From: Planktothrix rubescens CCAP 1459/22
Lineage (GTDB): Bacteria; Cyanobacteriota; Cyanobacteriia; Cyanobacteriales; Microcoleaceae
Direction: 5' to 3'
Length of the DNA: 64,000 nt
Assembly: GCA_904830895.1 (NCBI GenBank)
Contig: LR882958.1
Span: 3,736,001 to 3,800,000 of the forward strand
The position numbers and the translations under genes are program-made. Shown here one piece after another: positions 1 through 64,000 of this stretch (the first letter of the stretch is position 1; each line of letters begins with the position of its first letter). A model generated the notes under the pieces. It saw nothing but the letters and a program-made list of their open reading frames with translations. It was not told where the DNA came from and searched no databases.

Positions 1-523
1 AGTTGTAGTTTTTCTTCCGTTGGTCGGGACTCATTTCCTGCTGAATTAGCCCCACACTTAGCCCCAGGAATCGGTGGATTTGTCCCATCCATTCGGCATC
101 CCGTCGGGCGAGATAATCGTTGACGGTGATGACGTGAACCCCTTTTCCGGCTAAGGCGTTGAGGTAGGCCGGAAGGGTGGAAACCAGGGTTTTTCCTTCT
201 CCGGTTTTCATCTCGGCAATTTGCCCCGTGTGGAGGATAATCCCGCCCAGGAGTTGGACGTCAAAGTGTCGCATCCCCAAAACCCTCTTTCCGGCTTCGC
301 GGACAACGGCAAACGCTTCTGGGAGAATTTCATCCAGGATTAGGTTTTCGTCGTCTCGGTTTTTAGCTTTGGATAATTTTTCCTTAAATTCCCCTGTCTT
401 GGCCCGCAGTTGTTCATCCGAGAGGCTTTGAATTTCTTCCTCTAAAATGTTGATATCCGTGACAAGAGGCTGATATTTTTTAAGTTTACGCGCATTCGGA
501 TCGCCTAACAGAGCTTTTAACAT
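1..523 (-). CDS. secA: Preprotein translocase ATPase SecA, N-terminal part (runs off the window)
   Basis: Motor ATPase of the Sec pathway, driving unfolded precursors through SecYEG at the plasma and thylakoid membranes. The minus strand reads [13 protein letters not shown] at the start, the usual cyanobacterial SecA N-terminus. It continues through [12 protein letters not shown], the Walker A stretch EMKTGEGKT and [17 protein letters not shown], all classic SecA motifs. About 174 residues of a protein normally over 900 are present; the rest lies left of position 1. The start is the ATG at 523-521. It is divergent from nothing: the next gene to the right lies on the same strand. Identification is very secure from the motifs. 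Confidence 0.97.
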
Positions 524-625
524 GGCAAGAACAGGATATAGTTACGAAAATTTATTGGTTTTGAATAAATCATTGTTGATTCTAGCATTTCCTGGCTTCA
601 TCTGTTTCACCTGACACCGTTGACC

Positions 626-2395
626 CTAATTCAATCCGGACTGCACTCGCCATAAACCCGCATAAATACCCGGCGCTTCTAAGAGGTTTTCATGGGTTCC
701 AGATTCGACTAATTTTCCCTGTTCCATCACATAAATACAGTCGGCATTTCTAACCGTTGAAAGCCGATGGGCGATCGCAATTGTTGTCCGATTTTTGGTA
801 ATCTTTTCTAAGGATCTTTGAATGGCTGCTTCGGTTTCATTATCCACGGCCGATGTCGCTTCATCTAAGATTAAAATAGGCGGATTTTTTAAGACCGCCC
901 GGGCGATAGCAATTCGTTGTCGCTGTCCGCCGGATAATTTCTGACCTCTTTCTCCTACAATTGTTTCATATCTATCGGGTAAATCCCGAATAAATTCATC
1001 GGCTTCGGCGATTTTTGCCGCTTCGATAATATCAGTTAAGGACGCATCAAAGGTTCCATAGGCAATATTTTCGGCAACGGTTCCATGAAACAAGAAAACA
1101 TCCTGACTAACTAAGCCAATTGCTTGGCGTAAATCCGGTAATTTCAACTGGTTTAATTCTATCCCATCTATAGTAATTACCCCAGCATTAATTTCATATA
1201 ACCTCAATAATAGTTTTACCAAGGTACTCTTTCCCGACCCCGTAGAACCGACAATGGCAATAGTTTGTCCGGCGGGAATTTTTAAGGATAAATCTTGAAT
1301 TACCGGATAGCGATTTTGATAGGAAAAATAGATATTTTTTAACTCTATTTCTCCTCTAACTAAAGAAACCGGAAGGGCAATATCCCCAGGGTGAATTTCT
1401 ATCGGAGTATCTAATAAATTCATCACCCTGTTAATAGAAGCCATCGCCCGTTGATATTGATCAAAAGTGTCTCCCAGTCGCGTTAACGGCCATAATAACC
1501 GTTGGGTAATAAACACTAAAACGCTATAGGTTCCTACGGCTAAAGCCCCGGAAGTAACCTGTAATCCACCTAATAATAAAGTAGCAATAAATCCAAATAA
1601 AATCAAACTCCTAATCACTGGAACATAGGCGGAAGAGAAGGCAATTGCTCGGCGATTACTTTGGCGATAGGCTTCACTATGCTCGCTAATTCTTTCGATT
1701 TCATACTGTTCAGCAGTAAAACTTTTAATAGTTGTAATTCCGCCCAAATTATTCGCTAATTGTCCATTTAATAAACTAACTTTTTCGCGAACATCTGCAT
1801 AACGGGGGGCGAGTAATTCCTGAAACCAAACCGAACCCCAAACAATAAAAGGCATCGGGAACATTGCCCACCAAGCGACTGTAGGTGCTAAAATAAAGAA
1901 GGCTGCTCCAATTACAATTACCGTTGTTATCACTTGGATAATTTCATTCGCCCCCATATCTAAAAATCGTTCTAACTGGTTAATGTCATCATTTAAAATC
2001 GACATTAAACCGCCACTACTGCGTTCTTCAAAATAGGCTAATTCTAAGTTTTGTAAATGTCCGTAAGCATCTAATCTCAGATTATGTTGCAAGGTTTGGG
2101 CTAAATTTCGCCACAAAACTTTATAAGCATATTCAAAAACAGATTCTAAACTCCAAATTATTAAACTTAAAAACGATAACATCAACAATTGATTAAACGC
2201 TCCTTGAATCCCCCATTGGGATAGGAAGGAAACTTTGGGGTTAATTACAACATCAACGGCCCATCCAATTAATACCGGAGGGGCTAAATCAAAGATTTTA
2301 TTTAAAACTGAATAAACCGTTGCTAACCCAATCGTTTTTTGATAGGGATGAGCATAAACTAGAAACCGTTTTAAGGGATGATTGGGTTGAGACAA
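626..2395 (-). CDS. ABC transporter, fused permease and ATPase (exporter type)
   Basis: A half-size ABC exporter that would act as a dimer in the membrane. The N-terminal half (about residues 15-320) has the hydrophobic segments of an ABC transmembrane type 1 domain. The C-terminal half is a complete nucleotide-binding domain: Walker A GSTGSGKST near residue 383, Q-loop region near 431, signature LSGGQRQR near 487, Walker B ILILDEATSAVD near 507 and the switch histidine in IAIAHRLST near 540. Length (589 aa) is normal for the MsbA/multidrug-exporter group. The substrate cannot be read from the sequence; lipid, drug and peptide export are all possible. It lies between secA and the ribD cluster, all on the minus strand. 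Confidence 0.93.
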   Translation of the reverse strand: MSQPNHPLKRFLVYAHPYQKTIGLATVYSVLNKIFDLAPPVLIGWAVDVVINPKVSFLSQWGIQGAFNQLLMLSFLSLIIWSLESVFEYAYKVLWRNLAQTLQHNLRLDAYGHLQNLELAYFEERSSGGLMSILNDDINQLERFLDMGANEIIQVITTVIVIGAAFFILAPTVAWWAMFPMPFIVWGSVWFQELLAPRYADVREKVSLLNGQLANNLGGITTIKSFTAEQYEIERISEHSEAYRQSNRRAIAFSSAYVPVIRSLILFGFIATLLLGGLQVTSGALAVGTYSVLVFITQRLLWPLTRLGDTFDQYQRAMASINRVMNLLDTPIEIHPGDIALPVSLVRGEIELKNIYFSYQNRYPVIQDLSLKIPAGQTIAIVGSTGSGKSTLVKLLLRLYEINAGVITIDGIELNQLKLPDLRQAIGLVSQDVFLFHGTVAENIAYGTFDASLTDIIEAAKIAEADEFIRDLPDRYETIVGERGQKLSGGQRQRIAIARAVLKNPPILILDEATSAVDNETEAAIQRSLEKITKNRTTIAIAHRLSTVRNADCIYVMEQGKLVESGTHENLLEAPGIYAGLWRVQSGLN

Positions 2396-2458
2396 GGGAC
2401 AATCCTAAAATGATTATTTCTCTATTATATAATAGTAATCAGTTTCTTACCCATTACC

Positions 2459-2522
2459 TATAGCAACCGCCTAGGTTTGCTGTATCAGTCTATGTCCTAA
2501 CACCCCAGCCGCGGTTGCTATA
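2459..2522. repeat. 64-bp element with 12-bp terminal inverted repeats
   Basis: The ends are a perfect 12-bp inverted repeat, tatagcaaccgc (2459-2470) and gcggttgctata (2511-2522), around a 40-bp core. It fills the gap between a small membrane-protein gene and the ABC exporter, both on the minus strand. It could be a transcription terminator or a tiny MITE-like repeat; the long non-hairpin core and terminal TA bases favour a mobile or dispersed repeat. Confidence 0.6.
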
Positions 2523-2524
2523 AT

Positions 2525-3133
2525 TCAGTTTTGACGGGAAGTAGGAGGAACTTCCGGCTCAGGAGATGAAAGGGTTGTTGGAGAATTTTGCTCGGATTTA
2601 TTAAAGCTCATGGCAACTAATGAAAATCCTAAATAAGCGGGTAAAATAATCGCAGTAATAAAAGCCAAAACAGTTAACCAAGACCCTAAATTATTAGATT
2701 TTCCATAGGTAGAACGATAGGGATCTTGCTTGATTTGATAGGGGTTTTCTTGAGTTTCTAATCTTCTTAAACGTTTAAATCTAACCCGTCGGTCATCTAA
2801 TTTTTCCACTAAAACCCAGCCCGTTTCTGCTTCTTCCTGACATAGCCGTTTAAAAACAGTTGGATTGCGAAATACATCTTGACTGGCGCGGACAATCTTG
2901 TATTCCCATTCCTTAACTAAAGGTTCAGGGGATTCAGGATTAGAATAGCCATTAGATTGTACGGATTTTGCACGCATTTGTTTAATATCTTCTGAGTCGT
3001 AACGAGTCAATGTTTCTTCCTCCTCCTGTTCTAATTCTACATTTATTTGGATGGAACAGAGCCAGTTAGCGAGTAAAACCGCATCAATTCCTAGACTACT
3101 GACCATCAGACTTAATACAGCAATTTCGCTCAT
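2525..3133 (-). CDS. Conserved hypothetical membrane protein with DUF4177-like centre
   Basis: Function unknown. A hydrophobic segment covers about residues 4-27 (AVLSLMVSSLG onwards) and a second covers about residues 150-178 (LTVLAFITAIILPAYLGFSL). Between them is a soluble part with EWEYKIVRASQDVF and TGWVLVEKLDDRRVRFKR, which resembles the small DUF4177 fold (pattern W-x-Y-K ... G-W-x-L-V-E). The C-terminus is a Ser/Pro-rich tail. The start ATG lies 2 nt after the ribD stop, so the two are probably co-transcribed with ribD first. There is no evidence that it takes part in riboflavin synthesis beyond that position. Confidence 0.7.
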   Translation of the reverse strand: MSEIAVLSLMVSSLGIDAVLLANWLCSIQINVELEQEEEETLTRYDSEDIKQMRAKSVQSNGYSNPESPEPLVKEWEYKIVRASQDVFRNPTVFKRLCQEEAETGWVLVEKLDDRRVRFKRLRRLETQENPYQIKQDPYRSTYGKSNNLGSWLTVLAFITAIILPAYLGFSLVAMSFNKSEQNSPTTLSSPEPEVPPTSRQN

Positions 3134-3135
3134 AA

Positions 3136-4224
3136 TTAAGCTGGAGATAAATAACCTTCAATCCACAAATCACAACCCACAGAACCCCAAGTCATTCTTT
3201 CTAATAAAAGTGCCTCTGTCATTTGAGTAAAACCCAAATCTTCCACCGGAGAAGGCGCCCCACTTCCCCCAATAATTTTAGGGGCAATAAAGGCTAAAAT
3301 TTTATGAATGCTGCCATCTTGGAGTGCATTGGTGGCTAGGGTTCCCCCACATTCCCACAACACCGATAAAAATTGACGTTGGTAGAAATAAGTCATGACT
3401 TGGGCGGGTGTTAAGGGCGACAATTCCGCGACCTCTACCCCCTTATTCTGTAGAAAATGTTGGAAATCTGGATTTATACCCTCCTCTGTTATAACTAAAG
3501 TTTTCGCCTCTTGAGTGTCCCATAAATGGGCTTGTTTGGGTAAATCTAAGGTGCGACTCATCACCACTCGCAAGGGGTTGGGTTCCCCAGCATCGTGAGT
3601 TGTCAGCAACGGATTATCTCGTCGGACGGTATTTCCCCCAACAATTACCGCATCACAAGCGACTCGTAACTGATGAACTTTTTGTCGGGCTTCTGTTCCC
3701 GTAACCCAATAACTATGACCCGTTGTGGTGGCAATTTTTCCATCTAATGTCATTGCATATTTCCAAATTCCTAGGGGTTGATGATGCAGAATTTGATGCG
3801 TAAATGCTTCGTTTAACTGTTGACAATCTGCTGTTTCTATGCCTACAATTACCTCAATTCCTGCATCTTTTAAGCGTTGAATTCCTGTGCCTGAAACTAA
3901 GGGGTTGGGGTCAACCATTCCCACTACAACCTTAGCTATTTTTGCTGCAATTAGGGCTTCTGTGCAGGGGGGAGTCCGACCAAAATGATTACAGGGTTCT
4001 AAATTCACATAAACCGTTGCTCCCTTTGCTTGTTCTCCGGCATTTCTCAGGGCAAAAACTTCGGCATGAGGTTCACCCGCCCCCGGATGAAATCCTTCTC
4101 CAATAATTTTTCCGTCTTGAACAATTACACAACCGACTAGAGGATTAGGTGCAGTTTTTCCTAATGCTTGACGGGCTAATTTCAAGCATTGCTGCATCAT
4201 TTGTTGATCAAAATTTAAGGTCAT
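3136..4224 (-). CDS. ribD: Bifunctional riboflavin deaminase/reductase RibD
   Basis: Catalyses two successive steps of riboflavin synthesis: deamination of the diaminohydroxyphosphoribosylaminopyrimidine ring, then NADPH-dependent reduction of the ribose. The N-terminal deaminase domain (about 1-145) has the zinc-site motifs HAEVFAL and EPCNHFGRTPPC. The C-terminal reductase domain (about 150-360) has MTLDGKIAT, ACDAVIVGGNTVRRDNPLLT and the late LWECGGTLAT segment. Length (362 aa) is normal. The gene is followed at 2 nt by a small membrane-protein gene and preceded by a long heptamer repeat array that separates it from its upstream neighbour. Assignment is secure. Confidence 0.96.
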   Translation of the reverse strand: MTLNFDQQMMQQCLKLARQALGKTAPNPLVGCVIVQDGKIIGEGFHPGAGEPHAEVFALRNAGEQAKGATVYVNLEPCNHFGRTPPCTEALIAAKIAKVVVGMVDPNPLVSGTGIQRLKDAGIEVIVGIETADCQQLNEAFTHQILHHQPLGIWKYAMTLDGKIATTTGHSYWVTGTEARQKVHQLRVACDAVIVGGNTVRRDNPLLTTHDAGEPNPLRVVMSRTLDLPKQAHLWDTQEAKTLVITEEGINPDFQHFLQNKGVEVAELSPLTPAQVMTYFYQRQFLSVLWECGGTLATNALQDGSIHKILAFIAPKIIGGSGAPSPVEDLGFTQMTEALLLERMTWGSVGCDLWIEGYLSPA

Positions 4225-4243
4225 AGAATAGGGAAGGGGGAAG

Positions 4244-4404
4244 GGGTAATGAGTAATGGGTAATGGGTAATGGGTAATGGGTAATGGGTAATGGGTAATG
4301 GGTAATGGGTAATGGGTTTTGGGTTTTGGGTTTTGGGTAATAAACTGTTAACTGTTAACTGATGACTGATAACTGTTAACTGTTAACTGTTAACTGATAA
4401 CTGT
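4244..4404. repeat. Heptanucleotide tandem repeat arrays (STRR type)
   Basis: Three back-to-back arrays fill the gap upstream of ribD. First come about nine units of GGGTAAT (4244-4316), then three of GGGTTTT (to about 4337), then a run of TAACTGT/TAACTGA units to 4404. Seven-base tandem repeats of this kind are the short tandemly repeated repetitive sequences described in cyanobacteria. The last array ends 2 nt before the stop codon of the neighbouring minus-strand gene at 4406. Confidence 0.92.
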
Positions 4405-4405
4405 T

Positions 4406-4951
4406 TCAACTGTCTTCAATGGCTGGAAGTTGGGGTAAGATTTGAGATTCGGGAAGTTGGGAAATAGTGAAAATTGAAGTTCCAGACTGGGATTGATTTT
4501 GGGCTTTGGTGAGTAAATCAACCGTATCGCCTAAAGCCATGGTTAAACTATTGCGAGTTTCCAGATGGGCTGCTTTTTCGGCTTCGATGGCTTCGACCAG
4601 TTGATGAATATGTTCCCTAGAGCGATCGCGTTCTAACATCACCTCAATTAATTTTGCCTTAACTTCATCCAAAGTTTTTAACGGGTCAATCTCTTGACGA
4701 ACGGCGACCCGTACCTGTAATTCATTGGGTAGGGGAGACAGGCGTTGCCATCGTTCTAACTCTCCCCGCAGTTCTCCCACCTGTTCTAAATAGCGTCCGG
4801 CTTCTTGGCGTCGTTGTTGGGCTTCAGTATTGTAGCGTTGTCGCCATTGGTCGGAACTTTCGACCGCCGCATTCAGATCCCGTTGGGTTTGTGCCAACTG
4901 TTGTTTCAAGCGTTTAATTTCATCAAGCCACTGCCGAACATCCTGGGTCAT
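4406..4951 (-). CDS. Conserved hypothetical coiled-coil protein
   Basis: Unrecognised soluble protein of 181 aa, mostly predicted coiled coil: LDEIKRLKQQLAQTQRDLNAAV near the N-terminus and long heptad-like Leu/Glu/Arg runs to about residue 150, then a hydrophobic, Pro-containing tail. The start chosen is the ATG at 4951 (MTQDVRQWLDEIK), which begins the hydrophilic helix. An upstream in-frame start at 5053 would add 34 hydrophobic, low-complexity residues that look non-coding. Neither start has a clear ribosome binding site. The stop lies at the edge of a heptamer repeat array. Function unknown; a structural or adaptor role would be a guess. Confidence 0.72.
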   Translation of the reverse strand: MTQDVRQWLDEIKRLKQQLAQTQRDLNAAVESSDQWRQRYNTEAQQRRQEAGRYLEQVGELRGELERWQRLSPLPNELQVRVAVRQEIDPLKTLDEVKAKLIEVMLERDRSREHIHQLVEAIEAEKAAHLETRNSLTMALGDTVDLLTKAQNQSQSGTSIFTISQLPESQILPQLPAIEDS

Positions 4952-5089
4952 AGAACTGGGAAAAATAAAAAATCGGGCAATTATTGATTCTAGTATTTTA
5001 TCTAAATATTGGTAAAATCTGTTAAATCCGATCGAGATATTGAGCAAAAACAAGATTTCATAGATTTTCCGTCATTCCTAGATATTATA

Positions 5090-6040
5090 TTATCTATTTT
5101 GCAATTTTCGCAATTGATCAAAGGCAGATTGTCTTAATTTCATGGGCAAAACAGATAAAATTAATCCTGTCCCTGCTTTGACAGTGGAATAAGATTTTCC
5201 CTGCCAAACCAGTTGTCTTCCTGCTTGAGTTTCTCCAGTTTCAATTAACCGTAATCCTAATAATAATTGTGTTTCAGCCAGACGGGATTGACGAATCGAT
5301 TCGCAAGTTTCTGACTCAAATTTAAAACTGTTTAAATAATTTAATTTATCGCGTAAATAGGGAATGGCTCGATTAATTCCTTGCTGTTCAGCATGAACCC
5401 GGTATTCCATTAATCGTTGTGCTAAGTAATATCCCGATTTTCCCGCTAATGCTAACCGGACAAATAAATCATTATCTTCACAGTTCTGTAAATTCGGACG
5501 CATGAAGTTTACATCTAATAAAGCTTGACGACGAAATAACGTGGCTCCTACCTGAAAACTTTGTTGAATGAAGATAACTCCTAATAAATTCTTAACGATT
5601 CCTTCGGCAAGTTTGGTTCTTCCCCACCGTTGAGAATTCTGTTGTGTTGCCTTTTGATCTCGCTGATTATTAATATCAATAATCCAATGATCGGTTCCAA
5701 CAAAATCTACTTCAGGATATTGATCTAAAATAGCTATTGTTTTCTCCAGAAATTCAGGGATCAGGCGATCATCATCATCAAATTTGATGAAATATTGCCC
5801 CGTTGCTGCTTCAAATCCTGAACGCATATTATTACTTTTACCAATATTTTGAGGATGGCGGATATAACGGATACGCGGATCTTGATATTTAGCCATTAAC
5901 TCTGGAGTTCCGTCAGTTGAGCCGTCATCACAAACGATTAATTCCCAATCAGAATAAGTTTGTTTTTGAATACTTTCAATGGCAAAGGGTAATATGTGAC
6001 AGCGATTAAAGCTGGGGATACAGACGGTAACTTTAGTCAT
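5090..6040 (-). CDS. Family 2 glycosyltransferase
   Basis: Cytoplasmic GT-A type glycosyltransferase, probably adding a sugar during polysaccharide or glycolipid synthesis. The N-terminus MTKVTVCIPSFNRCHILPFA and the following DWELIVCDDGSTDGTPE are classic GT2 nucleotide-binding motifs, and FIKFDDDDRLIPEF carries the metal-binding aspartates. QNCEDNDLFVRLAL is the expected downstream acceptor-site region. The ATG at 6040 is preferred over a GTG at 6076, because the longer form only adds a short hydrophobic lead before the first beta strand. It follows a pyruvyl-transferase-like gene on the same strand and probably shares its transcript. Donor and acceptor sugars cannot be deduced. Confidence 0.9.
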   Translation of the reverse strand: MTKVTVCIPSFNRCHILPFAIESIQKQTYSDWELIVCDDGSTDGTPELMAKYQDPRIRYIRHPQNIGKSNNMRSGFEAATGQYFIKFDDDDRLIPEFLEKTIAILDQYPEVDFVGTDHWIIDINNQRDQKATQQNSQRWGRTKLAEGIVKNLLGVIFIQQSFQVGATLFRRQALLDVNFMRPNLQNCEDNDLFVRLALAGKSGYYLAQRLMEYRVHAEQQGINRAIPYLRDKLNYLNSFKFESETCESIRQSRLAETQLLLGLRLIETGETQAGRQLVWQGKSYSTVKAGTGLILSVLPMKLRQSAFDQLRKLQNR

Positions 6041-6095
6041 GAGTTTATAATTATTTATCAAGACAAGCGGAATCACTATGATCTTATCAATTCGA

Positions 6096-7193
6096 TCATC
6101 GAGGAAATAATGTTAACAGTTCTTCAACAGCAGATTTTACCTGGCTGGGTTCTTTGACAAACCGACAAAAAGGAATTTGGTGAGTCCAAGTTTGATAAAA
6201 TAAATCGTTTTTATAATAAGAATTCGGCATAAAAACATGAGGAATTCCCAACAAAATACAGAGAATATGACCGTGTAAACGATTAGTAATAACTAAGCGA
6301 TACTTGAGCATTTGATACATTCCTGAGTGCATCATACTCCAAGACCGACGATGAAGTTCGGGTTGATCCATGTCCCTAAATTGACTAACATACGGGTGTA
6401 AATACTCCCACTTCTGCCGCGATAACCATTCCCTCGGAGTTGCAAAACCTCGCTGCCAACCTTCTCGAATTAATCGTACCATTCCCGGAATATAAATCGG
6501 CCAATCTTCAGGCGCTTTAGCCATCCAGGTATAAGAAACCCAATCTTCTATTACGAGGTCAGATATACCCAGAGAATCCGGGGAAAAACCTTGATTAAAT
6601 TCCTTATCCTGCCTACAGAAATATAAAATAGAAGATTCCGGTTTGATGTTTATTGGGATATCTGGTAAGTTCATCATCTGAAAGAACATATCTGGAGCTT
6701 TAATAACTTGACACTGATTAAAATGATCACTTGCTATTTGATAACTGTAGTTATCCCGCGCAAAAATAGTTAGCTGAGGATGAGAGTTAAAAACATCGGC
6801 TGTTTTTCTTAATTTGTTGGGATCGGAAAAATAAATACTTTGGGGTAAGATGAATATGGGTCTATCTGGGTACTGAGAAATAATCATCTCCCTAAAATTT
6901 TGATGGGGTAACCAGAGATCTCCTAAATTTCCCCCACCTTGTAGAAGTATCGGTACTTTTCCCGCTTTTTGATTCATTAATTCTCCTGAAAATCCAGTAA
7001 AAGTAGCAGAATATTTTATTTGAGCTTTTAGCACTTCACTCAAATAAAATATTGTTCCAATCCAAATCAAATGGTCGCCAATATTTGGATAAGCTGGATA
7101 GTCAAGTAAGGCACAACTTTCTATTTTTCCCAATCCTTGCAAAGATTGATGTAGGGCTTCTTTAACTTTTGTCGGACTTGAAAGATCGCTCAT
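6096..7193 (-). CDS. Polysaccharide pyruvyl transferase family protein
   Basis: Member of the family that adds pyruvate ketals to sugar residues of exopolysaccharides; some members have other sugar-modifying roles. Visible family features are the N-terminal SCALLDYPAYPNIGDHLIWIG (fold entry and N-x-G-D motif), ILLQGGGNLGDLW, ILPQSIYF, the FARDNYSYQIA segment and the C-terminal TNRLHGHILCILLGIPHVF with its conserved R-L-H-G-H. Length 365 aa. It lies in a minus-strand run of sugar-related genes, 55 nt upstream of the GT2 gene. The actual substrate is not known. Confidence 0.88.
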   Translation of the reverse strand: MSDLSSPTKVKEALHQSLQGLGKIESCALLDYPAYPNIGDHLIWIGTIFYLSEVLKAQIKYSATFTGFSGELMNQKAGKVPILLQGGGNLGDLWLPHQNFREMIISQYPDRPIFILPQSIYFSDPNKLRKTADVFNSHPQLTIFARDNYSYQIASDHFNQCQVIKAPDMFFQMMNLPDIPINIKPESSILYFCRQDKEFNQGFSPDSLGISDLVIEDWVSYTWMAKAPEDWPIYIPGMVRLIREGWQRGFATPREWLSRQKWEYLHPYVSQFRDMDQPELHRRSWSMMHSGMYQMLKYRLVITNRLHGHILCILLGIPHVFMPNSYYKNDLFYQTWTHQIPFCRFVKEPSQVKSAVEELLTLFPR

Positions 7194-7268
7194 CTCTATT
7201 TGATTAATAAACTATAATTATTCACGGAGGGCGTATGCTCCGAGATCAAGACAACTCATTCCGGGGTG

Positions 7269-8288
7269 CTAATTGTATATTTTCTTAAGTTTTTGCATCA
7301 CCTTTTGCATCTTTCTATTCGTTTTTACCCAGAAACTCGGTGGCTTTAATACTTGAGGTTTCAAATCGGGCTGCTTGATAAAACGATAGTGTAAAAATAT
7401 ATCTTGATAACGGATATTGACATCTTCACCCTGACACAATCGTGCAAAATCAGCCGAAGAGTAATTCATGTAATGAATTCGATGAATGGGTTTTAATCCT
7501 TCTTCATTATAAAGAACGTTATTAATATTGACAAAAGGATCGGCATCGGCACAATTTCCTGTTCGTTCTTGACCATTAGGACTGCGGGTAAAGTTAAACA
7601 TTTTTGGGTTTCCTGGAAATGTCATGTAGCTGAATAAACCCGAACTAGACCACCAAGATCTTGGCCGTACCCATTCTATTTCTCCTTGTTCGATGGCTCG
7701 TTTTTTCAAATCCTCTAACTGGTCAAAGCTGAATAAACCTTTTTTAGAACCAAAAAAACTATCACAGTGTAATCGAGGACGGATTTCATCTTCTGTTAGC
7801 CCCGTTTTTTGTTCAATGATTGACAAATCCAGTTCGGTTACATCTCGTGGCTTTTTATGTTCCCAATCATTAAAAACCAGATCGTACTCGTTGAGTTTTT
7901 CAAATATGTCATCTATAGGCTTCATGGCTAGACTATCACCATCAAAGAAGACAAATTTATCAAATTCCCCATCGAAAGCGGCAAATTTTCTATGAACAAA
8001 ACCTTGATACCAACCTGGACGCGATCTCTTTGAATCCTTAGCTCTGGAGTGAGATTCCCAAAGTTGATTGACAAAATTGTCCCACCCTTCGAGTGCTATC
8101 CTATTTTCAAATAGAGTAACATTTTCTCGACTGCTGATTTCTTGCTTAACTCGTTCAATCCGATGATCATAAGGAATCACGCAAACCGGGATATTTGGGC
8201 TAATATTAAGCTCAATACTATTGAGCAAAGCTACTAGCTGGTCAAAAACCACATCATTCGCTAAAGTATAAATGCCCAGGGTTTCCAT
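7269..8288 (-). CDS. GT-A-like nucleotide-sugar transferase family protein (Npun_R2821/Npun_R2822-like)
   Basis: A 339-residue protein that looks like a GT-A fold glycosyltransferase. It opens with METLGIYTLANDVVFDQLVALLNSI, typical of proteins scanning a sugar-nucleotide pocket, and has a probable metal-binding motif in KFVFFDGDSLAMKPIDD near residue 115. From memory it resembles a cyanobacterial family named after the Nostoc punctiforme genes Npun_R2821/R2822, which sit in polysaccharide clusters; that link is recollection, not a search. It is divergently transcribed from the next glycosyltransferase with a 61-bp shared promoter region. Confidence 0.7.
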   Translation of the reverse strand: METLGIYTLANDVVFDQLVALLNSIELNISPNIPVCVIPYDHRIERVKQEISSRENVTLFENRIALEGWDNFVNQLWESHSRAKDSKRSRPGWYQGFVHRKFAAFDGEFDKFVFFDGDSLAMKPIDDIFEKLNEYDLVFNDWEHKKPRDVTELDLSIIEQKTGLTEDEIRPRLHCDSFFGSKKGLFSFDQLEDLKKRAIEQGEIEWVRPRSWWSSSGLFSYMTFPGNPKMFNFTRSPNGQERTGNCADADPFVNINNVLYNEEGLKPIHRIHYMNYSSADFARLCQGEDVNIRYQDIFLHYRFIKQPDLKPQVLKPPSFWVKTNRKMQKVMQKLKKIYN

Positions 8289-8349
8289 GTATCAACTCCT
8301 AGTTCTTCTAAATCTGCTAACAATCTAAACTGACTTTTCAACTAATTTT

Positions 8350-9582
8350 ATGAGGAAAGCCAATTCCCTGAAAATCTTAATGATTTCTTCAACGTTCCCC
8401 TATCCCCCAACTCGAGGAGGCACCCAAGTTAGAACATTTAATTTACTCAAATATTTGAGTCAACAGAATTCTATCACAGTTGTAACTCAACAAAGCCCCG
8501 ATGTCACGGAGGAAGATATTGTTGCATTAAGGCAATGGGCGGATGAGGTTGTTGTTTTTCCCCGTCCAAACAGCCGAGGAAAAGGGAGTATTTTGGGAAA
8601 AGTCCAACGGTTTGGTCAATTTCTGATTCAGGGTAATCCACCGAGTGTACTGTCGAATTACTCAGAGGTGATGCAACAATGGATTGATCAATTTGTGCAG
8701 GGGGGAAAATGTGAAGTGATCACTTGCGAACATAGCGTTAATGAAATTTATGTTCGTCCGCAGTGGAAAAATCAACTCAAAACCGTTGTCAACGTTCACA
8801 GTTCAGTTTACGGCACCTGTCGCCAACAGTTAGAAACCCGAACCGCAGAACAACCTCTACGCGATCGCTTAAACCTTCCCCTACTCTATCGCTACGAACA
8901 ACGCTACTGCTCAAAATTTTCTGCAATTGTGGCAACAACAAAAGAAGATCGCCAGCAACTGCAAGATTTCAACCCCCAAGCCCAATTTGAAGTCATCGCC
9001 AATGGCGTAGATTTTGACAAATTTCCCTATAAAACCTCTGATCCCGGAGGACACCGATTGATTTTTATTGGGGCAATGGATAACTTAGCTAATATTGATG
9101 CGGCTCGTTATTTGAGTTTAGAGATATTTCCGCAAGTACAACAGTGTTATCCAGATGCCACACTTGCGCTTGTGGGAGCTAGACCCGTACCACAGGTGTC
9201 AGAATTATCGGCATTACCAGGAATTGAAGTGACAGGACAAGTCCCATCAATGGCAGAATATCTACATCAAGCAACTGTTTGTGTGATTCCAATGCGAACG
9301 GGTTTTGGAATTAAAAATAAAACCCTAGAAGCCATGGCCGCAGGAGTTCCCGTGGTGGCCAGCGATCGCGGTTTAGAAGGTTTGGCCGTTGATGGGCCCA
9401 ATGATCCCCATCGCGCTCTCCGGGCTAACACCGTGGCAGAATATGTAGAAACCATTAGCCGACTGTTTGAACATCCCCATCTGAGGGAACAATTGTCGCA
9501 AAATGGGAGATTATTAATAGAAACTGAATATACTTGGGAACGAGCCGGTGAACTTTATGAACAAGTATTGCTGCGTCGTTAG
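8350..9582 (+). CDS. GT-B glycosyltransferase (GT1/GT4 type)
   Basis: Sugar transferase with the two-Rossmann GT-B fold. The N-terminal domain opens with LKILMISSTFPYPPTRGGTQVR, with the usual glycine-rich acceptor loop. The C-terminal donor-binding domain includes FEVIANGVDFDKFPY, RLIFIGAMDNLANIDAARYL, CVIPMRTGFGIKNKTLEAMAAGVPVVASDRGLEGL (the conserved E-x7-E-type donor motif, here with GFGIKNKTLEAMA) and a final LIETEYTWERAGELYEQ helix. Length 410 aa. It heads a plus-strand series with the gene at 9608. Sugar specificity unknown. Confidence 0.9.
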   Translation: MRKANSLKILMISSTFPYPPTRGGTQVRTFNLLKYLSQQNSITVVTQQSPDVTEEDIVALRQWADEVVVFPRPNSRGKGSILGKVQRFGQFLIQGNPPSVLSNYSEVMQQWIDQFVQGGKCEVITCEHSVNEIYVRPQWKNQLKTVVNVHSSVYGTCRQQLETRTAEQPLRDRLNLPLLYRYEQRYCSKFSAIVATTKEDRQQLQDFNPQAQFEVIANGVDFDKFPYKTSDPGGHRLIFIGAMDNLANIDAARYLSLEIFPQVQQCYPDATLALVGARPVPQVSELSALPGIEVTGQVPSMAEYLHQATVCVIPMRTGFGIKNKTLEAMAAGVPVVASDRGLEGLAVDGPNDPHRALRANTVAEYVETISRLFEHPHLREQLSQNGRLLIETEYTWERAGELYEQVLLRR

Positions 9583-9607
9583 CCTAATCCCATCCTAATC
9601 CGAATCC

Positions 9608-11266
9608 ATGATGAATCCTTTAGAGACAGGTCATCAACCCTCGCCTAGAAAAAAGAGTCAACCCCAAAAACCTCAGCCTAAAACGGCCAAAACCCCTGCC
9701 AAATCAGGGCAACAGCGTCGCCAAGCTCGACGTTCCCAACCGGCTGCTTTACCTGCGGGGAAAAAAACAGCCCTCCAACCTCCGAAATCTCAACCGTCCC
9801 AACCCATTAGCCGATTTTGGAAAAAATGGATAGCCGACGGGGTTGCCTTTACTTTACTATTCGGAGGAACTGCCTTAATTGGGGGCTGTGCCTGGTTTAG
9901 TTATCAACTAATTGTTAATCCTGATATTGGAGTTTGGTTAAATCAATTGTTACCCAGTTGGACACAAATTCCCCTACAACGCCGCGACTCAATTGTTACC
10001 TTAGATGAAATTAATCAAGCCCTCAAAACAGAAGGGTTCATGGTGGGGAAATCCCTAACTTTACCGATGGTTGATTCCATTTCAAAAACGGGGAATGAGC
10101 AAAAATCCGCAGTCCCATTTAACTCTTTATTGATAAATTCAGATGCTATTGTTCAAAAGTCGAATGATTTATTAATTCCTATTTTAAAAACCCGTGACTC
10201 TAGTGTTACCCATCCCTGCGAAGGGACTTGTCAAGAAATTGTGCAGGTGCGGGTTTATGAAGCCGTTCAAACCCCCTATCAACGCCAGGGTAGCACTCAA
10301 TATTATCGGTTAATGCAGCAACTTGATACCCAAGGGCCAGCCGAATCTTTTGTGATTGCTTCCCTAATTGGAACCGAATCTAATCAACAGGGTTCTAATA
10401 AGCCCTTACCCCTAACTCGACTGACACAATTTAAAGGAAAAGTTCCTCAAGGGGGGGTCTGGTTTAATCTTAATAGTGAGCGGGTGGTGGGAGATAAAAC
10501 CGTTCCTTATGGACAGATTCTGCATTACAATCCGAGTCGCCATTATTTGAGCATGATGTTAGAATGGAAAAGTGCCGCCGGACAACAACCGATTTGGCAG
10601 GAAGTCACCGGAGGCAAAGATCCAGAATTATTAATTGAACAAACTATTGGGCTAGAGCCTCAATTTAGTATTTATCAAGTCCAACCTTTGCAATTTATTC
10701 CTAACCCGATTCAATTAACGGCTATTTCTTTAGATGAGATATTTTTAGATAATTATAATTATCGACAGTCTTTAAGATTGGCTCGTAGTGGGTTATGGTC
10801 GCCAGCATTGAATTTAATTAAACCGTTGAAAAAAAATATAGTCTCTGGAAATAGTCCTAATTTGAAATGGTCAACAGCCGTTCAAGCCCAGTTAGATTTA
10901 ATTGAATTTCATGCTAAAATTACCAAAGCTCAAGCCGTTGCAGCCTGGGCAAGTCCGAGTCAACAGGTATTAGCCAGTTTAATTGATGGACGCTGGACGG
11001 AAGCCCTAGAAGTGTTAAAAAATAGCCCAGGAAATCAACAAGAAATTACCAATTTATTAAGATCAAATGGCGGACGGATTAAAAATCGTCTGAATGCGGC
11101 TTTATTAGAAAATCCAGAACAGTTGGAATTAAAAACCTGGGGAACTTTAATTATTGCGGCGGAAAATGGTAGAAATCGAGCGATTAATTGGTTAGATGAA
11201 CAACCGAAAACCGAGCAGAAAGACCGCCAAGAAATCCTAGAGTTATTATTAAAATCAATAGAATAA
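9608..11266 (+). CDS. Conserved hypothetical protein with basic Pro-rich head and one membrane helix
   Basis: Not recognised. The first 70 residues are Pro/Gln/Lys/Arg-rich and disordered-looking. A single membrane segment follows at about residues 78-100 (VAFTLLFGGTALIGGCAWFSY), then about 450 residues of mixed soluble sequence with helical repeats near the C-terminus (LLIAAENGRNRAINWLDEQ). The topology suggests a cytoplasmic basic tail and a periplasmic or lumenal domain. It begins 25 nt after the upstream glycosyltransferase, so co-transcription is likely, but no catalytic motif links it to sugar chemistry. Confidence 0.72.
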   Translation: MMNPLETGHQPSPRKKSQPQKPQPKTAKTPAKSGQQRRQARRSQPAALPAGKKTALQPPKSQPSQPISRFWKKWIADGVAFTLLFGGTALIGGCAWFSYQLIVNPDIGVWLNQLLPSWTQIPLQRRDSIVTLDEINQALKTEGFMVGKSLTLPMVDSISKTGNEQKSAVPFNSLLINSDAIVQKSNDLLIPILKTRDSSVTHPCEGTCQEIVQVRVYEAVQTPYQRQGSTQYYRLMQQLDTQGPAESFVIASLIGTESNQQGSNKPLPLTRLTQFKGKVPQGGVWFNLNSERVVGDKTVPYGQILHYNPSRHYLSMMLEWKSAAGQQPIWQEVTGGKDPELLIEQTIGLEPQFSIYQVQPLQFIPNPIQLTAISLDEIFLDNYNYRQSLRLARSGLWSPALNLIKPLKKNIVSGNSPNLKWSTAVQAQLDLIEFHAKITKAQAVAAWASPSQQVLASLIDGRWTEALEVLKNSPGNQQEITNLLRSNGGRIKNRLNAALLENPEQLELKTWGTLIIAAENGRNRAINWLDEQPKTEQKDRQEILELLLKSIE

Positions 11267-11318
11267 ATTCATTGAAAATAATTCACTTTCCTTCGACCGA
11301 TAGGGTCAAGTTTCTATC

Positions 11319-12134
11319 ATGATGAATTGGAATGAGCATAGATTTAATTTTTTAGAAAAAGCTCGCCAGCAAGTCGCTTTTTATTTAGAAGATATTAACA
11401 CCCCCATCGGAAAAACCGTTAATTTAACCTTAACCGGATTAATTTTAATCTCCTTAACCAGTTTTATCGCCCAAACCTATCCTCTTTCTGATGTAGTTCA
11501 TTCTCGGTTAGAATTACTGGATTTTGTGATTTTAATTTGTTTTACAATTGAGTATTTAATTCGATTTTGGGTGGCTGATAATAAAAAAGAATTTATATTC
11601 AATCCTTTATCTATTATTGATTTAGTTATTATTTTACAGGGTTATTTAAGATTTTTAAATATTGGTTATTTGAGAATCTTTCGCTGGTTTAGAATCCTCC
11701 GATTAATTAGATTTATTGATGTTAAAATCTCAATTTTCAGGATTAAAAGCGAAGATGGAGTCATTTTAGCTCGCATTATTTTTACCCTATTAACTATTAT
11801 TTTTATCTTTTCTGGCTTAATTTATCAAGTCGAACATCCCGTTAACCCAGAAGTGTTTAAAACCTTCTTAGATGCGGTTTATTTTTCCGTCGTCACCATG
11901 ACCACCGTAGGGTTTGGGGATGTTACCCCGATATCAGATATGGGAAGATTTTTAACAATTTTAATGATATTAACCGGAATTGCTTTAATTCCTTGGCAAT
12001 TAGGAGATTTAATCAAACAACTACTCAAAACAACTAATCAAATAGAAACAATTTGTTCCGGGTGTGGGTGGTCAGCGCATGACAAAGACGCCCGTTTTTG
12101 TAAACGCTGTGGAACTCCATTGAAAAACTCTTAA
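11319..12134 (+). CDS. Voltage-gated-like potassium channel with C-terminal zinc ribbon
   Basis: Six-helix cation channel subunit expected to tetramerise in the membrane. Helices S1-S3 fall at about residues 30-50, 65-86 and 95-115. S4 is the arginine-rich YLRIFRWFRILRLIRFIDVK near 120-140. S5 is near 150-172, and the pore loop carries the potassium selectivity filter TTVGFGD near 197. After S6 the usual cytoplasmic regulatory domain is replaced by a short four-cysteine ribbon, CSGCGW ... FCKRCGTPL, near residues 243-268. That C-x2-C ... C-x2-C tail is expected to bind zinc. It starts 52 nt after the gene at 9608. Channel identity is secure; gating and ion are inferred. Confidence 0.9.
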   Translation: MMNWNEHRFNFLEKARQQVAFYLEDINTPIGKTVNLTLTGLILISLTSFIAQTYPLSDVVHSRLELLDFVILICFTIEYLIRFWVADNKKEFIFNPLSIIDLVIILQGYLRFLNIGYLRIFRWFRILRLIRFIDVKISIFRIKSEDGVILARIIFTLLTIIFIFSGLIYQVEHPVNPEVFKTFLDAVYFSVVTMTTVGFGDVTPISDMGRFLTILMILTGIALIPWQLGDLIKQLLKTTNQIETICSGCGWSAHDKDARFCKRCGTPLKNS

Positions 12135-12142
12135 ATAGTGCT

Positions 12143-12277
12143 AAGTAGTTGCACAAAATAAATTACCTAGTTGAGAGAGGGAACACCGGAACAGCCCCCC
12201 CAAACCCCCCGTGCACGGGGGGCTAGGGGGGGAGGGAACAGGGTAGAGGATGTGTAATTAATTTTGTTTAGGTACTT
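12143..12277. mobile_element. 135-bp MITE-like element, copy 1
   Basis: Matches 56769-56903 over the full 135 bp with only three base differences. The ends form an imperfect terminal inverted repeat, with aagtagttgcacaaaataaa at the left and ttttgtttaggtactt at the right, the outer aagta/tactt being exact. The centre holds a palindrome, CCCCCCGTGCACGGGGGG, that would form a strong hairpin. No ORF fits inside. The element lies between two convergent genes, the ion channel and cysH. No clear target-site duplication is visible. It is probably mobilised in trans by an unidentified transposase. Confidence 0.85.
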
Positions 12278-12283
12278 ATAAAA

Positions 12284-12309
12284 CCTGCCCTCATCAAAAT
12301 GGGAGCAGG
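12284..12309 (-). terminator. Candidate terminator of cysH
   Basis: Read on the minus strand, CCTGC and GCAGG pair around an A/T-rich loop and are followed by TTTTA. It lies 50 bp past the cysH stop codon and could also serve the convergent channel gene. Confidence 0.45.
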
Positions 12310-12358
12310 CCCTTGTACAGATGGGGAACACACTCGTTTTCAATCTCCCAGATTCGTC

Positions 12359-13243
12359 TTATAAGAAACTGGAATCCAAACTTTTTGCTTCTTCTTCTGT
12401 TTGGGGTAAATGTAAACCACATTCCTGTTTTAAACCCCGGAAACGAGTATCCCGTTCATTTTCGTCCGTTGCCATTAAAGGACGGCTAGAATGCCAATCT
12501 CCCACGGTGGTATAACCCAGATCAAAATAGGGATGGTAGGGTAAATCATGGGCAGTTAAATATTGGTAAATATCCCTAGAATTCCAAGACAAAATCGGAT
12601 GAACTTTGTATCTTCCCGAATGTTGAACAATTGGATTTAAGGTTTTGCGATGATGGGTTTGATCGGCGCGTAATCCCGCTAACCAAGCCGTAGCATTTAA
12701 TTCTTTTAAAGCCCGTTGCATCGGTTCAACCTTACGAATTTTGTCGTAATAATTTAAAGATTCAATATCATCTTTTTCCCATAATCGACCCTGTAAAGCT
12801 TCCATTCGAGCCGGACTCATAGGAGATTGATATACTTTTAAATTTAGGTTGAGACGTTCTGTTAACTGTTCGGCAAAAATATAGGTTTCTGTGGGTAAAT
12901 AACCCGTATCAACCCAAATAATCGGAATATTCGGAACAACGCTAGTGACTAAATGCAACATCACCGCCGCTTGAATTCCAAAACTGGTACTCATGACCAA
13001 GCCATCACCAAATATTTCTGCCGCCCATTTGATCATAGTAACGGCATCGGCATCAATCAATTGCTGATTAGTTGCATTCAAATCGAGTTCGAGTTGTTGA
13101 ATCGTTTGAATTGCCTTATGCTCTGAAGTTTGATCCCGATGATCACGGTGGTATGGAAAAGGGGTGTGACCGTTAGTAACGGGAGAAGATATAGATCCGA
13201 GATTCCCGTTGACATTGGGATCAATCAGATTCAATTGTGGCAT
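12359..13243 (-). CDS. cysH: Phosphoadenylyl-sulfate (PAPS) reductase, thioredoxin-type
   Basis: Assimilatory sulfate reduction: reduces PAPS to sulfite with thioredoxin as donor. The core shows [17 protein letters not shown] (P-loop-like nucleotide site), [30 protein letters not shown] and the C-terminal active-site ECGLHLP. The cysteine pairs that hold the iron-sulfur cluster of APS reductases are absent, so the PAPS-type reaction is favoured. At 294 aa it is longer than most homologues (near 240-250 aa) because of a 45-residue N-terminal Gly/Asn/Ser/His-rich lead; a shorter start inside it cannot be excluded. It is transcribed alone, convergent with the ion-channel gene. Confidence 0.94.
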
Positions 13244-13466
13244 AGTTTTTGTGGTTTCCCTTGTTATCGATATTGAGAATAAATTAAGCTAACCAGACCT
13301 TTATACTCCAAATTTTCTAGTTTCGATCCTGATCTTACCAAAAAAATAACTCTAAAGTTTCAGCCTGTTCGAGTCGGGTTTCCAGATAATCCATCAACAC
13401 CTCCTCAGCTAACAGCCAACACCCTAAGCTATGCTGGTGTTGCTGATATATGCTGATGATTCCTGT

Positions 13467-14606
13467 ATGACTAGCACCCTAGCTCCTGTTCCCTTTGTGG
13501 ATTTGAGTTTGATCCACGAACCGCTTAAACCCGAAATTCAAGCTGCGATCCAGGCTGTAGTGGATAAGGGTGACTTTGTTTTAGGTCAAGCCCTAACAGA
13601 ATTTGAAATCGCCTTTGCTAAAGCCTGTGGTGTACCCTATGGGGTAGGAGTAGCCAGTGGAACCGATGCGATCGCTCTGGGTCTACAAGCCTGTGGAATT
13701 AAACCTGGGGATGAAGTTCTGCTTCCGGCTAATACTTTTATTGCTACCCTGATCGGGGTATTACACGCGGGAGCCACTCCAATATTAGTCGATTGTGACC
13801 CCCATACGGCACTGATTGATCTCAATCATGCAGAGCAGGTGGTAACAAAAAAAACCAAAGCCATTATTCCGGTGCATCTCTATGGCCAAATGGTTTCCCC
13901 CCATCAACTATTTGCTTTTGCCGCATCCCATGATTTAATTATTTTTGAAGATGCAGCCCAGGCACATTTAGCCGAGCGAGAAAGTTATTGTGCGGGAAGT
14001 ATTGGGTTAGCCGCGGCTTTTAGTTTTTATCCGAGTAAAAATTTGGGCTGTTTTGGGGATGGGGGAATGGTTGTGACCCAGAATGAAATTGTGGCTCAAA
14101 ATCTCCGCAGTTTACGCAATTATGGGGCTCCTCAAAAATATATCCATACCGAAAAAGGAACAAATAGCCGTCTTGATACCTTACAAGCTGCCATTCTAAA
14201 TGTTAAGTTACCCCATTTAAACACTTGGAATCACGATCGCAATTTTTCCGCCGAAAAATATGATGCGTCACTTCTATTATTGCGAGAACGGGGTATTATT
14301 CCGATTGAAAATCAGAGTGCGGATGGTCATGTTTATCATTTGTATGCGATTCGGGTAACGGAAGAATCAGCCATTAACCGTGATACCCTCAAAGACAAAT
14401 TAACGGAACAGGGAATACAGGTCGGAATTCATTACCCAATTCCTTGCCATTTACAACCGGCTTATCAATATTTAGGTTACAAAGAAGGAGACTTTCCTCA
14501 AGCTGAAAAATTAAGTCAACAAATTCTATCCTTACCCATATATCCTGGATTAACAACTAACCAAATTAATCGAGTTTTGACATCAATTCAGTCTGCTATA
14601 TCTTAG
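13467..14606 (+). CDS. DegT/DnrJ/EryC1/StrS family aminotransferase
   Basis: PLP-dependent sugar aminotransferase, expected to convert a keto-sugar nucleotide into an amino sugar for surface polysaccharide. Motifs seen are VPFVDLSLIHEPLKPEI at the start, GVASGTDAIALGLQACGI, IFEDAAQAHLAE (the PLP-contacting Asp) and SFYPSKNLGCFGDGGM, where the Lys of PSKN is the internal aldimine residue. The C-terminal part has GIHYPIPCHLQPAYQYLG. The ATG at 13467 (MTSTLAPVPF) is preferred over 13431, which would add 12 unrelated residues. It is followed by a hairpin and then the exosortase gene, so it belongs to the polysaccharide region. Its exact sugar is unknown. Confidence 0.93.
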   Translation: MTSTLAPVPFVDLSLIHEPLKPEIQAAIQAVVDKGDFVLGQALTEFEIAFAKACGVPYGVGVASGTDAIALGLQACGIKPGDEVLLPANTFIATLIGVLHAGATPILVDCDPHTALIDLNHAEQVVTKKTKAIIPVHLYGQMVSPHQLFAFAASHDLIIFEDAAQAHLAERESYCAGSIGLAAAFSFYPSKNLGCFGDGGMVVTQNEIVAQNLRSLRNYGAPQKYIHTEKGTNSRLDTLQAAILNVKLPHLNTWNHDRNFSAEKYDASLLLLRERGIIPIENQSADGHVYHLYAIRVTEESAINRDTLKDKLTEQGIQVGIHYPIPCHLQPAYQYLGYKEGDFPQAEKLSQQILSLPIYPGLTTNQINRVLTSIQSAIS

Positions 14607-14623
14607 CTCCTCCTAAATCCATT

Positions 14624-14642
14624 GGGCGAGAAGACCTCGCCC
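14624..14642 (+). terminator. Hairpin after the aminotransferase gene
   Basis: gggcgag (14624-14630) and ctcgccc (14636-14642) form a perfect 7-bp stem with a short loop, followed by ctacttttag. It resembles a weak intrinsic terminator, and also the short GTAGGGGCGAGG-type palindromes seen elsewhere in the window (for example 63299). Confidence 0.45.
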
Positions 14643-14685
14643 CTACTTTTAGATCTCAGGTCAACGGTTAACCGTCAATAATTGT

Positions 14686-15555
14686 ATGAAAATCAATCAT
14701 AAAATTCCAATCACGCTGGAAAAATCTCTATTAAATTGGATGATTGTTATATTAATGGTGTTATTGTATGCACCACTTTTAATACATTGGTATGACGGTT
14801 GGCTGCATAAAACGATCAGCATTGAACATGAATATTTTAGTCATGGTTTAATCGGTTTACCCTTTGCAGCTTATATTGCCTGGACAAAGCGGCATCAGTG
14901 GAAACGTTTACCCAATACTAGCCATCCGTTAGGAATCGGATTAATTGTGATAGGTAGTATTTTTTATTGGAGCGGTTTATCTGATTTAGTTAATCTTTCT
15001 TTTCCTTTAATGTTGGCAGGACTTTGCCTATCTTTTAAAGGAATTGAAGGCTTAAAATTACAGAAAATGCCCTTAGTGTTTGTATTACTAGCAACCCCGA
15101 ATCATTTACCCTATTTAATAGAACCCATCGCCTTACCCTTGCAGAAATTTATTGCTAATGTGGCTGGATTTATTCTAATTCAATTTAACTTGAATGTCCA
15201 TGTAGAACAAATTTATCTGTTTGTGAATGATCAAATTGTTGAAGTTGCCCCGCACTGTGCTGGGTTAAAAATGTTATTTACCAGTTTGTATGTAGGATTA
15301 ATGTTGCTCTATTGGACAGGACTTTTAGACTCAAAAAAACTAAGTATTTTCTTTCTAGTTAGTGCGGGCTTAATTAGTATTATTGCTAATATTATTCGCA
15401 ATACCTTATTAACGCTGTTTCATGGCACAGGTCAAGATGGGTTATTTTCCTGGCTCCATGAAGGTTGGGGCGGAGATTTATATTCAGCCTGTATGTTAGG
15501 TTTATTGGTAGTATTAATTAATGGTTTACAACATTATACTGGAATTGATTCCTAA
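14686..15555 (+). CDS. Cyanoexosortase B
   Basis: Integral-membrane cysteine transpeptidase-like enzyme that recognises PEP-CTERM tails on exported proteins, cleaving and possibly transferring them to the surface, often in polysaccharide-producing bacteria. The 289 residues form about eight hydrophobic segments. The exosortase catalytic triad is visible: Cys191 in VAPHCAGLKML, Arg238 in NIIRNTLL and His258 in SWLHEGWGG. The gene order exosortase followed by a 230-aa partner is the cyanoexosortase B arrangement as I recall it. It precedes the polysaccharide export genes. No PEP-CTERM substrate gene was recognised in the window. Confidence 0.9.
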   Translation: MKINHKIPITLEKSLLNWMIVILMVLLYAPLLIHWYDGWLHKTISIEHEYFSHGLIGLPFAAYIAWTKRHQWKRLPNTSHPLGIGLIVIGSIFYWSGLSDLVNLSFPLMLAGLCLSFKGIEGLKLQKMPLVFVLLATPNHLPYLIEPIALPLQKFIANVAGFILIQFNLNVHVEQIYLFVNDQIVEVAPHCAGLKMLFTSLYVGLMLLYWTGLLDSKKLSIFFLVSAGLISIIANIIRNTLLTLFHGTGQDGLFSWLHEGWGGDLYSACMLGLLVVLINGLQHYTGIDS

Positions 15556-15740
15556 GACCCATTAGAACAACCCGATCAATAAATATTTATTGATTACTGA
15601 TAGGGTGAGGAGACTTCAATCCTACCGATAAAAAATAACTGATATAGCACTACCAATTAAGGTATTTGACAATAATAAACCTTGTAACCTGCTCATAACC
15701 TACTATTCCCTATTCCCTATTCCCTAGCTCTATAACTGAT

Positions 15741-16433
15741 ATGATTCTACGACAAAAACAGTCTAAAATTATCATTGTCATCTTAATGATAATATTATTA
15801 ATCGGTGCAGCAATGCCGGGCTATATTAATAAAAAATGGTCATGGATGGATATGCCCCAACTCAAAACCTTGCCCCAACTTCAAACTATTAGAAAACAAG
15901 GTTTGACGATTCCAGGATGGCAAACAGTTAAAATTGAATCCTTGGGTGCGGGCAGTAAAAAGTGGTTAAAACAAGAAATAAAACGGGATAATCAGACAGC
16001 AATAGTATTATTATTTCCCCAAAATTACTATAAAGATCAGCCTCAGTTGGAATGGATGGATCTGAATGGATTTCTAGGGTGGAAAACCGATGATTTCAGT
16101 GACGATCGCTTTTCCATAAAATCCACCGCCCAAAAATTAGACCCGGCTGAAATTGAAGTTCAATTTTTTAGGGCCTGGACTGCAACTCAGACCTGGGCCG
16201 TGACTCAGTGGTACGCTTGGCCTAACGGTGGAAATCCCGCCCCCAGTCGTTGGTTTTGGATTGATCGTTGGGCCCAACTTAGTAAGCATCGCGCCCCCTG
16301 GGTGGGTGTTAGTCTTTTAATTCCGATTAAACCCTTAGATAATATTAAGGATGTCTGGCCCCTGGCCGTTTCTCTGGGTGAAAGTATACAAGCCTCCTTA
16401 ATGGCTGAAGCCTTAGCTACCACAACTCCTTAA
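15741..16433 (+). CDS. Cyanoexosortase B system-associated protein
   Basis: Partner protein found beside cyanoexosortase B. It has an N-terminal membrane anchor (KIIIVILMIILLIGAAMPGYI, about residues 10-30) and an extracytoplasmic domain rich in Trp (GWQTV, WAVTQWYAWPNGGNPAPSRWFWIDRW). Length 230 aa. The family is defined by context, and its molecular role is not established, so the name rests on position after the exosortase and on the general layout. The 185-bp gap from the exosortase contains a small ATTCCCT heptamer array near 15704-15726. The stop codon is 3 nt before the next gene, suggesting co-transcription with the export protein. Confidence 0.78.
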   Translation: MILRQKQSKIIIVILMIILLIGAAMPGYINKKWSWMDMPQLKTLPQLQTIRKQGLTIPGWQTVKIESLGAGSKKWLKQEIKRDNQTAIVLLFPQNYYKDQPQLEWMDLNGFLGWKTDDFSDDRFSIKSTAQKLDPAEIEVQFFRAWTATQTWAVTQWYAWPNGGNPAPSRWFWIDRWAQLSKHRAPWVGVSLLIPIKPLDNIKDVWPLAVSLGESIQASLMAEALATTTP

Positions 16434-16436
16434 TGG

Positions 16437-18116
16437 ATGTTGCTTGATTATTTAACTATGAATCATCGTTGTCGCCAGACCTTTGTATCCCTATTCCTCA
16501 CCAGTCTTTATTCCAGCAGTTGGATAGTCTGTTTCACCGCCTTGCTTTGGGGCTTTTCTAGCCAACAAAGGGTTTTAGCCCAAACCGTCAATCTTCCAGA
16601 AAAATGTGTAATTCCCCAAGGAGTAGTCAATCAACCCTATCCGGGGGCAAAGTTACGACCACCGAGCTTCCCCCAACCCACCTGGCCCCAAATTATACAA
16701 CTATTTGAACGGGCGGGGAATCCCGTTTTAGACCGTTCTGCACAACTTCCTCCCCCAATTGATAATATTTATTTCCGGCGTTTAAGTGAAAATCGCGGGG
16801 TCAATTATCGTCTTGGCCCAGGGGATCAACTGTATATTGATGTGTTTATTAATGGCCAGCGTTCCAATGACCTGAGTGTTCCCACCACGGCCGTTACCCC
16901 CGATGGTGCGATTTTATTACCTTTAATTGGAGCCATTCGGGTTCAAGATTTAACCTTGGAACAGGTACAAGTCATTATTAATAGTCGTTTAAATCCTTTT
17001 GTTCAAAATCCCCAAACTAATATGGCTTTATTAACCCAACGTCCGGTAAGGGTGACGGTGACGGGGGAAGTGGCCAGACCCGGATTTTACCCCTTAGCCA
17101 GTCCCGAACTCCCGATCGCCCTGACAACAGCCCAGGGAACCACAACGGCGGCGGATTTAAGAATGATTAAAATTCGGCGTACCTTAGCGAATGGTCAAGT
17201 GGTGGAAACGGATGTGGATTTACTGACGCCATTATTATTAGGCGTTAGACCCGTAGATTTGTTACTCGAAGATGGGGACGTAATTGTGGTTCCCTCCCAG
17301 GAGGTGCGGGCCTATCAAGGGCCAACTCGGAATATTTTAGAAACCTATAGTTTGGCCGCCGCCCCAAATGCTGTGAGTGTAACCATTGTCGGAGATGTCA
17401 CCCGACCCGGATTTTATCAACTTCCTCCAGGTAGTGGACAGGTAACAACGGCTATCCAGGCCGCAGGTGGGGCAAGAATCACCTCGGATTTGCGGTCGGT
17501 TTTGATTTGTCGGATTACGGCCGATGGTCGCTTAATCGAGGATATTATTGATTTATATACTCCCATTCAAGAGGCAACGGCTTTACCGAATGTGTCTTTA
17601 CAGAATGGCGACGCTATTATTATTCCGAAATTACAACCGGATGAAAAGTCAGGTTATGATCAACGGTTGGTGGCGACATCCAACTTAGCTAGTCCTCAAA
17701 TTACGGTGAGAATTTTGAGTTATCCTGTGAGTACGGTGGGAACGGTAGCTTTACAAAATGGCAGTAGTTTTATTGATGTATTAAATTCCGTTCCTTTGAA
17801 TTTAGCGGATTTACAGGAAATTGCTTTAATTCGTTATGATCCAGAAACCGGAAAACCCACAAAACAACTTTTAAATGGTAAAAATGTATTAGCTGGGGAT
17901 GCCACGGATAATGTTTTATTACAAGACAATGATGTGATTGTTGTTAACCGCAATTTAATCACTCGCGTGAGTTTTGTTTTAAATACTTTTACTCAACCTT
18001 TTCGCGATATTCTCGGATTTCTGTTATTTTTCCAACAGTTACAAAGCGGGGTAGAAAATCTATTTAGTCCCAGTGGTAGTAGTAGTGGTAGCAGTAATAG
18101 TAACAAGAAAAAATAA
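16437..18116 (+). CDS. Polysaccharide biosynthesis/export protein with SLBB domains
   Basis: Outer-membrane export component of the Wza class. An N-terminal signal sequence runs to about residue 49 (SSWIVCFTALLWGF ... VLAQ). A poly-export domain follows at about 120-200 (YRLGPGDQLYIDVFINGQ, LPLIGAIRVQDLTLEQV). Repeated SLBB-type ligand-binding units come next, each beginning like VTVTGEVARPGFYPL and VTIVGDVTRPGFYQLPPGS, with a third degenerate unit near residue 430. The tail is Ser/Asn/Gly/Lys-rich. The start may instead be the internal ATG at 16458. It lies between the exosortase partner and the Wzc-like gene, as expected for a capsule or EPS export operon. Confidence 0.93.
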   Translation: MLLDYLTMNHRCRQTFVSLFLTSLYSSSWIVCFTALLWGFSSQQRVLAQTVNLPEKCVIPQGVVNQPYPGAKLRPPSFPQPTWPQIIQLFERAGNPVLDRSAQLPPPIDNIYFRRLSENRGVNYRLGPGDQLYIDVFINGQRSNDLSVPTTAVTPDGAILLPLIGAIRVQDLTLEQVQVIINSRLNPFVQNPQTNMALLTQRPVRVTVTGEVARPGFYPLASPELPIALTTAQGTTTAADLRMIKIRRTLANGQVVETDVDLLTPLLLGVRPVDLLLEDGDVIVVPSQEVRAYQGPTRNILETYSLAAAPNAVSVTIVGDVTRPGFYQLPPGSGQVTTAIQAAGGARITSDLRSVLICRITADGRLIEDIIDLYTPIQEATALPNVSLQNGDAIIIPKLQPDEKSGYDQRLVATSNLASPQITVRILSYPVSTVGTVALQNGSSFIDVLNSVPLNLADLQEIALIRYDPETGKPTKQLLNGKNVLAGDATDNVLLQDNDVIVVNRNLITRVSFVLNTFTQPFRDILGFLLFFQQLQSGVENLFSPSGSSSGSSNSNKKK

Positions 18117-18180
18117 GCAGTTAATACCTATCATCCTATTTTTTATTTATTCTTACCCATTACCCATTACCCATATTATT

Positions 18181-20427
18181 ATGACTTTACCGATTGTTAA
18201 ACGATATTTAATTGCTTTTGATCAATATAAATTGGCGGGTTTTGCCACCTTTACTGTCGCGTTAGGGGCATCGGGAGCCGCTGCAATGTTGATGGAACCT
18301 CCGGCTACTCCTCCCTATAAAGCAACGGGTATTCTGATGGGTCAAAGTAGTCCGGTGATCTTTTCTAAAACCGGGGAAGTTATTCAACAACAAGGACAAC
18401 AACTAGCACCGGAAATGTTGCTTCCTGAAAGTGTAGTAGATCCGCTGCTCAAAGAATTTAATATTCCACCGAATGATTTAAAAAAAAATTTAGGAATTAA
18501 ACTAGAACCAGCCAAAGCTCCGGGAAGGGATAGTGAGGGTTCTCCGATGAAACTTACTGTTTCTTATCAAGATCCTAATCGAGAACGATCGGTAACTTTT
18601 GTGAATAAATTGATGGAGAAAATGCGACAACAAAGTCGTGTTATTAATACTCAACAATTGAATAGTATTATTAATCTAATTCAAGAAAGATTAAAACCAG
18701 CCGAAGCAGAATTGAGACAGGCAGAAAAAGAGTTAGAAAATTATGATAAACGGGAAGGAGCAACTATTTTAAGTTTAGAAGGTGGCTCCTTACCCACAGC
18801 AATTTTAGCCAATGAACAGCAGCAAAAACAGATTGAGTTACAACTAACCGCCCTAAACGCTCAAGTGGCAAGTTTGGAATCTCAGTTAGGTTTAAATGCT
18901 GACCAAGCCTTTGTAGCTCAAGCCTTAGCCTCTGATCCAATTATTGCTCAACTGCGGGTTCAATTGTATGAAATTGAATCACAATTAGCGGTTTTACGCA
19001 AGGATTATAAAGATCAACATCCTTTAGTTGCAGAATTAGTCAAACGTCAACAAGCCGCCGAAAAACAGTTACAATCTCGAGCTTCAGAAGTATTGGGAGG
19101 AGGTGGAATTGCGGCTCCTTTAGTCAGTGTGGATAAAATTCGGGTTGATTCTTCTCTTGATCCGACTCGCCAACAATTAGCTCAAAATTTAATTGGGTTA
19201 AAAACTCAAAAAGAAAGTTTAGAACAACAATTAAAATCATCTGAAAAAACTGGAGAAGACCTGAAACAAAACTATGCAACAATTCCGAATAAACAAACGG
19301 AAAAACAACGGCTAGAACAGCAAGTTGCTTATAAAAAAGCCTTGTATGATCAAATGCAGGTAAAGTTAGTGGATGCGAAAGCGGCTGAAGCTGAAATAAC
19401 CAGTAGTTTAGCGATCGCCAAAGACGCACAAGCTCCTGATATCGAAGTTCCTAAAGCGTTGAGTATGGCTTTAATTTTGGCAATGGGAGGACTCGGAGGA
19501 GTTTTAGGCGGGGCGGTGATTATTTTTGTCTTGGGAATGTTGAGTGGGAAATTCTACACTTGGGAAGAAATTCAAGGAGCTTTCAAAGAGCGCGAAGTTC
19601 CGTTTTTGGGAGTTGTGCCTAATGTGTTTTTATTCCCAGAAGATTATGTTTTACCGTTGTTACTCAAACGTTATTCCCCCTATTTGGAATTTTATGAAAA
19701 AATTCGCAGTAATTTACAACGGGTTGGCAATAAATCTCCTAAAGTTATTTTAATTACCAGTGTGGGAACCGGGGAAGGAAAAACTTTAAGTGCCTATAAT
19801 TTAGCGATCGCCTCGGCTAGAAGTGGCAAACGGACTCTATTAATTGAAGCTGATTTGCGATCGCCCTCGGAAGTAGAATCCCTGGGATTAGTCCTCGATT
19901 CCCACAGTGCGGTGGAACCCCTACAATATTATGGGGATTTATATGGCTGTATTCGTTTAGTTCCCGATGTCGCTAATTTATATGTGATTCCCAGTCCGGG
20001 GGGAGTGCGTCACCCAGCAACGGTTTTAGAATCGAGTGAATTGCGCCGCTTGTTAGAGGAAGTCCGCTATCGGTTTGATTTTGTGGTGGTGGATAGTCCG
20101 ACTTTAGAAGGCAATAATGATGTTTTAACCTTGGAACCCTACACCGATGGGATGGTGATCGTGACTCGTCCAATTTACACCGCCTCGGGGCTATTAGGAG
20201 AGGTTACGGACAGATTAATGGATACCGAGTCAGCCGATCCCAAAAAATATCGGCCGCGACTTTTAGGGGCAATTGTGAATGGGGCGGATATTTTTGTTGA
20301 CTACTTTGAGGAAGACTCCCTCGAACATGACCAACCCGTTCGAGCCCAACCTCGTCCTCGACCCGCATTAAAACCCAAAGCCCCGAATAAGAAGCAGAAA
20401 CGATTACCTGCTAGGGCGCGGAAGTAG
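18181..20427 (+). CDS. Wzc-like chain-length determinant and BY-kinase-type ATPase
   Basis: Inner-membrane polysaccharide co-polymerase that sets chain length together with the SLBB exporter. In order: a Wzz-type domain with an N-terminal membrane helix (FATFTVALGASGAAAML), a long coiled coil (about 150-410, many Gln/Glu/Lys heptads), a second membrane helix (ALILAMGGLGGVLGGAVIIFVLGML) and a CpsD/CapB-like ATPase. The ATPase has Walker A SVGTGEGKTLSAYNL, Walker A' LLIEADLRSPSE and Walker B FVVVDSPTLEG. The C-terminus has only one tyrosine (VDYFEED) and is basic/Pro-rich, so the usual tyrosine cluster for autophosphorylation is missing. The ATG at 18181 is used; an upstream frame opening overlaps the preceding gene and reads as non-coding. 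Confidence 0.93.
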   Translation: MTLPIVKRYLIAFDQYKLAGFATFTVALGASGAAAMLMEPPATPPYKATGILMGQSSPVIFSKTGEVIQQQGQQLAPEMLLPESVVDPLLKEFNIPPNDLKKNLGIKLEPAKAPGRDSEGSPMKLTVSYQDPNRERSVTFVNKLMEKMRQQSRVINTQQLNSIINLIQERLKPAEAELRQAEKELENYDKREGATILSLEGGSLPTAILANEQQQKQIELQLTALNAQVASLESQLGLNADQAFVAQALASDPIIAQLRVQLYEIESQLAVLRKDYKDQHPLVAELVKRQQAAEKQLQSRASEVLGGGGIAAPLVSVDKIRVDSSLDPTRQQLAQNLIGLKTQKESLEQQLKSSEKTGEDLKQNYATIPNKQTEKQRLEQQVAYKKALYDQMQVKLVDAKAAEAEITSSLAIAKDAQAPDIEVPKALSMALILAMGGLGGVLGGAVIIFVLGMLSGKFYTWEEIQGAFKEREVPFLGVVPNVFLFPEDYVLPLLLKRYSPYLEFYEKIRSNLQRVGNKSPKVILITSVGTGEGKTLSAYNLAIASARSGKRTLLIEADLRSPSEVESLGLVLDSHSAVEPLQYYGDLYGCIRLVPDVANLYVIPSPGGVRHPATVLESSELRRLLEEVRYRFDFVVVDSPTLEGNNDVLTLEPYTDGMVIVTRPIYTASGLLGEVTDRLMDTESADPKKYRPRLLGAIVNGADIFVDYFEEDSLEHDQPVRAQPRPRPALKPKAPNKKQKRLPARARK

Positions 20428-20457
20428 AGGATCAGGTAATTGATTTAAGGTTTTAGG

Positions 20458-20484
20458 TTGCAAAATCAAAAATTGTGTTATAGT
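20458..20484 (+). promoter_or_regulatory. Candidate promoter of the SRP RNA gene
   Basis: TTGCAA (20458-20463) and TATAGT (20479-20484) lie 15 bp apart. The -10-like box ends 6 nt before the expected RNA 5' end, which fits a sigma-70 promoter with a slightly short spacer. Confidence 0.45.
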
Positions 20485-20489
20485 AGTGA

Positions 20490-20588
20490 ATGACCTGGAC
20501 TTATGCGATTGGAACGCCCAAATCTTGTCAGAACCGGAAGGTAGCAGCAATACGGGATGCTTCTAATAGGCGTAAACTCCGGGTCACT
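20490..20588 (+). ncRNA. ffs: Signal recognition particle RNA (4.5S, small bacterial type)
   Basis: The conserved SRP RNA domain IV core is visible: GTCAGAACCGGAAGGTAGCAGCA is split as GTCAGAACCGGAAGG then TAGCAGCAATACGGG, giving the GGAAGG-AGCAGC internal loops that bind Ffh. The ends pair (tgacc...gg with cc...gggtca), closing a hairpin of about 98 nt. A run of six T follows directly (20588-20593), consistent with an intrinsic terminator. The gene stands alone between the Wzc-like gene and the phasin gene. Confidence 0.95.
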
Positions 20589-20691
20589 TTTTTGAGACGA
20601 TATCGGGATTGAACACGAATTAAAGACTAAGTTGATTAACCGTTAGCCAGCAAGTGTTTAATTAATAATATTTTAAGAAACTGGAGTCATT

Positions 20692-21048
20692 ATGCCGGGT
20701 TTCGGAGATCTTGTCCAAAAAGCGGTTTATTTAGGGGTAGGTTTAGCCTCCTATGCGGGTGAAAAAGCTAGTAAAACCCTGGCAGAATTACGCACAGATG
20801 CCCAAAAACTAGCCGATGAGCTAGTCAAGCGGGGGGAAATGACCACAGAAGAAGCGCGTCGTTTTGTGGAAGATACGATTCAGCAAGTGCAAAAACCAGG
20901 GAATGAACCGACGCCCCCAGCAAAAAAAACAGAACCTCGTCGGATTGAGATTTCGGATGATGACGATTCTGGGGATGATGGAGTGGGTCAGTTAAAAGAC
21001 AAGGTGCGGGATTTACAGGATGAATTGCGTCGTCTCCAGAAAGATTAG
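20692..21048 (+). CDS. Phasin family protein
   Basis: Small amphipathic protein expected to coat polyhydroxyalkanoate granules or act as a general phasin. The N-terminus MPGFGDLVQKAVYLGVGLASYAGEKASKTLAELRTDAQKLADELVKRGEMTTEEARRFVEDTIQQ has the Ala/Leu/Lys helical pattern of the PhaF/PhaM-like phasins, with the TTEEARRFVE stretch typical of them. The tail (about 70-100) is Pro/Lys/Asp-rich and ends in a short coiled coil (LKDKVRDLQDELRRLQKD). There is no PHA synthase in this window, so the granule link is from family knowledge only. Confidence 0.85.
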   Translation: MPGFGDLVQKAVYLGVGLASYAGEKASKTLAELRTDAQKLADELVKRGEMTTEEARRFVEDTIQQVQKPGNEPTPPAKKTEPRRIEISDDDDSGDDGVGQLKDKVRDLQDELRRLQKD

Positions 21049-21098
21049 GAGGTTGACCCGACAAAAAAAATTCAAGGTGAAGGGTTAATTAAATTGCG

Positions 21099-21120
21099 CT
21101 ATACTAGAATTCTGGTATAG
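21099..21120 (+). terminator. Near-perfect 22-bp palindrome with T run after the phasin gene
   Basis: ctatactagaattctggtat followed by ag (21099-21120) is self-complementary except at one base pair, and is followed by ctgttttttgc. The position 50 bp after the phasin stop suggests an intrinsic terminator, though a regulator-binding site for the next gene is also possible. Confidence 0.5.
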
Positions 21121-21173
21121 CTGTTTTTTGCTATATTTTATAGAAATTATTCAGAAAACTGGTTATCAGTGTC

Positions 21174-21602
21174 ATGGAAGATTGGTCAAAAAGTATTGTA
21201 GAAGCGATAGAAACAACCGTTTCTGACATGGAGAAGTTTTTTACAGACGTGACTGAAGAATTGAACGAAATATTAAACGAACTCACCAAGATATCGGAAG
21301 AAATTACCGATGAGGTACAAAATAAAATTCTTCCCGAACTTGATGAATATATCAATGATATCTTTGAACCGATTATTGATATTTATTTTGATCTGGATTT
21401 AGGTCTGAATTTAGATATTGATACCGAGGACGAACATTTTGATCCCTTTGTCACATACATTCAACCGACAGAAACCGAACACCCTGCTTGTCGAGGATGT
21501 CAACATTATCACGGACAAGTTTATGGGGGAAATTTATTGGTTTGTGGAATGCACCCGATGGGCGCTGAAGCAGAAACTTGTCCAGACTGGGAAGGGGAAT
21601 AG
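21174..21602 (+). CDS. Conserved hypothetical protein with acidic helices and a C-terminal Cys cluster
   Basis: Unrecognised. The first 95 residues are strongly acidic and helical (DWSKSIVEAIETTVSDMEKFF ...). The C-terminal 40 residues carry a cysteine pattern, C-R-G-C-Q-H-Y-H-G ... L-V-C-G-M-H-P ... E-T-C-P-D-W, that looks like a small metal-binding or disulfide motif. A similar C-x2-C ... C ... C-P-D-(Y/W) pattern ends the unrelated protein at 31431. The end of the gene touches a 79-bp inverted repeat. No function can be assigned. Confidence 0.78.
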   Translation: MEDWSKSIVEAIETTVSDMEKFFTDVTEELNEILNELTKISEEITDEVQNKILPELDEYINDIFEPIIDIYFDLDLGLNLDIDTEDEHFDPFVTYIQPTETEHPACRGCQHYHGQVYGGNLLVCGMHPMGAEAETCPDWEGE

Positions 21603-21604
21603 GG

Positions 21605-21683
21605 ATCACGGATTTAAGAGGATTTCACGGATTTCACAGATTAAAATCTGTGTTAATCTGCGTAATCCTCTTAAATCCGTGAT
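21605..21683. repeat. 79-bp element with perfect 20-bp terminal inverted repeats
   Basis: atcacggatttaagaggatt (21605-21624) is the exact reverse complement of 21664-21683. The core also contains a shorter inverted repeat (cagatt-aa-aatctg). It begins 2 nt after the stop codon of the acidic Cys-cluster protein. Repeats with an ATCACGGATTTAAG-like core are widely dispersed in bacterial genomes; it may act as a terminator here. Confidence 0.75.
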
Positions 21684-21744
21684 AGGTAATGGGGATTGAT
21701 TTTTTTGGTGTTCTAATAATTTAGTTTCTGACTTGAGATCATGA

Positions 21745-21815
21745 GTTAATAAATTCACTATTAACTGATAACTCTTACACTGATAACTGATAACTGATGA
21801 CTGATGACTGATGAC
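21745..21815. repeat. TGATAAC/TGATGAC heptamer array reaching into the helicase start
   Basis: About eight imperfect seven-base units (actgataa, actgatga) run up to and across the start codon of the helicase-like gene at 21811, so its first codons (ATG ACT GAT) are made of repeat sequence. Confidence 0.85.
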
Positions 21816-23178
21816 TGATAAATGTATTCCTCAAATTCCCTTATCTTTGCATCTGCGAGAGTATCAACAGCAAGCGGTGAATAATTGGTTTGCTAATCGA
21901 GGGCGGGGAACGTTAAAAATGGCAACTGGAAGCGGTAAAACTATTACTGCTTTAGCGATCGCTACTCAGTTATATGATCAAATAGGATTACAAGCAATTA
22001 TCATTATTTGCCCCTATTGCCATTTAGTAATTCAATGGGAAAAAGAGGCTAAAAAATTTGGATTACAACCGATTTTAGCCTTTGAAAATGTGCGCCATTG
22101 GCAAAAACAATTATCGGCGGAACTCTATCAATTAAGAGCCGGAAATCAGTTTTTTTTAACGGTTATTACGACTAATTCTACCTTAATTTCTGAAGGTTTG
22201 CAATCGCAAATTCGTTATTTTCCTGAAAAAACTCTGATTATTGGGGATGAAGCCCATAATTTAGGAAGTCCCAAATTAGAAGAAAGTTTACCCCGAAATA
22301 TTGGCTTGAGATTAGCCCTTTCTGCTACTCCTGAACGACATTTTGATCAAAGTGGCAGCGATGCTATTTTAGATTATTTTGGGCCAGTTTTACAACCGGA
22401 ATTAACTCTAGCTGAAGCGATTCGTCAAGGGGCGTTAGTGCGGTATTTATATTATCCGATTTTAGTAGAATTAACTGAAGCTGAAAGCAGAGCTTATCAT
22501 AGGTTAACGACTCGAATTGGTTGGGTATTGACAAGGGATAAAGACTGGGAAAATAACGAAAATATTACCGCTTTATTAATTCAAAGATCTCGGTTAATTG
22601 CCTCCGCTAGTAACAAGTTAGATGCCCTACGCCAGTTAATGAAAACCCGGTTACATACAACCCATACTTTATTTTATTGTGGGGATGGAAGTGTAGAAAC
22701 CCTAGAGGATTATTCTCCTCGACAATTGGAAGCAACGGTTGAATTATTAGGAGCAGAATTAGGTTATCGGGTGAATACTTATACCGCCGAAACCCCTTTA
22801 ATAGAGCGAGAAAAATTACGCCGACAATTTGAACAGGGAGAATTACAAGGGTTAGTTGCTATTCGGTGTTTAGATGAAGGAGTTGATATTCCAGCGATTA
22901 AAAATGCGGTAATATTAGCAAGTAGTTGTAATCCTCGACAATTTATTCAGCGACGGGGGAGAATATTAAGACCCCATCCAGGTAAAGAACGGGCAACATT
23001 ATTTGATATGATTGTATTACCACCAGATTTAGATAGAAATACCTTAGAAGTTGAACGGAATTTGTTAAGAAAAGAGTTAAAACGGTTTTTGGAATTTGCC
23101 AATTTAGCTGATAATGCTGGGGAAGCGAGATTAAAATTACTTCAGTTACAAAAACGATATGGGTTATTAGATTTATAA
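21811..23178 (+). CDS. DEAH-box SF2 helicase, DNA phosphorothioation-linked restriction-enzyme-like
   Basis: Superfamily 2 helicase of 455 aa. Motifs in order: Q-like LHLREYQQQAVNNWF, Walker A LKMATGSGKT near residue 39, DEAH box LIIGDEAHNLG near 148, motif III LALSATPERHF near 170, RCLDEGVDIP and motif VI FIQRRGRILRPHPG near 380. From memory it resembles the family annotated as DNA phosphorothioation system restriction enzyme, usually found next to dnd genes. That fits the DndD-like ATPase two genes downstream. No separate nuclease motif is visible. The start codon lies in a heptamer repeat array, and a tandem hairpin array separates it from the next gene. Confidence 0.82.
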   Translation: MTDKCIPQIPLSLHLREYQQQAVNNWFANRGRGTLKMATGSGKTITALAIATQLYDQIGLQAIIIICPYCHLVIQWEKEAKKFGLQPILAFENVRHWQKQLSAELYQLRAGNQFFLTVITTNSTLISEGLQSQIRYFPEKTLIIGDEAHNLGSPKLEESLPRNIGLRLALSATPERHFDQSGSDAILDYFGPVLQPELTLAEAIRQGALVRYLYYPILVELTEAESRAYHRLTTRIGWVLTRDKDWENNENITALLIQRSRLIASASNKLDALRQLMKTRLHTTHTLFYCGDGSVETLEDYSPRQLEATVELLGAELGYRVNTYTAETPLIEREKLRRQFEQGELQGLVAIRCLDEGVDIPAIKNAVILASSCNPRQFIQRRGRILRPHPGKERATLFDMIVLPPDLDRNTLEVERNLLRKELKRFLEFANLADNAGEARLKLLQLQKRYGLLDL

Positions 23179-23201
23179 TCTTATTTTGGATTGCAAATTC
23201 C

Positions 23202-23444
23202 GTTGTTGGGCTTTAGCCCCTCCCCGGAGCGCTGAAGCGCAATTATTTCGTTGTTGTGCTTTAGCACCCCTCCCCGGAGCGCTGAAGCGCAATTATTTCG
23301 TTGTTGTGCTTTAGCACCCCTCCCCGGAGTGCTGAAGCGCAATTATTTCGTTGTTGTGCTTTAGCACCTCCCCGGAGCGCTGAAGCGCAATTATTTCGTT
23401 GTTGTGCTTTAGCACCCCTCCCCGGAGCGCTGAAGCGCAACAAC
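23202..23444. repeat. Five tandem hairpin units of about 50 bp
   Basis: Contiguous units begin at about 23202, 23250, 23300, 23350 and 23398, each built from gttgttgtgctttagcac, cccctccccgga and gcgctgaagcgcaa. The first and third parts of a unit can pair with G-U wobbles, giving one long stem around a C-rich loop. Units 2 and 3 differ at a single base; units 1 and 4 are 48 bp rather than 50. It lies between the helicase gene and the small gene at 23530, inside what is otherwise an operon. Confidence 0.93.
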
Positions 23445-23529
23445 GGGCAACAATAACAATGGCAAGAAGTTGACAAAATATTGTAATATTGAGGGTAGTG
23501 CCGACTGCCATAATAAGGGGATAATTAAA

Positions 23530-23769
23530 ATGTTTAAATATTCTGAAAGTATTATTACCACTATTGCTAATGTTTTCTCTGAGAAAAAATCTAGTTATGG
23601 GGATAATATTAATCCTAAAGAAGCTCAAGACCCGATTATCAATGCTTCCCCGGAAGTGCGAGAAATTATTGAACGGGTATTACAAGCCGAACGAGATAAA
23701 CTATATATGAAAAATCCGCGTAATATTAATGATGATATTCTCAAAATTATTAAGGATGTGGTGAAATGA
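23530..23769 (+). CDS. Small protein coupled to the DndD-like gene
   Basis: A 79-aa acidic/basic helical protein (MFKYSESIITTIANVFSEKK ... SPEVREIIERVLQAERDKLYMKNPRNINDDILKIIKDVVK). No catalytic motif is visible. The ATG at 23530 has a good ribosome binding site, AAGGGG, 8 nt upstream; a longer frame from 23470 runs into the repeat region and is less likely. Its stop overlaps the next start as ATGA (23766-23769), so translation is coupled to the DndD-like ATPase. Small proteins in this position are known in dnd-type loci, where they are named only as system-associated, so that role is inferred from context. Confidence 0.8.
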   Translation: MFKYSESIITTIANVFSEKKSSYGDNINPKEAQDPIINASPEVREIIERVLQAERDKLYMKNPRNINDDILKIIKDVVK

Positions 23770-25832
23770 AATTAATTTCGATTCAACTCTGCAATTTTCG
23801 ACAATTTTATGGGAAAACTCCAGAAATAAATTTAGCTTCTGGAGAACGAAATACAACGGTTATTCATGGTAATAATGGAGCCGGAAAAACCACCTTAATG
23901 AATGCTTTTACTTGGGTTCTCTATGAAAAGTTTAGTGCCGCATTTTCTATTTCTGAACATCTCGTCAATAAACGAGCTTTAAATGAAGCTGAACCCGGAC
24001 AAGGAGTAGGATGTTGGATAGAATTAATCTTTGAACATGATCATAAACGATATTTAGTTAAACGAATTTGTCGAGCATATAAAAATGGGAATGATATCGA
24101 ACAAACCCCTAGTCAATTATATATGCAAGTGGCTGGAGATGACGGACGCTGGGGAATGCCTCCTCATCCACCGGAGGAAATTATTAATCGAATTTTACCA
24201 TTAAGTTTACATCAATATTTCTTTTTTGATGGAGAGAGAATTGAGCAAATTGTTAGAGATGAACGCAAACTAGAAATTTCTGACGCGACTAAAGAATTAT
24301 TAGGAGTAGAGGTTTTAAATCGAGCCATTAAACATTTAGGGGAAGCCAAAAAATCCTTAGAAACGGATTTAGCAATTATTGGAAATCCTGAAACTAAAAA
24401 ATATTTACAAGACAAGAAAAAAGCGGAACAGGAAATTGAGAGATTATCCCAAAGACAGACGGAAATTAACCAAGAATTGGAGAGTCTAAAACAGATAAAA
24501 TGTACTTTGAGTGAGCGATTATTGGAGTTGGGGGGCGCGGCGGAATTACAAAGGTTGCGGGATGAATTAGATCGCAAAAGACAATCATTACGCGAACAAC
24601 TCCATCAAGCTCATATTGCCATTAATCGGGCTATTTCTACAAAAGCCTATACGGTTTTAATCCCAGAATTAACGGCAGAATTTAGAAGTTTATTTTCAGG
24701 TTTACGAGAACGGGGAGAGTTAAATACCGGAATTACAAAACAGTTTGTGCAAAATTTATTAGAGCAAAAACAATGTATTTGTGGGGCTGAATTAATTCCT
24801 GGAAAAACTGAATGTGAACAGGTTCAACACTTATTAAATCGGTCTGGAACTGCGGATATTGATGAAACAGCGATTCGTTTGAGTACCCAAGTCGATGAAT
24901 TAGATAAACAAGGGATTCAATTTTGGGAAGAAATTAATCGTCAACAACACAATATTCAAACGAATAGAGAAGAATTACAAAGAATTGAAAATGAACTCGA
25001 TAGTATTACCAATAAACTCAGAAAATTTCCCAATGAGGATATTCAAGAATTGCAAAAACGTTTAGATGAAATTGAACTTAAAATCAGTGAACTGAATCGA
25101 GAAACGGGTTCAAATCAACAACAAATTGAAACATTTACACAGACTATTGAGAGTTTATCTCGACAAATAGATAAACAGCAAATGAATGAAACGAAACAAC
25201 TGTTAGTTCAAAGAAGAATTGCAGTTACTCAGGATACAATTCTGCGTTTAAATGAAGTCAAAGACCGTTTAGACCAACAATTTCGCTGTCAGTTAGAAAA
25301 ACGAGTTCAGAAGCTATTTAGTCAAATTTCCTTTACCCCATATTTACCTAAATTAACTGAAAAATATGAATTAAAATTAGTAGAAACCACCGCCGGAGAT
25401 GAAGCAGAAGTCGCCGCTTCCACGGGGGAAAATCAGATTTTAAGTTTATCTTTTATTGGGGGAATTATTGATGGAGTCAGAGAATGGAGTCAAAAAAATA
25501 CCTTAATGGGGCCAGATAGTAGCACCTTTCCGATTGTTATGGACTCACCTTTTGGTAGTTTAGATGAAATTTATCGCCGACAAATTGCCAATATTATTCC
25601 TCAATTAGCGAATCAATTAATTGTTTTAGTTACGAAGACTCAATGGCGCGGAGAAGTGGCGCAAGAGATGGAAAAACGCATTGGACGGGAATATGTTTTA
25701 TCCTACAATTCTCCCAAAACTGATTGTGAGGAAGACTGGATAGAATTAGCCGGAAATCGTTATCCTTTAGTCCATCAAAGTCCCAATGATTTTGAATACA
25801 CGGAAATTTTAGAAGTGGAATATGATTTTTAG
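23766..25832 (+). CDS. DndD-like SMC/Rad50-family ATPase
   Basis: Rad50/SMC-type ATPase of 688 aa. The N-terminal nucleotide site is VIHGNNGAGKTTLMNAFTWVLY near residue 35, followed by LPLSLHQYFFFDGERIEQIVRDE, a hallmark of DndD and relatives. A long coiled coil covers about 195-310 and 365-490, broken by a zinc-hook-like CICGAEL ... C region near 336. The C-terminal half of the ATPase has ILSLSFIGGIIDG (signature region) and PIVMDSPFGSLDE (Walker B). In dnd systems this protein works with DndC and DndE in DNA sulfur modification. None of dndB, dndC or dndE is seen in this window, so function is uncertain. It overlaps the small gene upstream by 4 nt. Confidence 0.85.
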   Translation: MKLISIQLCNFRQFYGKTPEINLASGERNTTVIHGNNGAGKTTLMNAFTWVLYEKFSAAFSISEHLVNKRALNEAEPGQGVGCWIELIFEHDHKRYLVKRICRAYKNGNDIEQTPSQLYMQVAGDDGRWGMPPHPPEEIINRILPLSLHQYFFFDGERIEQIVRDERKLEISDATKELLGVEVLNRAIKHLGEAKKSLETDLAIIGNPETKKYLQDKKKAEQEIERLSQRQTEINQELESLKQIKCTLSERLLELGGAAELQRLRDELDRKRQSLREQLHQAHIAINRAISTKAYTVLIPELTAEFRSLFSGLRERGELNTGITKQFVQNLLEQKQCICGAELIPGKTECEQVQHLLNRSGTADIDETAIRLSTQVDELDKQGIQFWEEINRQQHNIQTNREELQRIENELDSITNKLRKFPNEDIQELQKRLDEIELKISELNRETGSNQQQIETFTQTIESLSRQIDKQQMNETKQLLVQRRIAVTQDTILRLNEVKDRLDQQFRCQLEKRVQKLFSQISFTPYLPKLTEKYELKLVETTAGDEAEVAASTGENQILSLSFIGGIIDGVREWSQKNTLMGPDSSTFPIVMDSPFGSLDEIYRRQIANIIPQLANQLIVLVTKTQWRGEVAQEMEKRIGREYVLSYNSPKTDCEEDWIELAGNRYPLVHQSPNDFEYTEILEVEYDF

Positions 25833-25962
25833 TTTTATATAGCATAAATTGTACCTATTTGTGGATAAAAATTTACTTGACGTCAAAACGTTTACAAAAA
25901 TTTATACTTATCCTTTCATCCTAGGGTTACGCTTAAAAATCCGCAGTAAAAATGAAAGAGAA

Positions 25963-28900
25963 ATGGACTATTTGACAGAGTGGACAGAAAGTGGCGTTGA
26001 CGAAGAACTCACCCAACTGAATGTGATTCCTTTGGAGGGGTATCGTCCGTTAGATTATCTTCTCTATTCTGATACTATTCCTAGATTAAATACAGGTCGG
26101 ATATCTCAGCCTATGCTCAACCGTTATCAGCATCTTTATGATGGGGGTTGGTGGTGTTCTGGGATGGATATTTTGACTGGAAATCCTGATTTATGGGGAT
26201 GTTTTAAGCCCATCAAACCCCGTTTAACTTCAGACCAAAGCAAATTAATTAAATATGAACATCCCCCTAACACACCTATGGGGATTTTTGCACTAAGAAT
26301 TTCTCGAACCATTTGGGAGCAAATTGCTCAAAAATATGGGGTTAAAATCAATCCTTCTGACCTCCGACCCCATCAACCAGACTTAGGTTTTTGGCACTGG
26401 GTGATTACTCATCCTGAACTGCCTTTATGTATTGCTGAAGGGGCGAAAAAAGCCGGAGCATTACTAACAGCAGGATATATTGCGATCGCACTTCCAGGGA
26501 TTCATAGCGGGTATCGAGTTCCCCGTGATCAATATGGAAATAGAATTGCTAAACCTGCTTTAATTCAACAGTTACAGCAGTTTGCAACTAAAAATCGTAA
26601 AATTTATATGGTATTTGATCAAGATACTAAACCTAAAACAATTAAAGCAGTTAATTCAGCTATTCAGCAAACGGGATATTTATTCACAAAAGCAGAATGT
26701 TCTGTATATATAGTTACCTGGAATCCAAAGTTAGGTAAAGGGGTTGATGATTTAATTATAGCACAAAGTCAAACTATATTTGATCAGGCTTATCAAAATG
26801 CAATACCTTTAGAAACTTGGAAGGCTTTTTCATTTAATCGGTTAACTTATCCGGCAGATATTGACCTAAATAGTCGTTACTTATCCTCAATAAAAATACC
26901 TGAATCTGCTAAATTAATCGCGATTAAATCCCCTAAAGGAACCGGAAAAACTAAAATCCTAGAAAACATAGTTCAAGAAGCAATTAAAAATGGTAAGTGG
27001 GTATTAGTTATCGGTCATCGAGTTCGACTGATTGAAGCCCTTTGTCAACGGTTTGGATTACAATACATGAAATCGGCCGTTGATACCCCTAATTCGGCGT
27101 TAGGATATGGATTATGTATTGATTCTCTGCATCCTAATTCTGGGGTTAAATTTGAAGCAAAAGACTGGTCAAATGGGTTAGTTATTTTAGACGAAGTTGA
27201 ACAAGTATTGTGGCATGGATTAAACTCAGAAACCTGTCAAAATCATAGGGTTTCTATTCTTAAATCCTTTAAAACCCTGATGCAAAATGTTTTAGGGGGA
27301 AAGGGTCAAGTGGTAATTTCCGATGCGGATTTAAGCGATATTTCTATTGATTATTTAACTAGCCTATCGGGTATACATCTGCAACCTTTTATTATTCAAA
27401 ACGAATGGCAACCCTCAAATAATGAAGCCTGGAAAATTCATAATTATTTAGGAAATACCCCCGACCAACTGGTGAAAGACCTAGAACAACATATTGCCGA
27501 AGGGGGGAAACCTTTTGTTTGTTTGTCAGCCCAAAAATTAGCTAGTAAATGGGGGACTCGCACCCTAGAAACCTATTTACAAACCCAATTTCCCGATCGC
27601 TCTATTCTAAGAATAGATTCCGAATCCTTAGCCGATCCCAGTCATCAGGCTTATGGTGCAATTTCTAACTTGAATCATCTGCTAAAACAGTATGATATTG
27701 TATTAGCGTCGCCCTCAATTGAAACGGGAGTTAGTATTGAGATTAATAACCATTTTACCTCGGTTTGGGGAATATTTCAAGGGATTCAAGCGGAAAATTC
27801 TGTTCGTCAAGCCCTGGGACGAATTCGAGAGAATATTCCGCGATTTATTTGGATGGCAAACCGAGGATTTAATCAGGTAGGAAATGGGGCAACCTCCATG
27901 AGTTCTTTACTTAGTAGTGGACAAAAATTAACCCGCCTAAATATTCGTCTATTACAACAATCTGATTTTGAAGAATTAGATGATTTAGAAATAGGATTTC
28001 AAGCGGAATCCTTAATGGGTTGGGCAAAAATGGCAGTCCGATTTAATGCGGGAATGGCGCGTTATCGAGAGACAATTTTAACCGCGTTAATGGCAGAGGG
28101 TCATCAAATTATTGAGATGCCACAAGCCAAAAAAATACCCAAAAATTCGATTAAATCCACTCAAAAATTTAAACCCGAATGTTCAGAACGTCCTAGTCTC
28201 AACGAACTAATTCTAGCAGTCAAAGATCAGAATTATCAAGCGGAATCTGTGGCGGTAATTAACTCCCCAGATCTGAGCGATAGTCAATATTACTATCTCC
28301 AACAACAATTAGTTAAAATCCCCGAAGAACGTCGGGCTATCCGTAAACATGAGTTAAAATTACGCTATGGTATTGCTGTTACTTCCGATGTGATTAATAA
28401 AGATGATCAAGGATGGTATGAACAACTCAGAATCCATTATTTCTTAACCGTTGGTCGTCCCTATTTAATCGGTCGAGATGCCCTGATTGCTAGACGGTTA
28501 ATGGAACAGGGACAGGGAAATATTTTTGCTCCTGATTTTAACCGTTCCCAGTTAGGAGCTATCATTGGAATTATGGAATTATTGGGGATTCCTGCTTTAC
28601 TCAAAAATCCAAAACGAGATTTAAAAAATACCGATGCTGACTTACAAACTATTGCCGAAATAGCCCTAAAAGATCGCAATGCCATCAAGACTATTATTGG
28701 TATTGGGCTGGCTAAAAATTCAAGTCCGATTACTATTTTACGGCGGTTTTTAGATAAAATTGGTTATCGTTTAACCTGTGTACGATCCCAAAGTGAAGGT
28801 AAAAAACGAATCCGAGTTTATCACCTGGTTGACCCCCAAGATAACCGAGAAGAAATTCTACAACATTGGTTAAAATTAGAGGGTCAATATCCGGGTCAAT

Positions 28901-28998
28901 TAGACAGGATTTTACCTGAAAATACTCCTACTCCTGACCCTTTCCGATTTACTCCTAACTATATCCAACTCTCTTTATTTATGCCAGGTAATAGTTAA
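25963..28998 (+). CDS. CyRepA1-family plasmid replication protein (primase-like plus helicase)
   Basis: Large replication-type protein of 1011 aa. The N-terminal third carries a TOPRIM/DUF3854-like domain (LCIAEGAKKAGALLTAGYIAIALPG, KIYMVFDQDTKPKTIKAVN). The middle is a helicase ATPase with Walker A IAIKSPKGTGKTKILEN, Walker B-like LVILDEVEQVLWHGL, and ASPSIETGVSIE and RQALGRIRE motifs. From memory this architecture matches CyRepA1, replication initiators of cyanobacterial plasmids that also occur on chromosomes. The ATG at 25963 (MDYLTEWTESG, with GAAAGAG upstream) is preferred over a TTG at 25849 whose product would start with unrelated residues. It lies 131 bp after the DndD-like gene. Whether it still replicates anything is unknown. 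Confidence 0.83.
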   Translation: MDYLTEWTESGVDEELTQLNVIPLEGYRPLDYLLYSDTIPRLNTGRISQPMLNRYQHLYDGGWWCSGMDILTGNPDLWGCFKPIKPRLTSDQSKLIKYEHPPNTPMGIFALRISRTIWEQIAQKYGVKINPSDLRPHQPDLGFWHWVITHPELPLCIAEGAKKAGALLTAGYIAIALPGIHSGYRVPRDQYGNRIAKPALIQQLQQFATKNRKIYMVFDQDTKPKTIKAVNSAIQQTGYLFTKAECSVYIVTWNPKLGKGVDDLIIAQSQTIFDQAYQNAIPLETWKAFSFNRLTYPADIDLNSRYLSSIKIPESAKLIAIKSPKGTGKTKILENIVQEAIKNGKWVLVIGHRVRLIEALCQRFGLQYMKSAVDTPNSALGYGLCIDSLHPNSGVKFEAKDWSNGLVILDEVEQVLWHGLNSETCQNHRVSILKSFKTLMQNVLGGKGQVVISDADLSDISIDYLTSLSGIHLQPFIIQNEWQPSNNEAWKIHNYLGNTPDQLVKDLEQHIAEGGKPFVCLSAQKLASKWGTRTLETYLQTQFPDRSILRIDSESLADPSHQAYGAISNLNHLLKQYDIVLASPSIETGVSIEINNHFTSVWGIFQGIQAENSVRQALGRIRENIPRFIWMANRGFNQVGNGATSMSSLLSSGQKLTRLNIRLLQQSDFEELDDLEIGFQAESLMGWAKMAVRFNAGMARYRETILTALMAEGHQIIEMPQAKKIPKNSIKSTQKFKPECSERPSLNELILAVKDQNYQAESVAVINSPDLSDSQYYYLQQQLVKIPEERRAIRKHELKLRYGIAVTSDVINKDDQGWYEQLRIHYFLTVGRPYLIGRDALIARRLMEQGQGNIFAPDFNRSQLGAIIGIMELLGIPALLKNPKRDLKNTDADLQTIAEIALKDRNAIKTIIGIGLAKNSSPITILRRFLDKIGYRLTCVRSQSEGKKRIRVYHLVDPQDNREEILQHWLKLEGQYPGQLDRILPENTPTPDPFRFTPNYIQLSLFMPGNS

Positions 28999-29002
28999 CA
29001 AC

Positions 29003-29055
29003 GGAGGAAAAGACTTCACCGCAAGCGATTTGCTGCATCAGTAGTCTTTTCCTCC
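29003..29055 (+). terminator. Inverted repeat after the CyRepA1-type gene
   Basis: ggaggaaaagact (29003-29015) and agtcttttcctcc (29043-29055) are perfect 13-bp inverted repeats with a 27-bp loop. A second perfect 10-bp inverted repeat, aacctcaatc/gattgaggtt, follows at 29073-29120. Together they fill the first part of the 356-bp gap before the XRE gene, which otherwise holds only the operator and promoter candidates below. Confidence 0.55.
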
Positions 29056-29166
29056 CTGTTCCCTTTTACTAAAACCTCAATCCTCAATTGATCGAGTGAT
29101 TAAAACACCCGATTGAGGTTGAATCATTAGACATTTACGACAAAAGCGGTTTGTGGCTTTTGGGTA

Positions 29167-29182
29167 TTGAACTTTTATTCAA
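29167..29182. promoter_or_regulatory. Operator-like palindrome, distal copy
   Basis: TTGAA-CTTTTA-TTCAA. The half-sites and the 6-bp spacer length match the copy at 29305, and the spacers differ at one base. It lies 188 bp upstream of the XRE start codon. Binding by the XRE protein is inferred. Confidence 0.45.
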
Positions 29183-29304
29183 CTCCCCCTATCTTAGCTA
29201 ATGTTGATTTAATCGTCAAGTCCCAGAGGGAAAAAATTTTTTGATCCCAATTTCCCCATCTCTACCCCCTTCCGACCCGTAGGCAGTAGACTGGTGGTAG
29301 AGGG

Positions 29305-29333
29305 TTGAAATTTTATTCAAATCAGCGTACTAT
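29305..29333 (+). promoter_or_regulatory. Promoter of the XRE/ImmA operon with overlapping operator
   Basis: TTGAAA (29305-29310), a 17-bp spacer and TACTAT (29328-29333) form a well-spaced sigma-70 promoter. The palindrome TTGAA-ATTTTA-TTCAA (29305-29320) covers its -35 box, so a bound repressor would block transcription. A ribosome binding site, GGGAGG, sits at 29340-29345 before the ATG at 29355. Confidence 0.6.
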
Positions 29334-29354
29334 CGGAATCGGGAGGAATGTACT

Positions 29355-29693
29355 ATGGAACAAACCTTTGGAAAGCTAATTCGTCAGGCGCGGAAAGAAA
29401 AGTTCTACTCACAGCGTCAGTTAGCGGCATTGCTGGAAGTGGATTTCACCTATTTATCTAAGCTAGAGAATGATCGCGCCGATTACTCTCCTAAAGAAGA
29501 TGTAATTAGGGGTTTGGCGAGAAATCTGGGTTTGGATGAGGAGGAATTGATCTTTTTGGCGGGGCGAATACCTCAGCATTATGAGAAATTTCTCAAAGAA
29601 AATAATAAGAGTATGACGGCTCTATTCCGCCGGATGCAAGAAAATCCGAACTTTGCCCAGCAAATTTTTGAGGCTGCGCGGGAGGTAGAATAA
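29355..29693 (+). CDS. XRE-family helix-turn-helix regulator
   Basis: A 112-aa DNA-binding protein. The HTH lies at about residues 8-60: FGKLIRQARKEKFYSQRQLAALLEVDFTYLSKLENDRADYSPKEDVIRGLARNLGL, a standard Cro/C1 fold. The C-terminus, MTALFRRMQENPNFAQQIFEAAREVE, is helical. It probably represses its own operon through the two TTGAA-N6-TTCAA palindromes upstream. Its stop is immediately followed by the GTG of the ImmA/IrrE-type peptidase, a pairing in which the peptidase usually cleaves the regulator to relieve repression under stress or mobile-element induction. Confidence 0.92.
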   Translation: MEQTFGKLIRQARKEKFYSQRQLAALLEVDFTYLSKLENDRADYSPKEDVIRGLARNLGLDEEELIFLAGRIPQHYEKFLKENNKSMTALFRRMQENPNFAQQIFEAAREVE

Positions 29694-30329
29694 GTGAGTA
29701 TCCTGAAACCCTATCGCTTTTATCGTCGAGAGTCGATTGAGCGTCGGGCAAATGAGATTTTGCGACGGATGCAAGCCACACCCAATTTTGCCCCTGAGTG
29801 GCCGTTTGAGGCTTCTTTGGTGGCAGACTTTCTGGATTTAGGGGTAGTTTGGGATTGCATTGTGCCCGATGAACAGGGGGCGATCGCGGCTCGAATTTTG
29901 CCCACGGAAAGACTAATCGAAATTAACGAAGAAATTCAAGAAAAACCCAAGGGCTTTATTGAGTCTACAATTGCCCATGAAATCGGTCATTGGATATTAC
30001 ATATTGATCATGATCAATTAGAGTCTGGAGCCTTAGAAACTTCTGAAAATCTATTAGATGAACCCTTTGTTTGTCGAGCTACAATTGAAGATGCCCGTTT
30101 AGCATCTATTGAATGGCAAGCTCAATATTTTGCCAGTTGTTTGTTAATGCCACGCCCAATTTTAGAAGCCAAACGAGTCGGTCGAGATTTAACCAATTGG
30201 CAACACCTTTATACCATCAAAGATGAGTTGGGGGTGAGTATTTCTAATTTAACTAATCGTTTACAGGAATTAGGTTGGATTTCTATTCCTAAAGGAGAAC
30301 GCACGATTTACCCGGGAAAAGCTGCTTAA
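29694..30329 (+). CDS. ImmA/IrrE family metallo-endopeptidase
   Basis: Zinc peptidase of 211 aa with the HEXXH-type motif TIAHEIGHWILH near residue 99, followed by a downstream EWQAQYFASCLLMPRPIL segment that supplies the third ligand and wall of the active site. The start is a GTG directly after the XRE stop (TAA-GTG). The N-terminal stretch EILRRMQATPNFAPEWPFEA closely matches the C-terminal tail of the upstream XRE protein. Family members cleave an XRE partner, which is the expected target here. The gene ends 8 nt before a tandem repeat, so no further gene seems to belong to this operon. Confidence 0.92.
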   Translation: MSILKPYRFYRRESIERRANEILRRMQATPNFAPEWPFEASLVADFLDLGVVWDCIVPDEQGAIAARILPTERLIEINEEIQEKPKGFIESTIAHEIGHWILHIDHDQLESGALETSENLLDEPFVCRATIEDARLASIEWQAQYFASCLLMPRPILEAKRVGRDLTNWQHLYTIKDELGVSISNLTNRLQELGWISIPKGERTIYPGKAA

Positions 30330-30348
30330 ACTCTTGTTTAAACTCTTG

Positions 30349-30393
30349 TTCCAAGGCTCTGCCTTGGAATGCTTTCATGGAGGCTCCGCCTCC
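30349..30393. repeat. Double-hairpin dispersed repeat
   Basis: ttccaaggc-tct-gccttggaa (30349-30369) is followed by ggaggc-tcc-gcctcc (30379-30393). Each is a perfect stem with a 3-nt loop. A 12-bp direct repeat (taaactcttgtt) precedes it at 30327-30350. Paired hairpins of this kind recur in cyanobacterial intergenic DNA. Confidence 0.8.
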
Positions 30394-30537
30394 TTTATCC
30401 CTGAACCTAGGATATTGCAAACTGCTTGATAATCGTAGTAGTTTTAATAGTTTTGAGATGCAATTAACTTGAATTATAAAGGAGCAAGATCGACCATTTT
30501 AGCTGATTATTGACAGTTATTAAATCCCAATACGACC

Positions 30538-30789
30538 ATGCCCAATCTGTCCCTTCCTTATCCCGATGATTTGCTCGTTACTTCTGGCAAATCTCCCGAA
30601 GGCTTAGAAGCTGAATTGCTCTTTTTGCTGGCAGTAAAGCTATTTGAGTTACGGCGACTATCTCTCGGAAAAGCCGCTGAATTTTGTCGAATGAATAAAC
30701 TGCAATTTATGTATGAAATCGGACGATTACAAGTTCCGGTAATCAACCTAGATGATGACCAAATCGCTGACGAATTACGGGATGATTAA
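30538..30789 (+). CDS. UPF0175 family antitoxin-like protein
   Basis: An 83-aa protein matching the UPF0175 pattern: an N-terminal strand (NLSLPYPDDLLVTSGKSPEGLEAELLFLLAVKLFELRRLSLGKAAEFCRMNKLQFMYEIGRLQVPVIN). The helix-turn-helix-like LSLGKAAEFCRMNKLQFMYEI would bind DNA. The C-terminal tail (NLDDDQIADELRDD) is the usual acidic end. UPF0175 proteins commonly pair with DUF3368 PIN toxins, as here, where the stop overlaps the next start by 8 nt. Confidence 0.88.
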   Translation: MPNLSLPYPDDLLVTSGKSPEGLEAELLFLLAVKLFELRRLSLGKAAEFCRMNKLQFMYEIGRLQVPVINLDDDQIADELRDD

Positions 30790-31093
30790 TCAGATTATTA
30801 TTGCCGATAGTAGTCCTCTGATATCCCTAGCTATTATCGAACAACTAGAACTTTTGCCCCGGTTGTATCAGCGAGTTTTACTTCCCCCTGCTGTTTGGAA
30901 CGAAGTCACAGTTCAAGGGTTAGGCTTACCGGGAGCCGAGGCAGTTAGTCAGGTGAAATGGCTGGAAATAGAAGCACCATTACCGATGCTGTTAGAGCCA
31001 TTATTAATATTAGTAGATCACGGAGAAGCAGAAGCTATTGCCTTAGCTAAATCTACTCCGATAAAACCTTTAATTTTAGATGGTATAATATAA
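30782..31093 (+). pseudogene. DUF3368 PIN-domain toxin, C-terminally truncated
   Basis: The 103-aa product starts with the PIN N-terminus MINQIIIADSSPLISLAIIEQLELL (first catalytic Asp in ADSSPLI). It carries the second acidic site in LPPAVWNEVTVQG and the third in DHGEAEAIALAK. Family members are about 150-160 aa and continue after LILD with a segment like D-E-R-x-G-R-K. Here the frame stops at LILDGII (31091-31093), so the last acidic site and the C-terminal helices are missing. It overlaps the antitoxin gene by 8 nt (ATGATTAA). The toxin is probably inactive, while the antitoxin is intact. Confidence 0.78.
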
Positions 31094-31123
31094 TGAATAC
31101 TTGAATTAAGGATAATATCAATT

Positions 31124-31429
31124 ATGGCTCGAAAAGTCTTAGGTATTCATTTTGTTTGTAGAAATGGGCTTAATATTGAAGAATTAGGAGACAGTCGATT
31201 CAAAAGTGGGGATTGGAAAGTATCGGAACAAGCTGCTGATACCGCACTCTATTTAGCACTTCACGACCAGAAAAACAGTTCATCTTATAAACAAGGAATA
31301 ATTGAAAGTTGGGAACACTATGAGGGTGAGGGAGGCAGAATCATTTTTTATGTAAAAGAATTTGATAGACCGCTAGAATGGGTTGGTGATGGAACAGGAG
31401 AAAAAGGATATTGTTGGTCAGAGAACTAA
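31124..31429 (+). CDS. Hypothetical protein
   Basis: Not recognised. The 101-aa product starts MARKVLGIHFVCRNGLNIEELGDSRFKSGDWKVSEQAAD and ends FDRPLEWVGDGTGEKGYCWSEN. It is of mixed alpha/beta character, without membrane segments. It lies directly after the truncated toxin gene and directly before the small membrane protein gene at 31431. Confidence 0.6.
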   Translation: MARKVLGIHFVCRNGLNIEELGDSRFKSGDWKVSEQAADTALYLALHDQKNSSSYKQGIIESWEHYEGEGGRIIFYVKEFDRPLEWVGDGTGEKGYCWSEN

Positions 31430-31430
31430 G

Positions 31431-31727
31431 GTGATAATTGTGTTAGAATTGCTACGAACCATAATTCAAAGTATTCAACCCTTTTTAGTCCCGACTTGCT
31501 TTGTTTTGGCTTGGGGATTATTTATATTGATAACTTGGAGTATTGTCGCCGCCTTGCGGGATACGGTGAAACAAGCCAAACAAATGCACCAAATCCCCTG
31601 TGCAGATTGTATCTTCTTTACCGGAGACTATCACCTCAAATGTCCGGTACAACCAACCATTGCCCTATCTGAAGCTGCCATTAATTGTCCAGACTATAGA
31701 AGTTGTCACCCTAATTCTTCCCTCTAA
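31431..31727 (+). CDS. Hypothetical membrane protein with C-terminal Cys cluster
   Basis: A 98-aa product with one membrane helix at about residues 18-42 (FLVPTCFVLAWGLFILITWSIVAAL). The C-terminal motif is PCADCIFFTGDYHLKCPVQPTIALSEAAINCPDYRSC. The cysteine order C-x2-C ... C ... C-P-D-Y mirrors the end of the unrelated acidic protein at 21174. The GTG at 31431 follows the upstream stop by one base; a second GTG at 31440 is also possible, and a longer ATG frame would overlap the upstream gene. Function unknown. Confidence 0.62.
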   Translation: MIIVLELLRTIIQSIQPFLVPTCFVLAWGLFILITWSIVAALRDTVKQAKQMHQIPCADCIFFTGDYHLKCPVQPTIALSEAAINCPDYRSCHPNSSL

Positions 31728-31888
31728 TCACCCATACCCCAATTAGGAATGGAAAACCAATAAGGTGACTAATTGAGCAATAGTTTACGATAGATCAAGG
31801 TTTCCAGGGTTTAATTGTGCAAGTTATTTATTTTTGATTCCTTAACGTATAATCAAAAACTTAATGGTTAATCCTTGAGATTCAGACT

Positions 31889-33097
31889 ATGAATATCCTC
31901 CAACTCGATGTCCGCCAAACTGTTATTGTGGGAATTTTAGTTCTGTATTTGGGAAAATACTTAACTAAAAAAATTAAATTTCTTCAGAATTTTAATATCC
32001 CTGATGCCGTTTCTGGAGGTGTCCTCGCCTCTATATTTTTTGGAATTTATTATGAAATTTTTAAACATCAAATCGAATTTAATCTCTCTATTCGCGATAC
32101 CTTATTGATTGTTTTTTTTACCACTATAGGGCTTTCTGCTAAACTGAAAACCTTGATTAAAGGGGGAAAACCCCTATTCATTTTGTTGATGGCGGCGATC
32201 TTTTATTTGATGGTACAAAATATTACGGGAGTTGCGATCGCAGCCTTGACGGGGTTAGATTTGCCTATTGGTGTGCTGGCGGGGTCAGTGTCTCTCAGTG
32301 GCGGACATGGGACGGTGATCGCCTGGTCTCCCCTATTTCGGGATAACTATGGCATTGCCAACGCGCCAGAAATTGGGATTGCGAGTGCCACCTTTGGTTT
32401 AGTCTTTGGAGGAATTATTGGGGGGCCGATCGCTAAATTTTTAATTAATAAAAACCGACTCCAAGCTAATAATTTTAATCAAGATTTAAGTATTGGCATC
32501 AAAGAAGATGAGAGAAATGTCAAAATTGACTATAACACCATGCTGAATTCCGTTTTGGTGATTGCTCTTTCTATTAGTTTAGGACTAGAAATTAATCTGA
32601 TCGCCACGGCAATGGGTTTAAAATTACCCCTTTTTGTCAGTTGTTTATTAGCCGGAATTATTCTTACCAATACTGTCCCCTTGGGATTTAAACGCTTTCC
32701 TTGGCCGTCTGATACTCCAGCTTTGGCTTTGATCTCCGATGTCAGTCTGGGTTTGTTTTTATCAATGTCTTTAATGAGTTTGCAGTTATGGACATTGGTG
32801 GATTTAGCGGGGCCGATCGCCCTATTATTGCTGGTGCAGTTATTCATGATCACGGTTTATACGATTTTTGTAGTGTTTCCCGTTATGGGCAAAAACTACG
32901 ATGCGGCGGTGATTTCGGCCGGATATTCAGGACTGGCATTAGGGGCAACTCCCACGGCGATCGCTAATATGACCGCCGTAACCGAAAATTTTGGAGCGTC
33001 ACCCCAAGCCTTTATTATTGTTCCGTTAGTGGGTGCTTTTTTTATTGATATTGCCAACGCCCTAATCATCCAAAATTTTCTCAATTTTGTATCGTAG
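31889..33097 (+). CDS. gltS: Sodium/glutamate symporter GltS
   Basis: Inner-membrane carrier that imports glutamate with sodium. The 402 residues form about ten hydrophobic helices in two inverted halves. Family motifs include KKIKFLQNFNIPDAVSGGVLAS near the N-terminus, GSVSLSGGHGTVIAWSPLF, SATFGLVFGGIIGGPIA in the first half and SAGYSGLALGATPTAIANMTAVTENFG in the second; the repeated Gly/Ser-rich loops form the substrate and sodium site. The gene stands alone with a hairpin directly after its stop codon. Assignment is secure. Confidence 0.95.
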   Translation: MNILQLDVRQTVIVGILVLYLGKYLTKKIKFLQNFNIPDAVSGGVLASIFFGIYYEIFKHQIEFNLSIRDTLLIVFFTTIGLSAKLKTLIKGGKPLFILLMAAIFYLMVQNITGVAIAALTGLDLPIGVLAGSVSLSGGHGTVIAWSPLFRDNYGIANAPEIGIASATFGLVFGGIIGGPIAKFLINKNRLQANNFNQDLSIGIKEDERNVKIDYNTMLNSVLVIALSISLGLEINLIATAMGLKLPLFVSCLLAGIILTNTVPLGFKRFPWPSDTPALALISDVSLGLFLSMSLMSLQLWTLVDLAGPIALLLLVQLFMITVYTIFVVFPVMGKNYDAAVISAGYSGLALGATPTAIANMTAVTENFGASPQAFIIVPLVGAFFIDIANALIIQNFLNFVS

Positions 33098-33115
33098 TCA
33101 GCCCTTCAGGGCTGA
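33098..33115 (+). terminator. Hairpin at the end of gltS
   Basis: tcagccct-tc-agggctga forms a perfect 8-bp stem that starts one base after the stop codon and is followed by agtccttttaag. It is a likely terminator, although similar hairpins also occur at ends of IS200/IS605-type elements. Confidence 0.5.
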
Positions 33116-33159
33116 AGTCCTTTTAAGTTGGGCAAAAAACAGCACCCTCTTTTTTGTTA

Positions 33160-33570
33160 TTGACACTCTCAGGTCTGAAGACACTGAGATTCTGCGGACA
33201 GGATTAGTTTAACCTAATTCTCGCTACGACCGCCGCATATCGTCTACTGAGTTGATTAAGCGACAAGCCCAATCTTCCCGATACTTTTACTCTTGAATCA
33301 ATACACTTTCACCAAGCCATCACTAAGCCAAGTTGCGGTACGCTCTACAATCTGCCATTATTTGCTCCTTGCTTGTCATACTGCCGTTAGGACTTTAACC
33401 TAACCGTTGTTTCAGGGGAGCCGGGATTTCTCCGATACTAGAATGTTTCAACACGCAGATGTTTATTGTTCTTACTTGTGTTTTTTGATTTTAGCACATC
33501 TTTTAATATTTCAAGGGGAATAAATTCCCTTGAGTCGCGTTTCCTCTGGTGGTCTGAAGACACTGAGTTT
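33160..33570 (-). mobile_element. ORF-less IS200/IS605-like relic, possible HEARO/omega-RNA
   Basis: No protein fits the 508-bp gap between gltS and the oxidase gene, yet it is highly structured. A 17-bp direct repeat, ggtctgaagacactgag, lies at 33172-33188 and 33551-33567. On the minus strand the right end reads CTCAG-N12-CTGAG then AGTGTCAA, the layout of IS605-type right ends. A hairpin tcaaggg...cccttga lies at 33511-33533, as at IS605-type left ends. Between them are several stems, such as gttagg/cctaac at 33386-33404. IS elements of this family can persist without a transposase, and IscB/IsrB relatives encode a long structured guide RNA (HEARO). The element type is inferred from layout; the RNA assignment is tentative. 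Confidence 0.45.
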
Positions 33571-33605
33571 CCACTCTCCCATCATGATCTTATGATTGGT
33601 GCTGG

Positions 33606-34988
33606 TTACTCCCCCTGAAGACGACCGATAACCGCCGCCGCCGCCGCTTCACCCGTCCGCACCGCCCCATCAAAAAAACCAGGCCAACGCTCGGCGATCT
33701 CCGATCCAGCCCAATAAATCCGTCCGACAGGGGTGGCAATGGCATCCCCGAAATTTGTCCAGACACCCGGTGGCATAAAGGCGGCATATCCTCCCCCGAC
33801 CCAGGGATTGGCTGGCCAATCCACAATATCAAAGGTGCTAGGGGATAGGGCCTGATCCCCCAAATAAGCCGCCAGATCGGATAAAATTGCCGAACGACGT
33901 TCAGACTCATTTAAAACCTGCCAACGATGATAGCGATCACCCATCACAAAAGTAGCAATAACTCCTTTACCACTGCGCGGATCGGAGCTATCGGCAAATA
34001 GTTCAATCCACTCGCTGTTACCCATCCCCACACCCGCGAGTCCTTTTTCCCGCCAAAACGGAGACTCGTAGGAAATCAAAATTTTAGCCAGGGTTCCCAT
34101 GGGAAACCTTTGGGTAAGCTGTTGACGGGTTGCTGGTAAAGGCGGATCATAGCTAATCCGACCACTGAGATGGGGGGGCATGGCCACAATCACAAACTTG
34201 GCTTTATAGCTGTTTTGCCCGGTTGTAACTTCCACACCTGCTTGATCCTGGCTAATCTTGACCACGGGTTCATTGATCTGAATTTTATTCCCCAATTCCG
34301 TCGCTATTATCCCAGGAATCTGTCCCGCCCCACCATGGATCAATTCCGCTTCTGGATGCTCCGATTGTGAGGCACAACGATGCCCCCAAAGGATGTGCAG
34401 CAGGGAGACTTCACCCGGTTCCGCCGGCCCTAGGAACCCAACGGCACGAACCATGTAGGAAAAGTACCAATGACCAAAATCGGTTTTGGTATTTTCACCG
34501 ATCCACTGGGCAAAGGTTTGAGCATCAAGCCGTTTATGCTCAGGATTTCGACCGGGGTATCCCGAGGGTAGGGACTGGGAAAGTTCCTCAAAACGATGCC
34601 AAGCCTGCATTGCATCGTCCCATTCTTCCTGACTAATCTCAGGACGTTCTCCTTCGGGAAATCCTTGAAAGAAGCCCTTAAATTCTGACCGATTCCCATT
34701 ATATAAAAAGACCGTTTTTCCTTCTAATGGTGAAGGAAAGCGTGAGATTTTATACTCATCCAACAGAGCCAGAAACCGATCTTGGGTCGGCCCAACCCAT
34801 TGACCTCCAAAATCAATATATTGATTCGGTGCAATCTGTTGACCATACATCCGTCCACCAATCCGATCCTGTGCCTCCAAAACTAAAATCTGATGACCTG
34901 CCCTTTGAAGGTTTCGTGCGGCAATCAGTCCAGACAATCCAGATCCTACTATGATGCAGTCATAGTTGGTAATTTCTGTTTCTAACAT
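33606..34988 (-). CDS. Flavin-containing amine oxidase family protein
   Basis: FAD-dependent oxidase of 460 aa. The N-terminus CIIVGSGLSGLIAARNLQRAGHQILVLEAQDRIGGRM is a full dinucleotide-binding fold with the conserved GG of amine oxidases. VEVTTGQNSYKAKFVIVAMPPHLSGRI covers the middle flavin contact, and WAGSEIAERWPGFFDGAVRTGEAAAAAVI is the usual C-terminal flavin motif. It resembles monoamine oxidases or L-amino-acid oxidases; the substrate is not known. No signal peptide is visible. It lies 42 bp downstream of another flavoprotein gene on the same strand. Confidence 0.9.
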   Translation of the reverse strand: MLETEITNYDCIIVGSGLSGLIAARNLQRAGHQILVLEAQDRIGGRMYGQQIAPNQYIDFGGQWVGPTQDRFLALLDEYKISRFPSPLEGKTVFLYNGNRSEFKGFFQGFPEGERPEISQEEWDDAMQAWHRFEELSQSLPSGYPGRNPEHKRLDAQTFAQWIGENTKTDFGHWYFSYMVRAVGFLGPAEPGEVSLLHILWGHRCASQSEHPEAELIHGGAGQIPGIIATELGNKIQINEPVVKISQDQAGVEVTTGQNSYKAKFVIVAMPPHLSGRISYDPPLPATRQQLTQRFPMGTLAKILISYESPFWREKGLAGVGMGNSEWIELFADSSDPRSGKGVIATFVMGDRYHRWQVLNESERRSAILSDLAAYLGDQALSPSTFDIVDWPANPWVGGGYAAFMPPGVWTNFGDAIATPVGRIYWAGSEIAERWPGFFDGAVRTGEAAAAAVIGRLQGE

Positions 34989-35030
34989 CGTTAATACTTT
35001 AAAAATAAAATTGAGATGACTGATAACTGA

Positions 35031-36128
35031 CTAAAAGGGCATTAATTGTTTAATTGCCTTACTCGCCACATCTCCGTAGCGCAGTTGACCACAGAAAATT
35101 TTACTCATGATTTTCGTAGCGGCGGGCATTTTTACCCCAGCCTTATAAGCAACTTTGGGAAAACGATAGAATGCACCCCCTAAACGGCCAGCCCAGACCA
35201 TATCTGTACCCCATTCTTCCTTCATGATTTGGGTATAGCCTTCTAAGGCATTACTAACACCGCCTAAAGCCTGATCAATCGCCTCTGCTGCTTTAACCCC
35301 ACTCAGAATTGAAGGACGAATTCCCTCGGCGGATAAAGGATCAACTAAACTGGCGGATTCTCCAGCAATCACAGCATTTTGGGTATGTAAATTTTTATCT
35401 CCATCCCATAGACATAGAGGATGGTCATAAATTGTCGAACTGCCTAAACCTGCTTTACTGGCATAATCCAGTAAGTCCTGCTTCAGATTTTTAGGTTCTC
35501 CCCCGATAAAAGTCGCAACACTCAGGGAATAACCATCAGCCTTGGGGAATCCCCAAATACTACCATTTTTGACCATGCCAAATTCAAAACTGGGTAACAA
35601 CGGTTGATCCGTCACCACTTCCATAAATTGACTTTGGCGCAGTTTAGACTGTTTCAAGCCAAGCCATTTTGCCATTGAACCTTTAGCCCCATCTGCCCCA
35701 ATTAAATATTTAGCCGTTAGGGGTTCAGTGGTAGTATTTACTTGCCAATGATCACTTTTAAATTCAATCCCGGTAACTTCTGTATTGTCCTGTAGTTGCG
35801 CCCCTTGACCCTTAGCTTGTTGGATCAGAAATTGATCAAATACATCCCGTCGCACCATCCACATCGCAACCGGAATATCAGATTCCACCGGATCATTTAA
35901 TTGCCAGGTATAGCGAATTCGCTCCACCGTTGTCGAAATTGCTGGGCTAAAATCAAAATCAAACCATTGGGCGATCGCCGGAGAAACACCTCCTCCACAG
36001 GGTTTTAATCGGGGAAAAGTTTCTCTTTCCAAAATTAAAACCGAACGTCCGCGTTTGGCTAAATGATAGGCTGCTGCTCCTCCGGCTGGGCCAGCACCAA
36101 CAATAATACAGTCAAATATTGTTGCCAT
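35031..36128 (-). CDS. Geranylgeranyl-reductase-family FAD oxidoreductase
   Basis: FAD-dependent oxidoreductase of 365 aa, with CIIVGAGPAGGAAAYHLAKRGRSVLILERETFPRLKPCGGGVSPA at the N-terminus (the PCGGG segment is typical of the geranylgeranyl reductase family), YLIGADGAKGSMAKWLGL in the middle and VIAGESASLVDPLSAEGIRPSILSGVKAAEAI near residue 275. Members reduce isoprenoid chains, for example of chlorophyll or archaeal lipids, but this one is shorter than ChlP and its substrate is unknown. It is flanked upstream by a small heptamer array. Confidence 0.85.
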   Translation of the reverse strand: MATIFDCIIVGAGPAGGAAAYHLAKRGRSVLILERETFPRLKPCGGGVSPAIAQWFDFDFSPAISTTVERIRYTWQLNDPVESDIPVAMWMVRRDVFDQFLIQQAKGQGAQLQDNTEVTGIEFKSDHWQVNTTTEPLTAKYLIGADGAKGSMAKWLGLKQSKLRQSQFMEVVTDQPLLPSFEFGMVKNGSIWGFPKADGYSLSVATFIGGEPKNLKQDLLDYASKAGLGSSTIYDHPLCLWDGDKNLHTQNAVIAGESASLVDPLSAEGIRPSILSGVKAAEAIDQALGGVSNALEGYTQIMKEEWGTDMVWAGRLGGAFYRFPKVAYKAGVKMPAATKIMSKIFCGQLRYGDVASKAIKQLMPF

Positions 36129-36130
36129 AG

Positions 36131-36166
36131 AACTACTAATCAGTTATCAGTTACCAGTTATCAGTT
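36131..36166. repeat. Short TATCAGT heptamer array
   Basis: About five imperfect TATCAGT units lie upstream of the geranylgeranyl-reductase-family gene. The 140-bp gap to frr holds only this and a degenerate copy (gttgagggttgagtgttaac). Confidence 0.75.
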
Positions 36167-36271
36167 AATCAATTAAATCTTGACTGATAATTGTTGAATA
36201 TTGCCTATTTTTGATGGTTTTTTTGTTGAGGGTTGAGTGTTAACCGTTAATAACAACCCTCAACATCAGTG

Positions 36272-36820
36272 TTAAACCGTGGTAATGTCTTTTTCTTTCA
36301 AAGCCAAGGCTTCATCGATTTTAACGATGTACTTGTCTGTTAGTTTTTGAACGGAATCTTGTAAATCAGCAGATTCGTCTTTTGAGAGTTCACTACTTTT
36401 TTCCTGTTTCCGAATCGAATCAATTGCATCCCGACGAATATTTCTGACGGCGACTTTTCCATCTTCGGCCAATTTAGCCACTTGTTTGACCAATTCCTTC
36501 CGGCGATCGCTGGTTAAAGGGGGGATATTCAGACGGATCACGGAACCGTCGTTATTTGGTGTTAACCCAATATCCGACATCAAAATCGCTTTCTCAATAA
36601 TATTGAGGGTATTGCGATCAAACGGCTGAATTGCAATGGTGGTGGAGTCAGGGGTACTAATATTCGCCAACGCTTTTAAGTGGGTTTGAGTCCCGTAATA
36701 TTCCACGATGATTCGATCTAATAAACTGGTATTGGCTCGTCCAGTTCGGATAGTATTGAAGGAGCGTTGAGCCGCCTCCAATGCTTTAACCATGTGATCT
36801 TCAACTTCAGCTAACTTCAC
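36272..36820 (-). CDS. frr: Ribosome recycling factor
   Basis: Releases ribosomal subunits after termination together with EF-G. The product (182 aa) opens [37 protein letters not shown], the canonical RRF N-terminus, and continues through [18 protein letters not shown] and [14 protein letters not shown]. The GTG at 36820 is chosen because GGAGG sits 5 nt upstream and the product matches family starts; an upstream ATG at 36832 is within pyrH. The first 14 nt overlap the end of pyrH, so the two are translationally coupled. Secure. Confidence 0.97.
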
Positions 36821-37535
36821 ACAAACCTCCAACTAAGGTTCCAACAGGTTCACCACTCACCGCCCGGCTGATATTGCCCCGCACAGTGAGATCAAATACA
36901 ACAATAGGGATATTATTTTCTTTGCACAACGCGATCGCTGTACTATCCATCACTCGTAAATCATGGGTGAGGACGTAGCTGTATGTCAATGTTTGGTAAC
37001 GTTTAGCGTCCGGGTTATGTTTCGGATCGCTATCATAGATGCCGTCTACCTTAGTGGCTTTAAAAATCACTTCCGCATCAATTTCGGCCGCCCTCAACGC
37101 TGCGGTGGTGTCCGTGGTAAAAAAAGGATTCCCAGAACCTGCACCAAAAATAACCACCCGATTGAGTTCTAGGTGGCGAATGGCTTTGCGTCTAATATAG
37201 GGTTCAGCGATTTCCTGCATGGCGATCGCCGTTTGCACCCGGGTCGGAACCCCAATTTGTTCTAAAGCATCTTGTAAGGTAATCGAATTCATCACCGTAG
37301 CAATCATACCGACATAATCAGCCGTGGCTCGATCCATGCCCCCGGCGGCGGCTTTCACTCCTCTAAAAATGTTACCACCCCCGACCACAATGGCGACTTG
37401 TACTCCTTGATTAACCACTTCGGCGACTTCCTGAGCTATGTCTTGAACCACCGATGGATCAATGCCATAGCCCAAATCTCCCATGAGGGCTTCGCCACTT
37501 AATTTTAGTAAAATGCGTTTGTACGCTGTTCCCAT
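36807..37535 (-). CDS. pyrH: UMP kinase
   Basis: Phosphorylates UMP to UDP in pyrimidine synthesis; a hexameric amino-acid-kinase-fold enzyme. Motifs are [14 protein letters not shown] at the start, [57 protein letters not shown] and a C-terminal [14 protein letters not shown]. The ATG at 37535 gives 242 aa, the usual length, with GGGGG 5 nt upstream; a frame from 37631 would add 32 unrelated residues. The last bases overlap frr. The pyrH-frr order is the common bacterial arrangement. Confidence 0.96.
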
Positions 37536-37644
37536 TTGTACCCCCATAGCCTTTGTGTTGATCAACATCGCCAATTTTCGTGAACGGATTGGGTTTATCG
37601 TTACCCGTCGCTTAGACATTGGGGTTATCATATCAGGATATATT

Positions 37645-37679
37645 CAGTCATCAGTCATCAGTTATCAGTTATCAGTTAT
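37645..37679. repeat. TATCAGT/CATCAGT heptamer array upstream of pyrH
   Basis: About five heptamer units, cagtcatcagtcatcagt then tatcagt repeats, lie in the gap between the thioredoxin-family gene and pyrH. Confidence 0.8.
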
Positions 37680-37762
37680 AAATTTACCTCTATTGTTTCA
37701 GTTTTTTGGATTTAGATCCAATTGTTAAGACCTGAGATATTTGTCTATGGTTTTCCGAGCTA

Positions 37763-38302
37763 TCAATGTCTCCATTTAATTGAGCAACCGATCGCATCGG
37801 TGCGTTCAGTCGTAATTGGTTCGTTGTTGAGAAGTTGGGCGATCGCATTTTTTAAATAGGGGACAGTGACATTTTCAGCGAATTGGGAATTATCATCAAT
37901 TAAGCCCTGATAGCGCACAATTCCTTCCCGATCCAATAAAAACGTTTCCGGGGTATTACTTGCTCCAAAACAATGGGCTACCTCTTGGGTAATATCTCGA
38001 ATATAGGGAAAATTCAATCGCTGTTCTGTAGCAAAACTTTTCATATTTTCAAAACTATCATCGGGATATTGGGTAGCATCATTGGCATTAATTCCGACTA
38101 AAATTACACCCCGTTCTTGATAGTCTTTTTGCAACTGTTTCAGGCGATTTAAGTAGGAATGAACATAGGGACAATGGTTACACATAAAAATTACAACAAC
38201 GGCTCTATATTCTTTTAAATAACGAGCTAAATGATGAACTTCATCATCAATTCCTGGCAATTCAAAATCTGGAGCATAGCGGTTAATTAAAGTATCCTGC
38301 AT
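37763..38302 (-). CDS. Thioredoxin-family protein, AhpC/TSA-like
   Basis: Thioredoxin-fold protein of 179 aa with the sequence VVVIFMCNHCPYVHSYLNRLKQL, where the C-x2-C pair of CNHC sits at the first active-site turn. The DDATQYPDDSFENMKSFA stretch and the PETFLLDREGIVRYQGLIDD segment (cis-proline region) match the redoxin family often annotated as thioredoxin-family or peroxiredoxin-like proteins. Cys residues beyond the pair are in AHCFGASNTPE and IGCSIKWRH. The ATG at 38302 is chosen, with AGGTG upstream; a GTG at 38317 is also in frame. A thiol-disulfide or peroxide role is likely, with the exact partner unknown. Confidence 0.85.
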   Translation of the reverse strand: MQDTLINRYAPDFELPGIDDEVHHLARYLKEYRAVVVIFMCNHCPYVHSYLNRLKQLQKDYQERGVILVGINANDATQYPDDSFENMKSFATEQRLNFPYIRDITQEVAHCFGASNTPETFLLDREGIVRYQGLIDDNSQFAENVTVPYLKNAIAQLLNNEPITTERTDAIGCSIKWRH

Positions 38303-38336
38303 AGTTAATGTTTTCACCTAATTAAATCTGTATATT

Positions 38337-39278
38337 TCATTTATTTTTATTTCTAATCCTCAATTCTTCTTCTAACTTTTGACTGATCTTTTCACTGACT
38401 AATTGATTCCCAGAGGGGCTCAAATGAATATGATCTCGATACAGAGTTTCGGGTTGAGAAGTTGCTTTAAAGATCGGCAAAAAATCAATATAAACCCAAT
38501 TTTGAGCTTGGGTGAATTCCGTTAATCGTTGACGGGCTTTAATTTCATAATCCCGTGATCCCGGTTCACCGACTTCTCGCAATAAGGGGGTCATGGCTAA
38601 TATAAAGTTAGCATTATTTTGACGAGCGATCACCTCAATCCCTTGGATCTTATCCAAATTGTATCCCACCGGGTCAGAAGGTTGGGGTTGTTTGGCGGCT
38701 GGAATCGGTTCACAGAGTTTTAAACGGCGATTAAACACCTCCACTAACGCTAAACGAGGTGGCTTATTAGGGTAGTTGCGATCGCGCCCTACAACGCCGG
38801 GATTCGGGGGTTCAGTGAATAAATCATCGGTATTGAGCAATAACACAATCACCTCCGATCCAAACATCCCGAACCGTTGTAAATAGGCCAGTTGATTCGG
38901 TGGCCCCCAGGAATTAGCAGCCACATTCAGGACTTCCCCCTGCCCCTGACGACCTAGCTGTTGGCCAATCAAAGCCGACAGAGTTTGAGATTGGTCTGTC
39001 CACCATCCCCCATTCACCAAAGAATCCCCCAATAACATCACCCGCCGCGTCCCAGAAATGGGCAGGGAAGTAATAGAGGCACTTCGCATTGAATATTGAT
39101 TAATTTCAATCTGGTTGCCATAACGACGGGTTTTCTGGTTTGGGGCCAATAAATAACCAATGTCCGAGTCCGCCAAATACAAGACGGGAGAACCCAATCC
39201 AAAACGAAGGCGTAACCCAATCTCCACCGCCATCAAAACAACAAGCAATATTCCCAACAGGACTAGAACAATTTTCAT
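38337..39278 (-). CDS. SGNH/GDSL-type hydrolase, membrane-anchored
   Basis: N-terminal membrane anchor (KIVLVLLGILLVVLMAVEIGL) and then an SGNH hydrolase fold. Block I is MLLGDSLVNGGWW with the catalytic Ser, block III-like VAANSWGPPNQLAYL, and block V DHIHLSPSGN with the catalytic Asp-x-x-His. Members deacetylate or de-esterify polysaccharides or lipids. It would act in the periplasm or at the outer face of the membrane. The substrate is unknown. It follows the thioredoxin-family gene upstream on the same strand by 34 nt. Confidence 0.85.
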   Translation of the reverse strand: MKIVLVLLGILLVVLMAVEIGLRLRFGLGSPVLYLADSDIGYLLAPNQKTRRYGNQIEINQYSMRSASITSLPISGTRRVMLLGDSLVNGGWWTDQSQTLSALIGQQLGRQGQGEVLNVAANSWGPPNQLAYLQRFGMFGSEVIVLLLNTDDLFTEPPNPGVVGRDRNYPNKPPRLALVEVFNRRLKLCEPIPAAKQPQPSDPVGYNLDKIQGIEVIARQNNANFILAMTPLLREVGEPGSRDYEIKARQRLTEFTQAQNWVYIDFLPIFKATSQPETLYRDHIHLSPSGNQLVSEKISQKLEEELRIRNKNK

Positions 39279-39443
39279 TAGTAATCAGTGATCAGTAATC
39301 GGTGTAAAAATTTGTCTTAGCGCGTCTGTACGAGTTAAGAGTTGACAGATGATAAAATTATAAAATGTGATGTATTTATTCATTTTCAGACTACCCATGC
39401 TCTGCCTTAGCCTTGGGCATAGAGGTGAAGCAGTAAAACTTTG

Positions 39444-40313
39444 GTGGAAATATGTAAATCTGTGGACTTAGATCAAATCTTTAAAACTCCAAATCCTATT
39501 ATCGGTGTTGTACATCTGTTGCCCCTACCGACATCTCCCCGTTGGGGAGGAAATCTGAAAACGGTTATTGACCGCGCCGAACAAGAGGCAACGGCCCTGG
39601 CTTCGGGCGGGGTCAACGGCATCATCGTCGAGAATTTTTTTGATGCTCCCTTTGCTAAGGATAAAGTTGATCCGGCTGTTGTCAGCGCCATGACCCTGAT
39701 TGTGCAGCGCATTATGAACTTAGTGACACTGCCCATTGGGATTAATGTACTGCGGAATGATGCCCATAGTGCCTTAGCCATTGCAGCCTGTACGGGGGCT
39801 CAATTTATCCGCGTTAATGTCTTGAATGGCGTTATGGCTACAGACCAAGGGATTATCGAAGGTCACGCCCATGAGATTCTGCGTTATCGACGGGAATTAG
39901 GTAGTGATGTCAAAATTTTAGCCGATGTTTTGGTCAAACATGGTCGTCCCTTGGGATCTCCTAACCTGACAACGGCTGTCCAAGAAACCATTGAGCGGGC
40001 CTTGGCTGATGGGGTAATTCTGTCCGGTTGGTCTACGGGAAATCCCCCCAGTTTAGAAGATTTAGAACTAGCCCGGGCGGCAGCCAGAGGAACTCCTGTA
40101 TTTATTGGTAGTGGTGCTAGTTGGGAAAATGTGGGAACCCTAATTCAAGCTGCTGATGGGGTGATTGTGTCCAGTTCCCTAAAACGCCATGGACAGATTC
40201 ATCAACCGATTGATCCCAGTCGAGTCAGTCAGTTTGTCGAAACAACCCGCCGGAGCGTGAATCAGTTATCAGTGATCAGTCATCAGTTATCAGTCAAAAC
40301 AAAAAATAATTAG
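39444..40313 (+). CDS. btpA: BtpA/SgcQ family protein, photosystem I biogenesis
   Basis: Cyanobacterial BtpA is an extrinsic thylakoid-membrane protein needed for stable photosystem I reaction-centre proteins. Recognisable segments are NPIIGVVHLLPLPTSPRWGGNL, GGVNGIIVENFFDAPF, LVTLPIGINVLRNDAHSALAIA, TGAQFIRVNVLNGVMATDQGIIEG and TPVFIGSGASWENVGTLI, together a TIM-barrel-like protein. The start is uncertain because no ATG lies before the conserved region: a GTG at 39444 is chosen, but a later GTG at 39465 is possible. The C-terminal 18 residues come from heptamer repeat DNA (VISHQLSVKTKNN). Confidence 0.9.
   Translation: MEICKSVDLDQIFKTPNPIIGVVHLLPLPTSPRWGGNLKTVIDRAEQEATALASGGVNGIIVENFFDAPFAKDKVDPAVVSAMTLIVQRIMNLVTLPIGINVLRNDAHSALAIAACTGAQFIRVNVLNGVMATDQGIIEGHAHEILRYRRELGSDVKILADVLVKHGRPLGSPNLTTAVQETIERALADGVILSGWSTGNPPSLEDLELARAAARGTPVFIGSGASWENVGTLIQAADGVIVSSSLKRHGQIHQPIDPSRVSQFVETTRRSVNQLSVISHQLSVKTKNN
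40260..40300. repeat. Heptamer array inside the 3' end of btpA
   Basis: atcagttatcagtgatcagt then catcagttatcagtc lie within the last codons of btpA, so the repeat has lengthened the reading frame. A second, shorter array, ctgataactgataactg, follows at about 40362-40378 before the VKOR gene. Confidence 0.8.
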
Positions 40314-40394
40314 TGAAATAGTTAGTTCAACTCTTGACTCCTAACTGTTCGCTCTTACACTGATAACTGATAACTGTTTATTGATCACTGATTT

Positions 40395-41312
40395 ATGGGA
40401 CGTTCTACCCCTTGGATTCATCGCTGGTCACGGCTGATTATTGCGACGATTGCTTTAATCGGTGTGATTGAAAATATCTATTTAACCAGTATTAAACTCT
40501 TGGGTGGGACGGCGGTTTGTCCCACTTCTGGCTGTGAAGAAGTTCTCAATAGTCCTTATGCGATGGTCTTGGGTTTACCCTTGACTCTATTTGGATTGTT
40601 TGCCTATACGACGGTTTTGCTGTTGGCCGTTGCGCCTTTGGTTTTTAATCCTACGACCCAAAAAGCCCGTCGCCAAGTTGTGGAAACTCAAACGGGGTTT
40701 CTTCTATTTCTTGTAACTACTACCATGGTCTGTTTCAGTAGTTACTTAATGTTTGTGTTATTTTTCAGAATTCAGGCAATCTGCCCCTACTGTATTGCCT
40801 CGGCTCTTTTCTGTGTGAGTCTATTTGTTTTAACTTTAATCGGGCAAAATTGGGAAGATCTGGGTCAACTTGGGTTATCGGGTCTTGGGGTAGCAATGAT
40901 TACCGCAATTGTAGCTCTGGGTTTATACAATAGTGTTGGCGACATCAATACTGCTAACGCTTTTAGTGATAGTGGTGGTAATACGGGGTTAGCAATTACC
41001 ACCACATCCGGGCCAGCAGAAATCGCTTTAGCCCGTCACTTGACTCAAAGTGGGGTCAAGGAATATGGGGCCTATTGGTGTTCTCACTGTTATGATCAAA
41101 AACAACTCTTTGGCAAAGAGGCGTTTGCTATAATTAATTATATTGAGTGCACTACTGACGGCAAAAATTCTCAAACCCAACTTTGCGAAAAAGCTGGTAT
41201 TCAGGGTTTCCCGACTTGGGAAATTGGGGGGAAATTATACCCTGGAATTCAACCATTAGAAAAATTAGCTGAATTATCGGACTATCAGGGGCAACGGGAG
41301 CAGGGGAAGTAA
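40395..41312 (+). CDS. Vitamin K epoxide reductase-thioredoxin fusion
   Basis: Membrane disulfide-forming enzyme that oxidises secreted or lumenal protein thiols and passes electrons to quinone. An N-terminal helical bundle of about five hydrophobic segments holds the VKOR cysteines: CPTSGCEEVL (loop Cys pair) near residue 38 and CPYCIA (C-x2-C, quinone-side pair) near residue 130. The C-terminal thioredoxin-like domain carries YWCSHCYDQKQLFG near residue 225 and CTTDGKNSQTQLCEKAGIQGFPTWEIGG, with the cis-Pro motif. This fused architecture is the bacterial/plant-type VKOR. It has its own start (ATG, 40395) after a repeat-filled gap. Confidence 0.93.
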   Translation: MGRSTPWIHRWSRLIIATIALIGVIENIYLTSIKLLGGTAVCPTSGCEEVLNSPYAMVLGLPLTLFGLFAYTTVLLLAVAPLVFNPTTQKARRQVVETQTGFLLFLVTTTMVCFSSYLMFVLFFRIQAICPYCIASALFCVSLFVLTLIGQNWEDLGQLGLSGLGVAMITAIVALGLYNSVGDINTANAFSDSGGNTGLAITTTSGPAEIALARHLTQSGVKEYGAYWCSHCYDQKQLFGKEAFAIINYIECTTDGKNSQTQLCEKAGIQGFPTWEIGGKLYPGIQPLEKLAELSDYQGQREQGK

Positions 41313-41411
41313 AGAGAGCAGGGGAGGTAGGGGGAGCAACCTATTACCTATTACCTATTTGTAATTCGTAATTCGTAATTCATAAGACAGTGACTTTAAA
41401 CAGATAAATAA

Positions 41412-43601
41412 ATGGGATCGTTGCAACCGATGTTCAAGAGATTTAAAGGTTATCGTGGTCAAATTGTCCCCGTTTTCAAACGCTGGTTATCTCAAGAAGG
41501 TCGAGTATTAGTTACGGCTTCCGGTGTAACGGTGGTGGTGATTTTTATTAGATTTTTAGGGATTTTGCAACCGGAGGAATGGGCACTTTATGATCAATAT
41601 TTTCGAGTACGTCCCTTAGAATCTGTAGATGATCGGATTTTAATTATTGGGATTGATGAGCAGGATTTACAACAGTATGGGTATCCAATTTCCGATAGAA
41701 CTTTGGCTCGACTATTACAAAAAGTTAATCAGGGTAAACCGCAAGCTATTGGTTTAGATATTTATCGAGATTTACCCATTGAACCCGGACAAGCAGAATT
41801 AGCCAAGGCTTTCAAAACTATTCCCAATTTAATTGGCACTGAATTAGTAGAAAGTAGTGGGAAATCTGGGGTGCGTCCTCCTGAGATTTTAGAAAATAAA
41901 AATAAAATTGGTTTTCACAATGTACCTCGAGATGCTGACAGCAAGGTTCGCCGGGGATTACTATATCTTACCGACACGAAAAATAAGCAAAAGTTTCACA
42001 AAAGTTTTACTTTACAACTGGCTTCAATTTATTTGAAAAGTCAAGGAATTGAGTCTAAACCTTCTGTCGAAAAGTCTAATGAATTACAATTTAAAAATAC
42101 AGTATTTCGTCGATTTCAACCCAATGATGGCTCTTATATCAGGGCCGATGATGGCGGTTATCAATTCTTGATTAATTTGCGGGGGCCGGCGGGAACATTT
42201 CCTTCGATTCCGATGCGAGATATTTTAGAAAATCGAGTTTCTCCTGATTTAATTAAAAATCGAATTGTGATTATTGGTTCTACGGCTCGGAGCATTAAAG
42301 ATTCAGAATTTACCTCCTATAATGATGGGATATTTAAGTCTTCTGAACCGATGTATGGTGTTGAACTAGAAGCCCAATTAACCAGTCAAATTATTAGTTC
42401 GGTTTTAGATGGTCGAACCTTAATTAAAGTCTGGCCAGAACCCTTAGAATGGCTGTGGATTTTCGGATGCTCTTGGGTGGGGGCTGCTTTGAGTTGGAAA
42501 CTTCAATCCCTCCGTCGTTCGGTATCTTTAATCATTTTAATTAGTATTGGGATTACCGGGGTTACTTACCTGGCTTTTCTGCGAGGGTGGTGGATTCCTG
42601 TGGTTCCGGCTAACTTGGCTTTAATCGGGTCTGCGGGGGTAATTATTGCCCATTTAGCCCATTTACAAGGACAGTTAAAACGGTCTACCGAATTTTTACA
42701 AAGTATTATTAATACGATTCCCGACCCGATTTTTGTGAAAAATAAAGATCATCAGAAAATTGTGTTAAATCAAGCCTATTGTAAGTTTGTGGGTTATCCG
42801 TTGGATGTGTTGATGGAAAAGAGTGATGACCAACTTTTTCCTAAACATGAAGCCGAACTGTTTCGTCAACAAGATGAAATGGCATTTAATACAAGTTGGG
42901 AACAGGAAAATGAAGAACAGTTAACCGATATTAATGGGATTACCCATTATATTGCCACGAAGCGATCGCTCCACCGAGATGCGGCGGGAAATCTCTATTT
43001 AGTAGGGGTGATTCGAGATATTACAGAACGTAAACTGTTAGAAGACAATTTAAAACAAATTGCGGCTGGATTGAAGCGGTCTAATGCAGAATTGCGGGTT
43101 TCCGCCGAACATGACCCCCTGACCGGACTTCCTAACCGAATTTTATTCCAAGAACGTTTAACTCAATCGCTAGAATGGGCTAATCGTCAAAATCGGATGG
43201 TGGCGCTGTTATTTTTAGACCTGAATGACTTTAAGCACGTCAACGATACCCTCGGTCATCATATTGGAGATTTACTCCTGAAAACCATTGGGGATAGACT
43301 CAAGGGGTGTTTGATGGGGAGTGATACGGTTTCTCGGTTGGGTGGGGATGAGTTTACCGTGATTCTTCCAGGTATTCCCAGTAAGTCGGATGTCGCCAGG
43401 GTATCCCAAAAAATCCTCGATACTATTATTCAAGATATGGTTTTAGAAGGACAGAAAGTTTTGATTACCACTAGCATCGGAATTAGTTTGTATCCAACGG
43501 ATGCTCAAGATATGAAAACCTTAATTAAATTAGCAGATACGGCTATGTATCGGGCTAAGGGCACGGGAAAAAATTTGTATGAGTTTTACAGGGAGGATTA
43601 G
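41412..43601 (+). CDS. CHASE2-PAS-GGDEF diguanylate cyclase
   Basis: Signal-transduction enzyme making cyclic di-GMP from two GTP. An N-terminal membrane helix precedes a CHASE2 sensory domain (RILIIGIDEQDLQQYGYPIS ... INRGPAGTFPSIPMRDIL-like segments). Two to three further helices follow near residues 350-420, then a PAS domain with IINTIPDPIFVKNKDHQKIVLN, then the GGDEF domain, whose active site reads SRLGGDEFTVIL near residue 640 with the intact glutamate. HDPLTGLPNRILFQERL marks its start, and there is no EAL domain. It would sense an extracytoplasmic signal. A 110-bp gap follows, with a 14-bp direct repeat (tccggtgttccctg) near 43631-43658. Confidence 0.92.
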   Translation: MGSLQPMFKRFKGYRGQIVPVFKRWLSQEGRVLVTASGVTVVVIFIRFLGILQPEEWALYDQYFRVRPLESVDDRILIIGIDEQDLQQYGYPISDRTLARLLQKVNQGKPQAIGLDIYRDLPIEPGQAELAKAFKTIPNLIGTELVESSGKSGVRPPEILENKNKIGFHNVPRDADSKVRRGLLYLTDTKNKQKFHKSFTLQLASIYLKSQGIESKPSVEKSNELQFKNTVFRRFQPNDGSYIRADDGGYQFLINLRGPAGTFPSIPMRDILENRVSPDLIKNRIVIIGSTARSIKDSEFTSYNDGIFKSSEPMYGVELEAQLTSQIISSVLDGRTLIKVWPEPLEWLWIFGCSWVGAALSWKLQSLRRSVSLIILISIGITGVTYLAFLRGWWIPVVPANLALIGSAGVIIAHLAHLQGQLKRSTEFLQSIINTIPDPIFVKNKDHQKIVLNQAYCKFVGYPLDVLMEKSDDQLFPKHEAELFRQQDEMAFNTSWEQENEEQLTDINGITHYIATKRSLHRDAAGNLYLVGVIRDITERKLLEDNLKQIAAGLKRSNAELRVSAEHDPLTGLPNRILFQERLTQSLEWANRQNRMVALLFLDLNDFKHVNDTLGHHIGDLLLKTIGDRLKGCLMGSDTVSRLGGDEFTVILPGIPSKSDVARVSQKILDTIIQDMVLEGQKVLITTSIGISLYPTDAQDMKTLIKLADTAMYRAKGTGKNLYEFYRED

Positions 43602-43716
43602 GATATAGGCAAAATCTTTTCCTTCGGTATTCCGGTGTTCCCTGTTCCGGTGTTCCCTGCTATAACTAAAAACAGTTAATATCAAATTCACTCTAATTAA
43701 GAAGGACAAAATAACA

Positions 43717-44154
43717 ATGGCTTTAATAGTTGGGACAGATGCCCCTAGCTTTACCGTCAAGGATACCAATGGGAATACCGTTTCTCTATCTGACTTTGCA
43801 GGTAAAACCGTTGTCCTGTATTTCTATCCTAAAGATGATACCCCCGGTTGCACCAAAGAAGCCTGTAGTTTCCGCGATAACTATACAGAATATCAAGGCA
43901 AAGATATTGTGGTTTTAGGGGTGAGTATAGATGATGAATCTTCCCACCAACAATTCACAGAAAAATATAGTTTACCCTTCCCTTTATTAGCTGATACTGA
44001 CGGAGCCATTACAAAAGCTTATGATGTAGATGGCGGTGGCTATGCTAAACGGGTTACTTACGTTATTGATGGCGAAGGTAAAATTATTCACGTTGATGCA
44101 GCAGTTAATACTGCAACCCACGCCCAAGATATTTTAGCGCTTGTGGGTGGTTAA
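43717..44154 (+). CDS. bcp: Thioredoxin-dependent thiol peroxidase (BCP-type peroxiredoxin)
   Basis: Reduces hydrogen and organic peroxides with a reactive cysteine. MALIVGTDAPSFTVKDTNGNTVSLSDFAGKTVVLYFYPKDDTPGCTKEACSFRDNY holds the peroxidatic Cys in PGCTKEAC with the resolving Cys five residues later, the pattern of the bacterioferritin comigratory protein (BCP/PrxQ) group. DDESSHQQFTEKYSLPFPLLAD and VTYVIDGEGKIIH follow as in the family. Length 145 aa. The ATG follows AAGAAGGAC, a weak Shine-Dalgarno. Confidence 0.93.
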   Translation: MALIVGTDAPSFTVKDTNGNTVSLSDFAGKTVVLYFYPKDDTPGCTKEACSFRDNYTEYQGKDIVVLGVSIDDESSHQQFTEKYSLPFPLLADTDGAITKAYDVDGGGYAKRVTYVIDGEGKIIHVDAAVNTATHAQDILALVGG

Positions 44155-44264
44155 TTGTAGTCAAAATTATCCGTATTTCTGAATCTGCCGCCCATAGAAT
44201 GTTCTGGGGCGGTTTTCTTACTAAGTTTAACCTATTTATTCAATTAGATCAGGGAGTTGTAAAC

Positions 44265-46904
44265 ATGGTGACTTATCTCGGCTCAAAAGATATTCTGATT
44301 GATCAACCTGTTGTTTTAGTCGGAACTTATGACCCGCAAAAACATGAAACTGTTGCGGTTATTGCAGAAGATAAATATGTTTTGACCGTTGATTTTAATG
44401 CCAAAGCTGGAATTTGGTCTGTGAGTCTGGAAAATGGATTTAATACCGCCGGAAAACGATGGTTAAGACTCCAGGGCAGAGATGATAATAATAATGTAAT
44501 TGCTGACTTAGTGATTGATTTAATGGTCAATCAAGAAGGAATTAATACCCGATCTGCCTATACTCTTATTCCCCAACAAGATACGTTATTAAAAATTCAA
44601 CCCATTGATTCATCTCAATTAAATGATCAACAAAAACAATTCCTAAAATTAGGGGAAAGTTTAGTTGTAGATACCATAGAATTAGTTAATGATCATCTTA
44701 AACTCGAACTAAATAAACCCTTACCCAATTTAGGAAAATTTGTCTATGTCTATCAACCCCATATTTTAGTTACAAAAGGGTCAAAACTATTATGGTTTAA
44801 TCAAAATCAACTACCCGAACATAGTCCGGGGAATCAATTATTATGGGTGACACAAATCACTCCTTTAAAAATGAAACCCGATGATTTATCTCAGTTAGCA
44901 TCGGATCAATTTATTGAAATGCCTCAAGGCAGTGCTTATACTATTATTGGATATGCCTGTGTTGCCGATCATTTTCGCGTCACCCTTAATCAACAATTTC
45001 CCGGCTTTGGTCAATCAGGATATCTCTATCGCCATCACGTTAAAATCCTAGAAAATACTCAAGAAATTGCCTTTAATAATAATGCAATTACCTGCATGAT
45101 TATTAATACCACACCTTTAAAAAAACGTCCGATTGATTCAGCTTATTTAGACTCCTCCGAAAAAATCACCCTGAAGGCTGGAATGATTTATGGTATCCAA
45201 AGTTATACGTCCGAATCCGGTCATATTAAAGTAACTTTAACCGAAAACTTTCCCAATTTTGGCAATACTGGATATTTATATCCTGATTTTATTACCTTGA
45301 GTCAGGGAAATATTCCCTTAACTCCTAATAAGACTTTAACCTATCAAGGGTCAACGGAATTTTTAGTGAATGCACCTATTGTTTTGAGGGGAACTTTTGA
45401 TCCTAAAACCACCGCAGAAATTACTTTATTTGCAGAAGATCGATATGCTTTTAATATTGATTTAGATTGGCAAAAAAGCACATGGGAAACTCAAGTTAAT
45501 CAAGGATTTAGTGATGCGGGATATCGGTGGTTACGGTTAAAAGCCATTGACTCACAGGGGAATGTTACCGCCAGTCAAGTGATTAATATTACGGTCAGTG
45601 AAAATGCCATGACCGTCGGAGAATCCTTAACTTTAGACATACTTGAAGATACCTTATTTAAAATTGTTCCCTTTGATTCAGCGTCTTTAAATCAACAGCA
45701 AAAAGTAGCAATTAAGGCAGGTCAAACCTTCAAAGTCTTAAAATATGGTTTGGTTGACGGTCATCTAAAAATCGTCTTAGATAATGCGATTCCTCCGGTG
45801 GGAAATTTTGGTTATATTTATACCAATCATTTGAGATTGAAAAAAGGATCGGAAGTGTTTCGGTTTGATATTGAGGAAGTTCCCGATACCGATATTAATG
45901 CTCAAATGTTGGTGACAGAAACCACAAAAATCAAAGCTCAACCTGTTGATTCTTCTGATTTAGAACCTCGACAATTTGAACAATTATTATTAGGGCAAAC
46001 CCTTGCTATTAAGGGTTATGCTTCAATTAAGGGACATTTTCGAGTCACTTTAGCCCAATCAATTCCTAATTTTGGGACAGTGGGTTATGTCTATTGGCAG
46101 CACGTTAAATTAATTCGAGAGGGTCAACAAATTGCTTATGATCCTGATGCGATTACCTTAACTGTTTTAGAAAAGACCGTTTTGAAAAAACAGCCAATTG
46201 ATTCTAGTCAATTAAAAGAATTTGACCGCACAAGTTTACCTTTGGGACGGGTTTATGGTGTAAAAAGTTATGGTTTAGAAAATAACCATATTAAGGTTTC
46301 TCTGTTGGAAGAATTGCCTAATTTTGGGAATACGGGTTATATATTTCCTCAGTATGTTCAATTCAAGCGGGGAGGACGAGTTTTTAACCCCCTACCGCCT
46401 CAAGTTGAATTAAATGTACCTTACTTTTCTCAACGAGATAATCCCCGTTTTTATTGGTCTACTTGTAATGTTACATCTATTGCCATGGTGATGTATTATC
46501 ATGGTGTGCGCTCGAAATGGGGCGGACAATTGGAAGATGAATTATTACAATGGTGTTTTAATTATGCCGGAACTGGGTCTCAAACTGATCATAATGTTTT
46601 GTCGGCTTTAATTCGGGCCTATGGATTTAAAACCAGTTTTAGCACCACTCGATATTGGTCAGATTTGAAAAATGAATTGATTAATCGTCGTCCGGTTGTA
46701 ATTGGTGTGGATACGACTCCATCGGGTCATATTATAACAGTTATTGGCTATAATAGTCAAGGATATATTGTTAATGATCCTTGGGGAGATGCCTATACTG
46801 GATATTCTAATACTGAGGGTCGGCGGATTATTTATTCCTCGGGTTATATGAATCAAGTTGCTGGGCCAGATGGTTCAGTTTGGGCACATTTTATTGAACC
46901 TTAA
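44265..46904 (+). CDS. Repeat protein with C39-like peptidase at the C-terminus
   Basis: An 879-aa protein with a two-level internal repeat. Each half has an Ig-like unit (TYLGSKDILIDQPVVLVGTY and TYQGSTEFLVNAPIVLRGTF) followed by three SH3-like units of about 75 residues, each opening like LKIQPIDSSQL and ending in an N-x-G-x-(T/F)-G-Y-(I/V/L)-Y loop. The last 155 residues look like a C39-type papain-fold peptidase: FYWSTCNVTSIAMVMYYHG with the catalytic Cys, GHIITVIGYNSQGYIVNDPWGDAY with the His and a downstream Asn/Asp. No signal peptide or ABC domain is present. The ATG at 44265 has AGGGAG upstream; a longer frame from 44199 is less likely. Role unknown. Confidence 0.85.
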   Translation: MVTYLGSKDILIDQPVVLVGTYDPQKHETVAVIAEDKYVLTVDFNAKAGIWSVSLENGFNTAGKRWLRLQGRDDNNNVIADLVIDLMVNQEGINTRSAYTLIPQQDTLLKIQPIDSSQLNDQQKQFLKLGESLVVDTIELVNDHLKLELNKPLPNLGKFVYVYQPHILVTKGSKLLWFNQNQLPEHSPGNQLLWVTQITPLKMKPDDLSQLASDQFIEMPQGSAYTIIGYACVADHFRVTLNQQFPGFGQSGYLYRHHVKILENTQEIAFNNNAITCMIINTTPLKKRPIDSAYLDSSEKITLKAGMIYGIQSYTSESGHIKVTLTENFPNFGNTGYLYPDFITLSQGNIPLTPNKTLTYQGSTEFLVNAPIVLRGTFDPKTTAEITLFAEDRYAFNIDLDWQKSTWETQVNQGFSDAGYRWLRLKAIDSQGNVTASQVINITVSENAMTVGESLTLDILEDTLFKIVPFDSASLNQQQKVAIKAGQTFKVLKYGLVDGHLKIVLDNAIPPVGNFGYIYTNHLRLKKGSEVFRFDIEEVPDTDINAQMLVTETTKIKAQPVDSSDLEPRQFEQLLLGQTLAIKGYASIKGHFRVTLAQSIPNFGTVGYVYWQHVKLIREGQQIAYDPDAITLTVLEKTVLKKQPIDSSQLKEFDRTSLPLGRVYGVKSYGLENNHIKVSLLEELPNFGNTGYIFPQYVQFKRGGRVFNPLPPQVELNVPYFSQRDNPRFYWSTCNVTSIAMVMYYHGVRSKWGGQLEDELLQWCFNYAGTGSQTDHNVLSALIRAYGFKTSFSTTRYWSDLKNELINRRPVVIGVDTTPSGHIITVIGYNSQGYIVNDPWGDAYTGYSNTEGRRIIYSSGYMNQVAGPDGSVWAHFIEP

Positions 46905-46910
46905 TTAACT

Positions 46911-47063
46911 GTAGGGGCGGGTTCTGTATTAATTTATTATACCTACAAATAACCTTTATAAACCTGCCCAACCCCACCATTAACATTCAATTAATAAATA
47001 AAGAGGGTGGGTTTATATAATTTTTTTGAGGGTATCAAAGATTAATTTGGAACCCGCCCCTAC
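46911..47063. repeat. 153-bp intergenic element with 14-bp inverted ends
   Basis: gtaggggcgggttc (46911-46924) is perfectly inverted at 47050-47063. A second inverted pair lies inside (aaacctgcccaacccc with gggtgggttt). It fills the gap between the peptidase gene and the convergent ilvA gene, so it may also terminate both. Confidence 0.7.
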
Positions 47064-47074
47064 GATGTTAATTT

Positions 47075-48586
47075 TTAGGATAAAAATAGTTTATAGGCTG
47101 GGTTTTTATTCTCATCCCAATAGCGATAACCTAAAGTATCTAAAAAAGCTTGCCATTCTCCCATTTCTTCGGGAGGAACCTGTATTCCTGCCACAATTCT
47201 GCCATAATCTGAGCCATTATTCCGATAGTGAAATAAACTAATATTCCAGTTAGGACTCATGGAACAAACAAACTTCATTAACGCCCCCGGACGTTCGGGA
47301 AATTCAAAGCGATAGAGTAATTCATGATGGGCTAAAGTAGACCGTCCCCCGACCATGTGGCGCAGGTGTAATTTAGTTAGTTCATCATCGGTTAAATCAA
47401 TAGTTTTAAATCCATTTTCCTGAAAATATTCGATTATTTTGGCCGCATCTTCCCGATTTTTAATCTGCATTCCGACAAAAATATGGGCTTCTTTTTGATC
47501 AGCAATGCGATAGTTAAATTCGGTTAAATTGCGTTTACCAATACATTCACAAAACTTCCGCAAACTACCAGGTTCTTCGGGAATAGTAACCGCAAAAATT
47601 GCCTCTCGGCGTTCTCCAAATTCGGCTCTTTCTGCTACAAATCGCAGGCGGTCAAAATTCATATTTGCCCCACAAGCAATAGCAATTAGTGTTTCTCCTT
47701 GAATTTTTTCTCTTTCAACATAAGCTTTAGCTCCTGCTATTGCTAAGGCTCCCGCAGGCTCTAAAATTGAACGGGTATCTTCAAAAACATCCTTAATTGC
47801 TGCACAAGTATCATCCGTATCAACTAATATAATTTCATCCACATATTCTTGACATAAACGGAAGGTTTCTTCTCCCACTTCTCGCACCGCTACCCCATCA
47901 GCAAATAATCCGACCTGTGATAATTTAACTCGATGTCCGGCTTTTAAAGATTGTGACATCGCATCCGCATCCACGGGTTCAACTCCAATAATTTTAATTT
48001 CTGGGCGTAATCTTTTAATATAAGCGGCAATTCCTGAGATTAATCCCCCCCCACCAATAGCAACAAAAATAGCATGAATTGGTTGTTGATATTGTCGTAA
48101 AATTTCCATCCCAATTGTCCCTTGTCCAGCAATTACATAGGGGTCATCAAAAGGGTGAATAAAGGTTAATCCTTTTTCGGTTTCTAGTTGACGAGCATAG
48201 GCGCAAGCTTCATCAAAAGTATCTCCATATAATATTACTTCACCGCCTCTTGCTTTGACGGCATTAACTTTAACTTGAGGCGTAGTTACGGGCATCACAA
48301 TAATAGCTTTTGTGCCTAATTTAGATGCACCTAAAGCCACGCCTTGGGCATGATTTCCCGCCGATGCTGCTATCACTCCTTTCTTTAATAAATCGGGGGA
48401 AAGATGAGCCATTTTATTATAAGCTCCTCGCAATTTGAAGGAGAAAACTGACTGCATATCTTCTCGTTTCAAGAGTAATTTATTATTCAGACGGGCTGAG
48501 AGGTTAGGAGCGGATTCTAGGGGTGTTTCTTGGGCAACATCATAAACACGGGCCGTGAGAATTTGTACTAGGTAATCGCAAAGCAT
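47075..48586 (-). CDS. ilvA: Threonine ammonia-lyase, biosynthetic
   Basis: First step of isoleucine synthesis: threonine to 2-oxobutanoate and ammonia. The catalytic domain has the PLP-binding Lys at about residue 51 in FSFKLRGAYNKM, AASAGNHAQGVALGA and AIFVAIGGGGLISGIAAY (phosphate-binding glycine loop). The C-terminal third holds two ACT-like regulatory domains (EEPGSLRKFCECIGK and FEFPERPGALMKFVCSM), as expected for isoleucine-feedback control. Length 503 aa is normal. It is transcribed alone. Confidence 0.96.
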   Translation of the reverse strand: MLCDYLVQILTARVYDVAQETPLESAPNLSARLNNKLLLKREDMQSVFSFKLRGAYNKMAHLSPDLLKKGVIAASAGNHAQGVALGASKLGTKAIIVMPVTTPQVKVNAVKARGGEVILYGDTFDEACAYARQLETEKGLTFIHPFDDPYVIAGQGTIGMEILRQYQQPIHAIFVAIGGGGLISGIAAYIKRLRPEIKIIGVEPVDADAMSQSLKAGHRVKLSQVGLFADGVAVREVGEETFRLCQEYVDEIILVDTDDTCAAIKDVFEDTRSILEPAGALAIAGAKAYVEREKIQGETLIAIACGANMNFDRLRFVAERAEFGERREAIFAVTIPEEPGSLRKFCECIGKRNLTEFNYRIADQKEAHIFVGMQIKNREDAAKIIEYFQENGFKTIDLTDDELTKLHLRHMVGGRSTLAHHELLYRFEFPERPGALMKFVCSMSPNWNISLFHYRNNGSDYGRIVAGIQVPPEEMGEWQAFLDTLGYRYWDENKNPAYKLFLS

Positions 48587-48740
48587 GGGGTTGAAACCGA
48601 AGTCAAGAAGTGAGATATAATTATTGTACAGGATTGGGAACCCTATTTTTTATTTTAATAAAAATGGGCGATCGCTTAATTTCAACTGTTAATCCATTAA
48701 TCAGGATTCTCAGATTATACAAATTTAAAAATGAATCTAT

Positions 48741-49505
48741 TTATTGACCATCAGTAATTGAATAGCGATTTCCGGTAATAAGGCAATATTCATCATCTAC
48801 AAATAGTTTTTCATGGGGATATTGTTGTAATATCTTTACGCACCAACTGAATAGAGTTCTTAATGATGCACAGGTTTCGGGACGAGATAAGACATGATTG
48901 ACATTAAGACATTTTAGAATATCTCCTCCATGCAGAACTTCATCAAACCCAGGAAAAATCTGCTTTAATTCTCCTTTGGGATGCCGTATTGTTTCAACAT
49001 CTTTTAAGTGGTCAGATAAATTAGTACCCAAAACTTGATTAATTGCTTGAGCATCAGCAAAATAGTAAGATTCTATCATATTTACTAAAAAATGGACTGA
49101 AGCTCGTTGTTGTTGTTCATCTGAAAGGATACTATCTAATATTTGACGGTACCGTTGAAAAGTTTGTTTTGCCCGATCTCTGCGATCATGCTCTAAATCA
49201 TCAATCAACAAAATGTAAGCACAAGGATTATTTTGTAAATATCTTCGACTAGGCGAACCAATCTGCTGTTGATCTTTATGTGGTATCGGTTGTGTAGTTC
49301 CCACGATATTGTCCCTTCTTCTTGTTGAAGTAATAGGGGAAAGTTGATCAATTTTACCAATCACCTCAAACGTGCATATTCCTGTTGCCATCAGTGTTCT
49401 AAATAGTTTTGGAAGGTGCTGTTTTTCAGTGTGTCCAGTAACGAGAATCCCAAATTTAAAATAGCAGCATTGTGAGGTATTATTCATCCTATTATTACTC
49501 ATCAT
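48741..49505 (-). CDS. DUF4276-like (TOPRIM-related) protein, partner of the AAA ATPase
   Basis: The 254-residue product begins NTSQCCYFKFGILVTGHTEKQHLPKLFRTLM, with the G-x-T-E-x-x-x-L pattern seen at the start of TOPRIM-related DUF4276 proteins. A second acidic cluster, AYILLIDDLEHDRRD, lies near residue 95, and a third, MIESYYFAD, near 145. Such acidic sets bind metal in TOPRIM nucleases, so a nuclease or regulatory role is possible. It lies 4 nt after the ATPase stop, and the start is one of two tandem ATGs. Pairing of an ATPase with this kind of protein is a common anti-phage arrangement; function is inferred from that. Confidence 0.68.
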   Translation of the reverse strand: MMSNNRMNNTSQCCYFKFGILVTGHTEKQHLPKLFRTLMATGICTFEVIGKIDQLSPITSTRRRDNIVGTTQPIPHKDQQQIGSPSRRYLQNNPCAYILLIDDLEHDRRDRAKQTFQRYRQILDSILSDEQQQRASVHFLVNMIESYYFADAQAINQVLGTNLSDHLKDVETIRHPKGELKQIFPGFDEVLHGGDILKCLNVNHVLSRPETCASLRTLFSWCVKILQQYPHEKLFVDDEYCLITGNRYSITDGQ

Positions 49506-49509
49506 TTAA

Positions 49510-50700
49510 TCAATAAGGTTTACTTTGAGGTGCGATTAACTCAGCCATATAGAGAGAACCCACAGCATAATCCTTTAGTAAATCTTGAATTTCAGGAATT
49601 TCATTGAGTCTACGAATAACAGTTTGACCCGTTTCGTCAACACTTGTTTCTAATATATGTTCTGGATCAAATTGGCTCATTAATACTGGAGAATGAGTTG
49701 CAATAAAAATTTGTTTATTCCAGGTTTCAGCCGCTAATTTAACAGCTTTAGCAAAAACCGCAATTGCCCAAGGATGAAGGGAAGTTTCAGGTTCATCAAA
49801 CAAAATAAGTGAATCTCGATTTTTCCCTTCGGAAAACAACGCGGTTAGATTCAGTAACATTTGTAGATGTCCATCAGAAACACCTGACGCAAAAATGGGC
49901 TGGCGTAGTCTTTTGTCCAAAAAACTTCCATATATTGTTGTTGGGCCAGTTTGCTCAAGGATAATATCATTAAAACCGGGAAAACTTTCTCTCATAAATT
50001 CAATAATTTTATCATATCTTTGATCAGCATCAACTTTTATTTTATGGTTTAAATTATTTAAAACAGACCATAAATTTTCACCTCTATCCCACAGCACAGT
50101 TTGATGACTTGAATCAGAACCTCGCGTTTTCAAGCGATACAGATTTGTTGATCTCGCATGATAAGAATGGACAAAGTGGAGTAATCGGTCTAAATCATTG
50201 GCTTGTTCCATCGAATCTTTAAAATCAATGTATCGACTGAAAGCAAGTTTTTCAGGTTCTTTGAGTGTAACCGGTAAAAATTCTGGGGAATTAGACGCAG
50301 ATAAATAAAACTTTGCTTGTTCACTGCCCATTTTACGGTCTATTAGACAAAGATTATCATGAGTTTTGAGAATCAGCTTTTCCCCAACATAAGGTTCTAT
50401 TCTTCCCCCAGAATACCCAAATAAAACTTCATATTGAACTTGTTGAGTTTCTACGGTAATTGAGATATTTGCACCTTCATCAGCACCATCCCAACAAGCA
50501 CCAATTCCATGACTTCGGCTACTAGAAGCTGATTCGACTCCATTAATAGCACAATCCCTAATAAACCATATTGTATCTAAAAATGTTGATTTACCAGATC
50601 CATTAGAACCAAAAAGAACGTTGATGTCATTAAGGTCGATTGTTATATTGGCTAGGGAACGAAAGTTTTTAATTGTCAAGCGAGTTAGTTTATCACGCAT
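49510..50700 (-). CDS. AAA-type (AAA_21/OLD-like) ATPase
   Basis: SMC-like head ATPase of 396 aa. Walker A is VLFGSNGSGKSTFLDTIW near residue 32; the signature region is IFASGVSDGHLQMLL near 285; Walker B is LILFDEPETSLHPWAI near 315; the switch is IFIATHSPVL near 345. No coiled coil is long enough for Rad50 or DndD. OLD-family and AbiLi-like ATPases share this layout and act with a separate nuclease. The adjacent TOPRIM-like protein fits that. The start is an ATG at 50700. The upstream 315-bp gap to purD holds both promoter regions. Confidence 0.85.
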   Translation of the reverse strand: MRDKLTRLTIKNFRSLANITIDLNDINVLFGSNGSGKSTFLDTIWFIRDCAINGVESASSSRSHGIGACWDGADEGANISITVETQQVQYEVLFGYSGGRIEPYVGEKLILKTHDNLCLIDRKMGSEQAKFYLSASNSPEFLPVTLKEPEKLAFSRYIDFKDSMEQANDLDRLLHFVHSYHARSTNLYRLKTRGSDSSHQTVLWDRGENLWSVLNNLNHKIKVDADQRYDKIIEFMRESFPGFNDIILEQTGPTTIYGSFLDKRLRQPIFASGVSDGHLQMLLNLTALFSEGKNRDSLILFDEPETSLHPWAIAVFAKAVKLAAETWNKQIFIATHSPVLMSQFDPEHILETSVDETGQTVIRRLNEIPEIQDLLKDYAVGSLYMAELIAPQSKPY

Positions 50701-51015
50701 ACTATCATTGTTATTATTGTTTTGACGATTAACCGAACCACTTCTATTATATCATGTTTTTGAGAATTTATATCTTTTTTTATATAATCTTAGGGCCGAA
50801 TGTTATCCTAATTTGGAGTTTGGGCGATCGCTTAATTTTAAATTTTGGTAAATTCAATCATCGTAGAGGCGATGCGTGCTTCGTCCCTACACAGTCATGT
50901 AAATATTTTTAAGGTTATCTTTTTAGGTTAAAATATAGCAATCCTCAACCGATGTAAAAACAACCGCCACAATTGTACAATCAAAAACTGCTAATCAATT
51001 CGAGAACAAAAAACC
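50701..51015. promoter_or_regulatory. Divergent promoter region between the ATPase pair and purD
   Basis: Contains one HIP1 octamer near 50824, an imperfect palindrome gtagaggcgatg...cgtccctac at 50863-50890 related to other short palindromes in the window, and AT-rich DNA (tatatctttttttatataat at about 50769-50788) that may hold the start points. No ORF is visible. Confidence 0.45.
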
Positions 51016-52287
51016 GTGAAAATTCTAGTAGTTGGAAATGGGGGACGGGAACACGCCATCGCCTGGACATTACTCCAGTCGCCCCAGGTTGAAAAAGTGT
51101 TTTGTACCCCCGGAAATGGCGGGACAGCTACCCTCAAAGGCTGTGAAAATTATCCGATTTCCGTAGAAGATTTTGAAGGGATAAAAAACTTAGTTCAAAA
51201 TCAGGATATTTCCCTGGTTGTAGTCGGGCCAGAATTACCCCTCGCCCTCGGAATTACCGACTATTTACAACAACACAATATTAAGGTATTCGGCCCCAAC
51301 CAAGCCGGGGCGCAACTAGAAGCCAGTAAAGCCTGGTCAAAAGCCTTCATGGAAGACGCCGGAATTCCCACGGCTAAGGCGGCCGTTTTTACCGATGCAG
51401 CCAGCGCTAAAGCCTATATTCAAACCGCGCCTATTGTAGTCAAAGCCGATGGGTTAGCCGCCGGAAAGGGTGTCACCGTTGCGACTACCGTGGAAATGGC
51501 CCATGAAGCCATTGATACTATTTTCGCCGGGGAATTTGGCCAGGATAACCTGCGGGTGGTGGTGGAGGACTTCTTAACCGGACAGGAAGTATCCGTACTC
51601 GCCCTAACAGATGGGTTAACTATTCGGCCATTAGTTCCAGCCCAAGACCATAAACAGGTCGGAGAGGGGGATACTGGCCCCAACACGGGGGGGATGGGGG
51701 CCTATGCTCCCACACCCCATCTCCCCCCGGAACTGCTGTCTCGCGTGCAACAGTCGGTCTTAGAACCCACTTTAGCCACCCTGCGTCAACGGGGAATTGA
51801 TTATCGGGGGGTGGTTTATGCCGGGTTGATGATTTCCCCGGAAGGTGAAATTCAGGTATTAGAATTTAACTGTCGGTTTGGCGACCCCGAAACCCAAACG
51901 GTTCTCGCCCTGTTAGAAACTCCCTTGGAAGAAGTCTTACTCGCCTGTTGTGAACAGCGCTTAGAACAGGTTTCTTTAATATGGAAATCGGGGGTTTCTG
52001 TGTGTGTGGTATTAGCTTCTGGGGGTTATCCCGGTTCATATCAAAAAGGCAAAGTTATCACTGGAATAGAAGATGCAGAAGCATCGGGGGCTATAATATT
52101 CCATGCGGGAACCCAACTACAAGACGGCCAAATTCTTACCGATGGCGGACGAGTTTTAGGGGTTACGGCCGTTGGGTCTACCTTCCAAGAAGCTATCACC
52201 CAAACCTATAAAGCGGTTAACTATATCAATTTTGAAGGACTTTACTATCGTCGAGATATTGGTTGTCGGGTGACGGTTGATGGTTAA
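51016..52287 (+). CDS. purD: Phosphoribosylamine-glycine ligase
   Basis: Second step of purine synthesis, an ATP-grasp enzyme joining phosphoribosylamine and glycine. MKILVVGNGGREHAIAWTLLQSPQV is the diagnostic N-terminus. VVGPELPLALGI, IVVKADGLAAGKGVTVA (ATP-grasp) and VLEFNCRFGDPETQ (metal site) follow, and LASGGYPGSYQKGKVITGI marks the C-terminal domain. Length 423 aa. The start codon is GTG. It separates two accessory modules, the ATPase pair and the restriction-modification gene. Confidence 0.97.
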   Translation: MKILVVGNGGREHAIAWTLLQSPQVEKVFCTPGNGGTATLKGCENYPISVEDFEGIKNLVQNQDISLVVVGPELPLALGITDYLQQHNIKVFGPNQAGAQLEASKAWSKAFMEDAGIPTAKAAVFTDAASAKAYIQTAPIVVKADGLAAGKGVTVATTVEMAHEAIDTIFAGEFGQDNLRVVVEDFLTGQEVSVLALTDGLTIRPLVPAQDHKQVGEGDTGPNTGGMGAYAPTPHLPPELLSRVQQSVLEPTLATLRQRGIDYRGVVYAGLMISPEGEIQVLEFNCRFGDPETQTVLALLETPLEEVLLACCEQRLEQVSLIWKSGVSVCVVLASGGYPGSYQKGKVITGIEDAEASGAIIFHAGTQLQDGQILTDGGRVLGVTAVGSTFQEAITQTYKAVNYINFEGLYYRRDIGCRVTVDG

Positions 52288-52455
52288 GCTGTTCAGGAGT
52301 TAAATTCTCTATCCCGAAATCATACAATTCTTGCAGTGCGGGCGTCTTCGCTCGCTATAAATAATAATATAGCAATTATGAATATTATCGAGATTATTAA
52401 ATCGGAGAATTTTGAGGCTGATACTCCCCAATTTGCAAGAGTTCTAATTATTACT

Positions 52456-54999
52456 TTAAATTAGAGGAAGCTGAGATTGATATAATTGTAAAAGATGTTG
52501 ACCATTAAAATGAATTAAATGGGTAACATCTTCGGCCACCCAAACATCAGTCTCCCAAGCAATTTCTGTCAAATATCCGACCATTGCTTTCCGACTCAGA
52601 AATGCTGTCACCATCACTAAAGGAATTTTTGAACTTTTAAACAACGTTTCAAGCTCTTTCTTTCGTTTGGGATTAATAGGGCCATGAGAAGTAACAGCTT
52701 CAATTAAAATCAACCAATTATTGGCTGTAAAATGAATGATCACATCTGGCATTTTACCATGATAATCAATAGTAATCCCTAAATTGGCGAATATAGATTT
52801 ATCAAAGTGAGCGAATTTTTCATCGGTATCTCCTACATAAATCAACCTTCCTCCTGGTGTAAATCGAGGTGCAAATTCAGTAATAATTTTTTCAATTAAA
52901 ACATTTTGACCACCTGGTGAAAGTGTTTTTATTTCTCCTTCAATAATAATAGGAATTCGAGACATTTCTCGTTCTGTGGCATAACTATCTTTCAAAGATT
53001 GAATAGAAGCAAGGTAAGTTTTAATCCTTTTTTTCCATTCTGGATTTCCATAAATTCGTAATAACTCTAAAGCACTTTCTTCAATTTGATAAACGGTTTT
53101 AGGACTATTAATTGGACGATTAGATTTATCAGGGTTGGCAACAATTAAAGCAGCATCTAAAAATTGGTGAATGGTTTGGCGACGGACAGTTTCTCTCGTA
53201 TTTGGTTTATAATTTTTACCATAATATTGTGCCATAAATTCCATCATGGGTGTAATTCCCATTAAGGGAGATGCAGCAGACTCCCATTTATCATTAGGTT
53301 TAAGATTTAGTAAAGCCAGTAATGTTAATGCTGACCGTTCATTCCGTTGTGCTTTGGGAAATTCCAGTTGTTCAAGGATATTTAAAGCTTGATCAATTCT
53401 GGATTTGATTAAAATCGGATTATTTTCTGTAAAATCTGCCATATTCAATAATTCTTTCTGAATTAGTGTATCAATATTTTCTTGAGAAGGAAACAAATTA
53501 TTAATCTGTTCCCCTAACCATAATAACTGTTCTAATGTAGGATAATTCAAATTTCTGAAGTCAGTTGCATTCACTTGAGTATTTCCATTAAACAGCCGGA
53601 AAAATGAATCGACAAGACTTGAATTTAAGTAAATTGCTAGTCCCCGTGCTAGGGTCAAGGATAATCCTTGTCCGTTTTGATGAAAATAGTTAAGGTGATT
53701 TTCAAAACCTACCCATTTAGTATTAATAGTATTGGCATCATAAACCGCAGCAACCACTCGCTTTTTTTCCTCTTTAGAAGAAAACCGCTTTATCAAAACA
53801 TAATGTTCATTAGGAACTAATAGATTAGCTGTTTCTTCGGTTTTAACTAAAGATTGAGGCTTCTTTGTTACCGTTGGATATTTAATATATCCCCATGAAA
53901 AATGCACTGGATAAATTAGGGGTATATTCCCCTCTTTTAGTAAAGGTCTTAAATATTCCTTGGCTCGAAAATCTACAACTCGTCCCGTTGAAACACTTAT
54001 TCCCAAATCTTTTAAAGTACATGGAAAACAGTCCATCTGTTGTACAATTTGTTGACTCAATATATTAGGTAAAATTCTAATAAATTGTTCTGTATCCCGG
54101 GGATTTACAATTTCCTGATAAGGCAAGCTATGGGACAAAATCAAGTCATCCTCTGCACTATCACTACTATTAATAACAACAGTAGATTTTTTTTCAGTTT
54201 GTTTAATCGCGTGGATAATTATTGTTTCTTGTAGGACTTCATCATCCCGGAATGCTTCCTGTCGAGATTCAAAAAGATGCACTTGAGATAATGCCATTTG
54301 CTCTAAGAACATTCTACGAAAATCTCGAAAATATAACCCATTACAAAAACTTCTAGGTATAATGGCAACAAGTTCTCCATCGGGAACTAATAATTGCATT
54401 GCTGAGGCAATAAACCCCGGATAAATATTACTGGTTTCTAATCCGATAGAACGTAATAACATCCGATTTTTTGAGTTAGCATTAATTTTAAAATAAGGTG
54501 GATTTAAAATGGCGTGAGTAAAGGCAATATTTTCACTCTGATCAAATAAGTTAGGCTGAAGTTGATTGACTGCTGCCTCAATAAAATCAGTCGGGCGAAT
54601 TTCATAATTCAAGGAAATATTGGCTTTTTCACATTCTTTCGCACATCGATTTAAAGTTTGTTGCAGATAGTTTAAGAAAAATGTTTCAATTTCATAGGCA
54701 ATAATTCTTAACTTTAAAGGACGTTTTTGGAGTTGACAAATAGTATCAACAAATGCAGCCGATAATGAACCTATCCCTGCCCCGGCATCCAGAAGACAAA
54801 TTTCTGGTTTCTGCCAATTTTCAAACATTCCTGCCATTAATTCTGCTACAGCAGACGGTGTTAAAAATTGCCCCCTGTTCTGTTTTTGTGAACTGTCTAA
54901 TTTCTGACTTGCTAACAAGCGCAGTAAATCTACTTCAGCGAGAAACTGATGATCAAAATCAGAGGGTGAACTTAGACTAGGAACTTGGAGTTGAATCAC
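52456..54999 (-). CDS. Single-chain type II restriction-modification enzyme (N6-adenine methyltransferase plus BsuBI/PstI endonuclease)
   Basis: An 847-aa fusion. The N-terminal 300 residues are an adenine methyltransferase: QNRGQFLTPSAVAELMAGM, the S-adenosylmethionine site LLDAGAGIGSLSAAFVD and the catalytic HAILNPPYFKINAN near residue 165. The middle (about 300-640) is a target-recognition region. The last 170 residues match the BsuBI/PstI endonuclease family: GRLIYVGDTDEKFAHFD, KMPDVIIHF, ILIEAVTSHGPINPKRKKEL and the following helices, with Asp and Glu of a PD-(D/E)xK-like site. The start is a GTG without a clear Shine-Dalgarno. Its target sequence is unknown; BsuBI/PstI enzymes cut CTGCAG. 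Confidence 0.9.
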   Translation of the reverse strand: MIQLQVPSLSSPSDFDHQFLAEVDLLRLLASQKLDSSQKQNRGQFLTPSAVAELMAGMFENWQKPEICLLDAGAGIGSLSAAFVDTICQLQKRPLKLRIIAYEIETFFLNYLQQTLNRCAKECEKANISLNYEIRPTDFIEAAVNQLQPNLFDQSENIAFTHAILNPPYFKINANSKNRMLLRSIGLETSNIYPGFIASAMQLLVPDGELVAIIPRSFCNGLYFRDFRRMFLEQMALSQVHLFESRQEAFRDDEVLQETIIIHAIKQTEKKSTVVINSSDSAEDDLILSHSLPYQEIVNPRDTEQFIRILPNILSQQIVQQMDCFPCTLKDLGISVSTGRVVDFRAKEYLRPLLKEGNIPLIYPVHFSWGYIKYPTVTKKPQSLVKTEETANLLVPNEHYVLIKRFSSKEEKKRVVAAVYDANTINTKWVGFENHLNYFHQNGQGLSLTLARGLAIYLNSSLVDSFFRLFNGNTQVNATDFRNLNYPTLEQLLWLGEQINNLFPSQENIDTLIQKELLNMADFTENNPILIKSRIDQALNILEQLEFPKAQRNERSALTLLALLNLKPNDKWESAASPLMGITPMMEFMAQYYGKNYKPNTRETVRRQTIHQFLDAALIVANPDKSNRPINSPKTVYQIEESALELLRIYGNPEWKKRIKTYLASIQSLKDSYATEREMSRIPIIIEGEIKTLSPGGQNVLIEKIITEFAPRFTPGGRLIYVGDTDEKFAHFDKSIFANLGITIDYHGKMPDVIIHFTANNWLILIEAVTSHGPINPKRKKELETLFKSSKIPLVMVTAFLSRKAMVGYLTEIAWETDVWVAEDVTHLIHFNGQHLLQLYQSQLPLI

Positions 55000-55086
55000 G
55001 GTTAACTGTTAGGGAATGGTTAGAACCTAGAATAAAGGGATTGAACAATCATGTTATACTAAAATTATTACTTATATAATAAGATT

Positions 55087-55458
55087 ATGGATATTATCGA
55101 GATTATTAAACAAGATTATCAACAATTTCCTAATAACCAAAGCTATCATATTTATGCCGATAATGTTTATTTTGCAGACCCAATGAACAAATTTAACGGA
55201 TTACAACGTTATCAACAAATGATTGGGTTTATGAAAACTTGGTTTTTAGACATTCAACTGGATTTACACAATATTACTCAAACTGATAATTTAATTGAAA
55301 CCCGGTGGACACTCAGTTGGACAACTCCCCTACCCTGGAAACCCAGAATTTCTATCCCAGGACGGAGTGAACTCAAGCTCAACGCCCATAACCTAATTGA
55401 AAGCCATATCGACTATTGGGACTGTTCGCGCTGGGATGTGGTGAAACAGTTATTCTGA
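55087..55458 (+). CDS. DUF2358 domain protein
   Basis: Small conserved protein (123 aa) of the SnoaL-like fold: MDIIEIIKQDYQQFPNNQSYHIYADNVYFADPMNKFNGLQRYQQMIGFMKTWFLDIQLDLHNI followed by ETRWTLSWTTPLPWKPRISIPGRSELKL. DUF2358 proteins occur in cyanobacteria and plastids; the function is unknown. It begins 87 bp after the restriction gene on the opposite strand, so the two are divergent. Confidence 0.85.
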   Translation: MDIIEIIKQDYQQFPNNQSYHIYADNVYFADPMNKFNGLQRYQQMIGFMKTWFLDIQLDLHNITQTDNLIETRWTLSWTTPLPWKPRISIPGRSELKLNAHNLIESHIDYWDCSRWDVVKQLF

Positions 55459-55510
55459 CTAAAAACCCGCTAACATTAAATAATGTAAACAAATTTTAAG
55501 TTTAAACGGT

Positions 55511-56698
55511 ATGCGCGTAATTCTAATGACGGGTAAAGGTGGCGTGGGTAAAACCTCCGTTGCGGCGGCAACAGGCTTACGCTGTGCGGAGTTGGGGCAT
55601 AAAACCCTGGTATTGAGTACCGACCCCGCCCACTCCCTCGCTGATAGCTTTGATATGCCTTTGGGACACGAACCCCGTCTCGTCCGACCTAACCTGTGGG
55701 GGGCAGAATTAGATGCCCTGATGGAACTTGAAGGCAACTGGGGGGCGGTGAAACGCTATATTAGTCAGGTATTACAGGCGCAAGGACTTGATGGAGTTCA
55801 AGCGGAAGAACTGGCCATCTTACCCGGCATGGACGAAATTTTCGGTCTGGTGCGGATGAAACGCCATTATGATGAAAAAGATTTTGAAGTTTTAATTATT
55901 GATTCAGCCCCAACGGGAACAGCGTTAAGACTGTTAAGTTTACCTGAAGTGGGGGGTTGGTATATGAGAAAATTTTATAAACCGTTACAAGGAATGTCGG
56001 TGGCGTTGCGTCCTCTATTTGAACCGATTTTTAGACCTTTGACCGGGTTTTCTTTACCTGATAAAGAAGTTATGGATGCACCTTATGAATTTTATGAAAA
56101 AATTGAAGCTTTAGAAAAGGTTTTAACCGATAATATGCAAACCTCGGTACGTTTAGTTACCAACCCGGAAAAAATGGTAATTAAAGAATCTTTACGCGCC
56201 CATGCCTATTTAAGTTTGTATAATGTTTCTACGGATTTAGTGATCGCAAATCGGATTATTCCTGAAGAAGTGACTGATCCATTTTTCCAAAAATGGAAAG
56301 AAAATCAGAAACAATATCGTCAAGAAATTCATGATAACTTTAGACCCTTACCTGTTAAGGAAGTGCCGTTATTTTCTGAGGAGTTGTGTGGGTTTAAAGC
56401 CTTAGAAAGATTAAAAGAAGTGCTATATAAAGATGAAGATCCTAGTCAGGTTTACTATAAGGAAAATACACTTCGCGTGGTGGTAGACAATAATGAATAT
56501 ACGCTAGAATTGTATTTACCAGGAATTCCTAAAGAGCAGGTTCAATTAAATAAAACCGGAGACGAACTCAATATTAGAATTGGTAATCATCGCCGGAATT
56601 TAGTTTTACCCCAAGCTTTAGCTATGTTGCAACCTTCTGGGGCAAAAATGGAAGATGATTATTTGAAAATCAAGTTTGCCAATGGGGTGAAAGTGTAA
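55511..56698 (+). CDS. ArsA/GET3-family ATPase with C-terminal HSP20-like domain
   Basis: Soluble ATPase of the ArsA/TRC40 group. [24 protein letters not shown] is the deviant Walker [16 protein letters not shown] switch I and [19 protein letters not shown] the Walker B. The C-terminal 80 residues ([39 protein letters not shown] ... [11 protein letters not shown]) form a small beta-sandwich like HSP20/alpha-crystallin, found in the cyanobacterial/plastid members. Cysteines that bind arsenite in ArsA are not evident, so a protein-targeting or chaperone role is more likely than metal export. Length 395 aa. Confidence 0.9.
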
Positions 56699-56768
56699 AG
56701 TTTAGAAATCTGGTTTCTTAGACAATAAGTAGGTGGGCGTAATTAAGCATCAGAAGCGAGGACACACT

Positions 56769-56903
56769 AAGTAGTTACACAAAATAAATTACCTAGTTGA
56801 GAGAGGGAACACCGGAACAGCCCCCCCAAACTCCCCGTGCACGGGGGGCTAGGGGGGGAGGGAACAGGGTGGAGGATGTGTAATTAATTTTGTTTAGGTA
56901 CTT
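56769..56903. mobile_element. 135-bp MITE-like element, copy 2
   Basis: Same length as 12143-12277, with three base differences in 135 bp. The inverted ends aagta...tactt and the internal CCCC-rich hairpin are retained. It lies in the 312-bp gap between the ArsA-like gene and terC, which otherwise contains only AT-rich DNA. No target duplication is clear. Confidence 0.85.
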
Positions 56904-57010
56904 ACCTACTTCCTCTGCTATCCTAATCCCCATCCTGAGCAATCGGCGACAAATATGGCAAACTCTAATATAATTTCAGATTATGACACTATAGGAATCA
57001 TCAATCATTA

Positions 57011-57718
57011 ATGTTAGATCTTGATAATGTTCTTGAATCTTCTCGACATATAGAGTTAAATCTTCTCGTATTACTACCGATTTTAATTGCCCTAGAAGCA
57101 GTATTGTCGGCTGATAATGCTATTGCTCTCGCTTCTATTTCCTGTGGATTGGAAGATCCAAAACTTCAAAATAAAGCCTTAAATATTGGTTTATTTTTAG
57201 CTTTTATTTTACGGATTATCTTAATTATTACTGCGACTTGGGTAATTAAGTATTGGCAGTTTGAATTATTAGGGGCTTTATATTTACTTTGGTTAGTATT
57301 TCGATATTTTTTCAATAAAAGTCAGGAAGATGACTCAGAAAAAGTTATGCGTTATAAGTCTTTCTGGCAAGTTCTCCCCCTGATTGCTGTAACGGATCTT
57401 GCTTTTTCTCTTGATAGTGTTACTGCCGCGATTGCAATTTCTGATAGAGCTTGGCTGGTGATTACGGGAGCTACTATCGGAATTATTATTTTGCGATTTA
57501 TGGCGAGTTTATTTATTAAGTGGTTAAAGGAATATGTCTATTTAGAAACTGCTGGATATTTAACCGTTGGTTTAGTGGGGTTACGATTATTAATTCGGGT
57601 GATTGATTCGGCTTTAGTCCCGCCGGAATGGTTAATGGTTGTTCTCACCCTAGGTTTATTTGCTTGGGGATTTTCCCAAAGGGTTGCGGATGCCCCTAAT
57701 AATCATAATAATAGTTAA
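57011..57718 (+). CDS. TerC family integral membrane protein
   Basis: Membrane protein of 235 aa with about seven helices. LLPILIALEAVLSADNAIALASI near residue 20 and LIAVTDLAFSLDSVTAAIAIS near residue 125 carry the acidic motifs (ADNA and AFSLDS) that define the TerC family. Members influence metal (especially manganese) handling or tellurite resistance; plant relatives help thylakoid formation. Which applies here is not known. The start is an ATG at 57011. Confidence 0.92.
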   Translation: MLDLDNVLESSRHIELNLLVLLPILIALEAVLSADNAIALASISCGLEDPKLQNKALNIGLFLAFILRIILIITATWVIKYWQFELLGALYLLWLVFRYFFNKSQEDDSEKVMRYKSFWQVLPLIAVTDLAFSLDSVTAAIAISDRAWLVITGATIGIIILRFMASLFIKWLKEYVYLETAGYLTVGLVGLRLLIRVIDSALVPPEWLMVVLTLGLFAWGFSQRVADAPNNHNNS

Positions 57719-57764
57719 TCGTTAACGGTTAACCCATAATTGTTAACCGCTAACTTGATGAAAG

Positions 57765-58214
57765 CTACTCGACCAACCAGGGTTTCATAGTTGATTCCCA
57801 ATTGGCTAATTCAGCATCGGTAAACCAAAGGCTAATTTCCCGTTGTGCGGTTTCAATGGCATCGGAACCATGAATAATATTACGGCCAATACTTACGGCA
57901 AAATCACCCCGAATTGTACCCGGTTCGGCGGTTAAGGGGTTGGTTGCTCCAATAATTCTACGAGCAGAAGCCACAACGCCATCTCCTTCCCAGACCATAG
58001 CCACTAAGGGGCCAGAGGTAATAAAAGACACTAAATCCTTGAAAAAGGGTCTTTCTTTGTGGATATCATAGTGGCGTTCGGCTAACTCCTGACTGGCAAT
58101 GATTAACTTCAAGCCAACGAGGGTAAAACCTTTGGCTTCAAAGCGCCCAATAATTTCCCCTACGAGTCCGCGCTGTACGCCATCGGGTTTAATTGCAATA
58201 AATGTCCGTTCCAA
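57765..58214 (-). CDS. ndk: Nucleoside diphosphate kinase
   Basis: Transfers phosphate between nucleoside triphosphates and diphosphates. The 149 aa include [45 protein letters not shown] and the catalytic histidine segment [16 protein letters not shown]. The start codon is TTG at 58214, supported by AAGGAG 6 nt upstream; the product starts exactly where homologues do. It diverges from speA with 129 bp between the starts. Confidence 0.96.
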
Positions 58215-58343
58215 GGAAATCTCCTTAACTGTGATTCAAGTTCACAACTTAGATTACCGTATACTTGGCAACAGAGGGCTGGTTAATCTTAACTTAAACC
58301 GCTACACTGTCTGATGGTTGCTCAATGGCAAGGATAGAAATAG

Positions 58344-60335
58344 ATGGATGTCAATGCACTCGCCCCTAAACTCCAGACACCAGAGGTTGTAACGGAGTCC
58401 CCCCAGGTCACGATGAAAAAGACCTGGACAGTTGAAGATAGCGAAAAACTCTATCGCATCCAGGGATGGGGTGATCCTTATTTTTCGATTAATGCTGCGG
58501 GTAATATTACGGTGTCCCCGAAAGCGAACCGAGGGGGATCTTTAGATTTATTAAAATTAGTCGAATCCCTGAAAAGTCGCAATATTGAGTTACCTTTATT
58601 AATCCGTTTTCCTGATATTCTTGAAGACCGAATTGAACGATTAAATGCTTGTTTTGCAAAGGCGATCGCCCGTTATAGTTATACAGGGGTTTATCGGGGG
58701 GTTTATCCGGTTAAATGTAATCAAGAACGGCATTTACTTGAAGATTTAGTCCGGTTTGGTCAACCCTATAATTTTGGCTTAGAAGCGGGATCAAAGCCTG
58801 AATTATTAATTGCTTTAGCCCTATTGAAAAATTCCAATTCTCTATTAATTTGTAATGGCTATAAAGACCAGGAATATATTGATACTGCCATTTTAGCCCA
58901 ACGCTTGGGACAGACCGCGATTATTGTTTTAGAACAAATTGAAGAAGTGAATTTAGTCATCGCTGCGAGTCAACAATTAGGCATTCGTCCGATTGTGGGA
59001 GTCCGGGCTAAATTGAGTACCAGGGGAATGGGACGTTGGGGCGGTTCAACGGGCGATCGGGCTAAATTTGGCTTAACTATTCCTGAAATTATGGACGTAG
59101 TTGAAAAGCTGAAAAAAGCAGAAATGCTAGATAGTTTACAACTGTTACATTTTCATATTGGTTCTCAAATTTCTTCGATTAGTGTGATTAAAGATGCCCT
59201 GCAAGAAGCTAGTCAAATTTATGTAGAATTGGCGAAACTAGGAGCAAATATGAAATATTTGGATGTGGGGGGCGGTTTAGGTGTCGATTATGACGGGTCT
59301 AAAACCAATTTCCACGCCTCTAAAAACTACAATATGCAGAATTATGCTAATGATGTTGTTGCCGAGGTTAAGGAGGCTTGTGAGGAGCGAAAATTACCAG
59401 TTCCCACATTAATTAGTGAAAGTGGACGGGCGATCGCTTCCCATCAATCGGTGTTAGTATTTGATGTGTTAGGGAGTAGTGATATTCCCATAGATGAACC
59501 CCCGGTGATTACCGAAAAAGATCATCTAATTTTAAGGAATTTGGATAACACTTATCAATCTATTAATCAAGATAACTACCAAGAAGCCTATCACGATGCT
59601 ACCCAATTTAAAGGGGAAGCAATTAGTTTATTTGGATTTGGTTATTTAAGTTTAAGCGATCGCGCCAAAGCTGAAAAAATTCATTGGGCTTGTTGTCGAA
59701 AAATCTTAGAAATTGTCAGAAATTCCGATTATATTCCCGATGAATTAGAAGACTTAGAAAAGATTATGGCTTCGATTTATTATGTCAATCTTTCGGTGTT
59801 CAAATCTGCCCCCGATACCTGGGCAATTGATCAATTATTCCCAATTATGCCGATTCATAGATTAGATGAAGAACCGACAAAACGGGCAACTTTAGCGGAT
59901 TTAACCTGTGATAGTGATGGCAAAATTGATCAGTTTATTGATTTACGAGATGTGAAATATGTTTTAGAATTACATTCTTTAGAACAGAGTGAAGATTTAT
60001 CTCAAAATCCCAATCAAAAACAACCCTATTATTTGGGAATGTTTTTAGCGGGTGCTTACCAAGAAATTATGGGAAATCTGCATAATTTATTTGGGGATAC
60101 GAATGTAGTTCATATTAAACTTACTCCTCAAGGATATCAAATTGAAGCGGTGATTAAGGGAGATACTATGCAGGAAGTTTTGGGTTATGTTCAGTATGAT
60201 ACAGAGGATTTAATTGAAAGTATTCGTCGCCAAACCGAACAGGCGTTAGAACAAAAACGGATTAGTTTAGAAGAATCTCAACTGCTATTACAAAACTACG
60301 AACGCAGTTTGCGGCGTTATACCTACCTCCATTAA
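58344..60335 (+). CDS. speA: Biosynthetic arginine decarboxylase
   Basis: PLP enzyme producing agmatine for polyamine synthesis. MKKTWTVEDSEKLYRIQGWGDPYFSINAAGNITVSP is the family start. YTGVYRGVYPVKCNQERHLLEDL holds the PLP lysine, LQLLHFHIGSQISSI and MKYLDVGGGLGVDYDGS are the fold-III decarboxylase sites, and ESGRAIASHQSVLVF is the C-terminal domain entry. Length 663 aa is typical. It lies opposite ndk and is followed by two hairpins. Confidence 0.95.
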   Translation: MDVNALAPKLQTPEVVTESPQVTMKKTWTVEDSEKLYRIQGWGDPYFSINAAGNITVSPKANRGGSLDLLKLVESLKSRNIELPLLIRFPDILEDRIERLNACFAKAIARYSYTGVYRGVYPVKCNQERHLLEDLVRFGQPYNFGLEAGSKPELLIALALLKNSNSLLICNGYKDQEYIDTAILAQRLGQTAIIVLEQIEEVNLVIAASQQLGIRPIVGVRAKLSTRGMGRWGGSTGDRAKFGLTIPEIMDVVEKLKKAEMLDSLQLLHFHIGSQISSISVIKDALQEASQIYVELAKLGANMKYLDVGGGLGVDYDGSKTNFHASKNYNMQNYANDVVAEVKEACEERKLPVPTLISESGRAIASHQSVLVFDVLGSSDIPIDEPPVITEKDHLILRNLDNTYQSINQDNYQEAYHDATQFKGEAISLFGFGYLSLSDRAKAEKIHWACCRKILEIVRNSDYIPDELEDLEKIMASIYYVNLSVFKSAPDTWAIDQLFPIMPIHRLDEEPTKRATLADLTCDSDGKIDQFIDLRDVKYVLELHSLEQSEDLSQNPNQKQPYYLGMFLAGAYQEIMGNLHNLFGDTNVVHIKLTPQGYQIEAVIKGDTMQEVLGYVQYDTEDLIESIRRQTEQALEQKRISLEESQLLLQNYERSLRRYTYLH

Positions 60336-60343
60336 CCCCGTAG

Positions 60344-60447
60344 GGTGCGTGCGGTTCGCTTACGCACCAAACCAATATTAAATGGAATTATAACCGCTAA
60401 AGATGATCCCCCCTAACCCCATTAAAAAGGGGAAATTAGGAGGGATA
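60344..60447 (+). terminator. Two hairpins after speA
   Basis: ggtgcgt (60344-60350) pairs with acgcacc (60362-60368). A second foldback, tcccccctaa...ttaggaggga, spans about 60406-60447 with a cccc/gggg inner stem. The first starts 9 bp after the speA stop and is the likelier terminator; neither has a long T run. Both may instead be dispersed repeats. Confidence 0.45.
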
Positions 60448-60536
60448 ATTTAGTAATTTCAGATAACCTTTTTTCCCGCAAGACAAGTTATTATTATTCA
60501 ATAAAACTATTACGAGAATAATAATTCGACTAAAAA

Positions 60537-60686
60537 TCATCCTACTTTGCGTTTGTTCATATCTGCCAGAAATAGCTGTTGATATTTCAAGAATTTGTCA
60601 TGCCATTCTTTAAAACGGCGATCGCCATCACGGACTAACATTTGACGATATTCTTCGGAAGGGATATAACGCTTTTTAGTTGCCAT
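60537..60686 (-). CDS. Small conserved-looking hypothetical protein (49 aa)
   Basis: The minus strand reads MATKKRYIPSEEYRQMLVRD and continues GDRRFKEWHDKFLKYQQLFL, then ADMNKRKVG and stop. It is a compact, charged helical protein with no rare-codon or repeat signature, and contains a HIP1 octamer in frame (60618). It lies alone in the gap between speA and the foldback element. Coding is inferred from codon use and composition; no function can be given. Confidence 0.6.
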   Translation of the reverse strand: MATKKRYIPSEEYRQMLVRDGDRRFKEWHDKFLKYQQLFLADMNKRKVG

Positions 60687-60797
60687 AGTGCTGATCCATT
60701 AAATTATTTTTAGACTTTATTTACATGGTAAAATACTAACATAATCTCGCCCTATTTATCTCAGTCTTGAGGATGATTTTTAGGCTTAGAAACCGGG

Positions 60798-60983
60798 CAG
60801 GGCTGTTTCATTCTCTAAGAAAAACTGTGTGACCTCTCCCCCAACCCCTCTCCTGCGAGGAGAGGGGAGACTAATTATTACTATTAAACATAAAAAACCA
60901 TTTATTACTCCCCCTTCCCTAGTAGGGAAGAGGGTTGGGGGGTTAGGTCACAAAGGTTTTTGGGAGAAAATGAAACAGCCCTG
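60798..60983. mobile_element. 186-bp foldback (MITE-like) element
   Basis: Perfect 15-bp ends, cagggctgtttcatt (60798-60812) and aatgaaacagccctg (60969-60983). The similarity continues inward as an imperfect inverted repeat of about 50 bp per arm, including tgtgtgacct/aggtcaca. Inside are two strong stems, cccctctcct-gcg-aggagagggg and cttccct-ag-tagggaag. Short reading frames across it are chance products of the repeats. No transposase is present, so it would be non-autonomous. Confidence 0.75.
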
Positions 60984-60997
60984 GGGGGTTGGGGGGG

Positions 60998-61135
60998 TCT
61001 CATCAACCCTTCAAACGCCGACACCCATTCCGACGAAACCTCCCTTAAATCTCCCTTCGCATCGCGTAACCAATTTTGAGTTAAATAATCCCGTATGGGT
61101 TTATCAACATCCGCCAACCGAATTAACAGTCAATA
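60998..61135 (-). pseudogene. Possible gene remnant next to the insertion sequence
   Basis: One minus-strand frame reads VDKPIRDYLTQNWLRDAKGD then LREVSSEWVSAFEGLMR, which has the composition of real protein but no upstream start and no downstream context. It runs into the foldback element on one side. It could be the tail of a gene cut by mobile DNA. The family was not recognised. Confidence 0.3.
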
Positions 61136-61214
61136 TCAGGAATTGAGGATACTGTTGTTTGGGGTTGAGGTGAAGATTGTTGTTGTTTTTGATATAAAGT
61201 AAGCCCTATCTTGA

Positions 61215-63275
61215 AACCCACATTCCGCAGATAGGGGTCAAATTTTCCACTAATTCTAAAAAATAGAAACCTATTCCAATTTTTCGGTGAACTTCCGAGG
61301 CTTTACTATCAAATTATATAGCTAGTTTACCGCTATTTAACTAAACATAAATAATTACTATTTTTTAATAGAAATAGAACTCCATTTTTTTAATATATTT
61401 GTATTTTATCACCAAATTCTTTTCAGCCAAGAGTTCTCATCTTGACTCATAACTTAGATTTTTTACAACTATTTCCCCCTTTCTTTTAATCTTTATCCCC
61501 CAGGAATCATTAAATAGTATTGACAGCAATCTTTCCCTAAATGCTGCAATATTTCTTGACGTTCTTGGGTTAAGTTACTCACTTGGTTTTCTCCATTTAT
61601 CCTGACTAAATGCACCGCTTGGAACATTTGAAATATCCACCGCATCGTCGGTTTATTCGTTAATTTCTTGACCTGATTTCTTACCCCTTCTTGGGCTGTT
61701 TCTAATTGTTTTCTCAATTTTCTTTGAGCTAGGTTATACACTAACAAGCACAATCCCATTATCATCGCTATTGCTTCCACTCTCTCTGGTTTTTTCACGA
61801 ATACACTTGCTGTGAAAAATAACGGATCTTTTAAAAATCTAAATCCTCTCTCGTTACTTTGCTGCGCTTTGTATTCGGCTAATAGCTTTTCATTACTCAC
61901 CTCTTTCTTGTCTAATATATTTGTCGCTAATATAAATCTTCCGGCTTTGATTTTTTCCGCTTCTATCACTGATTCTCTAGGTTCTATCTCTCCTGTTACT
62001 TGATAAACTATTGTCTTTTCTTGATTCCCTTTTTCTGTTTTACTTTGGCTTTTTTTACTGGCTTTTTCTGTGCATTTTATTTCTTTTATTTCGTGATATT
62101 TCCACGAATCTGATAACATTTTTATCCCAATCTCTGCATCCGCTATGCAAGCATACTCTTGTTTCAATAGCTTCCGCAGTGATGCTTTGGCGTTCTCTAA
62201 CTGTTTTTCTACTTGCTCTGATATTTTTTTTAGGGCTGCTTTTTTCCTGGCTTCACTTTCTACTACTAACCATCTTTGTTTTATGTTTGCGTACTCACTT
62301 GATTTCGTTGCTATTCTATATCCTTTTATTTGACTCTGCTCCCATTCTTCCTCTTCTATCTCTACAATCTTATTTTGCGCTTCTTTTATACTTAATGGTA
62401 CTCTTGTTATCCATTTCATTCCTGCCATTGCTCCTATATTCTCTGCTGTGTATAATGCACTGTCTGCTACACATATTCCTTCAAATGTCCATTGCTTTTT
62501 AAATTCTTTTAGTCTTTCTACAAATACGCTTTTATCATCGGCGTTTCCGTCATCTATTTTTAGATATAATGGCACATCTCCGTCTCCGCTTACTACCATA
62601 TCTATTATAAATTGTTTCAGATCTGGTCTTTTATCTCTTGAGTATCCATGCACTATTTTTATGGCTTTCATTTCTTCTTCTATTTCCTGATTTTCTTCTT
62701 CTTTACTTTTGTATTCTCCCTCTACTGATATCGAACTGCTATCTAGGTGTACGCTTTCCTTTTCTACTTGGAATTTTTGGGCGGCTTTTAGGGCTATTGC
62801 TGTGAATAGATTTGTTGTTCCTACTTCATAATATTTATCTAATGCTCTCCCGATTCTGTCATCATTTAGTTGCTCTGCTATTACTCCTTCTCCTATTAAA
62901 TGTTCTGTTGCTTTCCCTACGAAAAAGTTCTCGAATAGGTACAGCGGCGCGCTCAAAAACCCTAATCCATTCAAAATCATTGCTTTCATTACCTGTCCTG
63001 GGCTTATGGCTTCTTTTCCTCTTAATCCCACTTTTTTATTCACTTCTTCTACTAATTCCATCTCATCTATTACGCCTGCTACTATTCCTAAATGGTCTAA
63101 ATTCACGATTTCTATCGCTTCTAGGGGGTTTTTCATATTTTTATTTGTTCAGCTACTCTAATTATTATTCTACATTGAAAATAGCCCAAATGATTGCCAT
63201 ATAATGATTTGGGCTTTTATTTATTCCAATTTAATTGGCAATTCAATTGGCTTAAATATCTGCGGAATGTGGGTT
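61215..63275 (-). mobile_element. Complete IS1634-family insertion sequence
   Basis: Bounded by perfect 19-bp inverted repeats, aacccacattccgcagata (61215-61233) and tatctgcggaatgtgggtt (63257-63275), about 2.06 kb apart. It holds one intact transposase gene on the minus strand. The left subterminal segment (about 61309-61350, tagctagtttaccgctattt) is a non-coding region also found inverted at the right edge of the window. No clear target duplication is visible. Confidence 0.9.
61493..63136 (-). CDS. IS1634-family transposase
   Basis: DDE transposase of 547 aa, apparently intact. The N-terminal DUF4277-type region reads IVNLDHLGIVAGVIDEMELVEEVNKK ... GRALDKYYEVGTTNLF. Catalytic segments are ESVHLDSSSISVEGEY (first Asp, near residue 130), GICVADSALYTAENIGAM (second Asp, near 222) and the C-terminal ERGFRFLKDPLFFTASVFVKKPERVEAIAMIM (Glu region, near 430). 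Antisense frames across it on the plus strand are not genes. The element would be able to move itself. Confidence 0.93.
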   Translation of the reverse strand: MKNPLEAIEIVNLDHLGIVAGVIDEMELVEEVNKKVGLRGKEAISPGQVMKAMILNGLGFLSAPLYLFENFFVGKATEHLIGEGVIAEQLNDDRIGRALDKYYEVGTTNLFTAIALKAAQKFQVEKESVHLDSSSISVEGEYKSKEEENQEIEEEMKAIKIVHGYSRDKRPDLKQFIIDMVVSGDGDVPLYLKIDDGNADDKSVFVERLKEFKKQWTFEGICVADSALYTAENIGAMAGMKWITRVPLSIKEAQNKIVEIEEEEWEQSQIKGYRIATKSSEYANIKQRWLVVESEARKKAALKKISEQVEKQLENAKASLRKLLKQEYACIADAEIGIKMLSDSWKYHEIKEIKCTEKASKKSQSKTEKGNQEKTIVYQVTGEIEPRESVIEAEKIKAGRFILATNILDKKEVSNEKLLAEYKAQQSNERGFRFLKDPLFFTASVFVKKPERVEAIAMIMGLCLLVYNLAQRKLRKQLETAQEGVRNQVKKLTNKPTMRWIFQMFQAVHLVRINGENQVSNLTQERQEILQHLGKDCCQYYLMIPGG

Positions 63276-63298
63276 GAAAATCATTCAAAAGTCACAAG

Positions 63299-63326
63299 GT
63301 AGGGGCGAGGCGCGCCTCGCCCATAC
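63299..63326. repeat. Short palindrome gtaggggcgagg...cctcgcccatac
   Basis: A 28-bp near-perfect palindrome centred on cgcg, in the gap after the insertion sequence. Related shorter forms occur at 14624 and 50863. It may terminate the small operon at 63354, which is read towards it. Confidence 0.6.
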
Positions 63327-63353
63327 AGGGGGATAACTTGATCATTAACAATA

Positions 63354-63617
63354 TTATTCTAACAATTCAGAATCAGGCAACTGTTCTAATTCTTCAGCAA
63401 TTAAAGTTTGCAAATCTTCGCCACAATGGGTTTGTAGATGAATCATTGCTGTCAATAATTCGGCTAAACTATCCCCCTTTTCACTATTGTTTAATTGGTT
63501 TCCTGTTTTAATTTTATCTAAAAGCTGAATGACTATTTGACATTCTTCGCCCAACTCCGTTAACAAGGTTTCCAAGGTTGAACTTTTAATAAAAGATTTG
63601 CGATCGCTAATTTGCAT
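63354..63617 (-). CDS. Small hypothetical protein, second gene of a pair
   Basis: 87 aa, acidic and Leu-rich (MQISDRKSFIKSSTLETLLTELGEECQIVIQLLDKIKTG ... EELEQLPDSELLE), likely helical. The stop of the upstream gene overlaps its ATG (TAATG), and AGGAGG sits 5 nt upstream within that gene, so translation is coupled. Function unknown; the coupled tiny pair is consistent with, but does not show, a toxin-antitoxin or regulator module. Confidence 0.72.
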   Translation of the reverse strand: MQISDRKSFIKSSTLETLLTELGEECQIVIQLLDKIKTGNQLNNSEKGDSLAELLTAMIHLQTHCGEDLQTLIAEELEQLPDSELLE

Positions 63618-63805
63618 TATAACCTCCTAAGTCGTTTTAGTGCTTGTTGAACTCCTTTCTCAAAAGCGCGGATTTCTGTTTGCCAATGTTTAATTAATCC
63701 CTGATCAGGATAATCCTTTTGTAACTCCTTGTTGATTTTATCTTCATGTTCAGCAATTCTCCTTTGCAAACTACGAATTGCTTTTTTATGGTTTTGATTC
63801 CCCAT
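63617..63805 (-). CDS. Small hypothetical protein, first gene of a pair
   Basis: 62 aa from the ATG at 63805; a TTG two codons earlier is also in frame. Basic, coiled-coil-like (AIRSLQRRIAEHEDKINKELQKDYPDQGLIKHWQTEIRAFEKGVQQALKRLRRL). It ends in the coupled TAATG overlap with the acidic gene downstream. The basic/acidic pairing suggests that the two proteins may interact; no family was recognised. Confidence 0.68.
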   Translation of the reverse strand: MGNQNHKKAIRSLQRRIAEHEDKINKELQKDYPDQGLIKHWQTEIRAFEKGVQQALKRLRRL

Positions 63806-63892
63806 TGTCAAATTGATTATTTTGAATATTGTAGCACAGGTTCATCTTGTATATCCCTCTTCTGTCACTCTTTGGTTTTTCCTATAATTAGT

Positions 63893-64000
63893 AACCCACA
63901 TTCCGCAGATATTTAAGCAAATCTAATTGAAGATAAAACTTAGTGAATAAATAGCAATTATTTATGTTTAGTTAAATAGCGGTAAACTAGCTATATAATT
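63893..64000. mobile_element. Start of a second element with the IS1634-type end (runs off the window)
   Basis: aacccacattccgcagata (63893-63911) is identical to the ends of the insertion sequence at 61215-63275. The following bases resemble that element's right end (tatttaagc). By position 63953 they match its left subterminal region in inverted order (aaatagcggtaaactagcta). Right end joined to left interior, without room for a transposase, points to a deleted, MITE-like derivative, although a full copy cannot be excluded because the element leaves the window. Confidence 0.75.

Follow-up and report, generated by a model that had tools for sequence, protein, structure and literature searches.

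A helicase gene and a gene for a DndD-like ATPase lie together at positions 21811-25832 of the window (the 64,000-nucleotide stretch of the Planktothrix rubescens CCAP 1459/22 genome analysed here), and no dnd gene adjoins them. The question raised by this locus is what such a unit may do, and whether it depends on DNA phosphorothioation (PT). The initial annotation had joined the helicase, a small protein and the ATPase into one Dnd-related unit, and this is borne out. The three open reading frames are confirmed, and the end of the second runs 4 bases (ATGA) into the third. Because each of the 80 named loci has a match to the small protein PbeB upstream of pbeC and the dN/dS ratios of all three genes are low, the unit is more than a chance arrangement. 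Its features, as predicted from the sequence, are as follows:

pbeA, 21811..23178, + strand: 455 aa, XPB-like SF2 helicase/translocase without N-terminal PLD/HKD nuclease domain
Tandem repeat, 23197..23440, no strand: five copies of a 50-base palindromic unit between pbeA and pbeB
pbeB, 23530..23769, + strand: 79 aa, coupled small protein with conserved C-terminal half
pbeC, 23766..25832, + strand: 688 aa, CxC-clade ABC ATPase

Identity of the three genes

The 688-aa ATPase had been called DndD-like; that it is DndD itself is rejected on its score of 178 bits against TIGR03185 (DndD), below the cut-off of 245.85, together with the presence of a CxC hook. The protein matches the PADLOC PbeC profile PDLC02753 with 1087 bits over positions 1-648 of 648, and it has the Walker A motif GNNGAGKT at residue 35, the CIC hook at 337 and DSPFG at 593. 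Since the true DndD encoded at 5.27 Mb also matches the PADLOC PbeC models (898 bits at best), the CxC hook separates the two classes more reliably; it is found in 33 of 33 PbeC relatives and in none of 14 DndD proteins, and DndD is described as devoid of it by Rakesh, Aravind and Krishnan (2024, PMC10853773). On this profile and motif evidence the ATPase is assigned to PbeC of the CxC clade, which makes the unit pbeA-pbeB-pbeC of a Dnd/Pbe phosphorothioate system.

The helicase reaches 665 bits (cut-off 600) against TIGR04095, a comparison that had been proposed for it from the outset, and 541 bits against PADLOC PDLC02704. Its motifs are GSGKT at residue 40, DEAH at 146, SATP at 171 and QRRGRILR at 380, and its nearest solved chains are those of RAD25/XPB (E 1e-21). 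The small gene between pbeA and pbeC is identified as PbeB by its position and conservation; library searches, PADLOC profiles included, gave no convincing match for it, nor did comparison of PbeB and of the PbeD candidate described below with solved structures. An alternative TTG start at 23470 would lengthen PbeB from 79 to 99 aa. The -4 overlap with pbeC recurs in 28 of 31 measured pbeB-pbeC pairs, the window pair included.

The five repeat copies detected by Tandem Repeats Finder lie within the 351-base gap between pbeA and pbeB, the single strand of which folds with a z of -10.8. One copy of the 50-base unit is present in one related Planktothrix locus (L154), and the repeat is probably not part of the system. 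Scans of promoters and terminators returned sites no more numerous than in shuffled sequence. The gene after pbeC is CyRepA1 (NF042913, 557 bits, cut-off 200), which starts either at an in-frame ATG at 25963, 130 bases past the pbeC stop, or at an alternative TTG at 25849, 16 bases past it.

The nuclease domain of PbeA

The best PADLOC match of the 455-aa PbeA covers profile positions 243-681 of 682, leaving 1-242 unmatched, and a nuclease domain is absent from its Pfam matches. No PLD domain was matched in the window by tblastn, nor upstream of PLD-less pbeA among the loci examined. In all 91 genomes of the order Cyanobacteriales that have a PbeA, the main copy lacks the PLD/HKD domain as judged by open-frame length, a frame of at least 600 aa being found in 0 of these 91 against 6 of 7 genomes outside the order. 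Of 243 order genomes, 19 contain PbeA-like PLD domains (at least 245 bits), and in the six of these 19 that were also covered by the helicase search (G070, G116, G197, G253, G310 and G355) the domains belong to a second copy beside a PLD-less main copy. In the helicase tree two PLD-bearing members, G193 and G170, are nested among the PLD-less ones, at node supports of 24-67, so a single loss of the domain is not established.

The PbeA profile also finds a PLD domain on another replicon of the window genome (C4:29064-29771). That the PbeA domain had moved there was considered and rejected in view of the neighbourhood and of frame sizes. The domain is the first frame of an apparently broken PLD-SNF2 helicase gene with large ATPase-like and methyltransferase-like neighbours (SNF2, DUF499 and DUF1156 being the labels that we presume for this gene and its neighbours), and the weaker PLD matches (100-146 bits, the C4 one scoring 136) lie mostly in frames of ~1,050-1,150 aa. 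It is by this neighbourhood and these matches that we class the C4 domain, although the PbeA models score higher (233 bits, against 29 bits for PADLOC PLD_Helicase).

The CxC ABC-ATPase-DndE systems of PMC10853773 have the CxC zinc-hook ATPase, the helicase and the small protein in common with the window. In the vast majority of them, however, an HKD nuclease is fused to the helicase, and the CxC ATPase and a DndE cognate are described as universally linked, whereas across this order the main PbeA copy has no such nuclease, and the pbeD candidate of the window genome is unlinked. The Type III restriction enzyme gene reported beside dndBCDE in Microcoleus (PMC8546630) is probably the same helicase gene. 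The report, which also mentions split dnd genes, describes that system as destroying unmodified DNA, whereas the Planktothrix protein has no nuclease domain.

The other Dnd/Pbe genes and their distribution

The modification genes of pbeABC are not missing; they lie elsewhere on the same chromosome, one of the two possibilities raised in the initial annotation. The contig that carries pbeABC also holds, at 5.27 Mb and so 1.5 Mb away, a dndC-dndD-dndE locus, with DndC at 677 bits (cut-off 290), DndD at 655 bits (TIGR03185, cut-off 246) and DndE, found near dndD, at 132 bits (cut-off 72). Genome-wide, this dndC is the one match at E 1e-40, and dndD has two matches, the copy at 5.27 Mb and the ATPase gene of the window. 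Canonical dndB (TIGR03233) has no match in the genome at E 0.001, and the DGQHR/DndB-like protein encoded beside the dnd genes reaches 22 bits, the dndB cut-off being 328. Of a dndBCDE set acting with the unit from elsewhere in the genome, dndC, dndD and dndE were thus recovered and canonical dndB was not; that they act jointly with pbeABC we infer.

Between the DGQHR gene and dndC lies an HNH gene, the protein of which scores 100 bits against NF045808, a PT-binding endonuclease family, below its cut-off of 180. The TIGR04062 protein encoded at C1:4068589-4069044, 0.31 Mb from pbeABC and not directly after pbeC, is a PbeD candidate by virtue of position and length; against DndE it gave an hhalign probability of 0.4%, between shallow profiles. 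For the DndFGH proteins, of which we take TIGR03237 and TIGR03238 to be the models, there was no TIGR03237 match in the window genome and no TIGR03238 match in 166 order genomes, and no control genome matched either model.

The archaeal DndCDEA-PbeABCD system that Xiong et al. (2019, PMC6459918) studied in Haloterrigena jeotgali A29 shares with Planktothrix the PbeA helicase, a small PbeB (66 aa in the archaeon, 79 aa in Planktothrix), the PbeC AAA/ABC ATPase, dndCDE and a ~152-aa gene in the pbe set. It differs in the PLD domain of its PbeA; in Planktothrix, by comparison, the pbeD candidate and dndCDE are remote from pbeABC.

All four markers (helicase and dndC at E 1e-40, pbeC at E 1e-60, pbeD at E 1e-10) are present in 86 of 104 order genomes and none in 8, counts that may overlook diverged copies and genes truncated at the end of a contig. 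The set is complete in every sampled genome in 44 of 55 genera, and the genomes lacking all four markers are spread over five genera. With one match per genome at its threshold, pbeC is found in 89 of the 104 genomes: 87 carry both pbeC and dndC, 2 pbeC only, 5 dndC only and 10 neither (p 7e-9 for co-occurrence within the order, shared ancestry ignored). Because of the five and the two, the latter holding pbeC, helicase and pbeD without dndC, the lock between pbe and dnd is not absolute; a self-contained module working without sulfur, as had been suggested, nevertheless fits badly with this distribution. Decay of the two halves can go together: G383 has fragmented pbeA, dndC, dndD and dndE genes and yielded no pbeC at E 1e-60, and in G159 a dndC match at E 1e-40 is lacking while pbeA is in two frames. 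The work of Jian et al. (2021, PMC8569181) found similar dnd genes to be enriched in Cyanobacteriales, inferred their vertical inheritance and stated that PT restriction systems are absent from Cyanobacteria, the term 'pbe' having no occurrence in its main text. In our data, by contrast, 87 of the 92 dndC-bearing order genomes also have pbeC.

Where all four markers stand on one contig (54 genomes), they span less than 16 kb in 27 cases and more than 200 kb in 25. Among 20 neighbourhoods of relatives, some of which stop short of dndC, a pbeA-to-dndE run is seen in nine, the pbeD candidate in 14 and best matches to HNH in six (L061, L062, L065, L066, L067 and L069).

The proposal that the unit had arrived with a plasmid did not hold up, as pbeC, carried by a contig of 5.46 Mb, is widespread in the order and mostly follows RpoB, and CyRepA1 was seen beside it in just 5 of 80 named loci and in G157, all from Planktothrix or its closest kin. 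In trees of 27 of the 30 chosen genomes (G131, with no RpoB match, and G070 and G170, with no full DndC, were left out), PbeC largely follows RpoB (r 0.83) and DndC does so less (r 0.63, with 2 of 8 strong splits in conflict). Of the 11 strong PbeC splits, four are present in the DndC tree and two conflict with it (r 0.65); the two halves do not have one common history. Identity to the congener is 76% for DndC versus 91% for PbeA and 89% for PbeC. The dN/dS values against it (PbeA 0.10; PbeB 0.11, over 78 codons only; PbeC 0.095; DndC 0.235; RpoB 0.025) place pbeA, pbeB and pbeC under purifying selection. Dnd/Pbe in this order is a widespread, repeatedly broken-up system and not a plasmid import.

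Mode of action and biological meaning

Whether Pbe cuts DNA is disputed. The 2019 experiments on the archaeal system reported an antiviral, PT-dependent block of replication with no cleavage of viral DNA (PMC6459918), while the 2024 study argues for cleavage from the HKD domain (PMC10853773). In our opinion pbeA-pbeB-pbeC is probably the restriction-side core of a PT-dependent Dnd/Pbe system, the other genes of which are scattered, and acts by a non-cutting block of replication; a block is preferred to cutting because PbeA here has no nuclease domain. DndCDE would add sulfur at its own motif on the host DNA, and the coiled-coil ATPase PbeC would scan DNA with PbeD and PbeB. At an unmarked site the XPB-like translocase PbeA would be loaded, and the complex would stall replication of the incoming DNA without cutting it. 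Since the full set of four pbe genes was needed in the archaeal system, whose PbeA bears the PLD domain (PMC6459918), the PLD-less PbeA may act differently.

We find it unlikely that the system is a cleaving restriction with its nuclease in trans, where the HNH protein or another nuclease would cut DNA seized by PbeABC. The HNH gene beside dndC, the best matches to HNH in six neighbourhoods, and the cleavage proposed and the varied nucleases reported around dnd in PMC10853773 speak for such an arrangement, but the HNH gene was found in just 11 of 80 named loci (with flanks of at most 10 kb, in which dndC was seen in 32), its product resembles, under the cut-off, a family that binds PT, and PT-dependent cutting would be expected to strike the host's own marked DNA. 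A PLD nuclease in trans is likewise unlikely for most of the order, given that at E 1e-20 a PLD match is lacking in 187 of 243 genomes, one of them (G502) from the window's own species.

A still smaller chance is given to a housekeeping role, in which PbeABC(D) and PT would serve chromosome maintenance, repair or oxidative protection. The wide occurrence in the order with a single pbeC match per genome, the mostly vertical descent of PbeC, the retention of the genes although they are dispersed over more than 200 kb in 25 of 54 genomes, dN/dS of about 0.1 and the antioxidant or epigenetic use of dnd proposed in PMC8569181 agree with it; however, constraint on PbeC and DndC is far weaker than on RpoB, genomes of five genera do without any of the four markers, and the experimentally tested relative is antiviral (PMC6459918). 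A sulfur-independent stand-alone module or a decaying remnant is very improbable: although no dnd gene adjoins pbeABC, 320 of 553 pbeAC pairs have no dndCD within 10 kb and 165 of those 320 no modification gene at all within that distance (PMC6459918), and two order genomes hold the pbe markers without dndC, the window genome does contain dndCDE, pbeC and dndC are distributed jointly, and the motifs are intact under purifying selection.

What is new here, on the best reading of these sequences, is a form of PbeA without the usual nuclease domain, found order-wide and apparently serving a sulfur-dependent exclusion of unmarked DNA. The main PbeA of an entire order being without the HKD domain offers a natural test of whether Pbe cuts. 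Cyanobacterial dnd, described in 2021 without a restriction partner (PMC8569181), gains a widespread one, which may have been missed because its genes are scattered or otherwise named. Defence-like genes have here been kept together by selection after the break-up of their cluster, and caution is therefore needed in calling genes solitary from their neighbourhood alone. More tentatively, it is possible that in Cyanobacteriales PT and nuclease-less PbeABCD form a conserved, largely vertical chromosomal set that no longer needs an operon, a non-cutting reader of sulfur that would gate replication and resemble chromosome housekeeping more than a mobile island of defence genes.

Identity of the pbeABC unit and its partner genes

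The initial annotation described a DEAH helicase, a 79-aa protein and a DndD-like ATPase, with the last two genes overlapping as ATGA. The three genes and the overlap stand, the ATPase has to be reassigned to PbeC, and the unit at 21811–25832 is pbeA-pbeB-pbeC:

21811–23178, + strand: pbeA, 455 aa, TIGR04095 helicase
23530–23769, + strand: pbeB, 79 aa
23766–25832, + strand: pbeC, 688 aa, match to PADLOC PbeC

The helicase scores 665 bits against TIGR04095 (cut-off 600), and the four-base pbeB–pbeC overlap recurs in 28 of 31 pairs compared. DndD was rejected as the identity of the 688-aa ATPase, which reaches 178 bits against the DndD cut-off of 245.85 and whose CxC hook also speaks against it; the PADLOC PbeC model is matched over its full length with 1087 bits. 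Because the genuine DndD encoded in this genome is matched by PADLOC PbeC models too, the CxC hook, given in PMC10853773 as the mark of the sister clade, was used as a second test. Among the proteins longer than 600 aa gathered for comparison, it was present in 33/33 PbeC and 0/14 DndD.

Between pbeA and pbeB lie five 50-base palindromic repeats (23197–23440), and folded as RNA this gap forms a single long hairpin (z −10.8); locus L154 has one copy of the repeat, so the copy number varies between close relatives. Upstream, a 142-aa protein (21174–21602) with an acidic N-terminal part and cysteines in its C-terminal part has relatives near pbeA in three loci of the same family (L063, L064, L071). 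Further off are an HTH_3 regulator (112 aa) directly followed by an M78/IrrE-type peptidase (211 aa) at 29355–30329, and, at 30538–31093, a gene for a UPF0175 protein overlapping a short, possibly truncated 113-aa frame, presumably PIN-like; the latter pair looks like a toxin–antitoxin remnant. A 289-aa membrane protein at 14686–15555, which we take to be exosortase-like, lies at the edge of what is presumably a polysaccharide export cluster.

The window covers 3736001–3800000 of the 5.46 Mb contig C1. The initial suggestion that the modification genes might lie elsewhere holds: DndD (C1:5269142, 655 bits), DndC (677 bits) and DndE (132 bits), all above their cut-offs, are encoded at one locus adjoined by an HNH gene and a gene for a DGQHR protein, and no canonical dndB was found by profile search of this genome. 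At C1:4068589–4069044 lies a relative of the gene that other genomes have after pbeC (TIGR04062, "DNA phosphorothioation-associated protein 4"); it is 59% identical to the query, which came from another genome. We consider it a candidate pbeD by its length and its place after pbeC (14 of 20 neighbourhoods); profile comparison detected no similarity to DndE.

Distribution, gene order and inheritance

Across 386 cyanobacterial genomes, searches found pbeC and dndC in 93 each, the pbeD candidate in 94 and the helicase in 98. Within the order of the window genome (104 genomes) all four markers occur in 86 and none in 8, and in 44 of 55 genera each genome sampled carries the full set; outside it, any marker occurs in 9 of 282 genomes and all four in 1. 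Of the 10 genomes with partial sets, 3 have only dndC and 2 have everything but dndC. The other five patterns occur once each: only a pbeD fragment interrupted by stops, only the helicase, helicase plus dndC, helicase plus dndC and pbeD, and a set missing just the helicase. Fisher tests within the order, which ignore shared ancestry, gave 7e-9 for pbeC–dndC and 9e-15 for pbeC–pbeD. When all four markers share a contig (54 genomes), they span at most 15.7 kb in 27, between 25 and 200 kb in 2 and more than 200 kb in 25. These spans, together with several distinct break patterns across the order, therefore seem to reflect repeated break-up of the cluster, in more than one way, with retention of the genes.

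The run from pbeA through dndE lies in a single stretch in 9 of 20 neighbourhoods from 19 genomes (L061–L066, L069, L079, L080), several of the others being too short or at sites where the genes lie apart. The order there is pbeA-pbeB-pbeC-(HNH, DGQHR)-dndC-dndD-dndE, with the pbeD candidate after pbeC. Directly after dndE in L069 (13099–14616) is a TIGR04096 "DNA phosphorothioation-associated putative methyltransferase" (744 bits), and related frames, some cut by stretch ends, occur in 8 of the 20. We also surveyed the surroundings of pbeC in 80 named loci, with flanks of at most 10 kb that contig ends often shorten: pbeB was found in all 80, pbeA in 63 (in one case as a piece of 53 aa), dndC in 32 and the pbeD candidate in 46. 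CyRepA1 follows pbeC in 5 of the 80, from Planktothrix or its closest relatives, and also in the congener G157; it is a neighbour of pbeABC, not a component.

In trees of the 27 genomes with PbeC, DndC and RpoB, the RpoB tree contains 8 of the 11 strongly supported PbeC splits, and 1 PbeC split contradicts a well-supported one of RpoB (patristic r 0.83). For DndC against RpoB the figures are 5 of 8 (2 conflicts, r 0.63), and the DndC tree contains 4 of the 11 PbeC splits (2 conflicts, r 0.65). Against G157, dN/dS is 0.10 for pbeA, 0.11 for pbeB, 0.095 for pbeC, 0.235 for dndC, 0.13 for CyRepA1 and 0.025 for rpoB, and identity is 91% for PbeA, 94% for PbeB, 89% for PbeC and just 76% for DndC. 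Thus PbeC is constrained and mostly vertical, the history of DndC is more mixed, and the two have not always travelled together.

The decay in two genomes, G383 (pbeA, dndC, dndD and dndE in pieces, pbeC not found at threshold) and G159 (no dndC match, pbeA split over two frames, pbeB and pbeC intact), is compatible with a shared pbe–dnd function and does not prove it; G054, with pbeA interrupted and dndC present, gives it no support.

The nuclease domain of PbeA and the mode of action

PbeA of H. jeotgali carries a PLD domain according to PMC6459918, whereas PbeA here is without it: its best PbeA profile aligns only from position 243. Main-copy helicase frames of at least 600 aa occur in 0 of 91 helicase-bearing genomes of the order versus 6 of 7 outside it, where PbeA of G193 and G170 has the HxK motif in its PLD domain. 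In the loci examined, the DNA preceding PLD-less pbeA genes gave no PLD match. At E 1e-20, 187 of 243 order genomes have no PLD match and 19 have a PbeA-like PLD domain, in an extra copy in all 6 checkable ones; the remaining matches are mostly in much longer frames. The absence of the domain from the main PbeA copy is, judged by open-frame length, order-wide. In the helicase tree the PLD-bearing G193 and G170 fall, at weakly supported nodes, among the PLD-less proteins, and the absence may have arisen once or several times.

In four loci a second PLD-helicase gene (655–671 aa) lies about 0.1–1.1 kb past the pbeD candidate, with a divergent helicase part and a PLD part 65–69% identical to that of the outgroup PbeA of G193:

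L113, 2492–4459
L164, 8730–10745
L167, 14712–16682
L202, 14062–16041

A broken PLD-helicase gene, its PLD part recognized by profile match, also lies on the 48 kb contig C4 of the window genome (L014, 2–12325), next to what are presumably a large ATPase-like and a methyltransferase-like gene; this cluster resembles a decayed defence cluster.

Literature searches of open papers on phosphorothioation, dnd or Pbe did not bring up a description of a Pbe set without nuclease that goes with cyanobacterial dnd across an order; the supplementary data of the studies from 2019, 2021 and 2024 may already hold some of this (sources drawn on: PMC6459918, PMC10853773, PMC8569181, PMC8546630). According to PMC6459918, DndCDEA-PbeABCD lowers SNJ1 plaques about 10^4-fold, viral DNA entering but remaining uncut and limited in replication; full protection required all four pbe genes, and low-level resistance remained without pbeA. 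The authors of PMC10853773 argue for cleavage from the HKD domain that the great majority of PbeA proteins carry. A cleaving version is a possible alternative here, with the HNH gene located at the dnd locus of the window genome as a possible nuclease source. The closest solved relatives of this PbeA are RAD25/XPB proteins, and an HKD-less, XPB-related helicase fits, for this lineage, the non-cutting view of PMC6459918. Our best reading, predicted from the genes, is that the system would act as a phosphorothioate-reading block of replication.
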